Assembly (NCBI GenBank): GCA_039182125.1
Contig: JBCDCH010000001.1
Coordinates: 62,001 to 126,000 of the forward strand
DNA length: 64,000 bases
Direction: 5' to 3'
Source of the DNA: Planctomycetota bacterium
GTDB lineage: Bacteria > Planctomycetota > Phycisphaerae > Tepidisphaerales > Tepidisphaeraceae
A program made the position numbers and the translations under genes. The notes below the pieces were generated by a model. That model ran no database searches. It saw only the letters and a program-made list of their open reading frames with translations, and had not been told where the DNA came from. Positions 1-64,000 of the stretch are shown here, in pieces (positions within the stretch are counted from its first letter, which is position 1; every line of letters starts with the position of its first letter).

Positions 1-3000
1 GAAGTCGGCCGTACCGTCGTTGGTGATGGTCCAGGTGATGACGATCGTCTCACCCGAGAGTGCGGTCGTCGGGCCTTGGATATTGCTTGGGATCAGGTCG
101 ACTTGCGGGGCGAGCGTGACGGTCGTTGGCGTCGACGTAATCCCGGCGTTGTCTGTCTCGTTCAGGTATTCTTCGACGACGTCGCCGATGTCGGTGCTGA
201 CGACAAACCAACGCTCGCCATCGGCATCGAGCGGTACATCAACCGTCGCGGTGCGGCTGATCGACTGGCCCGCGAGGAGTGTGCCGGTGAACGGAACGTC
301 TTTGAGGAACTGATCGCCGCCGATGGTGTCGTCTGTGCTGATGAACAGGCGTTCGTTGAACGTGCCGGTGAAGTCCTGATCGCCCGCGTTGGTCAAAGTC
401 CAGGTGACGTTCACCGTCTCACCCGACGACGCCGCGGCGGGCGCGGTGACGTTGGTCGCGGTCAGGTTCGGCAGCGCGGGTGCCTCGACCGTGATCGGGC
501 CGATCGTGACGATGTTGTCGGCTTCGTTGGCTTCGGTGATTTGTCCGTTGGTGTCCGCGACGACGTGCAGGTAGTACGTGCCGGGCGGTCGATTGGTGTC
601 GAGGCCGAGCGTGATCTGTGGCGTTCGGTTGTACGTCGCGCCGTCGGCGAGCGGGATCACGTCCGCGGTTCGCTCGAAGTAGATCGACTCGGCCGTGCCG
701 TCGAGGATCGGCGAAGTGGAGATGAGGATGCGATCAGCCCACTGCGCGGTTGCCGGGTCGGTGCCGACGTTTTCGACGGTGAAGTCCACGACGAATGGGA
801 CGGTCATCGTGACCGTCGGCGGCGCGGTCGCGGCCGCGACAGCCAGATCCGGATTCGCGAGTGTGATAACGGCCACTACGTTGTCGTCACCGACCTCGCC
901 GGGCGTGCCGTCCTGGTCTTGGTCGATTGCGGTGCCGAGCGTGTTCTGGATGGTCGGGCGGAAGGTGAACGTGTAGTCGCCGTTGACGGTCTGATCCGCG
1001 AAGCGGAGCACGATCGAGCCGTCGACGACCTCGATGCCGTTGAACGAGTCAATCTGATCGAGCAGGTCGACGCCGCCGGGACCGGTGAAGGCGATGAGAT
1101 CGTCGAGCGTGACACTGGCCGGATCGATCGGGAAGTCAAAGTTGAACCGGGCTTCCGAAAACGGTGCGGCGGCCTGTGCGGGCGTGGAATCGACGTAGAC
1201 CGGGCCACCGGGGTTGACCACGAAGATGCCGGCGAACGCCGCATTCGCATTGCCGTAAACGTCGGTGACCGCGCCGGCGGCAAGGGTGTATGCGTAGTCG
1301 AAGTTGCCGCCCGGGCTGTCGAGCGTGTAGCGGACGGTGTACGCGTCGATCATCTCGACCGCGTTGACGGTCGTTTCGTTGTCGACGCTCAGTGCCGCCG
1401 CGGCGTTGGCACCGAGTTGGACCGGCTCATCGAAGCGGAACAGCAGTTCGGCGACGCCCCCCGCGAGGCCGCCGTCGGCGGGTGTGGCTTCGACGATCGT
1501 CGGCGGGATGTCGTCGGCGCTGTTGCCGGTGATGGTGAGCGTGAGCAGGCCCCCGCCGCTGTTGCGGTTGACGCGGATGTTGTGATAGCCGGTTTCGGTG
1601 GCGGTGAACGTGAGCCGCGCGTTGACAGCTTCGCCCGAGTCGCCGTCGGCACCGAGCGAAACGCCGCTCGGACTCGATACCTGGATGCTGGGATTGAGAT
1701 CGTTGCCCTCGGGCATGAACGGCGTGCCGGTCTCGACGGTCACGACATCGCCGGCTTTGGCGAAGAAGCGGTAGTTCACGAACGCGCTGAACGCGCGGAG
1801 ATCGTCGATGGACTTGCCCGACGGGCCGATGATGCTCGCGGGGTTGAACGCATGGCCGCGGACGGTCGCGTCCTTGCCGACGGTCAGCACATACCCGCCC
1901 GCGCCGACGACGCGGGCATACACCTCGCCGTCTTGGTCAGGGACATAGGTGGCGATGCGTTCGTTGGGGAAGCTGGTTTGTTCGGAGCCGGGTTGGTCGG
2001 ACGCGAGGACGTTCCCGTTAGCGTCTTCGAAGCGGACGAACACGTCGGAGAACTCGGTGCTGTCGATGAAGAGCGACACCTCCTCGCCGGCTGCGGTCGG
2101 GACGCGGAAGAGGTCCGCATCGTCGGCGACAGGTTTGGACTCGGTGATGGTGACTTCGTTGGTCGGGCTGCCACCCGTAACGACGCCGATGTTGGGCCGG
2201 ACGCTGATGCGGATCACGCCGTCGGCGGCGAGTTCGCGGTATTGCTCCGGACTGATCGTGACCCGTCGGGCGTTGACGTTGTTGCTACCGCCACCGACGA
2301 ACCGCGAGACGACACCCTCTAAACTCACGAACAGCTCGCCCGCGCTGAACGGCTCGCTGCTGTCGAACTGGAAGACGACATCGCCGACCGGATCGGCGCC
2401 CGCGGCAAACTCCACGACCCTCGGCTCGTACAGCGTGAACCCGCCGCTGAGTTCTTCGACGCTTTCGATGATGCTCGTCGAGACCGAACCGAGCGCGCCG
2501 TATCGGCCCGAGCCGTTGGTGTAGCTGATGAGCGTCGGGGCGATATCGGTTGCGGTCGCGGCGGTGTCGCCAGCCTCGGCGTTGGTCGCGCCATACGCGG
2601 CGTCGATGCGGTACGCGCCGGTGCCGCCGTCAACGCTGGTGACCTCGATCTCGAAGTCGGTGCCCGACAGAACCGGTAACACGACATCGCCACCTGCGGC
2701 ATCGGCGGCGACGTTAGCCAGTTCGGTCCCGCCGCTGTCCCGGACAATCACGCGGAACTGCCCCGCCCCGCCCACATGCGTGAGTGTCAGCGCGATCGGC
2801 CCGTCACCCGGGTTGGCGAGCGAGAACGTGTCGACGTCGGCCGGGTCGGTGATCGTGCCGCCGATCCGCGAGGTGTAGATGCCGCTCTGGAACGGCTCGA
2901 CGGCTTCGAGCGCGGGCATCGCCGTCACGCCGGTGCGATCCACGAGGAAGTTCACCACGAAGTCGTCGCCGACCACGCCATCGCCCGAGGGCAGACCGAA

Positions 3001-5325
3001 CGATGGCGTTCCGTCGAGCGAGATGCCGCCGAGTCCCTGAATCCGGGGCGGGCCGTCGTTGAACGTGCCGTCGGGGTTCGGCAGTGGTTCGGCGAGCAGC
3101 CGAAGCTCCCACACGCCTTCATCGAGATCGTTCACGCTCCAGTCGAAGTACGGGTCTTCGTCGTCGGGCTCCTGGTAGGACAGCGTGGAGCCGGGAATCG
3201 TCGCGCCAGTGATCGCGTCGGTGAGCGTGACGTCGTCGAGGGTCAGAATGATCTGGCCAAAGAAGCCGCCACTGACGAAGTCGATCAGCGGTCGATCGAA
3301 GGTCGCGCGATAGGTGAACGGCCCCGCCGGCACAATGTCGCCGGGCATGACGCTGCTGCCGATGACGCGTGGCCCGCCGAGGAAGTCGAACGTCTGGCTG
3401 AACGTCTCGGCAAGCGGCAGCCCGCTCGCGCCGAGCAGATCGCCCGATTCGATGCGCAGCTCATACAAGCCCGGCTCGGCGGACAGGCCAAACGTGTCGA
3501 AGACGAACCGGTTGCCCGAGATTTGGGTGAAGCCGTTGGCCGAAAGCGACGTGCCGTCGGGTGTGATGATCTGCAGATCGCCGAGGTCGACCGAGCTGAG
3601 CAGCACGGCATCGCTGAGCGTGACGCTGATCGACTCGGGGAAGCTCGCGACGCCGTCGAGGTCGTAGCTGCGGTACGGGTCGGTGAAGGTCGCCGACGTA
3701 ACGGTCGGGCCGACGGTGATGCTGTGATCGCTGCCGACAAGGTATCCGCCGAAGCCGCTGTTGGTGCGGACGACGGCGGTGTAGCGCGAGCCGGCGGGTG
3801 TGCCGGTCGGAACGGTGAACGTGATCGACGGATCAAACCCGTTGGTGTCGTCGGCCGAAAGGATCAGCGTGCCGGTCTCGTCGAACAGGTCCAACGCGAG
3901 GTCGACGAAGAACTCGGTACTGTCGGCGGCGCTGAGCGTGATGGTTTCGCCGGCGTTGACGATCAGGTCGTACCGGTCGCCCCCGCCCGAACCGTCGGGC
4001 GTGTTGCCGTTGAACGACACGTTGACCTGATAGTTGAAATCTTCGCCGTCGAAGTCGGGCTCGCCGCCGCCGAACGGGTCGTAGAAGTCGTTGGGGAATG
4101 AGGAAACGCCGAGGTAGACATCGCCTTGGTAGCCGAAGTCGAACGCATCGAAGAAGATGTACGACGCGAGGCTGCTGTCGTCGACCGGGTCACCGAACTC
4201 GTCGAGTTCATCGTCCGGGTTGTCGTCGTCCGAGTACGCGATCTCATCGCCGAATTCGTCGAAGAGACGCAGGATCGAATCGCCTCCGAAATCGACGAGG
4301 TCGAGATCGATCTCGAGGATGTCAAACTCGCTGACGAAGCCGAGGTAGAACATGTCGACATCGCCGAACGAGCCTTCGATGAAGCCGTCGATGACGATCG
4401 CGGTGCCGTCGGAGTCCGCGTCGTTAGCGCTGAAAATGTCGTCGTTGAACTCGGACTCGGTGACTTGGTTGCCGCCGCTGCTTGCCTGCCCGAAGCCGGC
4501 GACGTCGGTGCCGGGTAGCAGATCCTGGGTGCCGTCGATGCCGAGGGTAAGGCCACGGGTGGCAACGAGGTTGTATGTGCCGGCGGAGAAGCCGGTCACA
4601 CGGATGAAGTAGGTGCCGGCCGTGGTGGTTTCGAAGTGCTTGACGAACTCGGTGACGTTCCCCGCACCATCGGCGGCGTCGACGATCATGTTGCCGGCCG
4701 GGTCGAGAACGTCGAACCCGGCCACCCCGGAGATCGCGACCGACACCGGCTGCTCGGCGGCGACGTCGAAGCTAAACACATCCACCGCGCCGTTGTCCGT
4801 CGAACCACGCACGGCCATGCGGTCACCGGTGCCCAGCGGGATGGCCGAGTCGTCGATGGCCTGGGCGGCCGGTGCGATGTCGTTGGACGGGCCGCCGAAG
4901 TTCTCCAGCTCCCAGTCGGCGTTGGTGGCGAAGTCGATCAGGTAGTCGCCACTGCCGGTGAGCACCTCGACGCCGACCGACTCCGGACCGGCGGGCCGGG
5001 CGACGTTGCGTAGAATCACGGGCTCACCGACCGCGCCGGTTTCTGTCACGCCGTCGTACGTCACCCTCAGTTGCATCGACGGATCGAGTGGTCTCACGGC
5101 GACGCTGACCTTGCCGTCGTAGAACGAGTCGAACTCGTATGTGTCGGACTGCCCCGCGCTACCGGCCGTGACCGTGGTTTGTGCACCGCCCACCAGCGAC
5201 TCCAGCGGACCGAGTAGAAACGAAGTCACCGGAAACGTCGCCAGTAAAAGCCGTCGGTCGAGTGCGTCGATCGTGAAGTCGGGGGCGGCTTGGGCCCGGC
5301 GGAGCGCGGCGTGGGCGGATTTCAT
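1..5325 (-). CDS. Giant multi-domain extracellular/surface protein (partial, C terminus beyond window)
   Basis: The frame is open from an ATG at 5325 to the window edge, giving 1,775 codons without a stop. A short patch at residues ~20-31 (IDALDRRLLLAT) resembles the LEPR-XLL signature of planctomycete surface proteins; there is no classical signal peptide. Next come beta-sandwich segments like pre-peptidase C-terminal domains (residues ~165-270, VFSFDVAAEQPVSVAISG). An SbsA-type Ig-like stretch (PPTIVEATPADGG) lies near residue 1270. From about residue 1490 to the edge there are CARDB-like repeats (NVTWTLTNAGDQDFTG, IVITWTITNDGTADF). The role is inferred to be adhesion or cell-surface structure; no catalytic motif was seen. 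A GGGAG sequence eight bases before the ATG may be its ribosome binding site. Long open frames on the opposite strand here are shadows. The call as a real gene is firm; the function is not. Confidence 0.88.
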   Translation of the reverse strand, partial: MKSAHAALRRAQAAPDFTIDALDRRLLLATFPVTSFLLGPLESLVGGAQTTVTAGSAGQSDTYEFDSFYDGKVSVAVRPLDPSMQLRVTYDGVTETGAVGEPVILRNVARPAGPESVGVEVLTGSGDYLIDFATNADWELENFGGPSNDIAPAAQAIDDSAIPLGTGDRMAVRGSTDNGAVDVFSFDVAAEQPVSVAISGVAGFDVLDPAGNMIVDAADGAGNVTEFVKHFETTTAGTYFIRVTGFSAGTYNLVATRGLTLGIDGTQDLLPGTDVAGFGQASSGGNQVTESEFNDDIFSANDADSDGTAIVIDGFIEGSFGDVDMFYLGFVSEFDILEIDLDLVDFGGDSILRLFDEFGDEIAYSDDDNPDDELDEFGDPVDDSSLASYIFFDAFDFGYQGDVYLGVSSFPNDFYDPFGGGEPDFDGEDFNYQVNVSFNGNTPDGSGGGDRYDLIVNAGETITLSAADSTEFFVDLALDLFDETGTLILSADDTNGFDPSITFTVPTGTPAGSRYTAVVRTNSGFGGYLVGSDHSITVGPTVTSATFTDPYRSYDLDGVASFPESISVTLSDAVLLSSVDLGDLQIITPDGTSLSANGFTQISGNRFVFDTFGLSAEPGLYELRIESGDLLGASGLPLAETFSQTFDFLGGPRVIGSSVMPGDIVPAGPFTYRATFDRPLIDFVSGGFFGQIILTLDDVTLTDAITGATIPGSTLSYQEPDDEDPYFDWSVNDLDEGVWELRLLAEPLPNPDGTFNDGPPRIQGLGGISLDGTPSFGLPSGDGVVGDDFVVNFLVDRTGVTAMPALEAVEPFQSGIYTSRIGGTITDPADVDTFSLANPGDGPIALTLTHVGGAGQFRVIVRDSGGTELANVAADAAGGDVVLPVLSGTDFEIEVTSVDGGTGAYRIDAAYGATNAEAGDTAATATDIAPTLISYTNGSGRYGALGSVSTSIIESVEELSGGFTLYEPRVVEFAAGADPVGDVVFQFDSSEPFSAGELFVSLEGVVSRFVGGGSNNVNARRVTISPEQYRELAADGVIRISVRPNIGVVTGGSPTNEVTITESKPVADDADLFRVPTAAGEEVSLFIDSTEFSDVFVRFEDANGNVLASDQPGSEQTSFPNERIATYVPDQDGEVYARVVGAGGYVLTVGKDATVRGHAFNPASIIGPSGKSIDDLRAFSAFVNYRFFAKAGDVVTVETGTPFMPEGNDLNPSIQVSSPSGVSLGADGDSGEAVNARLTFTATETGYHNIRVNRNSGGGLLTLTITGNSADDIPPTIVEATPADGGLAGGVAELLFRFDEPVQLGANAAAALSVDNETTVNAVEMIDAYTVRYTLDSPGGNFDYAYTLAAGAVTDVYGNANAAFAGIFVVNPGGPVYVDSTPAQAAAPFSEARFNFDFPIDPASVTLDDLIAFTGPGGVDLLDQIDSFNGIEVVDGSIVLRFADQTVNGDYTFTFRPTIQNTLGTAIDQDQDGTPGEVGDDNVVAVITLANPDLAVAAATAPPTVTMTVPFVVDFTVENVGTDPATAQWADRILISTSPILDGTAESIYFERTADVIPLADGATYNRTPQITLGLDTNRPPGTYYLHVVADTNGQITEANEADNIVTIGPITVEAPALPNLTATNVTAPAAASSGETVNVTWTLTNAGDQDFTGTFNERLFISTDDTIGGDQFLKDVPFTGTLLAGQSISRTATVDVPLDADGERWFVVSTDIGDVVEEYLNETDNAGITSTPTTVTLAPQVDLIPSNIQGPTTALSGETIVITWTITNDGTADF

Positions 5326-5370
5326 GGGGTCTCCCGGAAACTTGGAGCGCGTACGGATGCAGTCGAAAGG

Positions 5371-5387
5371 GCAATCGCGGCGATTGC
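5371..5387. promoter_or_regulatory. Short inverted repeat upstream of the surface-protein gene
   Basis: GCAATCG-CGG-CGATTGC has perfect 7-bp arms and lies 46 bases before the surface-protein start, in a 232-base gap that otherwise shows nothing clear. It could be a regulator site or a small hairpin. Confidence 0.25.
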
Positions 5388-5557
5388 CGCGCATGGAAAG
5401 CCCTCGTGCCCCCCTATGCGTCACGGTGATCGGGGCGGGGTCAGCAAAAATTCAGATTATCGACCCACGCGTTGCGCGCGGCTCGGGGTCTTGAGAACAC
5501 GGGGGAAATGCACGGGTTGTGCGGCGGCGTGGGATGGTCCGCGGTTGCCCGCAGCCG

Positions 5558-6835
5558 TCACTCGTGCCGGAGGGCCTGGATGGGGTCCAGGTTGGCGGCG
5601 CGGACGGCCGGATAGAGCCCGAAGATGATGCCGGTGACCACGCTGATGCCGACCGAAAGTGCGAGCATCCACGGCATGATCTGGGTGGGCATGCCGGCGT
5701 ACCAGGTGATTGCCGCAGGGATGACCAGCCCGACGCCGATGCCGACGAGCCCCCCCACGGTCGTGAGCACGAGCGTTTCGATGAGAAACTGCTGGATGAT
5801 CTGGGACCGGCGTGCCCCGATCGCGCGGCGAATGCCGATCTCGCGGGTGCGCTCGGTGACCGAGGCAAGCATGATGTTCATGATGCCGATGCCGCCGACG
5901 AGCAGCGAGATGCCGGCGATCGAGCCGAGCACGATGTTGAAGGTCCGCTTGGTCCGCTCGGCTTGGCGGAGCAGTTCGAGCGGGACGGTCATCTTGTAGT
6001 CGCCCTTGGGGTGGTGCAGGTCCATCACGCGCTGCACCGCGTCCGCGGTCTGGGGCACGTTCTCCATCTGGTCGACCTCGACGATCATCTGGTGCAACTG
6101 CACTTCCTCGCGGGAGAAGTTGCCGGCGGAGATTTCGACGAAGATGTCGCCGAAGCGTTCCTTGGCGACGGCGAGCGGAACGTAGGCGTCGACGTCCTGG
6201 TCGGGGGTGGGCAAGCCGGTCCCGCCGGTGGCCGTGCCGTCGCCGGCGGACTGGACGATGCCGATGACTTCGTAACTGCCGCCGCCGATGGAGACACGGT
6301 TGCCGACGGTCGACTCGCCGGCCAGCAGTTTGCGCGCGCCCGACTCGGTGAGCACGACCACGTCATTGAAGTTCAGTTCATCCTGTCGGCTCATCACCCG
6401 CCCCGCCTGGACAGGCCGGGGAACAAGCTCGAACCAGTCGGCCGTGGTACCGACAAGGCGGAGTTCTTCGACGTTCCGTCCGAGCCGCCCTTCTTCGCGG
6501 ATGGTCTTGGCCGGGACGACGCGGGCGACCGACGGGATGGTACTGCGGATACGGTCGACGTCGTCGTAGAGGATGCCGAACTTGTTGAGCCGCGTACGTT
6601 GGCCACCGGAGTTGCTGGCTTCCTCGACGGGTTCCTGGCTCTCGATGAGGATGTTGTTGGAGCCAAGTTTTCTGATCTGTTCGCGCGCTTCTCGACTCGC
6701 ACCCTCGCCGACGCTGAGCATCGCGATCACGCTGCCGACGCCGAACACCACGCCCAACATCGTGAGCGCCGACCGCAGCTTGTGCAGCAGGAGCGTCTTG
6801 ATGCCCAGACGGATGTTGCGGAGGAGTTTGCTCAT
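5558..6835 (-). CDS. MacB-like ABC transporter permease (FtsX/MacB_PCD family)
   Basis: 425 residues. The N-terminal membrane helix (MLGVVFGVGSVIAMLSVGEG) is followed by a long periplasmic domain of the MacB_PCD type and three C-terminal membrane segments, with the typical sequence ERTREIGIRRAIGARR between two of them. This is the layout of permeases that couple ATP hydrolysis to periplasmic transport by a MacA-type adaptor. The start at 6835 is chosen because its ATG overlaps the ATPase stop codon (ATGA), which implies translational coupling; an upstream in-frame GTG at 6856 is less likely. It is the last gene of a four-gene operon (outer membrane factor, adaptor, ATPase, permease). The substrate is unknown. 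Confidence 0.93.
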   Translation of the reverse strand: MSKLLRNIRLGIKTLLLHKLRSALTMLGVVFGVGSVIAMLSVGEGASREAREQIRKLGSNNILIESQEPVEEASNSGGQRTRLNKFGILYDDVDRIRSTIPSVARVVPAKTIREEGRLGRNVEELRLVGTTADWFELVPRPVQAGRVMSRQDELNFNDVVVLTESGARKLLAGESTVGNRVSIGGGSYEVIGIVQSAGDGTATGGTGLPTPDQDVDAYVPLAVAKERFGDIFVEISAGNFSREEVQLHQMIVEVDQMENVPQTADAVQRVMDLHHPKGDYKMTVPLELLRQAERTKRTFNIVLGSIAGISLLVGGIGIMNIMLASVTERTREIGIRRAIGARRSQIIQQFLIETLVLTTVGGLVGIGVGLVIPAAITWYAGMPTQIMPWMLALSVGISVVTGIIFGLYPAVRAANLDPIQALRHE

Positions 6836-7548
6836 GCGGCGACCACCGATCGGCACTCGTCCCGCTCGATCAGACCGTCACGCATGTGAATGTTCCTCGC
6901 CGCGAAGGCGGCGATCTCCGGCTCGTGGGTCACCATCACGATCGTTTTGCCCGCGTCGGACAAACTCACGAGCAGCTCCATGATCTTGTTGCTCGTCGCG
7001 GTATCGAGGTTGCCGGTCGGTTCGTCGGCGAGGATCAGGGGCGGGTCGTTGGCGAGAGAGCGGGCGATGGCGACGCGTTGTTGTTGGCCGCCAGAAAGCT
7101 GCGAAGGCCGGTGGTTGAGGCGGTCGGCGAGCCCGACGGTCTCGGCCAACTTCGCGGCCGTCTCCGCCGCGCGGGCCGGGTCACTATCGAGGTAGAACAA
7201 CGGCAGTTCGATGTTTTCGCGAACGGTCAGCTGCGCGATGAGGTTGAACGACTGAAACACAAAGCCGAGTGCACGCAGGCGGAAGTCCGAGAGTTCGTCA
7301 TCGTTCATCCGTGAGACATCCTGGCCCTGGAGCAGGTATTCGCCGGAGGTCACGCGGTCGAGTGTGCCGACGACGTTGAGCATCGTCGACTTTCCCGAAC
7401 CGGACGGTCCCATAAGTGCGACGAACTCACCGGGCTGGATGGTCAGATCGACGCCGGCGAGCGCGTGGACTTTTTCGTTGCCCATGATGTAGGTCTTGCG
7501 GACTTGCCGCAGGTCGACGACGGCGTCGCGCGTGACGGATTCGCTCAT
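6832..7548 (-). CDS. ABC transporter ATP-binding protein (MacB/LolD type)
   Basis: 238 residues, the normal length for a stand-alone LolD/MacB-type ATPase. Walker A is GPSGSGKST, the signature motif is LSGGQQQR, and Walker B plus the D-loop read [16 protein letters not shown]. The Q-loop region ([21 protein letters not shown]) is family-typical. It would power the permease encoded next to it, with which it shares an ATGA overlap; it has the same overlap with the upstream adaptor gene. It is expected to act at the inner face of the cytoplasmic membrane. Confidence 0.95.
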
Positions 7549-9365
7549 CGGCCACCGCCGCCAAAACTCGGCATCTCGACGTTGTACTTCTTCGCCATCT
7601 CTTGGCCATAACGCATCATGCCCTGGAAGTCGCGATCGTCGCGGAGCCGTTTGAACTCGGCCTTTTCCTCGTCGGTCATCTTGGCCTCGAGCTCCTGCTG
7701 GGCCTTGCGGTACTTGGCCATGGTGTCGGCGTCGGGCATGCCGCCGCGTTGTCCGCCACGCTGCTGGGCGTTGGCGTTTTCGTCGGACTCGGCGGGTTTG
7801 GCCGTCGGGTTCGACTTGGCTTGCTCGGCGGCTTCACGCTGCTCCGCGGGGATCGCGTCGGCGTCGATGGCGCCCGTCGTGCCGGTGTCATCGAGCGGCG
7901 GTGCGAGCATGACTTTTTCGCCTTCGTTGAGCCCGTCGGTGATGACGATCATCGTGTTGTTGTCGAGGCCGACTTCGACCGAGCGTTGTTCGATCTCGCC
8001 GTCCTTGGTCATCACGAACGCCGTCGGCTGGCCGGCGACGCGGACGACCGATTGCACCGGGACGTAGGTCGCTTCGTCGAAGTTCTCGACGATGATCTCG
8101 GCCCGACAGCTCATGCCGGTGCGCAGTTCATCGCCGTTCCCGGTGATGGTGATCTCCGTGTTGTAAACCTTCAGGTCCGGGTTGAGCCAGGATGAGGTCG
8201 CGTCGGGAAGCGGTGCAATCTTGGACACCCGGCCCCAATATTCGCTGCCGGGCAGTGCGTCGATTGTGATGCGAACCGGCAGGCCGATACGGACTTGGTC
8301 GAGACTGCTCTCGTGGACCTTGATCTCGGCGACGCGGTCGGTCGCGGTGGGCAGGTAGATCAGTTCCTGGCGCTCTCGGATTTGTTGCCCCTCGGCGAGG
8401 GGTTCCTGGTTGCCGCGCCAGCCTCCGCCACGGCCGGTGGTGGCGTACACGACCAATCCGCCGCGCGGGGCGTAGATCTTGCCCTTGCTGATCTGGTCCT
8501 TGATCTTGACGAGCCTGGACTTCTGGCGTTCGAGTTCGGCGGACTTGGCCCGCACGTCTGCTTCGGCCTGAACGACATCGGCACGGGCTTTGCGCTCGGT
8601 CCGTTCCAGTGCCAGCTCGGCTTGTTCCACGTCGGCGTCGAGTTGGGCGACTTGCCGTTTGTAGGTGTAGTCGTTGAGCAGCTTCAGGTCTTCACGCGAG
8701 AGCATCAGGTTGACCTCGGCGCGGTTCAGACTGAGTTGGTCGGCCTTGAGCTCGGTTTCGCTGATGAACGATTCATCGAAGAGACGTTGGCTGCCGTCAA
8801 CTTTTTCCTTGGCGCGCTCGAACTCTTCCTCGGCAAGCACGATCGCGTTCTCGGCTTCCATCAACAGCTTGGGATACTCGCCATCGACGTATTTTTTGCG
8901 ATCTTCGACAGCGAAGTCGAAGTCGAGCCTGGCCTTGGAGACGTCGGCCTTGGCCTGGTTCTCGGCGACGGCGAGGTTTTCGGTCGCGCGGACGTAAGCC
9001 GCGTCGGCATTCTGGACCGCGATCTCTTGATCGACAAGCCGGTCACTCAATTGGCTGACATCGAGCTCGGCCAGCAGATCGCCTTCCTCGACTTGGGAGC
9101 CTTCCTCGGCGAGGGTGAGGATGGTGGTTTGCCCCTCGATTTCGTTCTTGATGATGATCTGTTCGGCGGCCTTGATGGTGCCGGACTCGCTGACGGTGAC
9201 GACCATCGGGCCGCGTTTGGTGACGAAGGTGAGTTGGTCGGCCGTGTTGTCGGACTCGCCGCCGAGGGTCATGTAGGCCGCCCCGCCGATGACGGCCGCG
9301 AGGATGACACTGGCCGCGACAATCGGGCCGGACTTGGTGCGACGGGTTGCGTTGGTGGCGGTCAT
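7545..9365 (-). CDS. MacA/HlyD-family periplasmic adaptor protein
   Basis: 606 residues. An N-terminal membrane anchor (IVAASVILAAVIGGAAYMTL) is followed by a biotinyl-lipoyl-like half motif (ESGTIKAAEQIIIKNEIEG), a long charged alpha-helical hairpin (about residues 110-290, rich in A, E, K and R), the second lipoyl half (GKIYAPRGGLVVYA) and beta-barrel/membrane-proximal domains ending near residue 500. The last ~100 residues are an acidic, glutamine-rich tail ending in GGGGR that is unusual for MacA. It would bridge the MacB-like permease and the outer membrane factor. The gene overlaps the ATPase start by four bases and lies 35 bases after the outer membrane factor gene. Confidence 0.92.
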   Translation of the reverse strand: MTATNATRRTKSGPIVAASVILAAVIGGAAYMTLGGESDNTADQLTFVTKRGPMVVTVSESGTIKAAEQIIIKNEIEGQTTILTLAEEGSQVEEGDLLAELDVSQLSDRLVDQEIAVQNADAAYVRATENLAVAENQAKADVSKARLDFDFAVEDRKKYVDGEYPKLLMEAENAIVLAEEEFERAKEKVDGSQRLFDESFISETELKADQLSLNRAEVNLMLSREDLKLLNDYTYKRQVAQLDADVEQAELALERTERKARADVVQAEADVRAKSAELERQKSRLVKIKDQISKGKIYAPRGGLVVYATTGRGGGWRGNQEPLAEGQQIRERQELIYLPTATDRVAEIKVHESSLDQVRIGLPVRITIDALPGSEYWGRVSKIAPLPDATSSWLNPDLKVYNTEITITGNGDELRTGMSCRAEIIVENFDEATYVPVQSVVRVAGQPTAFVMTKDGEIEQRSVEVGLDNNTMIVITDGLNEGEKVMLAPPLDDTGTTGAIDADAIPAEQREAAEQAKSNPTAKPAESDENANAQQRGGQRGGMPDADTMAKYRKAQQELEAKMTDEEKAEFKRLRDDRDFQGMMRYGQEMAKKYNVEMPSFGGGGR

Positions 9366-9400
9366 GGTTCTTGGGAAGAGGAAGGGGAGAAAAGAATAGC

Positions 9401-11569
9401 TTAGGAGTCCGGGCTTCCGATCAGGTCCAAAACCGTTGAATTCATGCCGGTTTCATTCACTTCCAGTACGCCCAGATCGCGTTGAAGTTCTAACTCGGAC
9501 AGGTAGAAGCTCACCAAAGCCGCCGTGAAGCCGTCTTGGGCGTCGACCAAGGCGTCTTCGGCCTCGGTGACATCACGCACCTCGGCGCGGCCCAACTCGA
9601 GCAGCAGATTCGCCGCCGCGGCCCGGCGTTCGGCAACGCGAATGGCCTGGGCTTGAATGCGGAGGTTCTCGGCGGCGACGCGGATCGACCGCAGGGCTGA
9701 GAGGATGTCGAATTTCACGGCGTCCTCGAACTCCTGTGCGTCACGAATGGCGCGGTCGAGTTCGATCAACGCCACGCGGTAGGCGTTGCGTTCGGCGGTG
9801 CGTTCGATCGGCAGGTCGAACCGAAACCCGCCGGAGTAGGTTCCGTCTGAAAAGTTTAGGTCGAGGTCGTTATCGAGGTTGCCGCTGAACGGCCCCCGGC
9901 TGCTGCCCACCGCGGCACCGGCGGAGAAGTCGAGCACGCCTTCCAGACCGTCGGCCGCGACGACCACGGCCCGCTGCGCGTCGATCACCTGGGCGAACTC
10001 GATGCTCAGGTCCAACCGATTGGCCAGCGCGATCTTGATCGCCGAGTCGCGGAACAGTCGGTCGGCGTCCTCCAGCGGATTGGCGAACGACGTGTTCTCG
10101 CCGCTGGAGCGGTCCCGGCCCGGTTGGGTGCTTGGCTGAGTTCCAGATTGGGTTCCCGGTCGGGTGGCGGGTCCGGTCGTCGGCCTTGTGGAAGGCCGGG
10201 TGGCGGGCTGGGTCGCGGCATCACCATCGGCCCTGCCGGGGTTGGTGGCGGGTGACGTCGTGGACTGCAGCCTGATCGACGCCATGGCTTCGGTTCCGAT
10301 CACGCGCTCGGCCAACGGTTGCAGCCGCTCAAGTTCCGCCGGGTCCAGTTCGATCGTCGCGTCCGGCGGCAATCCGAGGAACACCTTGAACGCGTCGAGT
10401 TGCTCCTCGTAAAGCTGCTCGGCACTGATCAGACGGGTGAGGGCGTCGAGCTCGTTGTTGACCGCCTGGTCCACCTGAATTCCGGGCAGCTCACCTTCCT
10501 CGAAAAAGGCACGCGATCGTTCGGCGTTGTAGCGCAGTCGGTCGTAGTTGGCCTGGCTGTTGGCGATGGTGTCGAGCGATTGCAACACGCTGAAGTACTG
10601 CGTCGCGACATCCACGGCGAACTCGCGCTTGAACCGTTCGAAGTCCCAGATGGAGTAAATCGCGTTCCGCTCGGCCTGTTGGAGCGGCTCGGTCACGATC
10701 TCGACGCCGGCACCTTGCAGCAACGGGACCGTGATCGACGCATCGGCGAACAGCCCGAATGACTCTTCTTCCGTTCCGCTGAGCAGTTGCGAGAGGTCGA
10801 GGCCGATGCGGGTGGTGAGCAAGGCACCGGTCTTGAACGCCTTGTCGAGGCTCAGCGACGGCGAGACGACCACGCCGCTGGTGTCGGCCCCTTCGAGTTC
10901 GCTCAACACGTCCGCCTCGAGCAGGCCGGCAAAGCGGAACTCGAACTGGTCGCGCTCAAAGTCGAGGTTGAGCGCGGTGATGAACACGCCCTCCTTCGCG
11001 GTCTGGTACGCCCGGCTGTTGCGAGCGCCGATTTTCAGCGCATCAATGAGCGTGAGGACGACGGGTTCGGGTTCGTTGTCGCCGGTGGCCCGTTCGAGAC
11101 GGATCGGGCCGACGAAGCCGGGGTCGGCGGCGGGTGCGGCACTGCCGGGATCGGTGCCGATCTGCGTCGAAAAGACGTCCGTGGCGATCGTCGGCGTGCG
11201 GGTGCCGGTGACGTTGACCTTGCGCTGCGAAGCAACGTGTGCGCTCTCCGGAAGCGGCACGCCACCGGTCACGCCGGCCGGTTCCTTGGGGACGGGTGTG
11301 AGGTACTCCCGGCCGAAGCTCGCCGGGCCCGCGCCGGGCAGTGCCTGGTCGATCATCAGCCGGCGACGAAGTTGGTCTTCGGGCGACTCGATCGAGAACG
11401 GCCGAGTCGTACCAAGGGCTGACGCCTGCTTTTGTTGGATGATGTCGTACGCGGTTTTGTCGGCGTCCTCGACCGCCGCCTCGGGTGACAGACACCCCGC
11501 CACCGAAAGTGCGGCGGCGGTGATGAGAATAGGTTGAAGTCGAGATCGTCCGCCGAAAGACTGCGTCAT
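9401..11569 (-). CDS. TolC-like outer membrane efflux lipoprotein
   Basis: 722 residues. The N terminus is a lipoprotein signal (PILITAAALSVAGC, lipobox cysteine near residue 26). The rest is dominated by long helices with the repeat organisation of the outer membrane efflux protein family, for example TAERNAYRVALIELDRAIRD and RRAAAANLLLELGRAEVRDV. Two oddities are visible: an extended N-terminal region of ~150 residues before the first OEP-like part, and a low-complexity Thr/Pro/Arg/Gln linker in the middle (codons at about 10115-10215, TQPATRPSTRPTTGPATRPG). It is the first gene of the export operon and is expected to form the outer membrane exit channel. Confidence 0.88.
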   Translation of the reverse strand: MTQSFGGRSRLQPILITAAALSVAGCLSPEAAVEDADKTAYDIIQQKQASALGTTRPFSIESPEDQLRRRLMIDQALPGAGPASFGREYLTPVPKEPAGVTGGVPLPESAHVASQRKVNVTGTRTPTIATDVFSTQIGTDPGSAAPAADPGFVGPIRLERATGDNEPEPVVLTLIDALKIGARNSRAYQTAKEGVFITALNLDFERDQFEFRFAGLLEADVLSELEGADTSGVVVSPSLSLDKAFKTGALLTTRIGLDLSQLLSGTEEESFGLFADASITVPLLQGAGVEIVTEPLQQAERNAIYSIWDFERFKREFAVDVATQYFSVLQSLDTIANSQANYDRLRYNAERSRAFFEEGELPGIQVDQAVNNELDALTRLISAEQLYEEQLDAFKVFLGLPPDATIELDPAELERLQPLAERVIGTEAMASIRLQSTTSPATNPGRADGDAATQPATRPSTRPTTGPATRPGTQSGTQPSTQPGRDRSSGENTSFANPLEDADRLFRDSAIKIALANRLDLSIEFAQVIDAQRAVVVAADGLEGVLDFSAGAAVGSSRGPFSGNLDNDLDLNFSDGTYSGGFRFDLPIERTAERNAYRVALIELDRAIRDAQEFEDAVKFDILSALRSIRVAAENLRIQAQAIRVAERRAAAANLLLELGRAEVRDVTEAEDALVDAQDGFTAALVSFYLSELELQRDLGVLEVNETGMNSTVLDLIGSPDS

Positions 11570-11665
11570 GCCGACTTAACGCTATCAGGAAGCGCTGGTT
11601 CGGTCACCGAATGTTCTTTTTGGCACACGTCAGTTCATGTCGATCGGGCTGGACGGCACCTTGGG

Positions 11666-13477
11666 TCAGTTCATGGTGATGTCAGCCCCGTCGCGCGTGA
11701 GCTCGATTTGGCGGGTCTTGGTCGTGCCGTCGGGGAGGGTGACGGTGATGTCGTAAGTGCCGAGATGGCCTCGCACTTGGGCGAGCCCGTCGTCGTCGGT
11801 AGTGCGGACCATGTCGGTGTGCCATTGATCGAGGACGAGCTCGCGCCAGGTATGGGCATGGTTGCGGGGCTGGTAATCCTCGTCGAACATGGCCGCCCGT
11901 GGTCGCCAGTGATTGCCGGCATAGAAGCCCCACACCAAAAACCCGTCGACATCTTCGTGGCTGTATGCGGCGATGAGCGTGTCACGCAGGAAGTCGGCTT
12001 GAAGTTGATCGTCGTCGACGTCGAGGTCGTACTCGGTGACCTTGATGGCCAGGCCGAACTCGGCGATGCGGTCGTAGATCGCGAGTTGGGTTTCGGGTGC
12101 GGTCAGGCTGTAGCCGAAGTGCCCTTGCACGCCTACGCCGTCGATCGGTGCGCCGGCGTTGAGGAGCATCTGGATGATCTCGTAGTATCGCTGATGGTGC
12201 GGCGTGTTGGTTGAACCACCGGCGGCGAGGATGCCCCAGTCGTTGATGTACCACTTCGTGTCATCCGCACCGGCGGCCGTGGCGGCTTCATCGGCGGCTT
12301 CGAACCACTCGGCCATCACCTCGTCGCCGAGGATGTCCATGACGTCGTGGTTGTTGAACGGCTCGTTCAGCGCGTCCCATTCGTCGATCCGTCCCGCATG
12401 GGTGGTCACGGTCTCGCGAACATGCGTGTAGATCTCGGCGCGAAGTTTCTCGGGCTCGTCGGCGAGAGCTTGCAATCGTTCGGGCAGGTTCGGCCAGCCG
12501 GGCCAGACCAGGACATGCCCCCGGACGGTTTTGTCGTGTTGGTCCAACCACGAGAGCGCGGCGTCGATGTCGGCGGGCTTGGACACGCCAAAGTCGTTGA
12601 ATTCCATGAACGGCCATTTCAGATCGTTCTCGAAAACGACTTCGTTGAAGAACTCGTCGACGATGTCGCGGTACCAGTCGTCGGCGGGTTCCGTGCCTGC
12701 CAGCCGGTTGGCAACGACGGCGGAGCCGAAGGCGAATGCGTTGCGAGTCTGGTCGATCTCGACACGCACGCCTTCGACGGGATTGCCGGCGGCATCGACG
12801 ACGCGGACGGTCAGGTCGGCGGTACGGATTTGCTCGATGTGCTCCAGCGCTGCCTGGCGCCATGCCGCGTCGTCCTCGCGTCCCGAGTAGCTCACCGGGG
12901 TTTTCGGGAGGTCGGCCGTTCCGAGCGCGTCGCCGTAGTGAAGGACCTCCACGCCGGCGATGTCCACGGTCTGATTGGAGAACCCGGTGTTGATGCAGAT
13001 CTGGGAATCACCCGCGTCGAAGTCTCGGCCCGCGATGAAAGGCACGTCGATCCGCTTCCAAGCGCCGGCGGTGCTCGACTCGAAGTTGACCGACGTGTCG
13101 TAGCCGTCGCGATTGAGTTGGAAGACGATGCCCGCCGTGCCCGACCCGGTCATGCTCTCGGCACATCGCATGTAAAACCTGGCGTGCAGCACGTCGCCGC
13201 GTTTGATCGGTTTGTCCGGGAAGAACTGAAGCTGGATGTCCCACGGGTTGCTTGGTTGCCCGATGGTCTGGACCCGAAACGCCTTTGCGTCGGGCGGCAG
13301 ATCGCCGCCTGCGTCCTTGTCCACGTCGACCACGACAACCTCGGCCATGTCCGGATCGGGCAGGTGAACCTCAAGCTTTTCGACCGTCGGTCCGTCGATC
13401 AGCGGCGTCCCACCATCGGGAAGGTCATCGGCAGCAATGCACAGAAGTGCGACGAAGCAAAGGAGAAGGCGTTGCAT
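11666..13477 (-). CDS. Secreted endo-1,4-beta-xylanase, glycoside hydrolase family 10
   Basis: 603 residues. The signal peptide is MQRLLLCFVALLCIAADD. Residues ~30-180 form a carbohydrate-binding-like beta-sandwich (FYMRCAESMTGSGTAGIVFQ). The GH10 barrel spans about residues 240-550. The acid/base glutamate is E372 in WDALNEPFNNHD and the nucleophile is E482 in IKVTEYDLDVDD; the DLKWPFME and RGHVLVWPGW stretches also match GH10 enzymes. A short beta-rich tail follows. It would cut xylan chains outside the cytoplasm. It lies downstream of the LacI regulator and pseudopilin genes on the same strand, but a terminator separates it from the pseudopilin, so it probably has its own promoter. Confidence 0.94.
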   Translation of the reverse strand: MQRLLLCFVALLCIAADDLPDGGTPLIDGPTVEKLEVHLPDPDMAEVVVVDVDKDAGGDLPPDAKAFRVQTIGQPSNPWDIQLQFFPDKPIKRGDVLHARFYMRCAESMTGSGTAGIVFQLNRDGYDTSVNFESSTAGAWKRIDVPFIAGRDFDAGDSQICINTGFSNQTVDIAGVEVLHYGDALGTADLPKTPVSYSGREDDAAWRQAALEHIEQIRTADLTVRVVDAAGNPVEGVRVEIDQTRNAFAFGSAVVANRLAGTEPADDWYRDIVDEFFNEVVFENDLKWPFMEFNDFGVSKPADIDAALSWLDQHDKTVRGHVLVWPGWPNLPERLQALADEPEKLRAEIYTHVRETVTTHAGRIDEWDALNEPFNNHDVMDILGDEVMAEWFEAADEAATAAGADDTKWYINDWGILAAGGSTNTPHHQRYYEIIQMLLNAGAPIDGVGVQGHFGYSLTAPETQLAIYDRIAEFGLAIKVTEYDLDVDDDQLQADFLRDTLIAAYSHEDVDGFLVWGFYAGNHWRPRAAMFDEDYQPRNHAHTWRELVLDQWHTDMVRTTDDDGLAQVRGHLGTYDITVTLPDGTTKTRQIELTRDGADITMN

Positions 13478-13504
13478 GGCGTTGGTCCCGGTGGAGTAGC
13501 GGGC

Positions 13505-13539
13505 GAAACAAAAACATCCGGCCGCGATCAGGCGGCCGG
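13505..13539 (-). terminator. Rho-independent terminator after the pseudopilin gene
   Basis: A perfect 8-bp stem (CCGGCCGC at 13518-13525 with GCGGCCGG at 13532-13539, six-base loop) is followed on the minus strand by a T-rich run (ATGTTTTTGTTTC). It lies 21 bases after the pseudopilin stop codon. Confidence 0.8.
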
Positions 13540-13559
13540 GTGCCGTGAGAAGTGATCGA

Positions 13560-14522
13560 TCAGTTGGGCGTGGGGACGTTGATCTGACCGCGCGTCATCT
13601 CGGTCTGGAACTGGTCACGCACGCGGTAGCTTTCGACGTGGCCGTCGGCACTAAGAGCATTGACGAGTGAATCGCCATTGTGACGGAAGCGAATGTTGCC
13701 GCCATTCTGGTCACCATCGGTGTTGAACTGGCCGAGGCCGTCCGTGATGTCGATGGAGTTGCCGGGGTTCATCCACTCGATGCCCGGGGTGAGGCTGTAG
13801 TCGTCGGTGAGATACGTGTCGTAGTAAAAGCGGAACGCGTCGAGCCGGTATGCACCAGAGAAGGCACCCCAGTTGAGGTCGACTTCCGGGGTATCCGGGT
13901 CATCGAATGTGCTGGGCACTTGTGCACCGTCGAAGATCAGTACAACGCTCGAAGAGTTCGTCACACGTGTGATCTTGTAAGGCCGTGACCAGTAGGGTTG
14001 GCCGGAAGTACTCGTGGCGTTTTTGTATCCGTCTTGGTCACCCATGTTTGGCATGAGACGCGGGTGGGCCGAGTAGTGCGTGAGCTGCGTCTGTGCGTCA
14101 GCCGATATCTCGCTGGCAATGGCCGTTGGGCACTCGTAAACCTGGCGAACCTTGGCACGCCCCTGCTCGGCCGCGTCGTCATCGGCGTAGTTGCCGGAGC
14201 CGCCGCCGATCAGAGAATGGATCAGGACCGTCCAGTCGGCACCGCTGTCGCCGTTGTCGACCGTCGCGGTACTCCCGTCAGTTCGGGCCAACCCGTCCCA
14301 GAAACCGTATGGCAACGTGTTGTTGTTCTCGTTGACGTAGATCATGATGCCTTGACCGATCGACCGCTGGTTTGCGGCGCAGGCGACGGTTTGAGCCTGG
14401 GCACGCGCCGATTGCAGCGACGGCAGCAGGATGGAGATCAGCAATGCGATAATGCCGATCACGACGAGCAACTCCACGAGCGTGAAGCCCGAGCGTTGCG
14501 AAAACTTCTTCGAACAGTTCAT
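13560..14522 (-). CDS. Pseudopilin-like protein with H-x9-DG C-terminal domain
   Basis: 320 residues. The N terminus carries a type IV prepilin/pseudopilin motif ([18 protein letters not shown]), with cleavage expected before the phenylalanine, then a single hydrophobic helix and a long soluble domain. Near the C terminus the sequence [20 protein letters not shown] is the H-x9-DG motif of the large planctomycete family related to DUF1559. Such proteins are exported and anchored by the N-terminal helix; their role is not established. A strong AGGAGG site precedes the ATG. It lies 83 bases after the LacI gene. Confidence 0.92.
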
Positions 14523-14605
14523 AACAAACCTCCTACAGGTTGCGATTGGGCCATCCCACGGACGGCCAAGGTCGGTCGCGACGGATCAACGCCGCGGCAG
14601 ATGAG

Positions 14606-15790
14606 TCAGGTGTCGTCCTCCACTCGGGTTGCTCCGGATCGTGGTGGTGCGGTCGACGCTCGAACGATGACGTGTTCATCGAGAATGTGCTTCGCTTGTG
14701 CGGCTGTGTCATCGACCTCGAGCCCCTTGTTGTCGCGGTCGAGTGCGTCAAGCATCAACGTCGCCCCGAGTCGGCCCAGTGCATCGGCCGGGACGTCCAC
14801 CGTCGTCAGTGCAGGTGACGTATACGCCGTCGGATACACGTCGTTGAAACAGCAAACGCTTACGTCGTCAGGCACCTTGACGCCTCGTTTGACCAGGAAG
14901 TGAAGCAGCTCGATGCCCTCCGAATGGGAGTATCCCATGATGGCCGTCGGGCGATCGGCAGGTTTTCCGGACAGTGCGTCGAAGAACATCGACAGGAATG
15001 CATCGCGTGTCACATGCTCGACCCGCGTTCGCATCCCATGCTTTTCGGCCTGATTGACGAACGACTTGGCCCGCGTTGTTTTGCTGAAGTGATCGATGCA
15101 CTCGGTATTGATCCACATCCAGGTATGCCGATGACCTAGATCGGCGAGGTGATCCGTGAGCAGCCGAGCACCGTTGTCATCGTCGGGCAGTGCGACCGGC
15201 CGAAGCTCCTCATCGGTGACGTTGAGCAACACGATCGGCTTGCGGACTTCGCGGAGGTAGTCGCGGAGTGCATCGGACATGGCGTGCATCGCGATGCAGC
15301 CATCGAGCCCGTAACCGTCCACAATGCGTGACCAACTGGGGTGGGTGTTGTTGTGATGATCGGGGGCGGCGTTGGCTCCGACGGGTATAAACACAAGGTG
15401 GTAGCCAGCTTGGCTGAGGTGTCGGGTTAGCGCCCGAATCATCGGCTCGTACACGCTGTCGAGGATCGGGGCGTCACCGGTGTAGAGCAGTCCGATCGTG
15501 TGGGTGCTCCCGGCCGCCAACGCGCGAGCCCTGAGGTCCGGCAGATAACCGAGGGCGCGGGCAGCCTCTTGTACGCGGGCCTGGGTCTCGGGACGGACCA
15601 ACGCCCGGACGCCGTCGGCCGACCGACCCGCACCGAGTACCCGGCTCACCGTGGCCTTGGACAAACCGCAATATCGGGCGATGTCTGCGATCGTCGGCCG
15701 GTCACCCGTTGGTGCCTTCGACACCAATTGCGGCGCGGATGACAGCGCGGTGGGTGAAAGCGAGCGGGATACGAATGAAACCGGTTTCAT
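14606..15790 (-). CDS. LacI-family transcriptional regulator
   Basis: 394 residues. The helix-turn-helix is at residues ~33-52 (TIADIARYCGLSKATVSRVL), followed by the hinge region (LGYLPDLRARALAAGSTHTI) and a periplasmic-binding-protein-like sensor domain. There is an unusual 32-residue extension before the helix-turn-helix. In-frame GTG/TTG codons just before it are alternative starts, but the ATG at 15790 fits the predicted promoter. Two perfect palindromes lie at the promoter and the start codon, so autoregulation is likely. The neighbouring GH10 and GH3 genes point to xylan-derived sugars as inducers; this is inference. Confidence 0.95.
   Translation of the reverse strand: MKPVSFVSRSLSPTALSSAPQLVSKAPTGDRPTIADIARYCGLSKATVSRVLGAGRSADGVRALVRPETQARVQEAARALGYLPDLRARALAAGSTHTIGLLYTGDAPILDSVYEPMIRALTRHLSQAGYHLVFIPVGANAAPDHHNNTHPSWSRIVDGYGLDGCIAMHAMSDALRDYLREVRKPIVLLNVTDEELRPVALPDDDNGARLLTDHLADLGHRHTWMWINTECIDHFSKTTRAKSFVNQAEKHGMRTRVEHVTRDAFLSMFFDALSGKPADRPTAIMGYSHSEGIELLHFLVKRGVKVPDDVSVCCFNDVYPTAYTSPALTTVDVPADALGRLGATLMLDALDRDNKGLEVDDTAAQAKHILDEHVIVRASTAPPRSGATRVEDDT
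15775..15790. promoter_or_regulatory. LacI-type operator overlapping the LacI start codon
   Basis: ATGAAACCGGTTTCAT is a perfect 16-bp palindrome with the central CG typical of LacI-family operators. Its last three bases are the complement of the LacI gene's ATG. Confidence 0.7.
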
Positions 15791-15804
15791 CGCGGATCAC
15801 CGCG

Positions 15805-15822
15805 AATGTAACCGGTTACATT
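15805..15822. promoter_or_regulatory. LacI-type operator within the LacI promoter
   Basis: AATGTAACCGGTTACATT is a perfect 18-bp palindrome. Its centre lies 31 bp (about three helical turns) from the centre of the operator at 15775-15790. It covers the predicted -10 element and most of the spacer. Confidence 0.75.
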
Positions 15823-15832
15823 GCGGGGTCAA
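15805..15832 (-). promoter_or_regulatory. Predicted sigma-70 promoter of the LacI gene
   Basis: On the minus strand, TTGACC (15832-15827), a 16-base spacer and TACATT (15810-15805) form a good promoter. Transcription would start about 8 bases before the ATG at 15790. A CGCGG-ATCA-CCGCG inverted repeat fills the space between the -10 element and the ATG. Confidence 0.55.
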
Positions 15833-15939
15833 CCCCTGTGCTCAATTGTCACGCACCTCGCCCGGTGTTCCGGTTTTGAGCCGCTAAACAGCGATTCGCG
15901 ACAGGCCGCTCGACCCGCCTCGACGTCGCAGCATCCCGG

Positions 15940-18063
15940 TCAGCCGCGCAGTTGTACGCGTTGCCCCGTTTCGGGGGTGTCGGAAATCGGGCTTGATGGA
16001 CCGACGTACACCTCTGTGCCGCCGTCGTGCTTGCTCCACACGCCGTCGTTGCCCACCACCCCGAGCGCTCGTTCGGACAGTTCGATCGAAGCGATTGCGG
16101 AGGCGCCTGCTTCGACGGGCACCGACGCCAGGCCCGCCAATGCCCAACGTGGCGTCGGCACCGACGCACCGGTGAGGCGGACGTACGCCTGCACCGTTTC
16201 CGTCACAGCCCTGTCGCCATCGTTCGTGAGTTCGACTTCGACGTGTTGCGGGCCGGCAGCCTTGGCGCTCGCGTAGCGGATCGGTGCGTAGCTCAGTCCG
16301 TATCCAAAGGGGAACTTGGGCGTGCCGGTGAAGTAGCGGTAGGTGCGGCCATTGCCGGTTCCGCCTTGGTCGGCGGGATACATGTTGTAGTTGTCGAACG
16401 GCGGCAGATCGCTGCCACTCTCGTACCAGGTGAACGGCAGCCGGCCGCTCGGTGACACGTTGCCGAAGATCACGTCGGCGATCGCGGTACCGCCCTGCTC
16501 GCCCGGGTAGCCGACCCAGAGGATCGCGTCGGCTAGTTCGTCGAGTTCCGGCTCGCAGATCGCCGAGCCACCGAAGAGCACGACGACCAACGGCTTGCCG
16601 TGACGGGCGGTTTTCTCGCGGATGTCGCGCAGGTACTGCAACTGGTTCGGCGGCAAGCCCAGGTTCGGCCGGTCGCCCGTCGCATCGCTGGCCAACGCTT
16701 CGCCCTCCTCGCCTTCGAGCATCGGCGAGATGCCCAGCGCCGCAACGACGACCTGCGTCTCGGCGATCGTGCCAAGGCTCCAGTCGTGCGGGTTGAGGTT
16801 CGGCGTGCTCAGCAGGCAGCCCTTCCAGTAGTCGATTACGCAACCGACGTCGGCCGCGGCGGCGAGACCCTCGTACACGGTGACGACGTGCGAGCTGGTG
16901 CCGAAGTAGTTGCCGAGCATGACGTCGACGTCCGTGGCGAGCGCGCCGACAAGCAGCATGTGCCGCGTGTCCTTCCGGCTCAGCGGGAGGATGTTGTCAT
17001 GGTTCTTCAACAACACGAGGGACCGTTGGGCGGCCTCGCAGGCAAGGGCGGTGTGCTCGGGCTTGCGAACGATCGCCTCGGCCTCGGCGTGCCAGTCGCG
17101 GCCTTCCGGTTCGGGGTCGAACATGCCCAGCCGAACGCGGATGTCCATCAACCTCGTCACGCACACGTCGATGTCAGCCTCGGTGATGAGCCCTTCGTCG
17201 ATGGCTTCGAGCAGGTGGTCGTAGCTCACACCGCAGTTCAGATCGCAGCCGTGCTTGACCGCCAGCGCGGCCGACTCGGTGAAGTTTTTCGTGACCTTCT
17301 GGTGTTCGTGGAAGTCGCGAATCGCCCAGCAGTCGCTGGTGAAGTACCCGTCGAACTGCCATTGCTCGCGGAGGATGTCATCCATCAGCACCGGGTGAGC
17401 GCAGCACGGGTGACCGTCGACGCGGTTGTACGCACCCATCACGCCCATGACGCCGGCGTCGACGACGAGTGAACGGAATGCGGGCAGGTAGGTTTCGTGC
17501 AGGTCCTTGTCGGAGACCTTAACGTCGAAGACGTGCCGTAGCGGCTCCGGCCCCGAGTGAACGGCGTAGTGCTTGGCACAAGCGGCGATCTTCAGGTGCT
17601 CGCGGTCGTCACCCTGCAGGCCGCCGACGAACGTGCAGCCGAGTTGACCGGTGAGGTACGGGTCTTCGCCATAGGTTTCGTGGCCACGCCCCCACCGCGG
17701 ATCGCGGAAGATGTTCACGTTCGGCGACCAGTAGGTCAGGCCTTGGTACCGGGCGCGGCTGTCGTTGGCCGCGGCCGCATGATACTTGGCCCGGCCCTCG
17801 TCCCCGATCGCTGATGCGACGCGGCCGATCAGCTCCGGCGCGAACGTCGCACCGAGGTTGATCGCCTGCGGAAACACCGTCGCCCGCCCGGCCCTTGCGA
17901 CGCCGTGCAGGCCTTCGTTCCACCAGTTGTAAGCGGGAATCCCGAGCCGTTCGATGGGCTTGGCTTCGTGCAGCATCTGGCCACACTTTTCCTCAAGCGT
18001 CAGTTGAGAGACAAGGTCACGAACGCGCTGTTCGCGCGGAAGAGATGGGTCGCGGAAAGACAT
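15940..18063 (-). CDS. Glycoside hydrolase family 3, beta-xylosidase-like
   Basis: 707 residues with no signal peptide, so probably cytoplasmic. The N-terminal GH3 barrel contains YNWWNEGLHGVARAG, AKHYAVHSGPEPLRH and the nucleophile D244 in GYFTSDCWAIRD, all typical of the plant/bacterial beta-xylosidase branch. The C-terminal alpha/beta sandwich contains VVVLFGGSAICEP, and the sequence ends with a fibronectin type III-like domain (VEVELTNDGDRAVTETVQAY). It would release xylose or arabinose from short xylo-oligosaccharides made by the nearby GH10 enzyme. A promoter-like TACGTT lies six bases before the ATG, so the mRNA may be leaderless. Confidence 0.93.
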   Translation of the reverse strand: MSFRDPSLPREQRVRDLVSQLTLEEKCGQMLHEAKPIERLGIPAYNWWNEGLHGVARAGRATVFPQAINLGATFAPELIGRVASAIGDEGRAKYHAAAANDSRARYQGLTYWSPNVNIFRDPRWGRGHETYGEDPYLTGQLGCTFVGGLQGDDREHLKIAACAKHYAVHSGPEPLRHVFDVKVSDKDLHETYLPAFRSLVVDAGVMGVMGAYNRVDGHPCCAHPVLMDDILREQWQFDGYFTSDCWAIRDFHEHQKVTKNFTESAALAVKHGCDLNCGVSYDHLLEAIDEGLITEADIDVCVTRLMDIRVRLGMFDPEPEGRDWHAEAEAIVRKPEHTALACEAAQRSLVLLKNHDNILPLSRKDTRHMLLVGALATDVDVMLGNYFGTSSHVVTVYEGLAAAADVGCVIDYWKGCLLSTPNLNPHDWSLGTIAETQVVVAALGISPMLEGEEGEALASDATGDRPNLGLPPNQLQYLRDIREKTARHGKPLVVVLFGGSAICEPELDELADAILWVGYPGEQGGTAIADVIFGNVSPSGRLPFTWYESGSDLPPFDNYNMYPADQGGTGNGRTYRYFTGTPKFPFGYGLSYAPIRYASAKAAGPQHVEVELTNDGDRAVTETVQAYVRLTGASVPTPRWALAGLASVPVEAGASAIASIELSERALGVVGNDGVWSKHDGGTEVYVGPSSPISDTPETGQRVQLRG

Positions 18064-18069
18064 GAGCGG

Positions 18070-18097
18070 AACGTAGCGAAAACGGCGCGAAAGTCAC
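18070..18097 (-). promoter_or_regulatory. Predicted leaderless promoter of the GH3 gene
   Basis: GTGACT (18097-18092), a 16-base spacer and TACGTT (18075-18070) lie so that the start site would coincide with the ATG at 18063 (six bases between). Confidence 0.45.
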
Positions 18098-18121
18098 CGG
18101 GGTGTAGTTCGCCGGCATGAC

Positions 18122-18134
18122 GAAACACGGTTTC
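18122..18134. promoter_or_regulatory. Possible LacI-type operator upstream of the GH3 gene
   Basis: GAAAC-ACG-GTTTC shares both half-sites with the operator at 15775-15790 but has a three-base centre. It overlaps the stop codon of the TIR gene and lies about 65 bases before the GH3 start. Confidence 0.35.
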
Positions 18135-20724
18135 ACGAGTCCGCGAACAACCCCGGACAGATCACCCGAATCTCGGCGATGGCTTGTTCCTGCGTGTGGC
18201 CCATTTCCATGAGCAGAACCCCGTAGTTGTTGACCCCGGCGAGCAGGTGTGGGTGTTGGTGACCGGTCGAGCGTGTGAAGTTCATGAATATGCCGACCAT
18301 GCGCCGCATCAGCGGCTCGGCCTCGCCCAGCCGGTTGGTCGCCTGAAGCAGCTGTGCAAGGTTATTGAGATCGGTGGCCACTTCGGGGTGTTCCTTGCCG
18401 TAGCTGGTCTCGTCGATCGCTAACGCACGCCGCATGAGCGGCTCGGCCTCGCTTAGCCGGTTGGTGTCCTGAAGCAGCTGCGCAAGGTTGTTGAGTCGGA
18501 TGGCCACGTTGGGGTGGTCCTTGCCGTAGCTGGTCTCGTCGATCGCTAACGCACGACGCATGAGCGGCTCGGCCTCGTCCAGCCGGTTGGTCGCCTTAAG
18601 CAGCAGTGCAAGGTTGTTGAGTCGGATGGCCACGTTGGGGTGATCCTCGCCGTAGCTGGCCTCGTCGATCGCCAAGGCCCGCTGCATGAGCGGCTCGGCC
18701 TCGTCCAGCCGGTTGGTCGCCTGAAGCAGCGAAGCAAGGTTGTTGAGATCGATGGCCACTTCGGGGTGATCCTCGCCGTAGCTGGCCTCGTCGATCGCCA
18801 AGGCCCGCCGCATCAGCGGCTCGGCCTCGCCCAACCGGTTGGTCGCCTTAAGTAGCTGTGCAAGGTTGTTGAGATCGCGGGCCACGTTGGGGTGGTCCTT
18901 GCCGTAGCTTGCCTCGTCGATCGACAACGCGCGCCGCATGAGCGGCTCGGCTTCCGAGTAGCGCGCTTGGGTGAAGGCGTAGTTCGCAACATCGGTCGTG
19001 AGTTCGCCTTGGACGTCCGAACCGGCCTGATCGCCTGCATGCTCAGCAAGCTGCAGGGCGTGAGGCTCGATTAAGCGCCAAACTGGCCAACCGGCAGGGT
19101 TGTTCAACACGGCTGGCGCAAATACCTGGAATATGTTCACCGTCGACTTAAACCACTCATCCGCCTGCTCCTCCGGCGTCTTGTGGCGTTCGACGGCCTG
19201 GGTGAGGTTGTGGATGGTGAAGCCTTGGCCGAGGTCACCGAGGCCGACGGCCTTGGCCATGGAGTAGTTCACGAGTTCGGTCTTGTAACCGCGGACGTCG
19301 TCTTCGTCGGGGGCTTCTTTGGTCGGCGTTTCGCCGGTGAGAAGCGCGCCGGCCGCCGCCAGGCCTTTGCCCTGCGCGCTGAACATCGCCAGCGGGATCG
19401 GCGTGGCGGCCAGCCAGGCGCACAGGCGTAGCAAGGCGCGGGCTTCGGGGGAGAGTTTTTCGATCGTGACGCGCCAGGTGGTGTAGACCGACGCGGGGTA
19501 GTCGGTGAAACCCTCAGCGTGTTCGCGGAGGGTGCGGGCCTGTGAGCGTTGGTAGAAGGCGAGGTAGTCGGCCATGCCGAAGCCGGGGCCTTCGTTGGCG
19601 ATGTAAGCGCCGGCGGCTTCGAGGGCCAGGGGGAAGTAGCCCAGCGCGCGGATCAACGTCATGCACGCGCGTCGCTCGTCCCTGTCGAGGTGGACGTACG
19701 GCTTGCCGGCGCGCTCGGCGAGGAGGTCGCGCGAGGGCCGACGGTCGAGGACGTCGAGGGTGATCATCTCTACATTGCCCGGCCACTTGGCGAAGCGTGA
19801 CGTGAGGATCGTGTGACAGCTGCCGCAGGTCGGGAGCCAGCTGCCCTCTTCGATAAGCATCGTGCCGTTGGGCTGCGGGAGTGTGATCTCGTACTTCAGT
19901 TCGTCCGGCCCCTCGGCGTTGTCGAGCACGAGCAGCCGCAGCGGCGCACCGGCCGGCAGCGGGCGGTGCAGTTCCTTCGCGGCGGCAAGGGCGAGTGTCG
20001 TCAAGTCGGTGCCGAGCTTCTGGTCGGGCCAGAGCTGGCGCGCGATGTCGGCGAACTGCGTCGTGATATCCCGCCGGCAATCGACCCAGAACACGTGCTG
20101 GTAAAGCCGCCAGTAGCGATGGACGAATTCGTTGGCGAGCGTGGTCTTGCCGATGCCGCCGAGGGAGGCGACGACCTCCGCGCGGCCCTGCGTGACGGCC
20201 GTGGTCGGGCTGCGGAAGAGCGCATCGATCATCGCGTTGAGCGTGTCTTCACGGCCTTGGAAGTGCGGGTTGGGCGGAAAGCCCGTCGTCGCCGTGCGGT
20301 CGGGGCGGACGGGCGGGTTGGCTTTGATCTGCTTGACGCGCTCGCGCACCAGTTCGATGAGCCGATCCCAGTCGTCTTGCTCGACGGTGCGGAAGTCGAT
20401 CGACTGCGCCTGGAACCGCCGCAGCGGCGGCGTGAACGACTCTTCCACCGTCCCTTCGAACAGCAGCGGGACGATCGCGTTGTGGACGTACGTCTCGTAG
20501 CAGGTCCAGCGCGAGTCGCCCCAGCGCGGGGTGAGGATCGGCAGCATCACGCGGCTGGCTTCGCAGCCGGCCTCGATCTCACGGTGCCAGTCGAGGCCGG
20601 GCTTGAGGCGGGCTTGGTCGAACCAGACCGAAAGCCCCGCCGCTTTGAGTTGATCGTGTACGGCTTGCGCGTACTCCCGGTCGGCAGACGCGTAGCTGAT
20701 GAAGACGTCGAAACCCTGTCCCAT
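18133..20724 (-). CDS. TIR-NB-ARC-TPR protein (STAND NTPase, NLR-like)
   Basis: 863 residues. Residues 1-~135 are a TIR domain (FDVFISYASADREYA); E77 in SRWTCYETY sits where the catalytic glutamate of NAD-cleaving TIR domains lies. The NB-ARC module begins at FQGRED (~156), with Walker A GGIGKTT at 189-195, Walker B LRLLVLDNAE at 262-271, ILTSRF at 306-311 and GYFPLALEAAGA near 362. From residue 591 there are five near-identical 42-residue kinesin-light-chain-like TPR units, then a diverged unit to the end. The layout matches bacterial NLR-like immune or signalling proteins, where a C-terminal sensor triggers TIR activity. It stands alone between sugar-hydrolase genes with no mobile element beside it. 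Domain calls are firm; a defence role is inference. Confidence 0.93.
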   Translation of the reverse strand: MGQGFDVFISYASADREYAQAVHDQLKAAGLSVWFDQARLKPGLDWHREIEAGCEASRVMLPILTPRWGDSRWTCYETYVHNAIVPLLFEGTVEESFTPPLRRFQAQSIDFRTVEQDDWDRLIELVRERVKQIKANPPVRPDRTATTGFPPNPHFQGREDTLNAMIDALFRSPTTAVTQGRAEVVASLGGIGKTTLANEFVHRYWRLYQHVFWVDCRRDITTQFADIARQLWPDQKLGTDLTTLALAAAKELHRPLPAGAPLRLLVLDNAEGPDELKYEITLPQPNGTMLIEEGSWLPTCGSCHTILTSRFAKWPGNVEMITLDVLDRRPSRDLLAERAGKPYVHLDRDERRACMTLIRALGYFPLALEAAGAYIANEGPGFGMADYLAFYQRSQARTLREHAEGFTDYPASVYTTWRVTIEKLSPEARALLRLCAWLAATPIPLAMFSAQGKGLAAAGALLTGETPTKEAPDEDDVRGYKTELVNYSMAKAVGLGDLGQGFTIHNLTQAVERHKTPEEQADEWFKSTVNIFQVFAPAVLNNPAGWPVWRLIEPHALQLAEHAGDQAGSDVQGELTTDVANYAFTQARYSEAEPLMRRALSIDEASYGKDHPNVARDLNNLAQLLKATNRLGEAEPLMRRALAIDEASYGEDHPEVAIDLNNLASLLQATNRLDEAEPLMQRALAIDEASYGEDHPNVAIRLNNLALLLKATNRLDEAEPLMRRALAIDETSYGKDHPNVAIRLNNLAQLLQDTNRLSEAEPLMRRALAIDETSYGKEHPEVATDLNNLAQLLQATNRLGEAEPLMRRMVGIFMNFTRSTGHQHPHLLAGVNNYGVLLMEMGHTQEQAIAEIRVICPGLFADS
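18325..18954 (-). repeat. Five tandem 126-bp repeats encoding TPR units
   Basis: Five in-frame units of exactly 126 bp (42 codons) occur in tandem in the TIR gene. Units differ at a few positions only (for example EASYGKDHPNVA against ETSYGKEHPEVA), at DNA as well as protein level. Such arrays can gain or lose whole units without breaking the frame. Confidence 0.92.
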
Positions 20725-20771
20725 GGTGCGACCCCGGTTGGCGTGAAGCTTGATCGTCTTCGCGGCCTACA

Positions 20772-20815
20772 AACAACGCAAGCGCGTTCGGATCACCGAA
20801 CGCGCTTGCGTTGTT
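20772..20815 (-). terminator. Strong hairpin terminator after the GH2 gene
   Basis: A perfect 20-bp stem with an ATCA loop lies between the GH2 stop codon (20843) and the TIR start (20724). On the minus strand it is followed by a weak T-rich run (GTTTGTAGG). It should end GH2 transcripts and insulate the TIR gene. Confidence 0.75.
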
Positions 20816-20842
20816 GGGTAGTCGAGATGGAGGCGTCTTGCG

Positions 20843-23800
20843 TTACTCGGCGATGGTCACCTTGTCCCCGGTTTCGCCGCCGGTGAGGTGGAAGGTGAAC
20901 TCGCCGGTGAACTTGGTGCCGGGCTTGGTGGTGAGGTAGTCGCTGATGCGGATCGACTTGGTCAGGTGCGGCTCGGTGCCGCCCATGTGGTACTCGATCA
21001 CTTCCAGCCAGTAGCCGTCACCGCGATCGCCGTGCTTCTCTTCGACGAAGATGAAGTTCCTCGTCGGCTCCTCGCCCTCGGCGTGATCGCTCAGGTCGCC
21101 ACCGACGGGGTGGGCCTTGAGGTGTTGACGCTCGCCGGGCGTGAGGTCGCCGTGGACGACGACGCCGGCGTCGCCGTTGTACAGGCCGCCCTCGCGGATG
21201 AAGAACTTGGTGGCGCGGAAGTCATTGGTGACGCCGTCGAGCATGTCCTGGCTGAAGGGCCAGGGCTTGAGCCCGCCGGTGTAGATGCCGCGGAGGTTGG
21301 CCAAGGACGCATCGCCGCCGGCGATGGCGGTGCCGACGGGTCGGCCCATGTGATCCTCGGGGTACCACGACCACTGTGCGTCGCGCTTCCACTTGAGCGT
21401 GTCAGCCTCGGGCGCGGCCCGCAGCGCGAAGCCCCAGTCGAAGGTGTTGAACTCCTGCGTGCCGGTCCAGTTGAAGTCGTAGGAGATCGTCGCGACGCCG
21501 GCGGCGTTGATCGACGTGGCGATGGTGCCCTCGGCGGTGTCGTACTTGCCGGTGGTGATCACGCGGACGCCGCCGTCGTCGAGCTTCTGCACGTCGACGT
21601 TCTCGGCCTCGGCCTGCCAGTTGGCGGCCTGGTTGACGAGCGTGAGCTTCTGCTGGCCGCGGAAGTTCTTCAACTGCGTCGGGCGGACGACCAGCTCCGG
21701 CGTGCCGCGCAGGACCGGCTCGCCATTGACGGTGCCCTCGTCGAGCAGGCCGGTCTCCTTGCTGATGACGTACTCGGCGTTGCCGGCGGTGATGAACACC
21801 GCGGCATCCGTCTCACGCACCTCGGCGATCGCGGCCGTCGGCAGCGGCGAAACCGCTGGTGCCTCGGCGTTGAGCACGTAGCGATCGACGACCACGTCGT
21901 TGGTGCCGGTGATCGTCAGTTCGATCGGCGCGGCGGTAGTCGGAATCTCAAGCTTGCCGATGGTGCGTGCGGGGACGTCGGGATCAAGGATTCCGCGCTC
22001 ACCGTCGGCCGACCACTCGATCTTCAGTTCGTTGAGATTCGTGTAGTCGTAGCGGTTGTCGACGACGAAGACGCTTTTGCCGTCGGCGACTTTGCCCTGC
22101 ACGTCGCCGATGCGAACGGGCGAGTGGGACTTCTGGACGTGCCAGAAGTAGTCGTTCTTGCGGCGGTCCTCGTCGAAGATGCCGCGCCAGATCGGATCGT
22201 CGCCGGTGCCGAGGTTGCGGTAGGGCGCGCCCTTGAACAGGAAGCCGCCGAGGATGTGCTGGTTGTCGGGGGCGTAGGTCCAGTCGGCGTGGGCCTGGGC
22301 GTAGTAACCCCAGTAGTCATCGATGCCCGGATCGAAGGCGTACTCCTTCCGGTTGTTCATGTGCTTGTGTGCCCACTCGGTGAAGATGTTGGGCCGATCG
22401 GTCGGGTAGTCCCACTCGTTGCCGTGGATGTCGAGGAAGGCGTTACGCGGGCCGGGGAGGTTGACCTTGCCGACGCGCGGGTAGTGGTCGTCGTTGACGT
22501 CCATGAAGTCGATGTCGACGCCCAGGCGTGCGTCGGAGCCGAAGAACAACGGCCGACTCGGGTCACGCATCGCCGCACCCACCGCGGCGGTGCGGAAGTA
22601 GTCGTAGTACGGGTTCTCGTTGCCCAGGCCCCAGAGGATGACCGAGGGGTTGGACTTGTACGACTCGATCATGGTCGCGATGTGCAGGCGCACGCCGGGG
22701 CCGATCTCGGGGGTGTTGCCGTGCTTCTGACGCGGGCCGCGATCGTACATCATGAGTGTGAGCATCGCCTCGACGGTCGTGTACATGCCGAGTTCGTCGC
22801 AGACCTGCACGTACTCGTAGCTCGGCGTCGGGCGCGAGCGGAGCACGTTCATGTTCGACTCGTGGAACATGCGGATGTCGGTCTCGATCTGCTGGCGAGT
22901 CATGTTCTCGCCGATGCCGGGCATCTGGATGTGGTAGTTGGTGCCACGCCATTTGATCGGCGTGCCGTTGATCAGCAGCTCGTTACCGACGACCTCGATC
23001 TCGCGGAAGCCGAACTGCTGGCGGGCGGTCATCGTCAGCTCGTCACCGCGATGGAGCTGGGTGTCCATGCGGTACAAGTTCGGCGTCTCGGCCGTCCACG
23101 GGTCCACCGCATCGACCACCGGGATCGGGACCTGCATCTCCAGCACCTGCCCCGCCGGGATAGGCGGCAACGGCAACGACACTTCGTTCAGGTCCGTCGC
23201 GACCTTGCGCTGGCCCTGGTCAAAGATGTTGAACCGCAGGTTCACGTCGTCGACCGGCTGGTCAGAGTCGTTGGCGACGCGCACATGCGCGACGGCGGTG
23301 ACGTGCTCGCCATCGACCTCGGTGGTGACATGAGCACGCGCGAGGTTCACCGGCGGCAGTGCCTGCAGGTACACGCTTCGGCTCATCCCGCCGAGCTCAC
23401 GCTTGGCCCAGTGCGTCGCGAGGCTCCAGTTGATCTGCAGTGTGATCTCGTTCTCGCCCTCCTGCAGGAACGGCGTGATGTCGAACTCACTCGGCAGCAC
23501 CGCGATCTCGTTCTCCGCGACGTACTGGCCGTTGACGAACAGCTTGGTCAAACCGTCGACCGACTCGAACCGCAGGCGGACGATCTTGTCGGCGAAGTTC
23601 TCGGGCAGCTCGAAGGTGCGCGTCCACGCCACGGCGTCGGGCGTGTTCTTCTCCATACGCTCGAAGCCCTGGTAGGCGACGTAGCCGGGCACGGTGATGT
23701 CGGTCCACTCGCCGCCGTTGTCGGTGATGCTCGCGGCGGTGCCGTCGAAGCCTTCGGGGACGACGCGGGCGTACTGCCAAGTGCCGTCGAGACTCAGCAC

Positions 23801-24079
23801 GTCGCGCGGTCCGAAGCCGGGCAGACGCACGTCGCGCGGCGTGAGCCGCACGACCGGGAGGATCTCGGCGTTGAGCTGGGCACCGTCGGCCGCGCCGGCG
23901 GCGCGCTCCCGGGTGACGACTTCGTCGGCGGCGGGCGCGGCGTTGGCCGGGTCGCCCTCGACCGGCGGCTGGTTCGCCGCCTCGTCGGCACGCAACGTCA
24001 TCGGGAGCAGCAACGCCGCGCCAGCCACGGCCAGCAGGCCCCGGGGAACGGACAACCATGGGAAAGCAGCACGGGACAT
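20843..24079 (-). CDS. Secreted glycoside hydrolase family 2 (beta-galactosidase-like)
   Basis: 1,078 residues from the chosen ATG at 24079, which is preceded by GAAGGAA and begins a signal peptide (GLLAVAGAALLLPMTLRADE). Longer in-frame starts at 24118 (ATG) and 24133 (GTG) are less likely. The GH2 sugar-binding jelly roll is at about residues 75-240, followed by an Ig-like domain and the TIM barrel. The acid/base is E488 in WGLGNENPYY and the nucleophile E568 in IFTEWAHKHMNN. The C-terminal half contains a beta-galactosidase small-chain-like domain (WSWYPEDHMGRPVGTA). It would remove beta-linked sugars from polysaccharide outside the cytoplasm; the exact substrate is unknown. TGTGAC direct repeats lie upstream. 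Confidence 0.92.
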   Translation of the reverse strand: MSRAAFPWLSVPRGLLAVAGAALLLPMTLRADEAANQPPVEGDPANAAPAADEVVTRERAAGAADGAQLNAEILPVVRLTPRDVRLPGFGPRDVLSLDGTWQYARVVPEGFDGTAASITDNGGEWTDITVPGYVAYQGFERMEKNTPDAVAWTRTFELPENFADKIVRLRFESVDGLTKLFVNGQYVAENEIAVLPSEFDITPFLQEGENEITLQINWSLATHWAKRELGGMSRSVYLQALPPVNLARAHVTTEVDGEHVTAVAHVRVANDSDQPVDDVNLRFNIFDQGQRKVATDLNEVSLPLPPIPAGQVLEMQVPIPVVDAVDPWTAETPNLYRMDTQLHRGDELTMTARQQFGFREIEVVGNELLINGTPIKWRGTNYHIQMPGIGENMTRQQIETDIRMFHESNMNVLRSRPTPSYEYVQVCDELGMYTTVEAMLTLMMYDRGPRQKHGNTPEIGPGVRLHIATMIESYKSNPSVILWGLGNENPYYDYFRTAAVGAAMRDPSRPLFFGSDARLGVDIDFMDVNDDHYPRVGKVNLPGPRNAFLDIHGNEWDYPTDRPNIFTEWAHKHMNNRKEYAFDPGIDDYWGYYAQAHADWTYAPDNQHILGGFLFKGAPYRNLGTGDDPIWRGIFDEDRRKNDYFWHVQKSHSPVRIGDVQGKVADGKSVFVVDNRYDYTNLNELKIEWSADGERGILDPDVPARTIGKLEIPTTAAPIELTITGTNDVVVDRYVLNAEAPAVSPLPTAAIAEVRETDAAVFITAGNAEYVISKETGLLDEGTVNGEPVLRGTPELVVRPTQLKNFRGQQKLTLVNQAANWQAEAENVDVQKLDDGGVRVITTGKYDTAEGTIATSINAAGVATISYDFNWTGTQEFNTFDWGFALRAAPEADTLKWKRDAQWSWYPEDHMGRPVGTAIAGGDASLANLRGIYTGGLKPWPFSQDMLDGVTNDFRATKFFIREGGLYNGDAGVVVHGDLTPGERQHLKAHPVGGDLSDHAEGEEPTRNFIFVEEKHGDRGDGYWLEVIEYHMGGTEPHLTKSIRISDYLTTKPGTKFTGEFTFHLTGGETGDKVTIAE

Positions 24080-24135
24080 CGGGGGTTCCTTCGCAAAGAA
24101 ATCGTTTGAGGCGGTCATGGCCTTGGTTGCCACGA

Positions 24136-24226
24136 TGTGATGAGCTTAAACCATGGCTACGGCACGGCTACGGGCGTTCTGTGACAGTAACACTCCGTGT
24201 GTGACACCAATAGAGTGATTTTGTGA
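24136..24226. promoter_or_regulatory. TGTGAC direct repeats upstream of the GH2 gene
   Basis: TGTGACA occurs at 24180 and 24200 (exactly 20 bp apart), with further TGTGA copies at 24136 and 24222. All lie in the 227-base gap before the GH2 gene. The spacing of about two helical turns is like that of direct half-sites bound by AraC-type regulators. Confidence 0.4.
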
Positions 24227-24230
24227 GATT

Positions 24231-24273
24231 CCAAACAAAAACCGCCGCAGCGGGCATTGAGCCCGCCGCGGCG
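24231..24273 (-). terminator. Rho-independent terminator after the PEP-CTERM gene
   Basis: A 13-bp stem with one mismatch (24243-24255 with 24261-24273, ATTGA loop) is followed on the minus strand by GGTTTTTGTTTGG. It lies 34 bases after the PEP-CTERM stop codon. Confidence 0.8.
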
Positions 24274-24306
24274 TTGAGGAGTTGAAACGATGATCGACCG
24301 ACGCGC

Positions 24307-25185
24307 TTAGCGCCGACGACGCATCAGACCGAGGCCCGCGACCGAAAGCAGACCAAGCGTGGCCGGCTCTGGAATGGGCAGCGCGGTAACGACGAGGTTG
24401 TCGATGTTGGTGAAGCTGCCGGTGGTAGGATCACCGACCGCTGGGCTGTAGAACGAAAGGAATCCGCTCGACACGCCGTCGAACAAGATGTCTTCGGTGA
24501 TCGAAGCTCCACCGTTGATGGAAACGCTAAGAACACCGGCCGAGCCGGCACCGTAGCCCGTCGGGGCGTCAACGGTGATCACGACCGAGTTTACGGCCTC
24601 GTCGTCGGTGTAGCCATCGGCTTCGTCAATGTCTTGAACCTGAACGCCCGCTTCGAAGACTTGGACACCACCAACGCCGCCTGCGGCCGCGCCGGCATCG
24701 AACAGAATCGCTCCGTCGGCACCGTTAGCAGCATCCGCGAACAGGAAGGTGTTGGCGTTGAAGCCACCGGTATTCTCGATCAGGTCCGTGTCGTCGAGTC
24801 CGAGCGCCATGCCGACGAACGCGGTGCCACCGGCGGCACGCTGGAAGTCGAAGGCAACGGTGTAGCCCACGGGGGCGAGAGGTGCGAGGTCGAGTTCGAC
24901 TTGAACGCCGCCAGCGACGAATTGAGCAACCGATCCGTTGGTGGTCTGCTGAGCACCACCACCCCGCGACTCGTCGAAGGTGTACGTCTGAACTTCGGTT
25001 CCGCCGAGGCCATTATCGTTGGAGCCCCAGTCCGAATCGTTCGGGGTGCCGTTGGCGAAGCCATTGGCGTCACCGCTGCCGTTGGTGCGGTCGAAGGTGT
25101 CGCTGAAGATTTGGGCACTGGCGGTGGACGCCAGACCGAAGGTCGCCACGGTCGCGGCGGCGAGAAGTGTTTTGCTAAGTTGCAT
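24307..25185 (-). CDS. PEP-CTERM sorting domain protein
   Basis: 292 residues from the ATG at 25185, which follows a GGAGG site; this start gives a clean signal peptide (LAAATVATFGLASTASA). The body is rich in glycine, alanine and aspartate and looks like a beta-sandwich (VEVELD-like and TVAFDFQRAAGGTAFVGMAL stretches). The C terminus is a full PEP-CTERM signal: IPEPATLGLLSVAGLG followed by LMRRRR. The protein should be exported, cleaved by an exosortase and placed at the cell surface. Its neighbours suggest a link to polysaccharide binding, but no binding motif was identified. Confidence 0.93.
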   Translation of the reverse strand: MQLSKTLLAAATVATFGLASTASAQIFSDTFDRTNGSGDANGFANGTPNDSDWGSNDNGLGGTEVQTYTFDESRGGGAQQTTNGSVAQFVAGGVQVELDLAPLAPVGYTVAFDFQRAAGGTAFVGMALGLDDTDLIENTGGFNANTFLFADAANGADGAILFDAGAAAGGVGGVQVFEAGVQVQDIDEADGYTDDEAVNSVVITVDAPTGYGAGSAGVLSVSINGGASITEDILFDGVSSGFLSFYSPAVGDPTTGSFTNIDNLVVTALPIPEPATLGLLSVAGLGLMRRRR

Positions 25186-25297
25186 TGGTCCTCCAAATGG
25201 AAAGGGCTGGTTCGCAGCGACTACGGACCCGTTGGCCCAGGGCAAGCCGCCGATACACCGAAAGTAAACCGCTTTTCAGAGCGGACAAGGCCGTTTG

Positions 25298-25368
25298 TGT
25301 GACATTGATTGACCAGGTGTGATATGTGACTTTTGGGATCAGAATGTGACAAACCGCGTAACCGTTAC
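25298..25368. promoter_or_regulatory. TGTGA direct repeats and a LacI-like half-palindrome upstream of the PEP-CTERM gene
   Basis: TGTGA occurs at 25298, 25318, 25325 and 25345, giving spacings of 20, 7 and 20 bp. At 25358-25368 GTAAC-C-GTTAC shares both half-sites with the LacI operator at 15805-15822 but with a shorter centre. The rest of the 299-base gap 25186-25484 shows only a terminator. Confidence 0.4.
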
Positions 25369-25412
25369 AATGACGCAACGGCTTTTGGTTTGACACACCG
25401 CGATAGAACGAG

Positions 25413-25446
25413 CAACGCCGCCGACCTCACACGGTCGACGGCGTTG
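25413..25446 (-). terminator. Hairpin after the second pseudopilin gene
   Basis: CAACGCCGCCGACC pairs with GGTCGACGGCGTTG (one mismatch) around a six-base loop, 38 bases after the stop at 25485. The T-run is weak. Confidence 0.55.
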
Positions 25447-25484
25447 TTCACACTGGATCCGATGGAGCCAAGCTGGCCGATTGC

Positions 25485-26441
25485 CTACCACTCGGCTTGG
25501 ATGTCAGGATCGACCAAGTCTTCATCCCATGCACCGTGGTGCTTGAGACGCCAGATGTTGTTCAGGTTGTCGATTTTTTCGGCATGACCATCTGCAAAGG
25601 CCATGTTGATCCCATTGCCATGCCGAGCGATGTGAAAGCGATTGATCTGGCTGTTTTCGCCGGTGATTGCCTCGGAACTGGCAAACGGCCACGGGTTGAT
25701 GTCATCAGGCGATTTGAGCGTGTACTCACCGCCTTCGCCTTCGTAAGCGAATGCTTCGGACCATACGCCGTCACCGATGACTGGGGTGTTCACCGAGTCA
25801 CGAACGCGAGCGATCTTTCCATAGAACATCTCGTCGATGATCGAGTCGCGCGGGCCACCCTGAACGCGCAGATCCCGAATCACATCGCCGGAGGTAAAGG
25901 TGCCCGAGCCGGGTGTCTGCTTGGTGTAGATCAGCCACCCGTTCATGGCGTAGCTGCCCTCGGAGAACGTCGGGTTGTCCAGCGGATTGGCCGGGTCAAA
26001 GCCCCTACCGTCAGCTGTGAAGTCGCGAATCCAGTGGGTTTGAGCGGTGCCGTGCAGCAAGTTCGGCTGCGTTGCGATCTGGATGCCGGGATCGGCCGCG
26101 GACGGGCAGAAGATGATCTCAGGGTCTTCCTGCAGATTGAGATACCCGAGGTCACTCAGAATCTTGGGCACCGATCCCTGACCGTTTCCGGTTGGGAAGG
26201 CGCCGCGACGAATCTCCGAGTCAATGAACTCGCCGTCCTTGCGGTCGGCGACGAAAATCAGTAACGCCTGTGTGAACGAGCGCTGATTGCTAAGGCACTT
26301 GACCGAGTTCGCCGACTCGCGAGCTCGTTGCAACGAGGGGAGCAGGATGGAAATGAGCAGCGCGATGATTCCGATCACCACGAGCAGCTCGACGAGTGTG
26401 AAGCCGCGACAGGCGGCTTTGGTCATTTTGTTTTGACGCAT
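25485..26441 (-). CDS. Second pseudopilin-like protein with H-x9-DG domain
   Basis: 318 residues from the ATG at 26441, chosen because GAGGAGG lies upstream and the prepilin motif ([19 protein letters not shown]) then starts near residue 11. The family hallmark [18 protein letters not shown] is near the C terminus. It has the same N-terminal helix and layout as the pseudopilin at 13560-14522 but a different middle part, so it is a paralogue rather than a recent copy. It lies upstream of the PEP-CTERM gene and is separated from it by a hairpin. Its function is unknown. Confidence 0.92.
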
Positions 26442-26584
26442 GGGGAGAACCTCCTCAAGGTTTCGTTGATTGAAACATAAACCCTGTCCACAACCCCGAA
26501 CAACATGCAGGGTGTGGCATCGCCTTGCCGTTTGTGATCGTGGGATTCTGCGTCTGGTACGACGAAAACGCCGAAAAACTGCAA

Positions 26585-26603
26585 AAGTGACCTGGATCAC
26601 GTT
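26585..26603. promoter_or_regulatory. CRP/FNR-like palindrome between the pseudopilin and epimerase genes
   Basis: AA-GTGA-CCTGGA-TCAC-GTT has the GTGA-N6-TCAC core of CRP-family sites. It lies in the 274-base divergent gap 26442-26715 and could serve either gene. Confidence 0.35.
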
Positions 26604-26715
26604 GCGGCCCGGCAATGAAGGGCAAGCGTCCCAAATCGTGACCTCCCGATGCGAGAAAGGCCGGCTACGGCGCTAGCGGATTGATTTTGCGCCGCCGTCG
26701 GCGATAACCCGCCCC

Positions 26716-27747
26716 ATGCAACGCGAACTCTTCGGCACCACGCCCGATGGCCACGACGTTCACCGCTACACCTTCTCCGCCGGCGGCGTGACGCTCCGCG
26801 TCATCAACCTCGGTGGCGTGGTCACCGAGATTCACACCCCCGATCGCGACGGCAACACCGCCGACGTCAACCTCGGCTACGACACCCTGCCGCCCTACCA
26901 GAAACGCCACCCATATTTCGGTGCATTGGTCGGACGGATCGCCGGCCGGCTTACCGACGGCAAGTTCGATCTCGACGGCAAGTCCTACCAACTCGGGCTC
27001 AACGAGCCCGGGGAGATCAGCCACATCCACGGTGGCCACGACGGCTTTGACCAACGACTTTGGACCGCCGAGCCGATCGACGACGCGACGCTCAAACTGA
27101 CTCTTCACAGCCCCGACGGCGACCAGGGCTACCCCGGCAATCTCGACATCGCGGTGACATACAAGCTCACGGACGACGGTGCGTGGACGATCGAGTACTC
27201 GGCCACCACCGACGCGCCGACGCTGGTCAATCCGACCAACCACGCCTACTTCAACCTTGCCGGCCACGACAGCGGGTCGATCCACGATCACGTGCTGCAA
27301 GTCCATGCGACCGAGAACAGCCCGGCCCGCGCCGACTCGGTACTGACAGGCGCGAAGCATAGTGTCGATGGCACCGTCGATGACATGCGTGAGCCGGTGC
27401 ATCTCGCCGATCGCATTGACCAACTCGATCAACAGCACGGCAGCATGTACTTCGTCTCCGGTGAGCCTGGCACACTCCGCCCCGCCGCCCGGCTCACGCA
27501 CCCCGCCACAGGCCGGTCCATGGATGTTGAAACCACCGAGTCGATGCTCCAGGTCTACACCGGCCGCAATCTTGACGGCAACGACATCGGCAAAGGTGGT
27601 AAGCCCTACTCGCAGTTCGGCGGAATCTGCCTGGAAGCCCACGGTTATCCCGACGGCATTCACCACCCACATCTGGGCGACACCGTCCTACGACCCGGTG
27701 AAACCTACCGGCAAACAACCGTCTACCGCTTCGGCACGGACGGCTGA
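26716..27747 (+). CDS. galM: Aldose 1-epimerase (galactose mutarotase)
   Basis: 343 residues, the usual length. Family motifs are visible: NLGGVVTEIHTPDRDG, YFGALVGRIAGRLTDGKF, HIHGGHDGFDQRLW (with the catalytic histidine region), NPTNHAYFNLAGHDSGSI (second histidine) and FGGICLEAHGYPDGIHHP (catalytic glutamate). It would interconvert alpha and beta anomers of sugars released by the neighbouring hydrolases. It is a cytoplasmic enzyme, first of three plus-strand sugar genes. TTGATT-N16-GATAAC lies seven bases before the ATG, so it may be leaderless. Confidence 0.95.
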   Translation: MQRELFGTTPDGHDVHRYTFSAGGVTLRVINLGGVVTEIHTPDRDGNTADVNLGYDTLPPYQKRHPYFGALVGRIAGRLTDGKFDLDGKSYQLGLNEPGEISHIHGGHDGFDQRLWTAEPIDDATLKLTLHSPDGDQGYPGNLDIAVTYKLTDDGAWTIEYSATTDAPTLVNPTNHAYFNLAGHDSGSIHDHVLQVHATENSPARADSVLTGAKHSVDGTVDDMREPVHLADRIDQLDQQHGSMYFVSGEPGTLRPAARLTHPATGRSMDVETTESMLQVYTGRNLDGNDIGKGGKPYSQFGGICLEAHGYPDGIHHPHLGDTVLRPGETYRQTTVYRFGTDG

Positions 27748-27762
27748 ACGGTTCGGGCACGT

Positions 27763-27791
27763 TTGTGTCGCCTTTGCTTGCCGGATATTCT
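27763..27791 (+). promoter_or_regulatory. Predicted leaderless promoter of the GH78 gene
   Basis: TTGTGT (27763-27768), 17-base spacer, TATTCT (27786-27791), then seven bases to the ATG. It starts 16 bases after the epimerase stop codon. Confidence 0.45.
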
Positions 27792-27798
27792 CGCCGGG

Positions 27799-30000
27799 AT
27801 GCCCGTACCCGAGGAGCTGCCGCCCGATCATCCACTGCGGTCGGCAATGTGGATCTGGCCGCAAGGCTCCTACGAGGTGCTGCACAACATCTACGCGGAC
27901 TTTCGGCGGAGCTTCGTGCTCGACGAAGTCCCGGCATCGGTTTCGATGCACATCACCGCCGACGCTCAGTACGTTTTGCACGTCAACGGGCACTACGTCA
28001 ACCGTGGTCCAGCCCGCGGATACCAACGCAGTTGGCCGTTCGACACGCACGACATCGCCGAGCATCTCCAAATCGGCGAAAACATCATCGCCGTCCAAGT
28101 TCACAACCCCGGACGCGGGACGTTCCAGTACCGCCATGAGGACGCCGCCGGGCTGCTTTGCACGATCGAGTTGCCGGATCAACGCATCGTCACCGACGAG
28201 TCCTGGGGCACCCGACTCGACGCCACGCACAGCCGACTCACGCCCAAGCTCTCGGTGCAACTCGGCTACCAGGAGCATGTCGATCTCACCGACAGCCCGC
28301 CGCCCGATTTGGTCGGCGGGGATGCGTCCGACTACGACTGGCACCCGCCGCGGATGGCGTATGTGTTCGGCCATGAACCGTGGTCGGGCATGACCGAGCG
28401 CGGCGTTCCGCACCTTACGACCGACATCATCGACTACGAGCCGATCGACGGCGCGACGTTGGCGTTCGACCTGGGACGAACACGACTGGGAACGCTCCGC
28501 CTCGACATTGATGCCGAAACGCCGACTGAATTGGAAATCAGTTTCGTTCAAGCCGTCGACGCCGACGGCGAGCCGATCCTGCCGCCGAAGACCGTCCGCA
28601 ACCGCATCGACATGGCCGCCAAACTGCGCGTCGACGCGGGTCAAACGCATTGGGAGGCATTCCAACCGATCGGGCATCGCTACCTGTTCATCCAAGCATC
28701 CGGCGAAGTGCGAGTCATGCCGACGCTGCGTGAGACGATTTACCCCCTGGACATCGCCGGCACGTTCGAGACCGACGATGCCGAGGTCGATGCGATCTGG
28801 GAGATGTGCCGCGAAACCCAGCGGGTGTGTCTGACCGACGCGTATACCGATACGCCTTGGCGGGAGCAGGCGCAGTGGTGGGGAGACGCGCGGGTGCAGA
28901 GCCAGAACACGTTCCACCTCGTCAACGACGATCGGCCGTTGGTCCGCGGCATCCGCTCCATCATCGGCCAGCAACTGCCCAACGGCCTGACCTACGGCCA
29001 CGCGCCGACGATGGCGCACACCTGTGTGCTGCCCGACTTTTCGCTCATCTGGATGATGACGCTTTGGGATCACTGGTGGCAGACCGGCGACACCGACTTG
29101 TTCCTCGAGCAATGGCCGAACGTGCAGAAGGTACTGCGCTACTTCCGCACCGAAGGATTGGGCGAAGCCGGTCTGCTCAAGTACGACCCGCGGTACTGGC
29201 TCTTCCTTGATTGGTGCGACCTTCACGACACGGGTACGCCGACGCTGCTGAATCTCTGGCACGCCTGGATGCTCGATGCGCTGGCCGAAGTCTGCGATGC
29301 GGCCGATCGCGAAGAGGACGCGTACGTCCTACGGGCCGAACGCACCGAGCAACTCGAGCGGATCGACGCGGTGCTCTTCGATGCCGACGCGGGTTTGTAC
29401 ATCGACGGCCTCGATGCCAGTGGCGAGCACGTGCCGCGTCACTCGATCCATTGCCAGACGCTCGCCTTACTCGCCCAGCTACGCAACGACGCACCGCTGC
29501 ACCAGCGCATTGCCGACTACCTCGCCGGCGATCTCCACGGCGGTGCGAACCCGTCAAGCTACTGGGTCACCTACGTCTACGACGTCGCCGAGAAGCTCGG
29601 CATGGAACATGCCATGCTCGATCACATCGCCCGACACTGGGCACCAATGCTCCCGTACGGCGGCTGCTTCGAGTCCTTCGCCACCGACACGTATCTTGTT
29701 CAGGAAACGGTTTCTCACGCCTGGGCCGCGCATCCGCTGTACCACCTCATGCGTACCCTCGGCGGCATTCGCCAGACGGCGGCCGGATGGGATCAGGTCA
29801 CGTTCAAACCCGTCACCGACTGGCAACGCGTCGGTCGGTGCGACACCGTCTTCCCGACGCCCCACGGCAACATCACCGTCCGCTGGCAACGTGATGATGC
29901 CGTCCACCTCCAACTGCCCGAGACCATCACCGCCGACATTCGTCTGCCCGACGTCGAAACGACCGTCACCGGTGGCATGCATCACTGGCGTTTGGGGTGA
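27799..30000 (+). CDS. Alpha-L-rhamnosidase-like enzyme, glycoside hydrolase family 78
   Basis: 733 residues, no signal peptide. The N-terminal beta-sandwich has AMWIWPQGSYEVLHN and FRRSFVLDEVPASVSMHITA, typical of GH78 accessory domains. The alpha/alpha-barrel holds DTPWREQAQWWGDARVQ, the region with the catalytic acid, and PSSYWVTYVYDVAEKLGM. The end is a beta domain (FKPVTDWQRVGRCDTVFPTP). It would remove terminal alpha-L-rhamnose from oligosaccharides in the cytoplasm. The ATG at 27799 is preferred to the in-frame GTG at 27763. It follows galM closely and precedes the GH140-like gene by 30 bases. The precise substrate is inferred only. Confidence 0.88.
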   Translation: MPVPEELPPDHPLRSAMWIWPQGSYEVLHNIYADFRRSFVLDEVPASVSMHITADAQYVLHVNGHYVNRGPARGYQRSWPFDTHDIAEHLQIGENIIAVQVHNPGRGTFQYRHEDAAGLLCTIELPDQRIVTDESWGTRLDATHSRLTPKLSVQLGYQEHVDLTDSPPPDLVGGDASDYDWHPPRMAYVFGHEPWSGMTERGVPHLTTDIIDYEPIDGATLAFDLGRTRLGTLRLDIDAETPTELEISFVQAVDADGEPILPPKTVRNRIDMAAKLRVDAGQTHWEAFQPIGHRYLFIQASGEVRVMPTLRETIYPLDIAGTFETDDAEVDAIWEMCRETQRVCLTDAYTDTPWREQAQWWGDARVQSQNTFHLVNDDRPLVRGIRSIIGQQLPNGLTYGHAPTMAHTCVLPDFSLIWMMTLWDHWWQTGDTDLFLEQWPNVQKVLRYFRTEGLGEAGLLKYDPRYWLFLDWCDLHDTGTPTLLNLWHAWMLDALAEVCDAADREEDAYVLRAERTEQLERIDAVLFDADAGLYIDGLDASGEHVPRHSIHCQTLALLAQLRNDAPLHQRIADYLAGDLHGGANPSSYWVTYVYDVAEKLGMEHAMLDHIARHWAPMLPYGGCFESFATDTYLVQETVSHAWAAHPLYHLMRTLGGIRQTAAGWDQVTFKPVTDWQRVGRCDTVFPTPHGNITVRWQRDDAVHLQLPETITADIRLPDVETTVTGGMHHWRLG

Positions 30001-30015
30001 TGCCGACGGACGTCG

Positions 30016-30024
30016 TGATACGCT
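30016..30024 (+). promoter_or_regulatory. Predicted extended -10 element of the GH140-like gene
   Basis: TG-A-TACGCT lies six bases before the ATG at 30031. No Shine-Dalgarno sequence is present. Confidence 0.35.
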
Positions 30025-30030
30025 GGGCGA

Positions 30031-31014
30031 ATGTCACCGTTGTCAACCACCGCTGATCGCCTCGTGACCGATGACGGCCGGGTGTTCCCGTACATCGCCG
30101 ATACCGCGTGGGAACTCTTTCATCGTGCGACGCCCGACGAGGTCGACCGCTACCTCGACGACCGCGCGGCCAAGGGTTTCACGGTGATTCAGGCCGTGGT
30201 CCTTGCCGAGCTCGGTGGCGAATCCGAGCCGAACCATGCCGGTGAGCTCGCGCTGATCGACCAGGACCCCACGCGACCGAACCCGGCGTACATGGACTTC
30301 GTCGAGGACGTGATCCGGCGTTGTGGCGAGCGGGGTCTGCGTGTTGCGCTGCTGCCGACGTGGGGCAGTTTCGTCCTGCGCCTTTGGGGCAATGCGCCGA
30401 TCCTCATCAACGCCGACAACGCGCGGGCCTTCGGTACCTGGATCGGCGCACGCTTCGGCCATCTCGACCATCTCATCTGGGTCCTCGGTGGCGACCGGCC
30501 ACCGGTGCATGAGGGCGTCGACTACCGGCCCGTCTGGCGCGAGATGGCCGCAGGGATCAAAGCCGCCGAGCAGACGCCGCACCTGATGAGCTACCACCCC
30601 AAGGGCAAGGAGACCAGCGCCGACCATCTCGCCGGCGAGGATTGGCTCGACTTCCACATGTGCCAGTCCGGCCACCACCGCGCCGACCCCGGCCCCGCCG
30701 AGCTGATCCGCCGCATGAAAGCCGCCGACCCGGGCAAGCCCTGCCTCGATGCCGAGCCGTGCTACGAGGACCATCCGATGGACTTCGATCCCGACGTCGG
30801 TTGGTTCGATGCCGGCGACGTCGAAGCCGCGATCCGCGCCGGACTCGAGGCCGGCGGCGCGGGGTTCGCCTACGGGGCCCATCCGATCTGGCAATGGTTC
30901 GACCACGGTCGGGAACCGGTCAGCCATGTCCGCCGACCCTGGCACGAAGCGCTGGACCTGCCCGGCAGTTCGCGTGTCGCGGAGTTGGGTCAACTGATCG
31001 CGAGATCTTCGTAG
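30031..31014 (+). CDS. DUF4038-type glycosidase, GH140/apiosidase-like
   Basis: 327 residues, no signal peptide. The start VTDDGRVFPYIADTAWELFH and the stretches KGFTVIQAVVLAELGGE and LDHLIWVLGGDRP match the TIM-barrel family that contains GH140 endo-apiosidase. Candidate acidic residues are D185-E equivalents in GGDRPPVHEG and LDAEPCYEDHP; I did not assign them firmly. Apiose and rhamnose both occur in rhamnogalacturonan II, so the pairing with the GH78 gene is suggestive. Its last 25 bases overlap the 3' end of the convergent serine hydrolase gene. Confidence 0.78.
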   Translation: MSPLSTTADRLVTDDGRVFPYIADTAWELFHRATPDEVDRYLDDRAAKGFTVIQAVVLAELGGESEPNHAGELALIDQDPTRPNPAYMDFVEDVIRRCGERGLRVALLPTWGSFVLRLWGNAPILINADNARAFGTWIGARFGHLDHLIWVLGGDRPPVHEGVDYRPVWREMAAGIKAAEQTPHLMSYHPKGKETSADHLAGEDWLDFHMCQSGHHRADPGPAELIRRMKAADPGKPCLDAEPCYEDHPMDFDPDVGWFDAGDVEAAIRAGLEAGGAGFAYGAHPIWQWFDHGREPVSHVRRPWHEALDLPGSSRVAELGQLIARSS

Positions 31015-32057
31015 ATGGCTGTGTTGAGCGCGTGCTGTCGTCGTTGGTGCGCGAGTTCGCCGGGCAGGCCGTTGGTGACCCACGCCACGGCCAGGTCGTG
31101 CTGCGGATCGGCGAAGGCGCAGGACGATTGGTTACCGCTGTGGCCGAAGGTCCGCGGCGATGCGTGCGGCCCATAGCCGTAGGGCAGCCGCTTGCCGCGA
31201 TCGTCGTTCATCAGGAACCCGTATCCCCAATCCAACACGGCACCGAAGGTCAGGTCCTTGAGCCCGTCGCGCTGGTGCTGGGTGAACGTGCGGATCACCG
31301 GATCACTCGTGCGGTCTTCGAGCAGTTGCTGGTAGAACCTGGCCAACTCCCGGGCCGGCCCCCGTGCATTGCCGCCGGGTCGGCAGAGCGTGCAGCCGAG
31401 TTGCGTGTGCGGGAACGGCATCGGCTTGGTCTCGCCCTTCTCGGTGTGCCACGCCATGCCGACGCGCGTGCCGTAGTCGGCGTACCTCGACGCCGGCATG
31501 CCGATCCAACTGTCGGCCATGCCCATCGGCTCGAACACCTCGTCGCGCAGGTACACCTCCAACGAGCGCTGCCGCGGGTCGACCCGGCGCACGATCTCGC
31601 CCAACACATACCAACCACTCGCAACGTGATACCCCGCCGTCTCGCCCGGCACCCAGCCCGGCTCGATCTCCGCCGCGCACATCCGCTCGATCACCTTGTC
31701 CCACGGCTCGGTCGACCAGTTGCTGCCGACCTTGCGAAAGCCACTCGTGTGCGTCAGCACATGCGCGACGGTGATCGTGCCCTTGCCGCCCTGGCCGAAG
31801 TCGGGGATGTACTCGGCGACGGGCGTGTTCAGGTCGACCCGCCCCGCCGACACCTGCTGTGCCACCGCGATCGCCGTGATCGGTTTGCCGGCACTCATCC
31901 AGAGCGTCAGCGTGTCACCCGTCATCGGCACGCCCGTCCGCGCTTCGCCGGCGTGGTGATCGACGACCGTCTCGCCGCCGCGGATCACGCAGATCTGGTA
32001 GCCCGGGTGCAAGCCCTCCGCGATGCCTTGGTTCAACAGTTCGAGCGTCCGCTGCAT
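30990..32057 (-). CDS. Serine hydrolase, beta-lactamase/esterase (class C-like) family
   Basis: 355 residues. The nucleophile motif SxxK is SAGK at 55-58, the second motif is Y143 in AGYHVASGWY, and the third (HxG) is HSG in RTFGHSGNQSS. A typical VLTHTSGF stretch lies near residue 100. No signal peptide. Members hydrolyse esters or peptides; a lactamase role is unlikely for this branch. It follows the GNAT gene on the same strand after nine bases and overlaps the 3' end of the GH140-like gene tail-to-tail. Confidence 0.88.
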   Translation of the reverse strand: MQRTLELLNQGIAEGLHPGYQICVIRGGETVVDHHAGEARTGVPMTGDTLTLWMSAGKPITAIAVAQQVSAGRVDLNTPVAEYIPDFGQGGKGTITVAHVLTHTSGFRKVGSNWSTEPWDKVIERMCAAEIEPGWVPGETAGYHVASGWYVLGEIVRRVDPRQRSLEVYLRDEVFEPMGMADSWIGMPASRYADYGTRVGMAWHTEKGETKPMPFPHTQLGCTLCRPGGNARGPARELARFYQQLLEDRTSDPVIRTFTQHQRDGLKDLTFGAVLDWGYGFLMNDDRGKRLPYGYGPHASPRTFGHSGNQSSCAFADPQHDLAVAWVTNGLPGELAHQRRQHALNTAIYEDLAIS

Positions 32058-32066
32058 CGGGGCAGG

Positions 32067-32798
32067 TTAGCCGCGGAAGCAGGCGAGGGTGCCGATGTGG
32101 TCGTAACTGACACTGGCGTAAAGCTTGCCGCCGAGTCGGCTGGCGATGAGATGGTTGGCGGTGATGCCGCGCTTGGCGTCGTCGGCGAGCATGGCCCGCA
32201 TGAGCGCCTTGCCGATGCCGCGCTGGCGGTGGTTGCGGTCGACGTAGACGTCGATGGTCGTGGCGCTCTTCTTCGAGGTGCGGACCGATCCGCACCAGCC
32301 GATCGGCTTTCCGTCGACAACCGCCATGTGAACGCGCAAGTCCGCGTCGGGATCGGCGGCTTCGTCCTCGGTGAGCTGACGCACCTTTGCCGCCTTCGCC
32401 AACGCCCGCGCGGATTCGACCGAATCGATCCGGCGAACATCGTGCTTGTCGGTACGCCTCGGTCGTGGTGGCAGCTTGCGCACGAACAGCCCCTCGTTGC
32501 CGAACAAGCGCAGCCCTGCGTCCTTGTACGCGGCTTCGATGTCGTTGTCCCGCCCGAGCTTCGTATGCCCAACACAAAACACGAACGGTGCCCGCCCGGC
32601 ATGCTTCCGAACGAACCGCGCCGCCGCCGCCGCGTCATCATGCAACACGAAGTACTCCCGCACCCGCGCCTTCGCCCGCGGCTCATCCGCCACCACCCAC
32701 ACCGACTCGCTCAACCGCTCCACCACATAAGGCCAAGTCCGTGACCGCTTGTGCGCAAAGCCATGGATGTTGGCGTCGAGGGAGGTGGCGAGGGACAT
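32067..32798 (-). CDS. GNAT-family acetyltransferase
   Basis: 243 residues from the ATG at 32798. The N-terminal ~100 residues resemble no domain I can name. The C-terminal half is a GNAT fold, with acetyl-CoA motif A in DVYVDRNHRQRGIGKALMRA and the preceding strand HMAVVDGKPIGWCG. The substrate is unknown. TACGCT lies seven bases before the ATG, suggesting a leaderless transcript. The gene is divergent from the membrane-anchored unknown at 32890 (91-base gap). Confidence 0.85.
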   Translation of the reverse strand: MSLATSLDANIHGFAHKRSRTWPYVVERLSESVWVVADEPRAKARVREYFVLHDDAAAAARFVRKHAGRAPFVFCVGHTKLGRDNDIEAAYKDAGLRLFGNEGLFVRKLPPRPRRTDKHDVRRIDSVESARALAKAAKVRQLTEDEAADPDADLRVHMAVVDGKPIGWCGSVRTSKKSATTIDVYVDRNHRQRGIGKALMRAMLADDAKRGITANHLIASRLGGKLYASVSYDHIGTLACFRG

Positions 32799-32805
32799 GC
32801 GGAAC

Positions 32806-32811
32806 AGCGTA
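32806..32811 (-). promoter_or_regulatory. Predicted -10 element of the GNAT gene
   Basis: TACGCT on the minus strand, seven bases before the ATG at 32798; no ribosome binding site is seen. No convincing -35 element. Confidence 0.3.
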
Positions 32812-32877
32812 CCGCAGCACCCGGTGGCGTTAGAAACGTCGCAACGGTTTCTCCCGAGCCATCTCACTAATCAGCGT

Positions 32878-32883
32878 TACGGT
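32878..32883 (+). promoter_or_regulatory. Predicted -10 element of the gene at 32890
   Basis: TACGGT lies exactly six bases before the ATG at 32890; no ribosome binding site is seen. Confidence 0.3.
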
Positions 32884-32889
32884 GTCTGC

Positions 32890-34494
32890 ATGCGTCGAGC
32901 ATTGAAGCTTTTGTCCGTCTTCGTAACGCTCACGCCGGTCTGGCTGGTCCTGGCATGGCTGGTGTGGACGTTCGCCGCAACCCGCGCGATGGAGGCCGGG
33001 CACCAACGCCTGCTCGATGCCGACTTCGGATTCGACGTGGTGACCGCCCAGCAACGCTTGGGCGACATCCCCGACGACCGCAACGCGGCACCGATCATCG
33101 ACAAGGCCGTGCAGTCACTCGTGCTCGAAACCGCCGCCATGCGTGAGACTTATTGCAGCGACCTACATCTCGTTTCCTTGCAAGACGAACTCTCTCAAAC
33201 GCCGCAGGAGCAGACGGAGATGTTACGGGTGGCCGAGATCGCGACATACATCGACGCCGGGCTGACTTCCGAGCAGGCGATCGTCGCGGTCGCAGAGCAT
33301 GGGTTTGCGACGACGGTGTACCCGAGCAGTTGGCAGGCCGCGGTCGTCGCCGTCGACGACAACTCAGCAGCTCTTCAAGAGCTCTTCCCACTTGAACAAC
33401 TGGCCGAGGGTCATCGCGTCGAAGCACGTCGGCCGCATCCGTATCGCAATCTCATTTCGGTGATGGAGATGATCGACGCGCAGCTGCCGCATCTTGAGGC
33501 CGTTGGCGAATTGAACCGACTCGTGTGGATGTCGGCCGCCTTGAAGTGGCACGACGGCGACCACGCCGACGCGCTTGCGACAATTCGATTGATCGAGTTT
33601 CACGCCCAGGCCTTAGGCAGTTCAACACACGTTTGGCTCGACGGGGTTTACGCGCTCAGTTCGCACACGGTGGCGGCGGAACGTGTCGCCGAACTGCTGC
33701 CTTGGGTCGATCTGTCGGACGCTTCGGTTTGTGCCGAGGCCGAGATTTGGTTGGCCATGTTGCTCGATGACGATCCGATTAACGTCGCGTTGACCAACGC
33801 CATCGCCGGCTCAACAGCCGTGGCACAAACGAAGCTCCGTCACGACGACGCGACGGCGTTTGGGGTTGTCGGCCGACCGGCCCACCGACAAAGCGCCGCC
33901 GACCTCGCCGACTACGCCATCGAGTTGAAGCAGGCGTTGGATCAAGCGGGGACAATGGCCGAAACCGAGGCCAAACTTCCGCCCGAACCCGAGAGTTGGT
34001 ACGGCACCATCGCGTACATCATGGCGAATCCGGTGTACGGCCGACATGCGGCAGAGATGCGGTTTCGGTCCGAGCGAACGCGCTTGCTCGCCGCGACGGT
34101 CATCGCAACCTCGCTGTATCGAAACGAGCACGGCGACTGGCCCGAATCGCTCTCCGACTGTGTGCCGGACTACTTGCCGGTCGAGGCGATCAACCCCATG
34201 ACCGGCACACCGATCCGCTACAGCTCCGGCGACGAGGTCGATCCCCGTCCACGCGTTTGGACCGTCGGCCCGGACGGAGAAGATGACGGCGGGCGTGCGC
34301 CGGTCGACGATCGTGACAGCGATGCTGACAACGTCCGTTATCTCGACTCTGGCCCGCCGCCACCACGCACCTGGTGGGTCGCTACGCACCGTGACTCCGC
34401 CGGTGTTACAATCGCCCCATGGAGCAGCCGGTCCCGACCAACAAGCGCTACACATGGGAGGAGTATCTCGCGTTCGAGGAGAGCTCACCGGTGA
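32890..34494 (+). CDS. Membrane-anchored protein of unknown function
   Basis: 534 residues from the ATG at 32890; in-frame upstream starts lack support. One N-terminal membrane helix (LLSVFVTLTPVWLVLAWLVW) is followed by a helical soluble region. Near the end, RTRLLAATVIATSLYRNEHG and DWPESLSDCVPDYLPVEAIN form a pattern seen in planctomycete proteins with a pilin-like C-terminal part. The last ~40 residues are low-complexity (SRSRPTSATHGRSISRSRR) and overlap the Uma2 gene by 76 bases, so the true end may be earlier and a late frameshift is possible. Function unknown. Confidence 0.8.
   Translation: MRRALKLLSVFVTLTPVWLVLAWLVWTFAATRAMEAGHQRLLDADFGFDVVTAQQRLGDIPDDRNAAPIIDKAVQSLVLETAAMRETYCSDLHLVSLQDELSQTPQEQTEMLRVAEIATYIDAGLTSEQAIVAVAEHGFATTVYPSSWQAAVVAVDDNSAALQELFPLEQLAEGHRVEARRPHPYRNLISVMEMIDAQLPHLEAVGELNRLVWMSAALKWHDGDHADALATIRLIEFHAQALGSSTHVWLDGVYALSSHTVAAERVAELLPWVDLSDASVCAEAEIWLAMLLDDDPINVALTNAIAGSTAVAQTKLRHDDATAFGVVGRPAHRQSAADLADYAIELKQALDQAGTMAETEAKLPPEPESWYGTIAYIMANPVYGRHAAEMRFRSERTRLLAATVIATSLYRNEHGDWPESLSDCVPDYLPVEAINPMTGTPIRYSSGDEVDPRPRVWTVGPDGEDDGGRAPVDDRDSDADNVRYLDSGPPPPRTWWVATHRDSAGVTIAPWSSRSRPTSATHGRSISRSRRAHR
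34407..34412 (+). promoter_or_regulatory. Predicted leaderless -10 element of the Uma2 gene
   Basis: TACAAT (five of six consensus bases) lies six bases before the ATG at 34419, inside the 3' end of the preceding gene. Confidence 0.4.
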
Positions 34495-35057
34495 AGCACG
34501 AGTTTCACGACGGCAAGCTCGTACCGATCCAATGGATCGGAGATGGACCCGCGCCCGAAGGAATGGCGGGAGGAACCGAGAATCACTCGTCAATCTCGAT
34601 CGGTGTCTCGAGCACACTTCGCACCGCCCTGCGAGGTAAACCGTGCAAGGTCCACGGCAGCGAGCTGAAGCTTCAAGTCCCCGCAGCGCTTCGGGGCTAC
34701 TACCCGGACGCTATGATTATCTGTGGCGACACGGAGTACCCGCCGGACGACAAGCATCGCACCAGCGTGCTGAACCCGCGTGTCATCGTGGAAGTGCTCA
34801 GCGACTCCACCAGTGACTTTGATCTTGGAGAGAAGTTCGACCACTACCGACTTGTCGAGTCACTTCAAGAGTATGTCGTGATCAGTCAGACCGAACCACG
34901 GATTCGGGTGTTTCGACGCAACGATGATGGCACGTGGACGTTCGACGTTGCGGTAGGCTTGGACGCAACGGCCCGATTGGACTCGGTCGAGGTCGACCTA
35001 CCGCTGGCGGAGGTTTATGCCGACGTGGAGTTCGACAAGTCGGACGCTAAGGCCTGA
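34419..35057 (+). CDS. Uma2-family (DUF820) putative endonuclease
   Basis: 212 residues. Typical features are YTWEEYLAFEESSPVKHEFH at the N terminus, the PD-(D/E)xK-like core GYYPDAMIICGD, and NPRVIVEVLSDSTSDFDLGE with the conserved EVLS and the DLGEKFDHYR turn. The family has a restriction-endonuclease-like fold; its role in cells is not known, and copies are abundant in cyanobacteria and planctomycetes. The last 43 bases overlap the 3' end of the convergent flavoprotein gene. Confidence 0.92.
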   Translation: MEQPVPTNKRYTWEEYLAFEESSPVKHEFHDGKLVPIQWIGDGPAPEGMAGGTENHSSISIGVSSTLRTALRGKPCKVHGSELKLQVPAALRGYYPDAMIICGDTEYPPDDKHRTSVLNPRVIVEVLSDSTSDFDLGEKFDHYRLVESLQEYVVISQTEPRIRVFRRNDDGTWTFDVAVGLDATARLDSVEVDLPLAEVYADVEFDKSDAKA

Positions 35058-36280
35058 GCGGCGGCTTTGCCGGCGAGGTGGCCGGTGGCCCAGGCCCATT
35101 GAAAGTTGAAGCCGCCGATGCGGCCGTCGAGATCGAGGATCTCGCCGGCCAGATGAACGCCGTCGTGCTTGCGGCTGCTCATCGTTTTCCAGGCGACTTC
35201 GCTCAGCGGGACGCCGCCGGCGGTGACCTCGGCGTGGTTCCAGCCGCGGTCCTGTTCGACAGGCAACGGCAACGCCGTGAGCGTGTGAACGACCTTGCGG
35301 CGTTGATCCTTCTTGAGCTGCGCCAGCGGCGTGTCGGGCGCGACGCCGATGCTGGCGAGCATCGCGTCGACGACCTTCTCCGGCATCGGCGAGAGCCCGT
35401 CGATCGCGCGGCGGAGTGTCACGCTCGACTGACCGAGCAGCTTCGGCTCGACCGTGTCGAACCGCTCACCGGGCAGGAGGTTGAGCGTCCACTGCGGCTC
35501 GCCGCCGGCGAGCTTTGCCGCGAGAAAGTGTCGGCTCGCGTCCATCACCACTGGGCCGCTTAGGCCGAAGTGCGTCCAGAGCAGCGAGCTGGTCCGGCGG
35601 TCGATCGGCTTGCGATCCAGCGTCGTGACGATCTCCGCGTCGTGGCTGATGCCGGCCAGGTTGGCGTGAAAGAAGTGCTGTTGCAGGACGATCGAGACGA
35701 GTGCCGGGTGCGTGTCAGTGACGGTGTGGCCGAGCGCTTTGGCCAGTGCATAGCCGCCGCCGTCGGAGCCGGTCTTGGGCAGGCTTCGGCCGCCCGTGCA
35801 GACGATGAGTCGACGCGCGGTGAGCTTCTCGGTTTCGTTGATGAACAGTGTGAAGCCGTCGCCGGTCGGCACGATGCCGGTGACGCGCGACTCGGTGCGC
35901 AGGTCGACGCCGAGGTCCGCCAAGCGACCCAGCAGCGCGTCGAGCACGGTGCGGGCTTTGTCGGTGGTTGGAAAGAGCTTGCCGGTCGGCTCGCGCTTGA
36001 GCTGCACGCCCATGTCATCGAGCCAGCGGGTTGTGTCTTCGACCGTGAAGCTCGCGAGAACGTTCTTGACGAAGTTGCGGCTCGCCGCGTTGTAGTCCCG
36101 CACGTCCACGGCGTGGTGCGTGACGTTGCACCGCCCGCCGCCGGCAACGAGAATCTTTGCGCCGACCTTTCTCGCACCGTCGAGGAGCACGACGGATGCA
36201 TCGGGGTTGGCCTGCTTGGCAAAAATGCCGGCCGACAGCCCGGCCGCCCCCGCGCCGACGATGGCGAGGTCGCACTGCAT
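35015..36280 (-). CDS. NAD(P)/FAD-dependent oxidoreductase, HI0933/YhiN family
   Basis: 421 residues. The FAD-binding Rossmann motif is GAGAAG at residues 9-14, followed by the family-specific KVGAKILVAGGGRCNVT. GGRSLPKTGSDGGGYALAKA and, at the C terminus, GEILDLDGRIGGFNFQWAWA complete the signature. The substrate is unknown for most members. The ATG overlaps the preceding stop codon (TGATG), so it is translationally coupled to the TIM-barrel gene. It is the last gene of the run downstream of thiC. Confidence 0.93.
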   Translation of the reverse strand: MQCDLAIVGAGAAGLSAGIFAKQANPDASVVLLDGARKVGAKILVAGGGRCNVTHHAVDVRDYNAASRNFVKNVLASFTVEDTTRWLDDMGVQLKREPTGKLFPTTDKARTVLDALLGRLADLGVDLRTESRVTGIVPTGDGFTLFINETEKLTARRLIVCTGGRSLPKTGSDGGGYALAKALGHTVTDTHPALVSIVLQQHFFHANLAGISHDAEIVTTLDRKPIDRRTSSLLWTHFGLSGPVVMDASRHFLAAKLAGGEPQWTLNLLPGERFDTVEPKLLGQSSVTLRRAIDGLSPMPEKVVDAMLASIGVAPDTPLAQLKKDQRRKVVHTLTALPLPVEQDRGWNHAEVTAGGVPLSEVAWKTMSSRKHDGVHLAGEILDLDGRIGGFNFQWAWATGHLAGKAAAQALASDLSNSTSA

Positions 36281-37011
36281 CAGCCGAGCATGCCCTTGAG
36301 ATTCTCAAGGCTGATCTTCGCGCTCTTGAGGCTGTCATTGTCGATCCAACTGTTGTCCTGCTCGATGACGAAGTAGTCGACCTTCGCTTCCGCCGCGCCG
36401 GCGAGGATGTCCTTGATTGGGACGATGCCGGTGCCGACCTCGGTGAGCTGCTTGGTGCCGTAGTCGGCGCAGTCCTTGACGTGGATCAGCGGCAGTCGGC
36501 CAGCGAGCTTGTGCATCCACGCGACCGTGTCCGCACCGGCGACGGCCGACCAGCACGTGTCGAGCTCGGCAGTGACGCCGGTGCCGTCGAAGATCACGTC
36601 CATCCCGGTCGTGTCGCCGTCGATCTTCTCGAACTCGAAGTCGTGGTTGTGGTAGCCGAAGGTGATGCCCTCGGCGGTTTGTGCGTTGATCGCCTCGACG
36701 ATCTTGCGGTAGCCGGCAACGGTGCGTTGGTCGTCGGGCCAGTACGGCTGGATGATGTACTTGTAGCCGAAGACCTTGGCGGTGTTGATCGCGTCGGTCG
36801 CATCGCCGCCGGGGATCCAGCCTTCGTGGGCGGCCACGGCGGTGAGGCCGTTGGCGTCGAGCTTGGCCTTGAGCTGCTCGGCGGTCAGGCCGTAGAGCCC
36901 GGCCAGTTCGACATGCGTATACCCCATCTCCGCCAGCGCGGCGAGCCCGCCGTCAAGGTCGTTGTTGAGCGCGTCACGAACGGTGTAGAGCTGGAGTGCG
37001 ATGGTGGGCAT
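36280..37011 (-). CDS. Sugar phosphate isomerase/epimerase-like protein (xylose isomerase-like TIM barrel)
   Basis: 243 residues from the ATG at 37011; the long in-frame upstream extension is arginine-rich noise that overlaps the SRPBCC gene. MPTIALQLYTVRDALNNDLD is the usual N terminus. Later motifs are AEMGYTHVELAGLYGL, FGYHNHDFEFEKI (metal-binding histidine and glutamate region), ELDTCWSAVAGAD and PLIHVKDC. Members isomerise or epimerise sugars or inositol derivatives. Nine bases separate it from the SRPBCC gene. Confidence 0.92.
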   Translation of the reverse strand: MPTIALQLYTVRDALNNDLDGGLAALAEMGYTHVELAGLYGLTAEQLKAKLDANGLTAVAAHEGWIPGGDATDAINTAKVFGYKYIIQPYWPDDQRTVAGYRKIVEAINAQTAEGITFGYHNHDFEFEKIDGDTTGMDVIFDGTGVTAELDTCWSAVAGADTVAWMHKLAGRLPLIHVKDCADYGTKQLTEVGTGIVPIKDILAGAAEAKVDYFVIEQDNSWIDNDSLKSAKISLENLKGMLG

Positions 37012-37019
37012 GGGGGAGG

Positions 37020-37460
37020 TTAGGCAGCCTCCAGCAGCCGCTTCAGGTTTGTCGCGGCGTCGCGGGTCTGTTTCTTCAAACCCATTTTGATCAGCGGCGT
37101 GAACAGCTTGCCCATGAACGTTTTGGGCGTGATCTCGATTGCGTGGTGCGTGATGGCGTTCGCGCCGTCGGGGCTGACGCGGAGGTCGACGACGACGGCG
37201 AACGCCTTGTCCTCGTAGCGGTTGACGAGCTTCTCGTTCTCGACGCGCTCGACGATCTGGCCGCCCATCTCCTGTTGCTTGCCGCCTTGCTTGAAGACGT
37301 AGTGGAGTTTGTCGCCGACGTTGTTCGGCGGGCCGGTGACGTTGGTGAGCGAAACGCACGGCGGGAGCCACTCGGCCGCGCGGGGCAGGTCGTCGATCAG
37401 CGCAAACGCGGCGGCAGGCGAAGCGTCGACCGGCTCGGCGTGTTCGTAGCGGACGGGCAT
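37020..37460 (-). CDS. SRPBCC-family protein (polyketide cyclase/START-like)
   Basis: 146 residues. The N-terminal HAEPVDASPAAAFALIDDLP and the following AEWLPPCVSLTNVTG, then GDKLHYVFKQGG and HHAIEITPKTFMGKLF, fit the START-like helix-grip fold that binds hydrophobic ligands. No catalytic residues can be assigned. It sits 22 bases after the DUF4058 gene and before the TIM-barrel gene. Confidence 0.85.
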   Translation of the reverse strand: MPVRYEHAEPVDASPAAAFALIDDLPRAAEWLPPCVSLTNVTGPPNNVGDKLHYVFKQGGKQQEMGGQIVERVENEKLVNRYEDKAFAVVVDLRVSPDGANAITHHAIEITPKTFMGKLFTPLIKMGLKKQTRDAATNLKRLLEAA

Positions 37461-37482
37461 GGCGGTATCGGTAAACCTCGGA

Positions 37483-38250
37483 TCAGTCGCTTGTTTGAAA
37501 GCCTAGTTGTCGCCGAAGGTGGCGAGGCACCCCATCAAACGCTTCGTTGTAAGTCCGCTCGAGCGGAAGATTGACATACCACTCCGCGGCATAGAACAGT
37601 GGCAAATCAGGCATGGGTACACCCACTTGAACATGCTCGGCGAACACCTCGCATCCGATGCCCAAGACTTCCGAGCCGACCCGGACAGCCACCTGCGTGA
37701 GCGATGTCGCGGGGTCTGTCAGATCAGGTTCTCCACCGATCTCACGCCACACCGCTGCGCCAAGTCCTCCCGTTCCTTCGCCACGCGGCGGAAAGAGATC
37801 GATCACTACGAGATGCACTCCGGCTTGCACGGCCGACACGCACTTGTCGATGAACCGCTCGACGGCCGACGAGCGATCCTTGTTCGCTGGCGACACGACC
37901 TCGACCAATGCAACAAGCCGGTTGCCGCTGACATGGCGAATCGCAAGAGAGCGTCGACGCGCTTCGAGCATGGGCTCACGCGCGATGGTGGCCTTCACGG
38001 AGGTCTGGGGTGGACGGTCAAGTACGAGTGTTCCGCCGTGTTCGGAGTCCCCGATCGACCCGTCCGGCTCGGGTCGTTCAAGCGTCAGCACGTCAGCGTG
38101 CATTTCGCCGGCATGCTGCTCCGCCAACGCGTAAATGGTGTCGGGCAGCAAGCCGTTGTTGAGCGAACGCTGCATGCTGACAAGCCAGCCGGTGTGAAAG
38201 GCATGGAACTCGCCCGCACTCACCCGTGTCCAGTCATGGATTGGCATCAT
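37483..38250 (-). CDS. DUF4058-family protein
   Basis: 255 residues from the ATG at 38250 (a second ATG follows at once). MPIHDWTRVSAGEFHAFH at the N terminus and the core LVALVEVVSPANKDRSSAVE, which resembles a PD-(D/E)xK-like strand pair, are hallmarks of the DUF4058 family. Family function is unknown. Its ATG overlaps the stop of the upstream gene by four bases (ATGA), indicating coupling. Confidence 0.9.
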   Translation of the reverse strand: MMPIHDWTRVSAGEFHAFHTGWLVSMQRSLNNGLLPDTIYALAEQHAGEMHADVLTLERPEPDGSIGDSEHGGTLVLDRPPQTSVKATIAREPMLEARRRSLAIRHVSGNRLVALVEVVSPANKDRSSAVERFIDKCVSAVQAGVHLVVIDLFPPRGEGTGGLGAAVWREIGGEPDLTDPATSLTQVAVRVGSEVLGIGCEVFAEHVQVGVPMPDLPLFYAAEWYVNLPLERTYNEAFDGVPRHLRRQLGFQTSD

Positions 38251-38918
38251 TGCATTGTACTGGGCCGAGCTCGCCACTGTTTTACCATCTCATTGGCGAC
38301 GCGGGGACCAAACTCGATCGGGTTGAAATCATGCAGAAGAACCTCGCCGTGGCGAGCGATGCGGTACAGACAACCGTCCCGGACGAAGATGGCACGCCGC
38401 CGGGTGTCACGCATCACCCATGCGGCCCCGTGAGGCAGTGTGAGATCCATCGGCCGATCTGAGTGTGACACGTTGGGCGAGCGACGCCAGTAGAGCAGGT
38501 CGGTTTCGTCTGGCGTGGCTTGGGAGAAAGGACCGATCTGCCCTTCGACGTCGACCCACGTGTTCAGGTGTACGCCATTGGTGACGAATCGACCACCCAC
38601 GCAGTAGTGCCCTTCTTCATCCGGCCTTCGCCAGATCGGCACAAGCGATGGCAGTCGGCTTAGTGTCGTCCATGTCTCACCGACCTCTTCGTGCGGCGGC
38701 CAGTGGAAATCACCCCAGTTGAGCAGCAGAAACCTCCCGTCAGGCGAGACATCCGATGCATCGGGATAGACGCTTCCAAAGAACACGTCGCCCGGCGTTA
38801 GTTGATCGCCGTTGAGCTCCCACCGGAAGACTTGCCAGCGCTTGCTGGGACCGCGACGCAAGACCGCCGCGATCGGAGCGGAAGCGGCAAACAGCACGAA
38901 CAGACGCGGTGGTGGCAT
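38247..38918 (-). CDS. Hypothetical protein, propeller-like, coupled to DUF4058 gene
   Basis: 223 residues. I do not recognise a family. The sequence contains VYPDASDVSPDGRFLLLNWG, a motif like one blade of a beta-propeller, several tryptophans, and no signal peptide (FVLFAASAPIAAVL at the N terminus is only weakly hydrophobic). It starts three bases after the thiC stop codon and overlaps the DUF4058 start by four bases, so it is probably co-transcribed with both. Confidence 0.7.
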   Translation of the reverse strand: MPPPRLFVLFAASAPIAAVLRRGPSKRWQVFRWELNGDQLTPGDVFFGSVYPDASDVSPDGRFLLLNWGDFHWPPHEEVGETWTTLSRLPSLVPIWRRPDEEGHYCVGGRFVTNGVHLNTWVDVEGQIGPFSQATPDETDLLYWRRSPNVSHSDRPMDLTLPHGAAWVMRDTRRRAIFVRDGCLYRIARHGEVLLHDFNPIEFGPRVANEMVKQWRARPSTMQ

Positions 38919-38921
38919 CGT

Positions 38922-40859
38922 CTAGATCACCCGGTCCTCACTCGGGATGTTCATGGCCGGGGCTTTATTCAGCTGCACGAGCTTCTGCTTCGCCTTGGCT
39001 TCGTCGGCGTCGACGTAGTCGCTGTGGCAGGCGGCTTTGCCGTGGTCGTCGGTGTCCACGGCCTTCTTGGTTTTGGTGGCGAGCTTGTGGATCTCCTCGG
39101 GGCTCAGGACGCCGCGTTGTTCGAGGATGGCTTTTTGCTCGTCGGTGAGGGCGGCGGAGCGCATGACTTTTTCGCGCTCGAAGCCTTCGGCTTTGCCGCT
39201 GGCCCAATCCTGGATCTCCTTGCTGATGCGGACGCTGCACCAGTCGTGGCCGCACATGGCGCAGAAGTCGGTGTCGACGTCGAGGTCTTCGTCGTGGTAG
39301 GCCCGCGCGGTGTCGGGGTCGAAGGAGAGGTCGAAGTGCTTCTGCCAGTTGAGCGCGGCGCGGGCCTTGGTCAGCTCGTCGTCACGGTCGCGGGTGCTGG
39401 GAATGCCGAGTGCGACGTCGGCGGCGTGGGCGGCGATCTTGTAGGCGATGCAGCCCTGCTTCACGTCGTCCTTCTTCGGCAAGCCCAGGTGCTCCTTGGG
39501 CGTGACGTAGCAGAGCATGCTCGCGCCGTGGTAGGCGGCGGCGGTCGCGCCGATGCAGCTGGTGATGTGGTCGTAGCCCGGGAAGATGTCGGTGACCAGC
39601 GGGCCCAGCACGTAGAACGGCGCGCCGTGACACAGCGACCGCTGGAGCTTCATGTTGTACTCGATCTGGTCGAACGGCACGTGGCCGGGGCCTTCGACCA
39701 TGACCTGCACGCCGCGGCGCCACGCGCGTTCGGTGAGCTTGCCGATCTCGGCGAGCTCGAGCAGTTGCAGGTTGTCGGTCGCGTCGGCGAGTCCGCCGGG
39801 CCGGCAGCCGTCGCCGATGCTGAAGGTTACGTCGTACTCGCGCATCACGTCGCAGATCGCCTCCCAAGACGTGTTCATCGGGTTCTGCTTCTCGTGGTGG
39901 AGCATCCACTTGGCGAGCAGGCTGCCGCCGCGCGAGACGAGGCCGATCAGGCGGTCCTTCGCGAACTTGAGGTGCTCGCGCAGAATGCCGGCGTGGATCG
40001 TGAAGTAGTCGACGCCCTGCTCGGCCTGGTGGCGGACGGTGTCGAGGATGATCGCTTCGTCGAGGTCTTCGATCTTGCGGCCGATGATCATCGAGTAGAT
40101 CGGCACCGTGCCGATGGGCGTGGTGGAGTTCTCGATGATGGCCTGGCGGGTGGCGTCGAGGTCGCCGCCGGTGGAGAGGTCCATCACGGTGTCCGCGCCC
40201 CAGCGTTCGGCCCAGTGGAGCTTTTCGACTTCCTCGTCGGTGCCGGAGGAGACGGGGGACGCGCCCATGTTGGCGTTGATCTTGGTCTTGGTCGACCGGC
40301 CGATGGCCATGGGGTCCAGCTTGTACCCGAGATGCTTGCGGTTGGCGGGGATGACGAGTCGGCCGGCGGCGATCTCGTCGCGGACCTGCGCCGCGGTCAG
40401 GTGCGGCTCGCGCTCGGCGACGCGCCGCATCTGCTCGGTGATGATGCCGAGGCGAGCGTGTTCGAGTTGGGTGACCGGAACGAAGTCGATTGGGCAGACG
40501 ACTGTTCGGGAACCACCGTCTGCTTGCCAAAACGGAACCTGAATCTGCTTCGCATCACCGGCGTTCTTTCGCCATTCGCCAAGTAACTCGAGAGTGAGTG
40601 GTTCATCACGACCGCATTCTTGACAGCCGTACTCAACCTCGGTCGACCACCCCTCCGGCAGGAAGTCCCACGCCGTCTTGCCGGACGGCTCGGGCATGCC
40701 GGGGGTGTCGGGGCTGCTGAAGGACAGCGGGCCGCCGAGGTCGGGGGTGTTGGCGAAGGAGCCGGGCGTGGTGGCGGATTCGTCACCGGGGTTGCCGCCG
40801 ATGGCGGGCAGGGTCCAGGGGAACTCCAACTGAACGTTCTTGGAATCGGGCGTGCTCAT
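38922..40859 (-). CDS. thiC: Phosphomethylpyrimidine synthase ThiC
   Basis: 645 residues from the ATG at 40859; an in-frame GTG at 40895 would add 12. ThiC is a radical SAM enzyme that makes the thiamin pyrimidine from aminoimidazole ribotide. Characteristic stretches include ANMGASPVSSG, DLSTGGDLDATRQAIIENST, SRGGSLLAKWMLHHEKQNP, EGPGHVPFDQIEYNMKLQ and the C-terminal iron-sulfur motif CAMCGHDWCSVRI. A TPP riboswitch precedes the gene, so it should be repressed by thiamin pyrophosphate. Five genes follow with gaps of 0-22 bases or overlaps, which may place them under the same control. Confidence 0.97.
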   Translation of the reverse strand: MSTPDSKNVQLEFPWTLPAIGGNPGDESATTPGSFANTPDLGGPLSFSSPDTPGMPEPSGKTAWDFLPEGWSTEVEYGCQECGRDEPLTLELLGEWRKNAGDAKQIQVPFWQADGGSRTVVCPIDFVPVTQLEHARLGIITEQMRRVAEREPHLTAAQVRDEIAAGRLVIPANRKHLGYKLDPMAIGRSTKTKINANMGASPVSSGTDEEVEKLHWAERWGADTVMDLSTGGDLDATRQAIIENSTTPIGTVPIYSMIIGRKIEDLDEAIILDTVRHQAEQGVDYFTIHAGILREHLKFAKDRLIGLVSRGGSLLAKWMLHHEKQNPMNTSWEAICDVMREYDVTFSIGDGCRPGGLADATDNLQLLELAEIGKLTERAWRRGVQVMVEGPGHVPFDQIEYNMKLQRSLCHGAPFYVLGPLVTDIFPGYDHITSCIGATAAAYHGASMLCYVTPKEHLGLPKKDDVKQGCIAYKIAAHAADVALGIPSTRDRDDELTKARAALNWQKHFDLSFDPDTARAYHDEDLDVDTDFCAMCGHDWCSVRISKEIQDWASGKAEGFEREKVMRSAALTDEQKAILEQRGVLSPEEIHKLATKTKKAVDTDDHGKAACHSDYVDADEAKAKQKLVQLNKAPAMNIPSEDRVI

Positions 40860-40924
40860 CACGGCGGCTTTCTTCAAAGCGGCGCGGTTGAGCACGGCGG
40901 GACTTCACGAATGTGCGATGGCCC

Positions 40925-41007
40925 GCCGCCTCCCTACGCCGGCATGATCCGGGTCAGGTTCCAAGGGTGCTTCTCAGGCCGACACCACGCCGGCCGCCCC
41001 TGGCGAC
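40925..41007 (-). ncRNA. TPP riboswitch (THI element) upstream of thiC
   Basis: Read on the minus strand, the conserved parts are GGCCTGAGAAGCACCC and GGAACCTGACCCGGATCATG, then CCGGCGTAGGGA. GTCGCC (41007-41002) can pair with GGCGGC (40930-40925) as stem P1. These are the universal TPP-binding core elements. The 65 bases to the ATG contain GGCGG and CCGCC blocks that could form an alternative hairpin around the start; control of translation is likely but inferred. Confidence 0.93.
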
Positions 41008-41033
41008 GAAATCAGTTTAGGCGAAATGCCGAT

Positions 41034-42713
41034 CTACTTCTCCATCGCTTTGGCATCGCCGGCTTCGGACGCGTCGGGCGTTTCCGACATCTCGTCGTCG
41101 GCGGGTGATTCTTCCGACTCGTCCATCGACTCGACCTCGGCAGGCGATTCCTCATCGGACGGCGCGTCGGCGGGCATGCTGCGCGAAACACCGTTGAGCA
41201 AGTCACGCATCGCGACGGGCAGCGGGTAAAACTCGGCGTCGTCCAACTCGCTAACCGCGTCGACGGCGCTCTTGAGCGCTTGCTCGGCCTCGGTGTCGTT
41301 GCCGGTGAGCAGCGCGACTTGTGAGAGCGAGAAGCGGGTGAACCCGGTGAGGAACGCCGCGGCGTCGGACACGGCGGCACGCGCTTCGGCACCGAGCGTT
41401 CCGCCGCCGTTGCTGGCATCGAGAAAGCTTTGCTCGGCCGACGCGAGAATGGCCCTGGCTGCCTCGGCATTGGCATCGAGATCGGCCGCGGAAGCCGACG
41501 ACGAGAGCGCGTCGGGCAGCGTCACGCCAGAGTTCTCGGCGCTGCGAGCGATGATCTCGCGAAGATACGCGCTGGTCGCCACGGACATGAGCAACTCGCC
41601 CTGCTCCCGTTGGGCAGCTCCGGTGGAAAGATCGAAGTACGCTTTCGGTGGCGCGGCCGAGTCACGGCCTGCGGAGTTCGCCTGACTCGCACCTTCGCTG
41701 AACCGTTGGACGGCGGCCGCGAACGCGGTCTTCGCGGCTTCGACCTGCGACTGGGCCTGGGCAAGTGCTTCGCCGAGCGATTCGCCATCGCCACCACTGA
41801 TCAATGCGTCGGCTTCGGCCTTTTTCGCCTCGGCCCGCTGTTGCTGGACGGCGATCTGATTCTGCAGCGTTTCCCAATGCGTTTCGGTCGCAGCCTTCAG
41901 CCCTTCGATGTTTTCGACACCCTTCGCCAGTGATTCCAGCTTGGCCTGAGCCACTTCGAGATCGCCGCGGACGGCGAGTAGTTCGACGTCCAACTGCGAT
42001 TGCTGGGTCGCGGTGTTGGAGGCTTCCTTTTGGGCGACGATGGCGTTGCGGAACGTGTCCATGCCCGCGTCGCCGGATTCGCTGTCGGCTTGGGAGAACA
42101 GTTCGGACGCACGCTTAAGCGCGGCCAGGCGGGTGGTCTCGAGTTGCTGACGTTGTGCTTCGAGATTGGCAACCTCGCCTTGGAGTCGGCTCACTTCCTG
42201 CTCGAGCGTGCCGACGGTTTCGATATCGACGTCGCCGATGGTGAAGGTCTCGGCGTTCCCGGCACCGCGAAGGCCGGCGACGGTGTCGTCGATGGCCTGA
42301 AGTGCCGGCCCGGGGTCGGCCGAACGGAGGGCGGCAATGCGGCGGTTGACGTCGGCGAGGTTCGATGACACGCCAGCGAGATCTTGAAGACGCTTCTCGA
42401 CATCGACGAGCTTGGCGTTGGCGTCGTTACGGATCGCACGGGCCGATGCGAGTTCGACTTGGGCCAGCAGGTCGTAGGTGTTGGCAAGCTCGGTCGGGCT
42501 GCCGCCGGTGCTGGTGAGGCCGGTGAGGTCGGCGCGAAGCGCGTCGTAGTTCTCGGCAGCCAGCGAGCCGGAAGCGTTGGCCAGGCCGGCCTTGATCTTG
42601 TTCTCCGGCGAGTCCGGATCGTCGCATCCCGCACCCATGAACAGCGTCACGGCCGCGGCGGCCAGGGCGAGCTTGGCGGATTTCAACGACGTACGGAGGG
42701 CGTGTGATCGCAT
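41034..42713 (-). CDS. Lipoprotein with long coiled coils, unknown function
   Basis: 559 residues from the ATG at 42713. The signal peptide ends in a lipobox (ALAAAAVTLFMGAGC). Most of the protein is alanine/glutamate/glutamine-rich heptad sequence (NLEAQRQQLETTRLAALKRA; NQIAVQQQRAEAKKAEADAL), with two weak TPR-like stretches towards the C terminus. The last 40 residues are acidic and serine/proline-rich. It is probably a periplasmic scaffold. It lies between the thiC riboswitch and the Xer gene and is separated from the latter by a strong terminator. Confidence 0.8.
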   Translation of the reverse strand: MRSHALRTSLKSAKLALAAAAVTLFMGAGCDDPDSPENKIKAGLANASGSLAAENYDALRADLTGLTSTGGSPTELANTYDLLAQVELASARAIRNDANAKLVDVEKRLQDLAGVSSNLADVNRRIAALRSADPGPALQAIDDTVAGLRGAGNAETFTIGDVDIETVGTLEQEVSRLQGEVANLEAQRQQLETTRLAALKRASELFSQADSESGDAGMDTFRNAIVAQKEASNTATQQSQLDVELLAVRGDLEVAQAKLESLAKGVENIEGLKAATETHWETLQNQIAVQQQRAEAKKAEADALISGGDGESLGEALAQAQSQVEAAKTAFAAAVQRFSEGASQANSAGRDSAAPPKAYFDLSTGAAQREQGELLMSVATSAYLREIIARSAENSGVTLPDALSSSASAADLDANAEAARAILASAEQSFLDASNGGGTLGAEARAAVSDAAAFLTGFTRFSLSQVALLTGNDTEAEQALKSAVDAVSELDDAEFYPLPVAMRDLLNGVSRSMPADAPSDEESPAEVESMDESEESPADDEMSETPDASEAGDAKAMEK

Positions 42714-42787
42714 GGAGCAGTGATTGTCGCGAGTACGGGCGTGTTCGTCAATGTTGGGGCGGTTTCGAGAGCGTGAAACACAAAACA

Positions 42788-42830
42788 TGGAACGCGAAGT
42801 GCGAGGGCCGGCCCCGCACTTCGCGTTCCA
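42788..42830 (-). terminator. Very strong hairpin terminator after the Xer gene
   Basis: A stem of about 20 bp with one bulged A (42788-42830, GC-rich GGGCC/GGCCC tip) is followed on the minus strand by ATGTTTTGTGTTTC. A shorter T-run on the plus side suggests it may work in both directions. Confidence 0.85.
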
Positions 42831-42858
42831 CTTTTCGCGATTCACATATTGCTTCGAC

Positions 42859-44010
42859 CTAGGACGCCTTTGGCATCGCGTAACCGTTGATGCCGTCGGT
42901 GCGGGCCCGCGGGTGAGCGTCGTCGTAGACATCCTTGACACGGGTGGTGGTCAGGTGGGTGTAGACCTGCGTCGTCGACAGTGATTGGTGGCCGAGCAGT
43001 TCCTGAACCGCGCGGAGGTCGGCACCGTTATTGAGCAGGTGCGTGGCGAAGCTGTGACGCAGCGTGTGCGGGCTGATGCCGGGATCGAGGCCGACCTGGG
43101 CAAGGTACTTGTCGAGCTTGCGACGGACGCTGCGGGTGCTCAGCGGATCGCCGTGCTTGTTGAGGAAGACCTTCTGGTCCGGGCCGGGCGGGTCGATGCG
43201 GCTGTCGAGCTGGCGGTTCTGCAGGTAGCGACGGATCGCACCGATGGCCTGTGAGCCGATGGGCGTGAGGCGTTCCTTTCGGCCCTTACCGATGACACGG
43301 AGAATGCCCTCTTCAAGGTCGATATCGCTAAGCGTGAGGTCGACGAGTTCGCTGACACGGATGCCGCTGGAGTAGAGCACTTCCAGCATGGCCTTGTCGC
43401 GGAGCGAGAGGATGTCCGCATCGCCGGGGGCGTCGAGCAGGAGTTGGATCTGTTCGAGCGTCAGGCACTTGGGCAGGCGCTTGTCCTGCTTGGGCGTGCG
43501 GATGGCGTTCATCGGCGAGGTTTCGACGCGGCCCCGACGGATGAGGAACTTGTAGAAACTCCGCAGCGTCGCCAGCTTCCGGGCGGTGGTGCTCTTGGTG
43601 TAGTTCTGGGCGGCGAGGTAGGCGAGGAACTCACGCACGACGTCGGCTTCGACATCGACGAGCTTCACGTCGATCGGCCGGGCGTCGGCCTCACGGTCGA
43701 TGCTACTGAAGCTCCGACCGATCTCGCCCATGAGGAACTGACAGAACTGTGTCAGGTCCGCGCCGTAACTACGGACGGTGTAGTCGGAGAAGTGCCGTTC
43801 GAGCTTGAGGTGGTCGAGGAACTCGCGGGCCAGGTCCGAGACCTGCTTTTCCTGCGGAGTTTCGGCGCGGGCCGTGTCAGGTTTGTCGTTGGTCGCCGTG
43901 ACCCGGTCGCCGTGATTGGGGCTGCCGCCGCGCTCGGAGAAGTCTTGCGTGTCGGTGGAGGGCTGGGCGAAGGAGCCGTTGTCGGTGATATCGCGAATGT
44001 CGTCGTACAT
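42859..44010 (-). CDS. Tyrosine recombinase of the XerC/XerD family
   Basis: 383 residues from the ATG at 44010. Catalytic residues are all present: R218 (SSGIRVSEL), K242 (GKGRKER), H315 and R318 (SPHTLRHSF), H341 (LLGHQSLS) and Y350 (TQVYTHL). The N-terminal core-binding domain (about residues 55-170) is normal, but ~50 disordered residues precede it, making the protein longer than the usual ~300. It could be the chromosome-dimer resolvase or an integrase-like relative; no attachment site or cargo is visible nearby, which favours the housekeeping role. Confidence 0.93.
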   Translation of the reverse strand: MYDDIRDITDNGSFAQPSTDTQDFSERGGSPNHGDRVTATNDKPDTARAETPQEKQVSDLAREFLDHLKLERHFSDYTVRSYGADLTQFCQFLMGEIGRSFSSIDREADARPIDVKLVDVEADVVREFLAYLAAQNYTKSTTARKLATLRSFYKFLIRRGRVETSPMNAIRTPKQDKRLPKCLTLEQIQLLLDAPGDADILSLRDKAMLEVLYSSGIRVSELVDLTLSDIDLEEGILRVIGKGRKERLTPIGSQAIGAIRRYLQNRQLDSRIDPPGPDQKVFLNKHGDPLSTRSVRRKLDKYLAQVGLDPGISPHTLRHSFATHLLNNGADLRAVQELLGHQSLSTTQVYTHLTTTRVKDVYDDAHPRARTDGINGYAMPKAS

Positions 44011-44299
44011 CGAGTGTGTGCCGCGGTGCGGGTTTGGGTCATCAGTGACCGCATGTCCCGCGGGGGAAACAATCCCGGAATGGCTTGCCGTCGTGCTTCC
44101 GCTTGCTGGCACTCGAAGTGCGTGGAGACGTTCCACGTCTCGCAGGCTTGGCGTTGACGGCCCGAGCGGGCTTTATCCTCAGACCGCGACGATCGACGAC
44201 CCACACTCCCGCAGGCGACCGACCGGCATTTTCTTCCCGTGCACTCTCAAACCCCGACACACCGGAACCCTCGCATTCGAGCGACCGGTAATGCAAACC
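44011..44299. other. Structured intergenic region between Xer and small-protein genes
   Basis: The 289 bases hold no supported gene but several inverted repeats: GGTCA-TCAG-TGACC (44037-44050), CACT-CGA-AGTG (44110-44120), GAGACGT-TCC-ACGTCTC (44125-44141) and GCCCG-AG-CGGGC followed by TTTAT (44160-44176). The last three in a row on the plus strand could be a small RNA with terminator, but no promoter is evident. Confidence 0.3.
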
Positions 44300-44563
44300 T
44301 CATGCGGCTTTCTTCGGCATGATCGCTTCGAGTTCTTTTGCCAAATGCTCACCAAGTTGGTGAGAAAGCACTGCGGCGTCGAACCAGTCCAAATGTGCGT
44401 CGTCGGCCTTGCCGGTCGTGTCGCCGACGATGCCGATTACCGCATCGAGGACCGACCGCTCGTCGCCCGGCTCGTAACGAAAGCGGTGCTCGTGCTCACC
44501 CTTGTGCAGGGCAAGGGTGCGCGTCTCGAGAACGTTGCCGGTCGGCTTTGATTCGGATTCCAT
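44300..44563 (-). CDS. Small hypothetical protein (87 aa)
   Basis: An excellent ribosome binding site (AAGGAGGAGG) lies before the ATG at 44563, which supports expression. The protein is acidic and helical (KADDAHLDWFDAAVLSHQLG; HLAKELEAIMPKKAA) with many histidines in the first half (HKGEHEHRF). No family recognised. It begins 18 bases after the stop of the lipoprotein gene and is likely the last gene of that operon. Confidence 0.75.
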   Translation of the reverse strand: MESESKPTGNVLETRTLALHKGEHEHRFRYEPGDERSVLDAVIGIVGDTTGKADDAHLDWFDAAVLSHQLGEHLAKELEAIMPKKAA

Positions 44564-44581
44564 GCAGATACCTCCTCCTCC

Positions 44582-45352
44582 TTATCGGCCTGAAGCGCGG
44601 GCCACCGAAGGGGAATTTACTTTCTGCACGATCGGGCCGGTCGCGCCGGGCGTGTTGAGCAGTTCTTCCAACAGCGTCGCATAGCCGAACGTGCAGAACC
44701 GGTCCATCGCCATCAGGTACTCCCGTTCCTGGGCGGCAGACATCGGATCGCTGCGGCCCTGCGCGTAGGCCCAGAGTTTTTGTCGTGTCGAGCCTTCGGC
44801 CGCATCGAACACCTCGGCCGTCTGCAGGAAGGTCGTCGGCGGTACGTACGCCGCCACCTCGGCGCTGCTGCTCATCCGCTGCAGGTCGCGGACCTCCACG
44901 TTCCACTCGGTCCGCACTGCCCCGCCGCGAAAGAACAGCGTCAACGTCGCGCCGAACTTCGGCGGGTCGTACGGGTCGTACATCGTCACCGTCGGCACCA
45001 CCAGCGCGTCCACGTCGAGCGCCTCGCACACCATCGCGCCCTCGTCGGCCGACTGGATCTGCTCGAATCCGAGCGCGGCCATTACCTCGATCACCCGGTT
45101 CACAGGAACGCCCACGAGCCCCTCGGTCTGGCTGACCTCCTGGAACAACAAGTCGCCCTGCAGCAGCGGGTCGACGCTGCGCTGGCCGGAGAGGTTGATG
45201 GCGGGCGCGACGGCCCAGGTCTGTTGCCGGATGCCGGGGAAGGCGAGTTTGCGTTCGACGCCGTACTCCGGATCACCGCCGCCGAAGCAGCCGGTGAGCA
45301 TCAGAAGAACAAGACCAAGCAACGCATGTCGAAAGGTGTTGGAAACCATCAT
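44582..45352 (-). CDS. Lipoprotein, possibly CsgG/GNA1162-like fold
   Basis: 256 residues. The signal ends in a lipobox (LLGLVLLMLTGC). TWAVAPAINLSGQRSVD followed by VNRVIEVMAALGFEQIQSAD and EALDVDALVVPTVTMYDPYD resembles the beta-alpha order of CsgG- or GNA1162-type lipoproteins that act with cell-envelope assemblies; this is a fold guess from pattern only. An AGGA site precedes the ATG. It is 24 bases after the beta-propeller lipoprotein gene and 18 before the 87-residue gene. Confidence 0.8.
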   Translation of the reverse strand: MMVSNTFRHALLGLVLLMLTGCFGGGDPEYGVERKLAFPGIRQQTWAVAPAINLSGQRSVDPLLQGDLLFQEVSQTEGLVGVPVNRVIEVMAALGFEQIQSADEGAMVCEALDVDALVVPTVTMYDPYDPPKFGATLTLFFRGGAVRTEWNVEVRDLQRMSSSAEVAAYVPPTTFLQTAEVFDAAEGSTRQKLWAYAQGRSDPMSAAQEREYLMAMDRFCTFGYATLLEELLNTPGATGPIVQKVNSPSVARASGR

Positions 45353-45376
45353 GTCATCCTGAACGAACTTCGTGAC

Positions 45377-46597
45377 CTACTCACCGATCAAACCCGCATC
45401 GATCTCGGCGAGGTTCTGGTCAATGCCGACGCTTTCGCTGCCGTCAGCGGCGACGGACCAAACGCACTCGTTGCCGCCGCGATCGCTGATGAAATAGATG
45501 CGACCGTCGGCACCCCAGTCCGGCGTGGCGTTGGTGCCGATGCCGTCGGTCAGCCGGCGGCGATTCGTTCCATCCGCCGTGACGATCCACACATCCTGCT
45601 GCCCCGGCTGATCGGCAGCGGTCGGTTCGATGATCGTGCCGAAGCTGATCTCTCGGCCGTCCGGCGACCACGTCGGTGCCACGATCGCGGCGTTGGTCGA
45701 AACGGCGACCTCGGTTGGTGCCATCGGCTCGCCGTTGCGTATCTCCAGTGTCCACAGCGAGAACCAGCGCGTGCCGCGTTGCCGTGCGCGCTGATAGGCG
45801 ATGACGTCCCGGGTCGTGTCGGGCGACCAGTCGGGGAACAGACCGAAGCCGACCATCTTGTTCACGCCCGTCCGCAGGTCGACGATCCATAGCTCCCAGC
45901 GTCCGCTGCGTCCGCCGAAGCGGGAGAAGACGATGCGGTTGCCGTCGGGGCTAAAGGACGGATGCATGTCCTGCGTGAATCCGTCGGTGATTTGGGTGAC
46001 GTCCTTGCCGTCGCGGGTCATGGTGTAGATGTCCCACGAGCCGGCGCGGTTGGACGCGAACGCGATGAGCGAGCCATCGGGGCTGAAGGTCGGAAAGGCG
46101 TCGTCGGCCGGGTCGGCGGTGAGCTGCGTGACGCTTTGCCCGCCGATCTTCTGCAAGTAGATTTCCGGGCGTTCGTGGTGGCGGGTCGAGGCGAAGACAA
46201 GGTTTTTACCGATCCGATCAACGCACACGTCGGCGTCGTAGCCGTCCTCGACGAACGTGAGTTGTGCGAAGCCGGACGCCCCCGGCGGACGCTGCGGCCC
46301 CGGCGCGAGTTCGTTGAACTCGCCGAAGATGTTCGTGCCCTTGGGCGCGTTGGTCAGGTACATCGGCAGGTCGGCGTCGATCTGCGCGAGCCGGGGGCCG
46401 GTCGGGCCGGACTCGGTGATCTGGGCGTCGGGATACTCGGCCGGATCGATCGGCGTGAAACTCTCGTCCTCGTTGAACGAGGTGATCGCATCAAGGCCAC
46501 CCCCACCGCCGAGCAGTCCGCAACCCGACAACGACAGGCAGCCGAGGGCCGTCAACGAAAGCGATAGTGACAGGTGGGTACCGAGCTTGGTCCGCAT
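45377..46597 (-). CDS. TolB/WD40-like beta-propeller lipoprotein
   Basis: 406 residues from the ATG at 46597. The lipobox is LGCLSLSGC. Several PD40 blades follow: DDAFPTFSPDGSLIAFASNR, QDMHPSFSPDGNRIVFSRFG, IVAPTWSPDGREISFG and NATPDWGADGRIYFISDRGG. This is the repeat type of TolB propellers, used for protein contacts in the periplasm. No TolB N-terminal domain is present. It lies in a minus-strand run 47332-44300 with short gaps. Confidence 0.9.
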   Translation of the reverse strand: MRTKLGTHLSLSLSLTALGCLSLSGCGLLGGGGGLDAITSFNEDESFTPIDPAEYPDAQITESGPTGPRLAQIDADLPMYLTNAPKGTNIFGEFNELAPGPQRPPGASGFAQLTFVEDGYDADVCVDRIGKNLVFASTRHHERPEIYLQKIGGQSVTQLTADPADDAFPTFSPDGSLIAFASNRAGSWDIYTMTRDGKDVTQITDGFTQDMHPSFSPDGNRIVFSRFGGRSGRWELWIVDLRTGVNKMVGFGLFPDWSPDTTRDVIAYQRARQRGTRWFSLWTLEIRNGEPMAPTEVAVSTNAAIVAPTWSPDGREISFGTIIEPTAADQPGQQDVWIVTADGTNRRRLTDGIGTNATPDWGADGRIYFISDRGGNECVWSVAADGSESVGIDQNLAEIDAGLIGE

Positions 46598-46636
46598 GGC
46601 CGTGTTATCGGACACGGGTCGCCGCTCGGATGAGGA

Positions 46637-47332
46637 TTATTCGAACACATCCTGCAGCGACGAAAGCTGCCAGGTCCCGCCCGCTTCGCTGGTGAAGATC
46701 GCGTTGTGCCGAAGTGGGTCTTCGCGGTTCTCGACGGTGAAGATCAACTGCGTCTGGGCATAGCGGATGCCCTGCTCCGACTCGTCGAAGCGGATCAGGC
46801 CCGTGGTCTGTAAGTCGGTCAGGTTGCCGAACTCACCCTGCATGCCGTCGAACACGTTGGAGAAGAAGGACGCCGGAAAGCGATCTCGGAAGCGGGGCGC
46901 GGTGTGCGTGTAGGCGGTGGCGTAGTCGTCGCGGGTCAGGGCTGACCGGAGTTCACCGATGGTTTCCTCGATGCGGGCCGTGTCGCCACGCTGTTGGGAC
47001 CAACGGCCGAACACCGACGATCCGGCCACGACGAGCACGAGTCCGCCGATCGCGAGCGCGGCCCCGGACACGCCGACGCCGGTGAGCGTCCCGCCGCTTT
47101 GCCTGATCCGCACCAACGCCACGACGCCGAGCACCAACGCAAGCACCGGCAGGATCAAAAGCGCATCGACAAGCAACGCCGACAGCCCCACCACCGCGAC
47201 CGACAGTGCCGTCACGGCGACGGCGGACACCGCGCGGTACTCGTGGCCGAGGCCTGCGGTGGTGCTCATCTTCGCGAGCCCGGCGATGCCGTCGTTCTGG
47301 CCGTCCGTGTTGTCGGTGTTGGGATCGTTCAT
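46637..47332 (-). CDS. Membrane protein with DUF4190-like region and exported C-terminal domain
   Basis: 231 residues from the ATG at 47332; the in-frame TTG at 47362 is unlikely. Two or three membrane helices (AVTALSVAVVGLSALLVDAL; LILPVLALVLGVVALVRI; AALAIGGLVLVVAGSSVFG) are followed by a soluble domain of ~110 residues (LRSALTRDDYATAYTHTAPR) resembling small accumulation-factor or NTF2-like folds. Function unknown. It is divergent from the small gene at 47366, 33 bases away. Confidence 0.78.
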   Translation of the reverse strand: MNDPNTDNTDGQNDGIAGLAKMSTTAGLGHEYRAVSAVAVTALSVAVVGLSALLVDALLILPVLALVLGVVALVRIRQSGGTLTGVGVSGAALAIGGLVLVVAGSSVFGRWSQQRGDTARIEETIGELRSALTRDDYATAYTHTAPRFRDRFPASFFSNVFDGMQGEFGNLTDLQTTGLIRFDESEQGIRYAQTQLIFTVENREDPLRHNAIFTSEAGGTWQLSSLQDVFE

Positions 47333-47365
47333 CGTGGTCCGCCGGTCTGGCCGATCATTCAAGGC

Positions 47366-47623
47366 ATGGTCCGCCCGTCAAATCCCGCCGACTCCCGCAC
47401 CGAGCAACTCATTGCCGACATTCTCGAGTTCAATCCGAACGCGGACCGGAAGTTTCTGGCCGGCTTCGACGAGGAAGACCTCGCGGCGTATCTGGAAAAC
47501 CTCCGACACGCCAGTGATCGCAACGTCCGGCTCAACGGCTGGGTCGGCCGACAGATCGCCGCCCGAAAAGCCGCCGGCGGCCGCAAGCCGATCCCCCGAT
47601 CCAACCTCCGCAAGGCCGGCTGA
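47366..47623 (+). CDS. Small hypothetical protein (85 aa)
   Basis: The protein is hydrophilic and mostly helical: RTEQLIADILEFNPNADRKF, GFDEEDLAAYLENLRHASDR, ending in a basic stretch (ARKAAGGRKPIPRSNLRKAG). The well-balanced composition, a plain ATG start, and close packing between the gene at 47332 and the MFS gene (its stop is five bases from the convergent MFS stop) argue that it is real. A longer in-frame opening to 46994 is a shadow of the neighbouring gene. No family recognised. Confidence 0.65.
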   Translation: MVRPSNPADSRTEQLIADILEFNPNADRKFLAGFDEEDLAAYLENLRHASDRNVRLNGWVGRQIAARKAAGGRKPIPRSNLRKAG

Positions 47624-47628
47624 CCGCG

Positions 47629-49023
47629 TCAGACCTTCTCCAACGGCAGGACGTACTTTCGGCTCATCCACCAGTACCCCGCCACGCCGATCGCGCTGAA
47701 GAACAGGCTCACCGCGAACACCGGCCGACCGATCAGGTAGTACAGCCCGACACCGAAAAACGGTGCCAAGCAACCTCGCACGCCGGTGAGCATGACGTGG
47801 ACGCCCATGTATTGCGCGATCCGGTCGGGGCCGGCGAACGCGTGCTGGCCGAGTTGCCACGCCAACGCCCCGCCACCGAAGCAGACGCCCTGTAACAGCA
47901 TCCCGACGGCGACCACCCAGAGCTGATCGGTCAGCGCACCCACGAGAATGGTGGCCTGACAGATGACGATGATCCCGCTCTGGATCGTGCGGAAGCGGAA
48001 CAAGCTCATCGAGTCGTACAACGGTGCCCAGAACTGAATCGAGAGCGTGCTGGCGACCACGGGGATCAGCGAGAGCACGATCACCGCAAGCGTGTACTGC
48101 CGGTCGGGATCGGTCATCTCCTTGCTGACCATGTAGTACAGGCTCGGCGCGGCGAACATGAAACTCACGCCGAGCAGGAACTGAAACCACTGGTACTTGG
48201 CAAAGACGCGATCCTCACGGAGCAACGCGAGGCCGGCCGAGACCTGGTCGGCGTATGTCCGCAACACCCCGCCGCGACGCTGGATCCGGGGCTGTTCGCG
48301 AAGGTGCAACGCCTCGCCACGAACGCGGATTCGGCTGAACTCGTAAATGCCGATCGCACTGATGGCGGCGAAGACCGGATACATCACGGCGTAACTGGCC
48401 GGCATCTGATCCAGCAGCAGCGCGCCCGCGGTGGTCAGCACCGCGAGCGTGGCCATGTTCACGACGGTGATCCGCCCGACAATCTGGGCCCGGCTGGCAG
48501 TCGGATAGTTGCTCCGCCAGACCGCGCTGCGGAGCGTGACGATCCCGCTGGCGCAGACGCGTGCCAGAACGATCAGGCCGGCGAAAATCCAGCCGGCGTA
48601 CGCGGGCGGCATTCCGTTCGTGTCGGGGATGAACCATGTCAGTCCCACCGCTCCCACGGCCAGCGCCACACCGAGCTGCAGAGCATTGATGACCGGCACC
48701 TTCCGCCGGCCCTCGGCGACCTGGCCCCAGAACAGCGCGACGATGTTCCCGAACATCGGGGCCGCCGTGATAACCGCCAACAGCAACTGCGACGCATCGA
48801 AGTACTTGCCGGCCACCACTCCCGCGAACGCCCCTTCGGCCATTGCCATCGCGAGTGGAAACGTGAACGCTGACTTGATCTCGTGGCGGTAGTTTCGCCG
48901 CACCATGTAGGGCTGGCGTGCCGGCGAGAACGCCACCAGTTGGCTCAAACGCTGCGGCCAACTGGTTGGGGAATCATCACGCCGCAGCACGGGGGCAGCG
49001 TAGGCGCGCAGCGGAAAGCCCAC
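47629..49023 (-). CDS. MFS-type transporter
   Basis: 464 residues from a GTG at 49023; the start is uncertain, as in-frame alternatives (GTG near 48988, ATG near 48906) would trim the polar N terminus. About 12 hydrophobic segments are visible, for example AGWIFAGLIVLARVCASGIV, YTLAVIVLSLIPVVASTL and WVVAVGMLLQGVCFGGGAL. No substrate motif can be named. The stop is five bases from the end of the convergent 85-residue gene. Confidence 0.82.
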   Translation of the reverse strand: MGFPLRAYAAPVLRRDDSPTSWPQRLSQLVAFSPARQPYMVRRNYRHEIKSAFTFPLAMAMAEGAFAGVVAGKYFDASQLLLAVITAAPMFGNIVALFWGQVAEGRRKVPVINALQLGVALAVGAVGLTWFIPDTNGMPPAYAGWIFAGLIVLARVCASGIVTLRSAVWRSNYPTASRAQIVGRITVVNMATLAVLTTAGALLLDQMPASYAVMYPVFAAISAIGIYEFSRIRVRGEALHLREQPRIQRRGGVLRTYADQVSAGLALLREDRVFAKYQWFQFLLGVSFMFAAPSLYYMVSKEMTDPDRQYTLAVIVLSLIPVVASTLSIQFWAPLYDSMSLFRFRTIQSGIIVICQATILVGALTDQLWVVAVGMLLQGVCFGGGALAWQLGQHAFAGPDRIAQYMGVHVMLTGVRGCLAPFFGVGLYYLIGRPVFAVSLFFSAIGVAGYWWMSRKYVLPLEKV

Positions 49024-49074
49024 GCCGAACGGCGCGGGCTTTCACGTCAATCGATCATCGGAAGACGACCCGAG

Positions 49075-49320
49075 TTACGGGCTCATCTTGCGGACGTTCC
49101 AGTAGGTCAACTGACTCACCGGCCGCGTCAGCAGATACTTGTCCGCGTCATCGAGCAGCATCTTGCCTTCCATGTCGATGTTGCGGGCGATCTCGATGTC
49201 ACGCTGCTGGAGCGTGTAACCGGGCGTCACCGTGGGGTTCACGGAGGCGTACTTATTGCACCCGACTCCCACGAGGGCGAGGGCGGCGACGGCGATGAAT
49301 CTCTGGATCGTCTTGGTCAT
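49075..49320 (-). CDS. Small lipoprotein (81 aa)
   Basis: A signal peptide with lipobox (FIAVAALALVGVGC) precedes a short mature part of about 60 residues (GYTLQQRDIEIARNIDMEGK; MLLDDADKYLLTRPVSQLTY). It resembles the short tail-type lipoproteins often found in planctomycete genomes; I cannot name a function. It lies 51 bases upstream of the MFS gene on the same strand. Confidence 0.78.
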   Translation of the reverse strand: MTKTIQRFIAVAALALVGVGCNKYASVNPTVTPGYTLQQRDIEIARNIDMEGKMLLDDADKYLLTRPVSQLTYWNVRKMSP

Positions 49321-49475
49321 GGCTGTGGTCCCAGTATCGCGGGGATCGCGGTTGTGTCAAAGAGTGCGTGTTGGACGCGTCAGGGGGCGAAAAGTTCAAC
49401 GGCCAAGAATCGCCACAAAGGCCCGGTCAAGACGTTTTTGCCAACCTCACGCACATGCTGAACAATGCCCGGTTC

Positions 49476-52400
49476 ATGCCCACGACCTTCAAGAAGCTGC
49501 TCGTCGCCAATCGTGGCGAAATCGCGATCCGTGTCATGCGTGCGGCCAGCGAGTTGGGCATCCGCACCGTGGCGGTCTACACCCACGAGGACCGCTTCGC
49601 CCTGCACCGCTTCAAGGCCGACGAGTCGTACCTGCTGGGCCCGGCCGAGGGCGGCGCGCCGGTCAAGGGCTACCTCGACATCGACGCGCTGGTGGAGCTG
49701 TGTGCCGACGTCGGCGTCGACGCGATCCACCCGGGCTACGGATTCCTTTCCGAAAACGCCGACCTGGCCCGCCAGTGCGTCGAGAACGGCATCGCTTTCG
49801 TCGGCCCACCCGCCGACGTGCTGGGCCAGTTCGGCGACAAGACCCAGGCCAAGAAACTCGCCGAGCGGGCCAAGGTCCCCACCGTCCCCGGCACCGCGAA
49901 GGGGCTGCTCAAGTTCGCCGACGTCGAGAAGGCCGCAGGCAAAGTCGGCTACCCGCTGATGCTCAAAGCCAGCTTCGGCGGTGGCGGGCGCGGCATGCGG
50001 GTGGTCCGCTCGGCCAAGGAACTCAAGGGCAAATGGGAGGAGGCCGCCCGCGAAGCCGCCGGCGCCTTCGGCCGATCCGAGGTCTTCCTCGAACGCTACA
50101 TCGAACACGCCAAGCACATCGAGGTGCAAATCCTCGCCGACACCCACGGCAACCTTGTACACCTCTGGGACCGCGACTGCTCCGTGCAACGACGGCACCG
50201 TCGAGTTCCTCGTCGACGTCAAACGCGAGGAGTTTTACTTCATTGAGGTCAATCCGCGCGTGCAGGTCGAGCACACCGTCACCGAGCAGGTCACCGGCAT
50301 CGACATCGTCCGCAGCCAGATCCTCGTCGCCCAGGGCCACGACCTGCACGGCCACGTGATCGAGATCCCACAGCAGCCCGACATCAACGTCCGCGGCGTC
50401 GCGCTGCAGGCGCGCATCACCACCGAGGACCCGGAGAACCAGTTCATCCCCGACTACGGCCGGATCAGCACCTACCGCTCGGCCGTCGGCTTCGGCATCC
50501 GCCTCGACGGCGGCACCGCGTTCACCGGCGCGATCATCACGCCCTACTTCGACTCGCTGCTGGTCAAGCTCACCGCGTCGGGCCTGCACCTGGCCGACGC
50601 GATCGCACGCATGGACCGGGCGCTGCGCGAGTTCCGCGTGCGCGGCGTCAAGACGAACATCCCGTTCCTCGAAAATCTCATCCGCCATCCGACCTTCGCC
50701 GGCGGGCATGCGACGACGCGGTTCGTGGACGAGACGCCGGAGCTGTTCGACTTCCAACCGCGTCGGGACCGGGCGACGAAGCTGCTGGAGTATCTCGGCG
50801 ACGTGATCGTCAACGGCCGCGACGACGTGCGCGGCAAGACCGACGGTCGCACGCTGCCCGAGCCGATCGTCCCGGCGTTCGAGAAGGACGACGTCCCGGC
50901 CAAGGGAACGCGCGATCGCCTGCTCGCCGACGGGCCGGTGAAGTTCGCCGAGTGGACCCGCAAACAGAAACGCCTGCTGCTGACCGACACCACCTTCCGC
51001 GACGCGCACCAGTCGCTGCTCTCGACGCGCGTGCGGACTTACGACCTGTTGCAGATCGCCGAGGCGATGAGCCACCTCGCGCCGCACCTGTGGTCGATCG
51101 AGATGTGGGGCGGCGCGACGTTCGACACCTCGATGCGCTTCCTGCAGGAGTCGCCGTGGGACCGTTTGGCCCAGCTACGCAAGGCGATTCCGAACGTCTG
51201 CTTCCAGATGCTGCTGCGCGCGAGCAACGCGGTGGGTTACACGAACTACGCCGACAATGTCGTGCGGCGCTTTGTCGATCTTTCGGCCGAGCACGGCATG
51301 GATGTGTTCCGCGTGTTCGACTCGCTCAACAACGTGACCAACATGAAGGTCGCGATGAAGGCGGTGCTCGCAACGAAGACGACCGTGTGCGAGGCGGCCG
51401 TCTGCTACACCGGTGACATCCTCGACCCGGCCCGGTCCAAGTACGACCTCGACTATTACGTCGACATGGCCAAACAGTTGGAGGACCTGGGCGCGCACGT
51501 GCTTTGCGTGAAGGACATGGCCGGGCTGCTCAAGCCGTATGCGGCGACGGTGCTGTTCAAAGCGCTCCGCAAAGCGGTGAGCATCCCCGTCCACTTCCAC
51601 ACGCACGACACCTCCGGCGTCAACAGCGCGTCGGTCCTGCGCGCCGCCGATGCGGGCGTCGATGTCGCCGACACCGCGATCGCCGCGATGTCCGGCACGA
51701 CCAGCCAGCCCAACCTCAACTCCATCACCGCCGCCCTACGCAACACCCCGCGCGACACCGGCCTGCCCGTGGACCTGCTCGAGCAGATCAACTTCTACTG
51801 GGAACAGGCGCGGCAGCTGTATTACCCCTTCGAGCAGAACGTCATGGCCGGCACGGCCGACGTGTACCGCCACGAGATGCCCGGCGGCCAGTACACCAAC
51901 CTCCGTGTCCAGGCCCAATCGCTCGGCCTCGCCGATCGCTGGGACGACATCGCCGACGCCTACGCCACCGTCAACCGCATGTTCGGCGACATCGTCAAGG
52001 TCACGCCGTCGTCGAAGGTCGTGGGCGACATGGCGTTGTTCATGGTGACCAACAACCTCACCGAAGCCGACGTGATGGACCCGAGCAAGAAGCTCAGCTT
52101 CCCGCAGAGCGTGGTCGATGCGATGGCGGGTCTGATCGGCACGCCGCCGGGCGGTTGGCCCAAGAAGCTACGCAAGATCATCCTCGACTCCGCGGGCCGC
52201 GAGCCGATCAAGGGCCGGCCCGGCGCGACACTGCCCGCAGTCGACTTCGACTCGGCGGCGAAGGAGCTCACGACCAAACTCGGCCGCGCGGTCAGCGACA
52301 CCGATGTCATCTCCGCGGAGCTGTACCCCGCAGTCTTCACCGACTTCGACCGTCATTGCCAACGCTTCTCCGACACGAGCGTGCTGCCGACGCCCAACTT

Positions 52401-52824
52401 CTTCTTCGGGCTCCAGCGTGGCGAGGAGGTGGCGGTCGAGATCGAGCCGGGCAAGACGCTGGTGGTCAAGTACGTCGCCCTCGGCGATGCGCGGGACGAC
52501 GGAACGCGGGTGCTGTTCTTCGAACTCAACGGCCAGCCGCGCGAGGTGGTGGTGGTCGACCGTTCACTGGAGGCCTCGGTCGCCCGACACGAGAAGGCCG
52601 ATCCCGACGATCCGAGCCACCTTGCCGCCCCGATGCCGGGCAAGATCACGAACGTCGTTGTGGATAACGGGGACAAAGTCACCGAGGGCGATCGCGTGCT
52701 GAGCATCGAGGCGATGAAGATGGAAACCGCCGTTTACGCCCCGAGGAACGGGATTCTCGCCCAGCTCAAGGTCTCGGACGGCGACACGGTGCAGGCCGGT
52801 GACTTGTTGCTCGTTTTGAAATAG
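49476..52824 (+). pseudogene. pyc: Pyruvate carboxylase, interrupted by a deletion/frameshift in the biotin carboxylase domain
   Basis: Pyruvate carboxylase makes oxaloacetate from pyruvate. The first part (FKKLLVANRGEIAIR from 49476, HPGYGFLSENADLA, ASFGGGGRGMRVV) reads in one frame up to DCSVQRRH at ~50198. The rest (GTVEFLVDVKREEFYFIEVN, EHTVTEQVTG, the carboxyltransferase start LLLTDTTFRDAHQSLLSTRV and the biotinyl site EAMKMETAVY) continues in the next frame to 52824. The conserved ~38-residue segment normally between these parts is missing. The junction is a 12-mer, CAACGACGGCAC (50187-50198), readable as QRRH in frame one and NDGT in frame two, as expected after recombination between direct repeats. 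Either the gene is broken or the assembly collapsed a repeat. The start at 49476 is chosen by family similarity; 49455 is an alternative. Confidence 0.88.
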
Positions 52825-52869
52825 GTTTCGACTTGCAATGTTGTGACAAGTTAGGATTCAATCTGTGAC

Positions 52870-52916
52870 GGCACGACAGTGGGGGCACTACTTCCCGTGC
52901 CGGGGTTCTGCGCCCC
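52870..52916 (+). terminator. Weak hairpins after the pyruvate carboxylase gene
   Basis: GGCACG (52870-52875) pairs with CGTGCC (52896-52901), followed by GGGG-TTCTGCG-CCCC (52902-52916) and a short pyrimidine run (TTCTCTTCC). Possible terminator in the 116-base gap before the biotin ligase gene; TGTGAC copies at 52842 and 52864 lie just before. Confidence 0.35.
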
Positions 52917-52940
52917 TCGTGAGTTCTCTTCCGTGATGTT

Positions 52941-53690
52941 ATGCCGCATCGACAATATGACCTGGAGCGGATCCGCACCGAGCTTTCCCCATGGCGGTTG
53001 CACTGGTATCCGCGCTTACGCAGCACCAGCGACCGGGCTATCGAGCTGAAGGAAGCCGGCGAGCTTTACTGCCCCGCCCTCGTGGTTACCGGTAATCAGA
53101 CCGCCGGTCGCGGCCGGGGCGACAACGTCTGGTTCAGCGGACCCTCGACATTGACGGCGACATTCGCCATCTCGGCCGACCCGGATCGCCGCCCCGAGCA
53201 CCTGCCGCTGGTGGTGGGTGTGCTCGTCCGCCGCATCGCCGCCCGGTTCGGAGCGTCGGATACGAAGATAAAATGGCCCAACGATCTCTATCACGACGGC
53301 CTGAAGCTCGCGGGCGTCATTTGTGAGCGGGAACGCGGAATCGACGTCATCGGCATCGGGCTCAACGTCGGGATCGACGCCGCGATTCCGCCGGAGGTGG
53401 CAAGGAACATCACATCCCTGAACGACATCTGCGGGCAGCCGGTGAGCAAGACCGACGTGCTGCTAGCGCTGGCGGAGAGCCTGGCCTCGCTGACCGAGCG
53501 GCCGATCAGCTGGGCGGATGTCCGCAGCGAATATGCCGGTTTCGACGCACTGGGGGGCGAAACGGTCCGGATCGGCGAAACCGTCGGCCACTGCGAGGGT
53601 GTCGACGCAGACGGGCTCTTGGTCGTCTGCAACGAGACCGGCACACAACGGTTCCACACCGGCACCGTCAGGATTGTCTCCCCAACTTGA
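52941..53690 (+). CDS. birA: Biotin-[acetyl-CoA-carboxylase] ligase
   Basis: 249 residues. The enzyme activates biotin and attaches it to the biotinyl lysine of carboxylases. Family motifs are ALVVTGNQTAGRGRGDNVWF (biotinyl-AMP loop), KIKWPNDLYHDGLKLAGVIC and VIGIGLNVG. The N-terminal DNA-binding domain of bifunctional BirA is absent, so it does not act as a repressor. It lies 116 bases after pyc, whose product it would biotinylate. No Shine-Dalgarno sequence is seen before the ATG. Confidence 0.95.
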   Translation: MPHRQYDLERIRTELSPWRLHWYPRLRSTSDRAIELKEAGELYCPALVVTGNQTAGRGRGDNVWFSGPSTLTATFAISADPDRRPEHLPLVVGVLVRRIAARFGASDTKIKWPNDLYHDGLKLAGVICERERGIDVIGIGLNVGIDAAIPPEVARNITSLNDICGQPVSKTDVLLALAESLASLTERPISWADVRSEYAGFDALGGETVRIGETVGHCEGVDADGLLVVCNETGTQRFHTGTVRIVSPT

Positions 53691-53857
53691 CGTCCAACCC
53701 GCTCGGACATCATTATCGGCTCTCACCGACCGCACCTAGGCGGAACTGGTGTGTCATACCTACTTAGGATGAAACCGGCCGACGGATCGGCATGTCTCTA
53801 TGTCATTCGTCTGTCCGGGGGAAATCGGTACTCCATTTGCATAGGTCCAGCGTCCAC

Positions 53858-54601
53858 ATGAACCCTCGTACTCTTCTCGTCACCGCCCTGCTTCTGCTAC
53901 CGACCGTCGTGGGTTGCCAAACCAGCAGCATGACCCCGGGCGAACTCTCGGCCGTCCAGCCGGTCTCCAGCCAACCCCGCGTCGGCAACGCCTATCTCAT
54001 GCGCGGCTGGATCGGCGTGTTCTCCACCGGCATCGACTCGCTCACCGAACAGCTCAACGAAGCCGGCGTCCGCGCCCACATCTACCAGAACAGCCAGTAC
54101 CGAGACCTGGGTGCGACGATCCGTGACACTTACGCCGGCTTGGACAATCACGAGCCGATCATCCTCATCGGCCACAGCTACGGCGCCGACGACATGATCC
54201 GCATCGCCAAGATCGCGGCCGAGAAGAACGTGGAGATCGACCTGCTCATCACGCTCGACCCGGTGACGCCGCCCAACATTCCGCCGAACGTCAAACGTGC
54301 GGTCAATCTCTACCAGCCCAACGGCGCGTGGGACATTCTCCCGGTGCTCCGCGGCGTGGCGGTCAAGCCCCGCGAAGGCATGCCTGAGAACGTCGTTGAA
54401 AACTGGAACCTACGCGGCAACCGCAAGGACATCCTCGCCGAAGCCGAGGGCAAAGTCGACCACTTCAACATCGAGAAGAAAGCCGTCGTCCACGACGCGA
54501 TCAAGGAGCTCGTCCTCGAGTATTGCCCGCCCCGCATGTACAGCCCGCAACTGGTGTCCTTCGAAAGCCCCGACAACCCCAAAGCCGGTGGCGGAGAGTA
54601 G
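53858..54601 (+). CDS. Lipoprotein with alpha/beta-hydrolase-like fold
   Basis: 247 residues from the ATG at 53858. The signal ends in a lipobox (ALLLLPTVVGC). A nucleophile elbow GHSYGADD follows the strand PIILIG, an aspartate lies in LITLDPVTPP, and a histidine in VDHFNIEKKAVV, giving a possible Ser-Asp-His triad in the right order. It would act in the periplasm or at the outer membrane on an unknown ester or lipid. The 167-base gap before it shows nothing firm; an ATGAAACCGG half-site like the LacI operator lies at about 53769. Confidence 0.82.
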   Translation: MNPRTLLVTALLLLPTVVGCQTSSMTPGELSAVQPVSSQPRVGNAYLMRGWIGVFSTGIDSLTEQLNEAGVRAHIYQNSQYRDLGATIRDTYAGLDNHEPIILIGHSYGADDMIRIAKIAAEKNVEIDLLITLDPVTPPNIPPNVKRAVNLYQPNGAWDILPVLRGVAVKPREGMPENVVENWNLRGNRKDILAEAEGKVDHFNIEKKAVVHDAIKELVLEYCPPRMYSPQLVSFESPDNPKAGGGE

Positions 54602-54652
54602 ATCGTCACGCTTCGGCCAAACTTGCCCGTGGGCGATCCCGTCGCGACCGAG

Positions 54653-55669
54653 TCACTCCGCATCCCAACTCATCGCGCCCCACGGCTCGAACAACTGCAC
54701 ATCGCCGGTCGGGGCCTCACGCCGCAGATCGTGAAAGTACTCTCGCTTCAGGTCAGCGATTTCGATGACGTACACCGCCGACGTGACCCCGAGCGTGCTG
54801 CGCTTGAGGTACGCGAGGAACCGCCCGTCCGGGCTCCACGTCGGATAGGCCAAGTCGAACTCTGGATCGCGCACGAGTTGACGCAGGTTGGTGCCGTCGC
54901 GGTCGATGGCCCAGATCTGTGATTGGTAGCCAAAGGCGATGGTCTTGCCGTCGGGCGAAACCACCGGATTACTCGCAACGCCGAGAAGTCTTTCCGGATC
55001 GAGCCGACGCACCTCATCGCCTTTCGGATCGACCTCATACAGTCCCGCAGCCACCTTGTCCCCGGCGCCCGAGAGGATCAGCTTGCCGTCTGGCGTCCAT
55101 GTCGGTTCGGTGTAACCGACGAACCGGTTCACGCGCTGACCGTTGATGTCGTAGACGTACACGATGTGATCGGTGCCGAGGTAGCCGTCCTGGAAGTCAT
55201 GCTTGTAGTCGCCGAACATCGGTGCAGTTGAGAGTGCCCGCACATACTGCGACGGATACACCGCGATCAGTTCACGATCGGGCGAGAGCGCCAGGCGCTC
55301 GATCGGCGGCGTCCACGTCGCACCCTCCTTTCGCAGCAAGTCCGTCACCTGGTGATAGACCACGCCATCAAGGTCGGCCAACGCGATGCGGCAACCGTTT
55401 TCGAGCGGCTGCATGCCGACCATGATGTTGCCTTCCACGTCGGTTCCGACCATCCGCGACCGCCCGACAAACCGAGCCCGGCCCATGTCCAAACGAGCCG
55501 TTGCCACACGCTGATCGATCGAGCCAAGTTGCTGCAACGTCAACACGCCATCGAGTTTCTCAGCGACCGCCGACCAGGGCGCCGTCTCCCGCAACGGTGC
55601 CCGCCGCGGCGGCTCGGGGGCGACACCGACGAAGGACAGCAATCCGACGAAAGAAAGCAGTGCAAGCAT
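54653..55669 (-). CDS. Exported WD40-like (PD40) beta-propeller protein
   Basis: 338 residues with an N-terminal signal (MLALLSFVGLLSFVGVAPEP). PD40-like blades include GYTEPTWTPDGKLILSGAGD, ASNPVVSPDGKTIAFGYQSQ and LAYPTWSPDGRFLAYLKRST. No enzymatic domain is visible; such propellers usually mediate binding. It is convergent with the hydrolase-like lipoprotein gene (51-base gap), and 112 bases separate it from the downstream end of the sigma-54 activator gene. Confidence 0.87.
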   Translation of the reverse strand: MLALLSFVGLLSFVGVAPEPPRRAPLRETAPWSAVAEKLDGVLTLQQLGSIDQRVATARLDMGRARFVGRSRMVGTDVEGNIMVGMQPLENGCRIALADLDGVVYHQVTDLLRKEGATWTPPIERLALSPDRELIAVYPSQYVRALSTAPMFGDYKHDFQDGYLGTDHIVYVYDINGQRVNRFVGYTEPTWTPDGKLILSGAGDKVAAGLYEVDPKGDEVRRLDPERLLGVASNPVVSPDGKTIAFGYQSQIWAIDRDGTNLRQLVRDPEFDLAYPTWSPDGRFLAYLKRSTLGVTSAVYVIEIADLKREYFHDLRREAPTGDVQLFEPWGAMSWDAE

Positions 55670-55781
55670 CTCGGCCAGACAGAAGCCGGCCGGTCCGGTT
55701 AGGTCAAGATCGAGTCAAGCCGGCAACACCGCCGATCACCGCGCCGAGCGCCACCGCTAGTGCCTGCTTGTCTGACATTCT

Positions 55782-57449
55782 TTAGTCACCCGCCTCCACG
55801 CCGAGGTCTTTGACCTTCTTGTTGAGCGTGTTGCGGTTGATGCCGAGGAAGTCGGCGGCTTTGGTCTTGATGCCGTCGGTCTTGCCCAAGGCTTTCTCGA
55901 TGAGCGCGCCCTCGACCTTGTCGATGACGAGCGAGTAGATTTCACCTTCGCGGATCCCGAACTCGGCGATGGCCTGGTCGGCGAGGCGTTTGGCGAGAAC
56001 ATCGATGGACTCGGCGTCGCCGCGACGTTGTTGGGCATACATCCGCACGCCCAGCGGCAGAAGGTCGTCGGTAAAGTCCTCGCCCTGACTCAGCACCACC
56101 GCACGCTCGATCGAGTTCTCCAGCTCACGCACGTTCCCAGGCCACGGGTAACGCAGCATCAGGTTCAACGTCTCCCGGCTCATCCGCTTCACGCTGCGGT
56201 TGTTCATCTTGTTGAACCGATCAAGGAAATAGTCGATCAGGCTTGGAATATCCTCGCGCCGATTCCGCAGCGGCGGCAGGTAGATGCTCACCACGTTGAG
56301 CCGGTAATACAGGTCTTCGCGGAAGTTGTTCCGGGCGACTTCCTCCTCCAGATCGACGTTGGTCGCGGCGATGACACGGACGTCGACTTTCATGCTCTCG
56401 TTGTCGCCGACACGTTCGAACTCACGCTCCTGCAAAACGCGCAGAAGCTTGACCTGCAACTGCGGCTCCATCGTGCCGATCTCGTCAAGAAAGATCGTGC
56501 CCCCGTCGGCCGCTTCGAACTTGCCCGGCTTGTCCTTGATCGCGCCGGTGAAGCTGCCCTTGACGTGGCCGAATAACTCAGACTCGAGCAGCGTCCCGGC
56601 GATCGCGCCGCAGTTGACACGAATGAACGGCTTGTCGGCGCGATCGGAGTTGTAGTGGATCGCCTTGGCGATCATCTCCTTACCAGTGCCTGTTTCGCCG
56701 AGGAGCAGGACGGTCGCGCGGCTGGTGGCGACCTGGGCGACGGTGCTGAACACCTCGTGCATCGCGGCCGAGTCGCCGATGATGTTCTCGAACTTGTACC
56801 GGTCCCGCAGCTGGCTGCGCAGCTCGTGGGCCTCGGCGACGAGCTGCTCCTTCGCGGTCAGCAACATGCGATTGATCTGGATCGCCTGGGCGAGGAACGA
56901 GGTGATCACGTCGAGGAACCGGAAGTCCGCGTCGACCTGGGCGTCGGAGATGTAGCGTTTGTCGATCGCGAGCGCACCGACCGGCTTTTCCTCGATGCGG
57001 ATCGGCACACAGAAGTAGCTCACCGGCGTCTTGTCATCGCGGTAACGCAGACGGTTGGTGCGGTTGAGAAAGTCCGGCTCTTCGAGGACGTTCTTGATGA
57101 TCCGTGGCCGGCCGGTTGCTACGACGTGGCCCGTGATCCCCTCGCCGAGGGCGAACTTGTTCTTGGAGATCTCCTCGGGCGTCAGCGCCACCGCCGCGAC
57201 CGTCCGCAGTCGGCCCGACGCCTCGTCGAGCAGGATCAGTGTGCCGCGGTGCATCCGCAACCGTGCGGAGATGACGGCCATGACCCTTTGAAATGCCCTG
57301 TTGAGTTCGAGGTCGGAACTGACAATCCGGCCCACCTCATTAAGTAGTTCGATCTCCGCCTGCGCGGAGCGCAAACCGTTGTCGGTCGTCGGGATGGCAT
57401 CCTCGGCGGGTGGCCCCTGTTCAGGGTCGATGGTGGGCGCGGTCGGCAT
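55782..57449 (-). CDS. Sigma-54-dependent transcriptional activator with GAF domain
   Basis: 555 residues from the ATG at 57449. A GAF sensor domain (~40-195) precedes the AAA+ domain: Walker A GETGTGKE at 251-258, GSFTGA at 298-303 (serine in place of the usual alanine in the sigma-54 contact loop), Walker [11 protein letters not shown]. The C terminus is a Fis-type helix-turn-helix ([20 protein letters not shown]). The order GAF-AAA-HTH is that of NifA/FhlA-type proteins. It should activate sigma-54 promoters in response to an unknown ligand. TACGTT lies six bases before this ATG and supports the start; an ATG at 57476 is the alternative. The SpoIIE phosphatase gene is divergent, 202 bases away. 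Confidence 0.94.
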
Positions 57450-57455
57450 CGGGGG

Positions 57456-57483
57456 AACGTACCCAGCGGTGCCCATTTCGCAA
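57456..57483 (-). promoter_or_regulatory. Predicted leaderless promoter of the sigma-54 activator gene
   Basis: TTGCGA (57483-57478), 16-base spacer, TACGTT (57461-57456), then six bases to the ATG at 57449. Confidence 0.4.
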
Positions 57484-57570
57484 GCGTTGGCCCGATAACC
57501 GGGCGGAGTACGGCCAGCCTTGTCCGGATTGCGAGCAAGACCATGCACAATCCGTCGGCGATAGCTTGAT

Positions 57571-57601
57571 TCCGGGGTATCCCTGGTTCAGACACCCCGG
57601 A
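57571..57601. other. Inverted repeat in the divergent sigma-54 activator/phosphatase gap
   Basis: TCCGGGGT (57571-57578) pairs with ACCCCGGA (57594-57601) around 15 bases. It could be an operator or an RNA hairpin before the phosphatase gene, which starts 51 bases later. Confidence 0.3.
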
Positions 57602-57651
57602 TTTCCGCCGACGCAGGAGAGGTAGGGATTTCACCATCGGGGCCGTCACGG

Positions 57652-58563
57652 ATGTCAGCAACCGCACCTTCCACTTCCACCCAAACGCCGAAACCGGCAG
57701 ACCTCGACCCGGCGCATCTGGAAGCCCAGCTCGAAGAGGTTCAATCCCTCGTCGACGCATTGCAGGGCGAAATCGAGTTGCTCCGTCGGCGTGATGAACA
57801 GATTCAATTCCAGATCGGGCAGATGGACGAGGAGATGCGGCTGGCGGCGAAGCTGCAACGCGACTTCTTGCCCAAGAAGCTTCCGCAAGTCGACTGCGTG
57901 AGCTCCCATGTGCTCTTCCGGCCGGCCGGGTATGTCAGCGGCGACTTCTACGACGCCATGCGGCTCGATGAACACCACATCGGGCTCTACCTCGCCGACG
58001 CCGTCGGTCACGGCACCCCCGCCGCCCTGCTGACGATGTTCATGAAGAACGCCCTGCTCACCAAGCGCATTCAGGGCAAGCACTACGAACTGGTGCCGAC
58101 GAGCGAAACGATGTGCCGGCTCAACGACACGCTCATTGAGCAAAATCTCACGCTCTCGTGCTTTGCGACGGCGGTGTTCGGTCGGCTCGACTGTCGAACA
58201 CTGGAGTTCGTTTTCTCGCGCGGCGGGCACCCCTTCCCGATTCGCATCTCCGCAGACGGTGACATCCAGCACTTGGAGTCCGACGGCGGCCTGCTCGGCA
58301 TCATGCCCGAGGAGACCTTCCCCGAGGCCCGCATCCAACTCGAGCCCGGCGACCGGTTGATCCTCTATTCTGACGGCGTCGAAGTCGCCTTCGCCGACGA
58401 CGGCATCGGCGACATGCGGCACTGGTACAAGTTTATCGAAGAACAACGCTACCGCTCCGCCGAGCAGATCCTGGAAGCGGTCGACGCGAAGCTCGCCCAA
58501 ACCACCGGGAGCCTCGCCGCCAAGGACGACCTGACGGTACTGGCGATCGAAGTGGCAGGTTAA
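57652..58563 (+). CDS. SpoIIE/RsbU-type PP2C serine phosphatase
   Basis: 303 residues. An N-terminal coiled coil (EAQLEEVQSLVDALQGEIEL) leads into the phosphatase domain with MRLAAKLQRDFLPKKLPQVD, the metal-binding aspartates in YVSGDFYDAM and YLADAVGHGTPAALL, and the distal LILYSDGVEVAF and KDDLTVLAIEV. Such enzymes dephosphorylate anti-sigma-factor antagonists in partner-switching pathways. No antagonist or kinase gene is nearby. It is divergent from the GAF sigma-54 activator. No clear ribosome binding site precedes the ATG. Confidence 0.93.
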   Translation: MSATAPSTSTQTPKPADLDPAHLEAQLEEVQSLVDALQGEIELLRRRDEQIQFQIGQMDEEMRLAAKLQRDFLPKKLPQVDCVSSHVLFRPAGYVSGDFYDAMRLDEHHIGLYLADAVGHGTPAALLTMFMKNALLTKRIQGKHYELVPTSETMCRLNDTLIEQNLTLSCFATAVFGRLDCRTLEFVFSRGGHPFPIRISADGDIQHLESDGGLLGIMPEETFPEARIQLEPGDRLILYSDGVEVAFADDGIGDMRHWYKFIEEQRYRSAEQILEAVDAKLAQTTGSLAAKDDLTVLAIEVAG

Positions 58564-58639
58564 AGAACGGTCGAAAGCATGGTGACGAACGGCATTCAAC
58601 ATGATGTTTGCGGGGTTGGAAGAAAAATCAAAATACATG

Positions 58640-58660
58640 TTGACACAGACAAAGTGCCAA
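58640..58660. promoter_or_regulatory. Possible MarR operator over the -35 region
   Basis: TTGACAC (58640-58646) and GTGCCAA (58654-58660) form an inverted repeat with one mismatch around seven bases. It covers the -35 element and the spacer, a position suited to autorepression. Confidence 0.45.
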
Positions 58661-58668
58661 CGTATGAT
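58640..58668 (+). promoter_or_regulatory. Near-consensus promoter of the MarR gene
   Basis: TTGACA (58640-58645), 17-base spacer, TATGAT (58663-58668). Six bases separate the -10 element from the ATG at 58675, so transcription should begin at or beside the start codon. This is the strongest promoter seen in the window. Confidence 0.75.
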
Positions 58669-58674
58669 TGGCCC

Positions 58675-59202
58675 ATGCCAACTGCGGCTCCCAAATCGAA
58701 GCGCCCCCGCGGTCTTGCCGACGAGATCGGCAAAGTTCACGACTTCGAGCAGGTCGAACACGAGGCATATCTCGATCTGATCCGCACGCACGACATCCTC
58801 GCGGCGGGTCATGCCGAGAAGTTCGCACGGCACGGACTGAGCAGTCCGCTGTTCAACATCCTGAGCATTCTCCGCGGCCATGAACGCCGGGAAGGACCGG
58901 GGCACGAAGGTGTGCCGGTTTACACCGTCGGCCGGGAGATGCTCACCCGCGAGCCTGACATCAGCCGGTTGGCGGACCGGCTCGAAAAGCTAGGCCTGGT
59001 CAGCCGACATCGGTGCAGCGAGGATCGGCGGGTGGTCCGCCTTCGGCTGACCGATGAGGGCCGACGGGTCCAGGAAGAGGCGGCGCGCGAGTCGATGGAC
59101 CTGATCCGTCGGCAGTTCGAACACCTCGGCCAAACCAAGAGCCGACAACTTAGCCGCCTGTTGTGCGAGCTGCGCAACCCGCCGGCCGCCGACGTTGATT
59201 AG
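58675..59202 (+). CDS. MarR-family transcriptional regulator
   Basis: 175 residues from the ATG at 58675; the longer frame from 58579 would run through the promoter. The winged helix includes GLSSPLFNILSILRGHE, EPDISRLADRLEKLGLVSRH and the wing CSEDRRVVRLRLTDEGRR. MarR proteins often sense phenols, quinones or oxidants. DoxX and SnoaL-like genes follow on the same strand. A near-consensus promoter ends six bases before the ATG and there is no Shine-Dalgarno sequence, so the mRNA is probably leaderless. Confidence 0.92.
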   Translation: MPTAAPKSKRPRGLADEIGKVHDFEQVEHEAYLDLIRTHDILAAGHAEKFARHGLSSPLFNILSILRGHERREGPGHEGVPVYTVGREMLTREPDISRLADRLEKLGLVSRHRCSEDRRVVRLRLTDEGRRVQEEAARESMDLIRRQFEHLGQTKSRQLSRLLCELRNPPAADVD

Positions 59203-59277
59203 CCCCATTGTTCCGCCTCCGCGTTTCTCTTCCGCGTCCCGATATACGTTTCAACACATTATGTTAGGAGTCACATC

Positions 59278-59763
59278 ATGTTCGCAACACCCACGCTTTC
59301 TCCCACCGTCCGGGCCGCCGGGCTCGATGCCGGCTTGCTGGTGATCCGCCTCGCGCTGGGCATCGTCTTCTTCTACCACGGCGGCCAGAAGCTCTTGGGC
59401 CTGTTCGGCGGCGGCGGGCTGGCCGGGACCGCCGCGTTCTTCGAGAACGTGGGCATCCCCTTCCCGCAGGCCAACGCCGTGATGGCCGCATCGGCCGAGT
59501 TCTTCGGAGCGATCGCCCTTTTAGCCGGCGTGGCGACTCGCTTCGCCGGACTGACCCTCGCCGGCGTGATGGCCGTGGCGATCATCACCGTCAAGTGGGG
59601 CACCTTCGCCAACACTGCCGGCGGCATGGAGTACCCGCTCACCCTCGGCCTCATCGCCATCGCCCTGCTGCTCACCGGCCCGGGGCGGCTGACGCTGCCG
59701 AGCCTCATCACCGCCATCCGCGGGCACCGGACTCAACCCGCAGCCGCGCCCGCAACCGCCTGA
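59278..59763 (+). CDS. DoxX-family membrane protein
   Basis: 161 residues with four hydrophobic segments: LLVIRLALGIVFFYHGGQKL, VMAASAEFFGAIALLAGVA, LTLAGVMAVAIITVKWGTF and YPLTLGLIAIALLLTG. The FYHGGQKL and AEFFG motifs are family hallmarks. Members are linked to redox and quinone or thiol stress. A TTAGGAG site lies before the ATG. It follows the MarR gene by 75 bases; ATACGTT and TCAACA, both present in the MarR promoter in opposite orientation, lie just upstream (59244-59256). Confidence 0.92.
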   Translation: MFATPTLSPTVRAAGLDAGLLVIRLALGIVFFYHGGQKLLGLFGGGGLAGTAAFFENVGIPFPQANAVMAASAEFFGAIALLAGVATRFAGLTLAGVMAVAIITVKWGTFANTAGGMEYPLTLGLIAIALLLTGPGRLTLPSLITAIRGHRTQPAAAPATA

Positions 59764-59806
59764 CGTTCACATCTATTTCCTCACCTCATTCCCAAAGGAG
59801 CATCCC

Positions 59807-60244
59807 ATGTCCTTCTTCAACACCCTCCGTCGCAGCCTCGTCGCCGAACCCTCGAGCGCGGCCACCGGCACGTCACTGCAGGCTCGCGTCGATGACCTGC
59901 TCGAGCACATCCGCACCGGCCGCATCCTCGACGCGATGAGCGAGTTCTACGACGACGACACGGTCATGACCGAGCCGAACTATGGCGACACGGCCGGCCT
60001 GGCGGCCAACATCGAACGCGAGAAGGCGTTCCTCAGTCAGGTCAAGCAGTTCAAAGGCTTCGAGACACCGGCCGTCGCGGTCCACGAAACCGCCCCAGGC
60101 ACCGGCGTGGCCCTCATCGAGAACGCCCTGGAGTTCATCAACACCGACGACCAGGACGTCCGCATGGAGCAAGTCAGCGTTCAACGCTGGCGCGACGGCA
60201 AGATCGTCCACGAGCGGTTCTACTACGACCGCGGCGGCAACTGA
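59807..60244 (+). CDS. SnoaL-like (NTF2-fold) protein
   Basis: 145 residues. QARVDDLLEHIRTGRILDAM and SEFYDDDTVMTEPNYGDT are typical of the SnoaL/NTF2-like fold, and EQVSVQRWRDGKIVHERFYY is its C-terminal strand pair. Members can be isomerases, hydrolases or simple binding proteins; no catalytic residue is assigned. An AAGGAG site precedes the ATG. It is the third gene of the MarR-DoxX-SnoaL set, 43 bases after doxX. Confidence 0.88.
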   Translation: MSFFNTLRRSLVAEPSSAATGTSLQARVDDLLEHIRTGRILDAMSEFYDDDTVMTEPNYGDTAGLAANIEREKAFLSQVKQFKGFETPAVAVHETAPGTGVALIENALEFINTDDQDVRMEQVSVQRWRDGKIVHERFYYDRGGN

Positions 60245-60262
60245 ACAATACGTCCCATCGCC

Positions 60263-60302
60263 CACCGCCCCCGCCAGGCCCCTCCGCCCGGCGAGGGCGG
60301 TG
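60263..60302 (+). terminator. Hairpin terminator after the SnoaL-like gene
   Basis: CACCGCCC (60263-60270) pairs with GGGCGGTG (60295-60302), with an inner CGCC/GGCG stem. The following run (TGTTAGG) is only weakly T-rich. Confidence 0.5.
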
Positions 60303-60351
60303 TGTTAGGACAAGCGTTCTGGTCGAAACTTCCCTCCGTAACCCGCCCCGC

Positions 60352-60357
60352 TATGAT
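60352..60357 (+). promoter_or_regulatory. Predicted -10 element of atpG
   Basis: TATGAT, identical to the MarR -10 element, lies eight bases before the ATG at 60366. The -35 region is poor. Confidence 0.35.
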
Positions 60358-60365
60358 CCCGCCCC

Positions 60366-61340
60366 ATGGCCAAAGCACGTGCGATTCTCAAACGCCGCAA
60401 GGCGGTCTCGAACATCAAGAAGATCACCAAGACGATGCAGATGATCGCGACGGCGAAGTTCCAGAAGTCGCTCAAGCGGGCGACCGGAACCAAGCCGTAC
60501 ACGATGAAGGTGCGTGAGCTGGTCGGCGAACTCGCGGCCTCGGTCGGCAACGTCGAACACCCGTTGCTCCGCAAGGTCACCGACGAGAACCGCACCAACA
60601 AGATCGCGCTCGTGGTCATCACCGCCAACCGTGGCCTCGCCGGGGCGTACAACGGCAACGTGCTCAAGGTCGCCAAGAACTTCCGCGACGCTCAGGTCAA
60701 CGCCGGCAAGGACGTGGAGCTCTACGTCAACGGCAAGAAGGGCGTGAGCTTCTTCCGGTTCCAGGGGGTCGAGCCGACGCGGATTCTGGATGTGTCCGAC
60801 GAGCCGCGCAGCACCGAGGTGCAGGGCATCGCCGAGGACGCGATGGCCCAGTTCATCGACGGCAAGGTCGACGGCGTGTTCGTGGCGTACATGAACTTCA
60901 TCAGCACCGGCAACCAGCAGGCGGAAGTCACCCCCCTGCTGCCGCTGGCCGGGGCCGACGAGATCGTCGAGGAACTCGCCCAGCAGGCCGCCGAGCGCGA
61001 CGCGCAGCTCGAAGCCGGCGTGATGGACACCGCCCGCAGCGGCACCGACGTCACCACGACCAAGGAACTCACCACCGAAACCGAGTACGACTTCAGCCCG
61101 GATCCGAAGTCGCTGCTCGACGTGCTGCTGCCGTTGACGGTGAAGTCGGCGTTGTTCCAGACGTTCCTCGACGCGACGACTTCGGAGCACGTGGCCCGCA
61201 TGGTCGCCATGAAGGCCGCCACCGACAACGCGGACAAGATGGGTAAGGAACTCCAGCTCAAGTACAACCGCGCCCGCCAGTCGCAGATCACCACCGAACT
61301 GTCGGAGATCATGGGCGGCGTCGAGGCGATGAAGAGCTGA
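60366..61340 (+). CDS. atpG: ATP synthase F1 gamma subunit
   Basis: 324 residues. The N terminus ILKRRKAVSNIKKITKTMQM, the adjacent IATAKFQKSLKRA, and the C terminus NRARQSQITTELSEIMGGVE are clear gamma-subunit signatures (the central rotor shaft). It is longer than the usual ~290 residues because of an insertion around residues 205-235 (AERDAQLEAGVMDTARSGTD). No other ATP synthase gene is next to it: a SnoaL-like gene precedes it and a convergent PDZ gene follows. It is either a split-off member of the atp operon or an extra copy. Confidence 0.94.
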   Translation: MAKARAILKRRKAVSNIKKITKTMQMIATAKFQKSLKRATGTKPYTMKVRELVGELAASVGNVEHPLLRKVTDENRTNKIALVVITANRGLAGAYNGNVLKVAKNFRDAQVNAGKDVELYVNGKKGVSFFRFQGVEPTRILDVSDEPRSTEVQGIAEDAMAQFIDGKVDGVFVAYMNFISTGNQQAEVTPLLPLAGADEIVEELAQQAAERDAQLEAGVMDTARSGTDVTTTKELTTETEYDFSPDPKSLLDVLLPLTVKSALFQTFLDATTSEHVARMVAMKAATDNADKMGKELQLKYNRARQSQITTELSEIMGGVEAMKS

Positions 61341-61418
61341 CCCCAAGAAAATCGGCGAAGCGAACCGATGGATGGCTCGCCCCGCCGATGGGGTGGGGTC
61401 TGATGTCACCAAAAACGT

Positions 61419-62387
61419 CTAGCAGCGAAAGTAGCCTGGGTACTCCACTTGGATGCGTGTCTGCGCGCCGGGCTTCTCGTCTTCGAACTCCGGTAGCATG
61501 TCGAGCAGGTACTCGAGGCGATCGAGTTGCTCGTCGGTGAGTTCTTCACGCTGCTCTTCCGTTTCGACCGGCCCGTCAAAGACGACCTCGCCGTCTTCGA
61601 CAAGTTTGAAACGAAGGCCGTCCTCGTCACGGGTGACCGTTGCGGCCGAACCGTCGGCGGCGCTGTCGGAGATGACCACCTTGCCATCGGTGGGGAGCTT
61701 GGCCACGCCGGGGAAGAAAAACTCGTTCTCCATCTCAAGGAACTGTCCGTTACGTTCCAGCAGGAACGGGTGCCGCTCGCCGAGTTCGTCGCGCAGGACC
61801 TCGAGGTCAATCGCCATCTCCGCAAGCTCGGCCCGCTGCTGCTCAAGAATCTCCGGGGCCCAGCGTGCCTCGCCGGGTAGGACCCGGAAGATCATCGACG
61901 GGCGGATCTCCTGCTCGCCGAGTTCGACCTCGATGGTCCGCTCTTCGGCCCTACGGATGAGCGTGAGTTCGACCGTGTCGCCCGGCTCGTTCATGCGGAT
62001 CAGCGCGGTGAGCTGTTCGGTGTTGACCAGGAGCTGGTCGTTGAATTTCACGAGCACGTCGTTGGCCTCGAGGCCGGCTTCGGCCGCGGGGCTGTCCTCG
62101 ACGACCAGCTCGACCAACAGCCCGAGTCCTTCGTCCAGGCCGAGCTGCGACGCCAGCGCGGGGCTGACCTGCTCAGTGCCGATGCCGACGAACGCGACGA
62201 TCCGCGACTCGCCGCCTAAGTCACGCTCGCCATTGACCACGACGCGGATCTGCCCCTCACCTTCCTCAAGGATCACGGTGTCCAACTCATCTTCCACGAT
62301 GATCTCTGCCGGACCGTCGGCCAGTGCAAGGGGGACAAAGCCAAAAGCACAAACGGGCAAAACAAGTTTTTTCAACCATGCGTTCAT
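61419..62387 (-). CDS. Exported PDZ-domain protein
   Basis: 322 residues with a signal peptide (LVLPVCAFGFVPLALADG). Residues ~65-150 form a PDZ domain (GLGLLVELVVEDSPAAEAGL, EANDVLVKFNDQLLVNTEQL). The rest is acidic and contains a heptad-like stretch (EILEQQRAELAEMAIDLEVL). No protease domain is present, so it is likely a periplasmic adaptor. An AAGGAG site precedes the ATG. The anti-sigma and sigma genes lie directly upstream on the same strand (36-base gap), a layout shared with envelope-stress loci. Confidence 0.88.
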   Translation of the reverse strand: MNAWLKKLVLPVCAFGFVPLALADGPAEIIVEDELDTVILEEGEGQIRVVVNGERDLGGESRIVAFVGIGTEQVSPALASQLGLDEGLGLLVELVVEDSPAAEAGLEANDVLVKFNDQLLVNTEQLTALIRMNEPGDTVELTLIRRAEERTIEVELGEQEIRPSMIFRVLPGEARWAPEILEQQRAELAEMAIDLEVLRDELGERHPFLLERNGQFLEMENEFFFPGVAKLPTDGKVVISDSAADGSAATVTRDEDGLRFKLVEDGEVVFDGPVETEEQREELTDEQLDRLEYLLDMLPEFEDEKPGAQTRIQVEYPGYFRC

Positions 62388-62423
62388 CGGAAATCTCCTT
62401 CAACTTGGGTTTGTTGGGTTGCG

Positions 62424-62834
62424 TCAATCGACGCGGTAATCGGTGAGATACAAGTCGGCCGTAGGGACGGCGATGGCGATGCGGGTTCGACCGTCGACGG
62501 TCACGAACTCCGTCCGCCGGATGCCGGTGTTGCGGACCAACTGCATGGGCTCCTGGTCCACGTAGACCAGACCGGACTGATCATCGATCGGGATGAACTG
62601 ACTGGCCACGGGGACAAACGCCGGAGGTTGGGCCGCGAGTGCCGGTTGAGGCGACGGTGTCGACCGGGAACCGAGCAGCCCCAGCGTCGCCGTCACGGCC
62701 AAGGACGCCGCAACCGCCACACGCCAACCCGACGGCCCGCTACGCCGCGCGGGTAGCTGCACGGCAACGGGCCGGTGACCGTCGAGCGTGGCGTGGAAAT
62801 GCGCGGCCAGCCGTGTGTCCAGTTCGTCAATCAT
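62424..62834 (-). CDS. Putative anti-sigma factor (single-pass membrane protein)
   Basis: 136 residues. A short cytoplasmic part (~45 residues, DTRLAAHFHATLDGHR) is followed by one membrane helix (VAVAASLAVTATLGLLG) and a periplasmic part with beta-like sequence (SGLVYVDQEPMQLVRNTGIR). No zinc-binding anti-sigma motif is visible. Its start overlaps the end of the ECF sigma gene by eight bases, the usual arrangement of sigma/anti-sigma pairs. The role is inferred from position and topology. Confidence 0.72.
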   Translation of the reverse strand: MIDELDTRLAAHFHATLDGHRPVAVQLPARRSGPSGWRVAVAASLAVTATLGLLGSRSTPSPQPALAAQPPAFVPVASQFIPIDDQSGLVYVDQEPMQLVRNTGIRRTEFVTVDGRTRIAIAVPTADLYLTDYRVD

Positions 62835-63351
62835 CGCCCAACATCTCCTTCAACTGCTTCCGCCCCCGGCTCAGCCGCATGTCAACCGCCGCCGGTGAAC
62901 AGTCCAGCACCACGGCGATGTCGGCGCTACTCGCGCCTTCGTAGTACCGCATCGTCACCGCGAGCCGGGTCGGCTCGTCGAGCCGCGCCAGTGCCTCGGC
63001 GACCTCCGTGTCGGGCGATGTCTCCACCGGCGGCTCGCTCACCAGCCGCATCGTCGGTCGGCGTCGGCGGTGCACGTCATGGGCTGCGTTACGGACCGTC
63101 CGCAAAAGCCAGCCCCGAAACGCAGCGGGCGCTTCCAAGTTCGGCAGCGCCCGCCATGCTTTGAGCAGTGCGTCCTGCACCGCGTCGGCCGCGAGGTCGG
63201 CATCGCCGAGGACCGCGTACGCCACGGACAATGCCGCGCGTTCGTTGCGGTCGGCGAGTTGACCGAATGCGACCGTGTCGCCGTCGGCCGCCTTGCGGAC
63301 CAGGACCGGGTCGGCCGCTGCGTCATGGATGGTGTGGCTCTGCCGCAACAT
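62827..63351 (-). CDS. ECF-type RNA polymerase sigma factor
   Basis: 174 residues from the ATG at 63351 (a GTG at 63399 would add 16). Region 2 contains LAADAVQDALLKAWRALPN and FRGWLLRTVRNAAHDVHRRR; region 4 contains EPTRLAVTMRYYEGASSADI and SPAAVDMRLSRGRKQLKEML. It would direct RNA polymerase to a stress-type regulon, held in check by the overlapping downstream gene. The target promoters are unknown. Confidence 0.93.
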   Translation of the reverse strand: MLRQSHTIHDAAADPVLVRKAADGDTVAFGQLADRNERAALSVAYAVLGDADLAADAVQDALLKAWRALPNLEAPAAFRGWLLRTVRNAAHDVHRRRRPTMRLVSEPPVETSPDTEVAEALARLDEPTRLAVTMRYYEGASSADIAVVLDCSPAAVDMRLSRGRKQLKEMLGDD

Positions 63352-63409
63352 ACGTTCCGATTCTCGGGTAAGACGCACGCCGCGGGGAAGACCTAACACG
63401 CAAAAACAA

Positions 63410-63997
63410 TCATCCCGCGATCACCTGCGTCTCGATCACCTTGCAGGTCGTGTAGGCGAAAACCGCGGAGATGATGATCCCGCCGAAGCCCCACCCCAGC
63501 ACCAACGCCAACAACGGCACCGCCATCCCCACGCCCACAGCCGCCGCGAATGACCCGCTGAACCCGTAGGTCAGCCCGATCAGCGAACCGGCCACGGCAT
63601 AGAACAACGCCCCAAACCCAATCAGGATCACGAACATCAACGCGACCTCGCCGCCGCTCGGCTCCGCACCGGCCAACAGCGAGTAGCTCGTCATCGACGC
63701 ACACGTCCCGGCAACCAAGCCCATCAGCACACCCCAGATCACCCCGCAAACTGCCCCGGTGATCGCGCAGTACACCGGCAACGGCAACCGGTCATCGGGG
63801 GCGTTGTTTGCCTCGCGGCGGCTGCGGACCCGCTCGGCCTGCACCGCCGCCGCCCCGCCCATTGCCCCGGTCGGCGTGGCCTGCAAGTGTGCCGTGTTCA
63901 CCCGCTCGCCACATCCGGGGCACTTCAAGCGCTTGCCCAGATGTTCGTCCTTGAACTTGAGCTTCGTGTCGCAGGCCGGGCAGCGGATGGATTGCAT
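63410..63997 (-). CDS. Membrane protein with N-terminal zinc ribbon
   Basis: 195 residues. The N terminus is a zinc ribbon with two CxxC pairs (IRCPACDTKLKF and RLKCPGCGER), followed by a linker and about four membrane segments (YCAITGAVCGVIWGVLMGLV; VALMFVILIGFGALFYAVAG; AAVGVGMAVPLLALVLGWGF; IIISAVFAYTTCKVIE). This layout is common among planctomycete proteins of unknown function. It lies 58 bases upstream of the sigma gene on the same strand. Confidence 0.85.
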   Translation of the reverse strand: MQSIRCPACDTKLKFKDEHLGKRLKCPGCGERVNTAHLQATPTGAMGGAAAVQAERVRSRREANNAPDDRLPLPVYCAITGAVCGVIWGVLMGLVAGTCASMTSYSLLAGAEPSGGEVALMFVILIGFGALFYAVAGSLIGLTYGFSGSFAAAVGVGMAVPLLALVLGWGFGGIIISAVFAYTTCKVIETQVIAG

Positions 63998-64000
63998 CGG

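What the first reader, a model, noticed from the sequence alone, without database searches (positions are those of the whole stretch)
18133..20724. NLR-like TIR-NB-ARC-TPR protein inside a polysaccharide-degradation region
Seen: TIR with the glutamate at the catalytic position (E77), an intact NB-ARC ATPase (GGIGKTT, LVLDNAE) and a C-terminal TPR sensor array in one chain. Known: bacterial STAND proteins with TIR effectors act in antiphage defence by NAD depletion, and others have signalling roles. Inference: a single-gene immune or signalling switch. It stands alone, with its own strong insulator hairpin upstream and no phage or mobile genes beside it, so it is not in an evident defence island.
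Basis: partly seen in the sequence, partly recalled or inferred. Interest (0 to 1): 0.7.

Follow-up and report, generated by a model that had tools for sequence, protein, structure and literature searches.

The report
Bacterial NLR-type immune receptor with TIR
This bacterial gene encodes a plant- and fungus-like immune receptor in one chain: a predicted NAD-destroying TIR head, an ATP-driven switch, and a repeat-built sensor whose near-identical units differ mainly where a ligand would bind.

Summary
Observation confirmed. The ORF at 18133-20724 (minus strand, 863 aa) is TIR + NB-ARC + five 42-aa kinesin-light-chain-type TPRs plus a degenerate cap. The TIR aligns with the solved NADase AbTIR at WTxYE (E77). 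The NB-ARC is missed by Pfam on this sequence alone. It is secured by a family profile (Roq1, AfsR, Apaf-1), all key motifs, and an AlphaFold2 model (Apaf-1 Z 29, NRC1 Z 25).

The best reading is an intracellular conflict receptor: ligand binding in the TPR groove, ATP-driven oligomerisation, TIR NADase activity. Close homologues share no neighbour gene. Related chassis carry TIR, DUF4062, trypsin-like or no head. Some more distant relatives sit beside phage portal, terminase and integrase genes or a SIR2 gene. No activity was measured; strain-level presence could not be tested.

Their variation concentrates at canonical TPR ligand-groove positions, as in fungal NB-ARC-TPR NLRs. Near-identical units occur on deeply divergent NLR backbones in another genus (units up to 90% identical, NB-ARC 21%). 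The upstream hairpin is most simply the GH2 gene's terminator. FxSxx-COOH membership was tested and not met.

The parts
18133..20724 (-). TIR-NB-ARC-TPR protein, 863 aa
   Evidence: ORF and translation; domains; AlphaFold2 mean pLDDT 81
20320..20715 (-). TIR domain, residues 4-135
   Evidence: PF13676 E 3.6e-22; TIR-only model, SARM1 TIR Z 15.8, RUN1 Z 15.3, SPARTA TIR Z 15.4
20494..20496 (-). Codon of E77, predicted catalytic glutamate in S71-R-W73-T-C-Y-E77
   Evidence: Aligned with AbTIR WTNYE; invariant in both TIR alignments made here
19135..20277 (-). NB-ARC (AP-ATPase) region with winged helix, residues 150-530
   Evidence: Family profile to Roq1, AfsR, Apaf-1; model vs Apaf-1 Z 29.4 over 428 residues, NRC1 NB-ARC Z 24.9
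20140..20160 (-). Walker A GGIGKTT, residues 189-195
   Evidence: G190, G192, K193 invariant in A1
19915..19935 (-). Walker B region around D268 (LLVLDNAE)
   Evidence: L264 and D268 invariant in A1
19210..19212 (-). H505, MHD-like histidine of the winged-helix subdomain
   Evidence: Nearly invariant in A1, invariant in A3; MHD role is inference
18322..18951 (-). Five 42-aa kinesin-light-chain-type TPR units (residues 592-801), predicted sensor with variable groove residues
   Evidence: Tandem repeat; KLC1 match E 9e-40, Z 25.2; unit analysis
18196..18321 (-). Degenerate sixth TPR unit, probable C-terminal cap (residues 802-843)
   Evidence: Unit register and low identity to the other five; helices 799-820 and 827-840 in the model
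20772..20815 (-). Perfect 20-bp stem, 4-nt loop, after the GH2 gene; probable GH2 terminator, not part of the receptor gene
   Evidence: Fold z -5.3 against shuffles

Best explanation
It is a bacterial NLR: a STAND receptor of the AP-ATPase (NB-ARC) class with a TIR head. Shown by sequence and model: intact TIR with the NADase-type glutamate, intact NB-ARC motifs, and a KLC-type TPR superhelix of near-identical units whose differences concentrate at groove positions. Inferred: at rest the NB-ARC holds nucleotide and the TIR is kept apart. A non-self or stress-related protein or peptide binds along the concave TPR groove; nucleotide exchange drives oligomerisation; TIR domains pair and cleave NAD+, giving abortive infection or a nucleotide signal. 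The sensor is renewed by exchange between repeat units (concerted evolution) while groove residues vary, and similar TPR cassettes appear on otherwise divergent NLR backbones. The location among carbohydrate genes is most likely incidental.
For: TIR: PF13676 and AbTIR alignment through WTxYE; TIR-only model vs SARM1, RUN1, SPARTA. Switch: family profile hits Roq1 over TIR+NB-ARC E 2.7e-37 and Apaf-1; model vs Apaf-1 Z 29.4 and NRC1 Z 24.9. Sensor: KLC TPRs, several solved with cargo peptides. Within-array DNA identity 0.874 vs 0.749 to the homologous array, nearest unit always in the same array. Variation concentrates at TPR positions 2, 9, 12, 13, 33: permutation p 0.004 here, 0.03 and 0.008 in two other arrays, first of 42 register shifts when combined, positions from PMC1261162. 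Effector change: TIR, DUF4062, trypsin-like or none on related NB-ARC-TPR chassis, including a DUF4062-type paralogue in the same genome (L053). Conflict context of relatives: SIR2_2 gene directly after a TIR-NB-TPR homologue (L088); NB-ARC relatives near terminase and integrase (L089) and portal (L095). No conserved neighbour among close homologues; patchy in the family.
Against: No defence genes lie next to the gene here, and its codon usage is native (GC3 0.845), so it is not a recent arrival. No full-length PADLOC model fits. No activity, ligand or phage data. Non-enzymatic TIRs (MyD88, TRR-2) score as high by fold. Overall pN/pS between units is below 1 (0.10/0.21), so positive selection is not shown, only concentration of change at the groove. 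The three repeat arrays are few, and two of them (window, L043) are closely related.
Confidence: 0.72

Rival explanations
1. A STAND regulator of the neighbouring polysaccharide genes (MalT/AfsR-like): the TPRs sense a sugar-related signal and the protein controls GH2/GH3/GH10 expression.
For: It sits between GH2 and GH3 genes on the same strand, 69 bp from GH3. AfsR, an NB-ARC-TPR transcription factor, is a strong profile hit.
Against: The N-terminus is TIR, with no DNA-binding domain found. No window neighbour is found beside L043 or L053; only a weak GH10 hit lies about 7 kb from the L045 gene. A LacI regulator is already present.
Confidence: 0.08
2. The TIR is a signalling or scaffolding head (no NAD depletion): it makes a nucleotide messenger for a distant effector or recruits partners by TIR-TIR contact.
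For: Bacterial TIRs such as ThsB make messengers (established knowledge; Ofir et al. 2021, in the reference list of PMC12881547). Scaffold TIRs have the same fold.
Against: E77 and W73 are kept. No SIR2/SLOG partner is adjacent; STALD was not found in the genome, but that search's controls were silent.
Confidence: 0.3
3. Peptide-coupled AP-ATPase of an FxSxx-COOH/ternary conflict system (fxsT).
For: NF040586 FxSxx_TPR is the best full-length NCBIfam match, 274.5 bits; TIR-AP-ATPase-TPR genes occur with such systems in actinobacteria (PMC7159879).
Against: Below the curated 300-bit cut-off; no FxsB over its cut-off in the genome; no peptide, peptidase or vWA gene seen beside it.
Confidence: 0.03

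Closest known systems
[quoted passage not shown] Dyrka et al. 2014, PMC4986451)
   Same: NB-ARC plus KLC-type TPR units of high internal identity; variable sites on the concave face; swapped N-terminal effectors; concerted evolution.
   Different: Bacterial; TIR head instead of lipase-like; positive selection and allele polymorphism not tested here.
Plant TIR-NLRs (Roq1, RPP1)
   Same: TIR then NB-ARC, alignable along the whole stretch (profile E 2.7e-37).
   Different: TPR sensor instead of LRR; bacterial host; no EDS1-type pathway expected.
FxSxx-COOH system TPR protein (NF040586, fxsT)
   Same: NB-ARC + TPR alignable over residues 151-853; TIR-bearing versions are described (PMC7159879).
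   Different: Below the family cut-off; partner FxsB absent over cut-off; no peptide system seen.
Avs and bacterial NACHT (bNACHT) antiphage STAND proteins
   Same: Single-chain sensor-switch-effector STAND logic (from general knowledge).
   Different: AP-ATPase class, not called as NACHT; no PADLOC full-length match.

Membership tests
TIR NADase domain | TIR fold | tested here: met
   PF13676; model Z 13-16 to TIRs
TIR NADase domain | Catalytic glutamate in WxxxE | tested here: met
   W73-T-C-Y-E77 aligned with AbTIR; E77 invariant in both TIR alignments made here
TIR NADase domain | NAD+ cleavage | not testable with these tools
   Needs an enzyme assay
AP-ATPase / NB-ARC STAND | Walker A, Walker B, T-S/T-R and GxP motifs, winged helix with conserved H | tested here: met
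   Invariant columns in A1 and A3
AP-ATPase / NB-ARC STAND | Homology of the whole NOD to solved NB-ARC proteins | tested here: met
   Family profile and fold place it with Roq1, Apaf-1 and NRC1. Pfam's single-sequence NB-ARC model does not fire on this protein but does on most homologues
NLR (effector-NOD-repeat tripartite) | N-terminal effector, central NOD, C-terminal superstructure repeats | tested here: met
High-internal-conservation NLR | Near-identical repeats homogenised within the array | tested here: met
   Within 0.874, between 0.749 DNA identity; nearest unit always in own array
High-internal-conservation NLR | Variable sites on the ligand-facing surface | tested here: met
   Groove enrichment p 0.004; rank 1 of 42 register shifts. 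Positions from PMC1261162, not measured on coordinates
High-internal-conservation NLR | Positive selection and repeat-number polymorphism among strains | not testable with these tools
   No same-genus genome held
FxSxx-COOH system TPR protein (NF040586) | Score over curated cut-off | tested here: not met
   274.5 of 300 bits
FxSxx-COOH system TPR protein (NF040586) | FxsB radical SAM partner in the genome | tested here: not met
   Best 72 bits against cut-off 370
Thoeris (ThsA/ThsB) | TIR protein paired with a SIR2-SLOG effector | tested here: inconclusive
   No neighbour identified as such; STALD not found but controls silent
DGR-diversified STAND sensor | Reverse transcriptase and template repeat matching the gene | tested here: inconclusive
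   One RT in the genome on another contig (C76); no long match between its locus and this gene. Other template sites were not searched

The most novel reading that the evidence does not exclude
Bacterial TIR-NLRs of this planctomycete-like family keep a shared pool of KLC-type TPR units, shuffled within arrays and passed between NLR backbones bearing different effectors. Groove residues vary, so the sensor repertoire evolves like that of fungal incompatibility receptors, without a diversity-generating retroelement.
Probability: 0.4. Interest if true: 0.68.

Novelty: new member of a known kind. Interest (0 to 1): 0.48.

Why it matters
TIR-AP-ATPase-TPR proteins are known in bacteria, but to my knowledge none of this group has a tested ligand. 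This one gives a compact single-gene case in which the likely ligand surface can be named residue by residue. If units and cassettes are exchanged as the comparison suggests, bacteria and fungi have reached the same way of renewing an NLR sensor, and it could be tested by swapping TPR arrays in a laboratory strain.

Tried and rejected
Synteny test: GH3 homologues in the family are mostly 32-45% identical and in other contexts, and no same-genus genome is held, so an empty site could not be shown. Regulator-of-polysaccharide idea: no conserved carbohydrate neighbour. FxSxx membership: fails the score cut-off and FxsB. DGR: no long match between the only RT locus found and the gene. Recent horizontal arrival: codon usage native. 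Phage collection: no relative; plasmids: only distant relatives. TIR-only scan of viral contigs impossible, no conserved stretch. Single-protein scans of genome contigs and viral contigs gave TPR-only relatives, the L088 record itself or nothing. Hairpin as a repeated element: no excess of copies in the window. Four-gamete conflict (31 of 51 site pairs here, 29 of 43 in L043) fits exchange between units but could partly be repeated single changes; the script for one search stopped before the L089 count. pN/pS below 1, so positive selection is not claimed.

Full report
The observation. The ORF at 18133-20724 on the minus strand encodes 863 aa. Pfam finds TIR_2 at residues 7-122 (E 3.6e-22) and TPRs from about 590 (E 1e-59), but does not call NB-ARC on this sequence alone. 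The NB-ARC identity was therefore tested separately. Homologues from the same family and phylum were aligned (A1, 22 sequences); G190, G192, K193, L264, D268 and T308 are invariant. A profile of A1 against the PDB hits the plant TIR-NLR Roq1 continuously over TIR and NB-ARC (E 2.7e-37), AfsR (E 8e-37), RPP1 and Apaf-1. Most homologues pass the Pfam NB-ARC cut-off themselves.

Structure. AlphaFold2 with eight sequences gave mean pLDDT 81, pTM 0.64. The NB-ARC region matches Apaf-1 (Z 29.4, 428 residues) and the NRC1 NB-ARC (Z 24.9, 327 residues); the C-terminal part matches kinesin light chain TPRs, solved with cargo peptides (Z 25). Foldseek also ranks a solved STAND-TPR protein, 6mfv, and RPP1 near the top. 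The TIR was modelled alone from four sequences (mean pLDDT 77) and matches SARM1 (Z 15.8), RUN1 (Z 15.3) and SPARTA (Z 15.4) TIRs, but also non-enzymatic TIRs, so the fold alone does not prove activity. The sequence adds that W73-T-C-Y-E77 aligns with WTNYE of AbTIR and that E77 is invariant in both TIR alignments.

Where its relatives are. No same-genus genome is held; all close relatives are family level. The nearest is G014 (L043), 44% identical over its full length, and the pair is the smallest well-supported group holding the window's NB-ARC (100/99). Among 26 family genomes, 13 have any TIR_2 match. The same NB-ARC-TPR chassis carries TIR, DUF4062-type (including a paralogue on contig C7 of the same genome, L053), trypsin-like, or no N-terminal domain; one viral-contig relative begins with what reads as an HNH-type segment (L090, read by eye, not tested by Pfam). 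On the NB-ARC tree the TIR label needs five changes, though well-supported branches force only one. Close homologues have no common neighbour. Relatives in viral contigs include L089 (trypsin-like NB-ARC-TPR near a terminase and an integrase), L095 (NB-ARC beside an SPP1-type portal gene), and L088 (TIR-NB-TPR with a SIR2_2 gene overlapping its end by 4 bp). L089 and L095 are the ones shown beside phage genes by Pfam.

The sensor. Residues 592-801 are five units of exactly 42 aa, a 126-bp tandem repeat with 89% matches. Mean identity between units is 87% DNA and 84% protein. To the homologous units in L043 it is 75% DNA, and each unit's nearest relative lies in its own array. Codons are homogenised within arrays: the D/R alternation at unit site 25 (counted from 0 at AEPLM) is GAT/CGA here and GAC/CGC in L043. 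This is concerted evolution that keeps amino-acid alternatives. Variable positions include canonical TPR positions 2, 9, 12, 13 and 33; the known concave, most variable set is 2, 5, 9, 12, 13, 33, 34 (PMC1261162). Mean entropy at the groove set is 0.77 against 0.19 elsewhere, permutation p 0.004; L043 gives p 0.03 and L089 p 0.008. The true register ranks first of 42 circular shifts in the window and L089 arrays and third in L043. Mapping is by TPR numbering, not by coordinates of the model.

Sensor cassettes on other backbones. The window's unit at residue 718 is 90% identical in protein and 81% in DNA to a unit of L044 (genus g4), while the NB-ARC domains are 21% identical; L045 and the DUF4062-headed L046 show the same imbalance. 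Along L044 identity jumps from about 10% to 70-100% at the first shared unit. Exchange of TPR cassettes or strong shared constraint would both give this; exchange is favoured by the sharp boundary but not proven.

Known counterparts. Fungal NLRs show the same pattern, including a Podospora NB-ARC-TPR receptor modelled on kinesin light chain with variable and selected sites on the concave face (PMC4986451), and concerted evolution of sensor repeats (PMC12222747). TIR-AP-ATPase-TPR proteins are described in bacterial conflict systems (PMC7159879). The FxSxx-COOH membership was tested and not met.

Setting. The neighbours are GH2, GH3, LacI, GH10, prepilins, OEP, aldose epimerase and rhamnosidase. 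The 20-bp hairpin at 20772-20815 lies just past the GH2 stop and is best read as that gene's terminator; no sigma-70-like promoter was seen. Codon usage is native, so the gene is a settled resident.

Verdict. An intact bacterial TIR-NLR, very probably a conflict receptor. NADase action, trigger and phage defence are inferred. Its added interest is the sensor: homogenised units with groove-focused variation, a pattern the papers read here describe for fungal NLRs. Caveat: if this is a short-read assembly (131 contigs), the repeat number could be under-counted, although the units differ enough (83-91% DNA identity) to be resolved by ordinary reads.

Noticed in passing
L095:1644-5343 and L096:2409-6108: A 640-aa NB-ARC protein gene lies beside an SPP1-type phage portal gene in two viral contigs, so an NLR-class protein sits within a phage structural module.
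   Followed up: partly
L088:1261-4850: A TIR-NB-ARC-TPR gene overlaps by 4 bp a following SIR2_2-domain gene, two potential NAD-consuming proteins in one unit.
   Followed up: partly
L092:1421-6863: A TIR-NB protein with a long C-terminal region of beta-propeller-like look, beside a ParB-N4/N6 DNA methyltransferase fusion in a viral contig.
   Followed up: no
L053:9224-11572 (G000:C7): The same genome has a second NB-ARC-TPR gene with a DUF4062-type head, alone on its strand between unrelated genes.
   Followed up: partly
L044, L045, L055 (genome G003): One 7.5-Mb relative holds at least three TIR-NB-TPR genes and many TPR-only ORFs with KLC-type units, a possible reservoir for repeat exchange.
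   Followed up: partly
20772-20815: Perfect 20-bp hairpin with a weak U-rich tail just after the GH2 stop; the simple terminator scan did not list it.
   Followed up: partly
20724-18133 (minus strand), residues about 277-301: The ATPase domain has an extra stretch of roughly 20 residues (ITLPQPNGTMLIEEGSWLPTCG) before the LTSR motif that most viral-contig relatives lack.
   Followed up: no
34419-35057: A Uma2-family gene (putative endonuclease fold) in the window; unrelated to the receptor.
   Followed up: no

Follow-up and report, generated by a model that had tools for sequence, protein, structure and literature searches.

A predicted leaderless, autoregulated marR gene with an operator over its -35 hexamer and a second operator upstream of doxX in a planctomycete genome

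The marR unit analysed here joins an already known type of regulatory unit. In Corynebacterium glutamicum the MarR-type regulator CrtR is negatively autoregulated, a leaderless transcript has been reported for it, and it controls a neighbouring operon (PMC5401885). The marR unit resembles it in the MarR-type repressor, autoregulation, leaderless transcript and control of a neighbouring operon, all of which are predicted from sequence here, so that such a combination is already on record for this protein family. According to the available portion of that report, CrtR differs in its divergent gene order, its TTAA-containing operator motif, crtR promoter motifs that were not easily found and its ligand, isoprenoid pyrophosphates (PMC5401885). 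In the acuR-acuI-dddL unit of Rhodobacter sphaeroides translation of the leaderless repressor is lower than that of the genes behind it (PMC3017554). In that unit, as in the arrangement predicted for marR, the repressor gene comes first, the mRNA starts from its AUG, an inverted-repeat operator lies over the promoter and the following genes carry Shine-Dalgarno sites, but AcuR belongs to the TetR family, responds to acrylate and has the operator TAATAGAC-n6-GTCTATTA, the only one described in the available excerpts (PMC3017554). The marR locus is no AcuR unit, in which a TetR-family repressor is followed by acuI; its protein is a MarR, the next gene encodes a DoxX, and only the layout is alike.

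MexR of Pseudomonas aeruginosa is described as binding two sites that overlap its own promoter and that of its target operon (PMC9892617). It shares with the unit described here the MarR family, the two sites, the own and target promoters and GTTGA half-sites, but the MexR motif is given as GTTGA-N5-TCAAC, compared with ATANTYGTTGCAACRANTAT here, and its target is an efflux operon (PMC9892617). CvkR of Anabaena is likewise a small repressor made from a leaderless mRNA, but it is of the MerR type, has the motif AnnACATnATGTnnT and, in the text available, controls a CRISPR-associated transposon (PMC9938897). The conserved operator and geometry predicted below were not found described in literature searches on MarR with DoxX, pirin and YceI or on Planctomycetes, leaderless genes and transcription start sites. 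A search linking the operator GTTGCAACAA with MarR returned only publications with unrelated titles, and no published description of a MarR operator or regulon in Phycisphaerae was found among the best 10 of 123 literature matches.

The window, a stretch of 64,000 nucleotides, belongs to a 4.13-Mb genome in 131 contigs with a GC content of 64% (in a 463-kb sample of this genome). On its plus strand marR (58675..59202, 175 aa) is followed by doxX (59278..59763, 161 aa, PF07681), a snoaL-like gene (59807..60244, 145 aa, PF12680) and an ATP synthase gamma gene, all in the same orientation; doxX and the snoaL-like gene are the likely targets. The MarR protein matched PF01047 with 29.8 bits (cut-off 24.6) and PF12802 with 27.7 (cut-off 27), and its best solved relative was 3u2r_A (E 7.5e-18). 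No named NCBIfam equivalog was found among 11 matched models, none of which came near its own cut-off. The better of two matches in the named collection was to a Phycisphaerales MAG (51% over residues 28-148). An open frame of 416 aa on the minus strand (57655-58905) runs antisense to a SpoIIE-type phosphatase gene and marR and misled the gene finder; it is probably a by-product of the high GC content.

A preliminary description of this DNA had read the promoter TTGACA-N17-TATGAT, followed by six bases and ATG, directly at the marR start, and all of these elements were confirmed. The -35 hexamer TTGACA (58640-58645, plus strand) and the -10 hexamer TATGAT (58663-58668, plus strand), separated by 17 nt, were read in the sequence and also given by a promoter scan and a genome pattern count, and the six bases 58669-58674 separate TATGAT from the ATG at 58675-58677. 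With a score of 11/12 this was the sole plus-strand site of at least 10/12 in the window, the minus strand having one at 10/12. The pattern TTGACA-N16-18-TATNAT occurred 5 times in the 4.13-Mb genome, compared with 0 for the control, and with an ATG 4-9 nt downstream it occurred twice, again with 0 for the control. The marR promoter exceeds chance and is exceptional for this genome; the label of a very strong promoter, used in the preliminary description, should be read as a consensus match only. Just upstream of the -35, at 58620-58635, lies an A-rich stretch in an otherwise GC-rich genome, possibly an UP element. Only one further case of TTGACA-N17-TATNAT directly before an ATG was seen in the pattern search of the same genome (L036, C45:9883-9920, minus strand; TATTAT, six bases, ATG), in front of a frame which we take to resemble a prepilin-type protein.

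A published survey describes, in other bacteria, leaderless genes that are preceded by TANNNT at a distance of about 12 bp (PMC3160421). The signal and distance are those of marR; Planctomycetes are named nowhere in the text of that survey. For Planctomycetes, leaderless and/or S1-dependent initiation has been suggested from one species, as far as the accessible text goes (PMC5397173). Leaderless signals were counted in 463 kb of the source genome (20 stretches plus the window), in which 336 genes were predicted as the longest open frames of at least 150 codons, with starts picked by codon usage; marR itself is absent from the 336, as the gene finder chose the antisense frame there, and other false genes are likely among them. 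TANNNT stood exactly 6 nt upstream of the start in 25 of the 336 genes, compared with 0.94 expected per offset from the TANNNT rate 13-65 nt upstream of starts, and at 5-8 nt in 44. Only 1 of 1597 internal in-frame ATGs had TANNNT 6 nt upstream. A leaderless gene class thus very likely exists in the source organism, and the 44 of 336 genes indicate a sizeable class in this planctomycete-like genome. Three further predicted starts in the window, at 32890 (+), 34419 (+) and 37011 (-), are preceded by TANNNT at 5-8 nt and mark candidate leaderless genes. Another predicted leaderless start was noted at L105:15401 (TATTGT, 6 nt, ATG), where the palindrome GCACAAC-TTTC-GTTGTGC lies upstream of the -10.

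The marR gene has the leaderless signal of its genome, a TANNNT-type -10 about 6 nt before the start and no Shine-Dalgarno site, together with a near-consensus -35, and a leaderless reading is therefore likely and would be ordinary within this genome. The leaderless translation proposed in the preliminary description is accordingly well supported, by the genomic class in which exactly 6 nt separate the -10 from the start and by orthologous marR genes with the same arrangement; the marR mRNA very probably begins at its own start codon, the predicted leaderless ATG at 58675. It is quite improbable that transcription starts farther upstream and that an in-frame ATG at 58579 or GTG at 58654 is used instead: the marR frame is indeed open from 58579, but such a start would put the promoter inside the coding region, the strong genomic leaderless class shares the marR spacing, and relatives start near the same place.

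The inverted repeat TTGACAC-N7-GTGCCAA, proposed earlier as the operator, can be read at 58640-58660, where one of its seven pairs is mismatched. When 58630-58678 was dinucleotide-shuffled 2000 times, 45% of the products contained an inverted repeat of the same class (7 bp, at most one mismatch, loop 0-12), as did 45% of 1305 tiles cut from the window, and TTGRCAC-N7-GTGYCAA with at most one mismatch was found at 2 places in the genome, a number equal to the control. As the repeat was not significant alone, orthologues of MarR were collected. A family alignment was searched against 298 genomes of the class, of which 78 gave a match at E 1e-20 or better, and loci from further searches were added. 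Of 66 distinct loci scored, 49 with more than 150 bits were kept, the window included, and 17 scoring below 121 bits were left out of the counts, the truncated L085 being one of these; some genomes supply more than one orthologue, so that the 49 loci are not 49 independent species.

Expectation-maximisation on the 140 nt upstream of the conserved domain of these 49 orthologues gave the palindrome ATAGTTGTTG|CAACAACTAT. Its log-likelihood was 301, compared with 33-35 in five base-shuffled sets, which keep base content only and were searched from 15 seeds rather than the 40 used for the real set. In the window the motif corresponds to ATACATGTTG|ACACAGACAA at 58633-58652 (matrix score 12.4), with its dyad at 58642/58643 in the middle of the -35 (TTG|ACA). 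This marR site is among the weaker operators, others scoring up to 21. A conserved palindrome thus lies across the marR promoter and is the predicted operator over the promoter of the repressor's own gene. That the operator is instead exactly TTGACAC-N7-GTGCCAA, bound by one dimer, is highly improbable; the repeat exists with its single mismatch and most of its pairs lie within the promoter, but it is within chance, its genome pattern is no commoner than the control, and the motif conserved among orthologues comprises other bases and is centred elsewhere. The repeat was therefore rejected as the binding unit, while there is good support for autorepression from an operator over the -35, with that operator at 58633-58652 and a second copy upstream of doxX. 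The preliminary description was on the whole partly supported, being right in outline (near-consensus promoter, leaderless start, self-repression over the -35) and wrong on the operator bases.

The second copy, ATATACGTTT|CAACACATTA at 59242-59261, lies outside the training regions and is the best position in the window. With a matrix trained on the 48 other loci it scored 13.5, followed by 58633-58652 with 12.4, the third site reaching 8.2. The same two sites led the window with two further, hand-made matrices, one from 17 spacer sites of other loci (L051 omitted, L040 added by eye) and one from downstream sites of other loci, of which 16 out of 22 were used. Thirty block-shuffled windows had a mean maximum of 8.5 (sd 1.6) and a highest value of 14.0. 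As a shuffled window can reach 14.0, the weight rests on the placement of the two sites and not on the score alone; the decisive point is that the two best sites of the window both flank marR.

This pairing recurred among the orthologues. Of the 49 loci, 34 had a site scoring above 9 in the 160 nt before the conserved domain (15 had none) and 21 had one in the 400 nt that follow the marR stop, the downstream sites not being part of the matrix training; 19 loci had sites on both sides of marR. Control stretches contained a site in 0/49 and 0/47 cases, with two high sites just outside them (L083 at -193, L074 at +572). At the former, which precedes the conserved domain by about 193 nt and so lies farther away than in other orthologues, the operator palindrome is perfect, TTAGTTGTTGCAACAACTAA. 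Neighbours in the fetched flanks of the 49 loci, the window counted, included pirin relatives (13), SnoaL (9), DoxX (8) and YceI (6), the pirin and YceI queries having been identified by Pfam. For a MarR group distributed over the class, these data predict the sequence of the operator and the nearby target genes, and the MarR repressor most likely controls itself and doxX.

MarR-family proteins can activate. Abstracts on SlyA and RmaH state activation for those proteins, and the promoter scan found no plus-strand sigma-70 promoter upstream of doxX. Even so, it is unlikely that the palindrome belongs to another regulator or that MarR activates, with no autorepression: the motif was found by following the marR family, precedes marR in 34 of 49 loci, and covers the -35 or the spacer in 27 of 31 loci, which fits repression. 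Under the preferred reading, repression by MarR, doxX may be carried on the marR transcript, in which case its operator would act as a block; alternatively, doxX may rely on a weaker promoter. A Shine-Dalgarno-like AGGAG (59266-59270, plus strand) was read in the sequence 7 nt before doxX.

In the 31 loci with both an operator and a promoter, the operator lay on the -35 in 10 and in the spacer in 17. Measured from the start of the -35, its centre lay at 3 bases in 10 of them, the window being one, at 16 bases in 12, at 18 bases in 5 and elsewhere in 4, the resemblance of the -35 consensus to the operator core favouring the register centred on the -35. The distance from the -10 to the start codon was 5-9 nt in 15 of the 31 loci, exactly 6 in 10 of those, and an ATG stood 6 nt on in two more; the remaining 14 loci had a longer distance (11-55 nt) or no assignable start. 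A tree of the 49 proteins was poorly resolved: 28 of its 46 inner branches stayed open, and it required no fewer than 7 register changes and 6 leader changes (labels entered by hand, L040 and L046 judged by eye), and therefore no argument was drawn from it.

A second, weaker candidate operator was found in the window 15 bp downstream of the first, at 58648-58667, over the spacer and -10. The two cores are GTTGACAC (58639-58646) and GTGCCAAC (58654-58661), and among the 66 offsets compared around the primary site that of the second scored best. Over the 12 core positions in the loci with the operator on the -35, offset +15 had the highest mean of 66 (-0.5; next -6.0; overall -10.4, sd 2.3) and came first in 5 of the 10 loci, including the window; exceptions were L033, where it ranked 43rd, and L043, with a second core at +12. 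The second full site in the window scores only -1.2 (top 0.3% of positions), so that the tandem operator is no more than probable. Each core is nearly palindromic, so that two in tandem look like one long inverted repeat, and the repeat noted earlier is probably made up of two such cores, which belong to tandem operators spaced by 15 bp. The chances are about even for a wider reading, in which operator core (GTTGNNAC) and -35 (TTGACA) would be the same bases in part of this planctomycete MarR lineage; across the class the operator would occupy a few fixed registers (3, 16 or 18 bases), often with a core copy 15 bp away, while the start codon would alternate between a place directly after the -10 and one behind a leader; this would be a natural series of operator moves and leader loss or gain under the same repressor. 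Because the registers are few and discrete, one repressor and a small number of natural promoters would suffice to test the geometry in which promoter and operator are superposed.

Taken together, 58633-58678 is most likely the promoter-operator of an autoregulated, leaderless marR whose product also represses doxX-snoaL. The computation supports the promoter, the conservation of the operator, the paired operators and the genomic leaderless class; we infer binding, repression rather than activation, the exact 5' end and the signal. RNA polymerase would use TTGACA-N17-TATGAT and start at or next to the A of the ATG at 58675, and the ribosome would begin on the 5' end of the mRNA without a Shine-Dalgarno site. 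A MarR dimer would bind the 20-bp palindrome 58633-58652, whose symmetry axis bisects the -35 hexamer, and a second dimer may occupy the weaker site over the spacer and -10. Binding would exclude the polymerase and so repress marR itself, while MarR at 59242-59261 would repress doxX-snoaL. A signal would release the repressor, marR then being expressed from its leaderless message and doxX through the Shine-Dalgarno-like site. Judging by the neighbours DoxX and SnoaL (in relatives also pirin and YceI), the signal is perhaps an electrophile, quinone or oxidant. By analogy with the AcuR system, translation of the leaderless MarR would be lower than that of the genes downstream of it.

Within the source genome no wider regulon is claimed, as WTANNYGTTNNAACRNNTAW with at most 2 mismatches occurred at 13 places, compared with 13 for the reversed control. 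The next-best match after the marR and doxX sites was at C37:29918, with a score of 12.1, at the first codons of a small frame.
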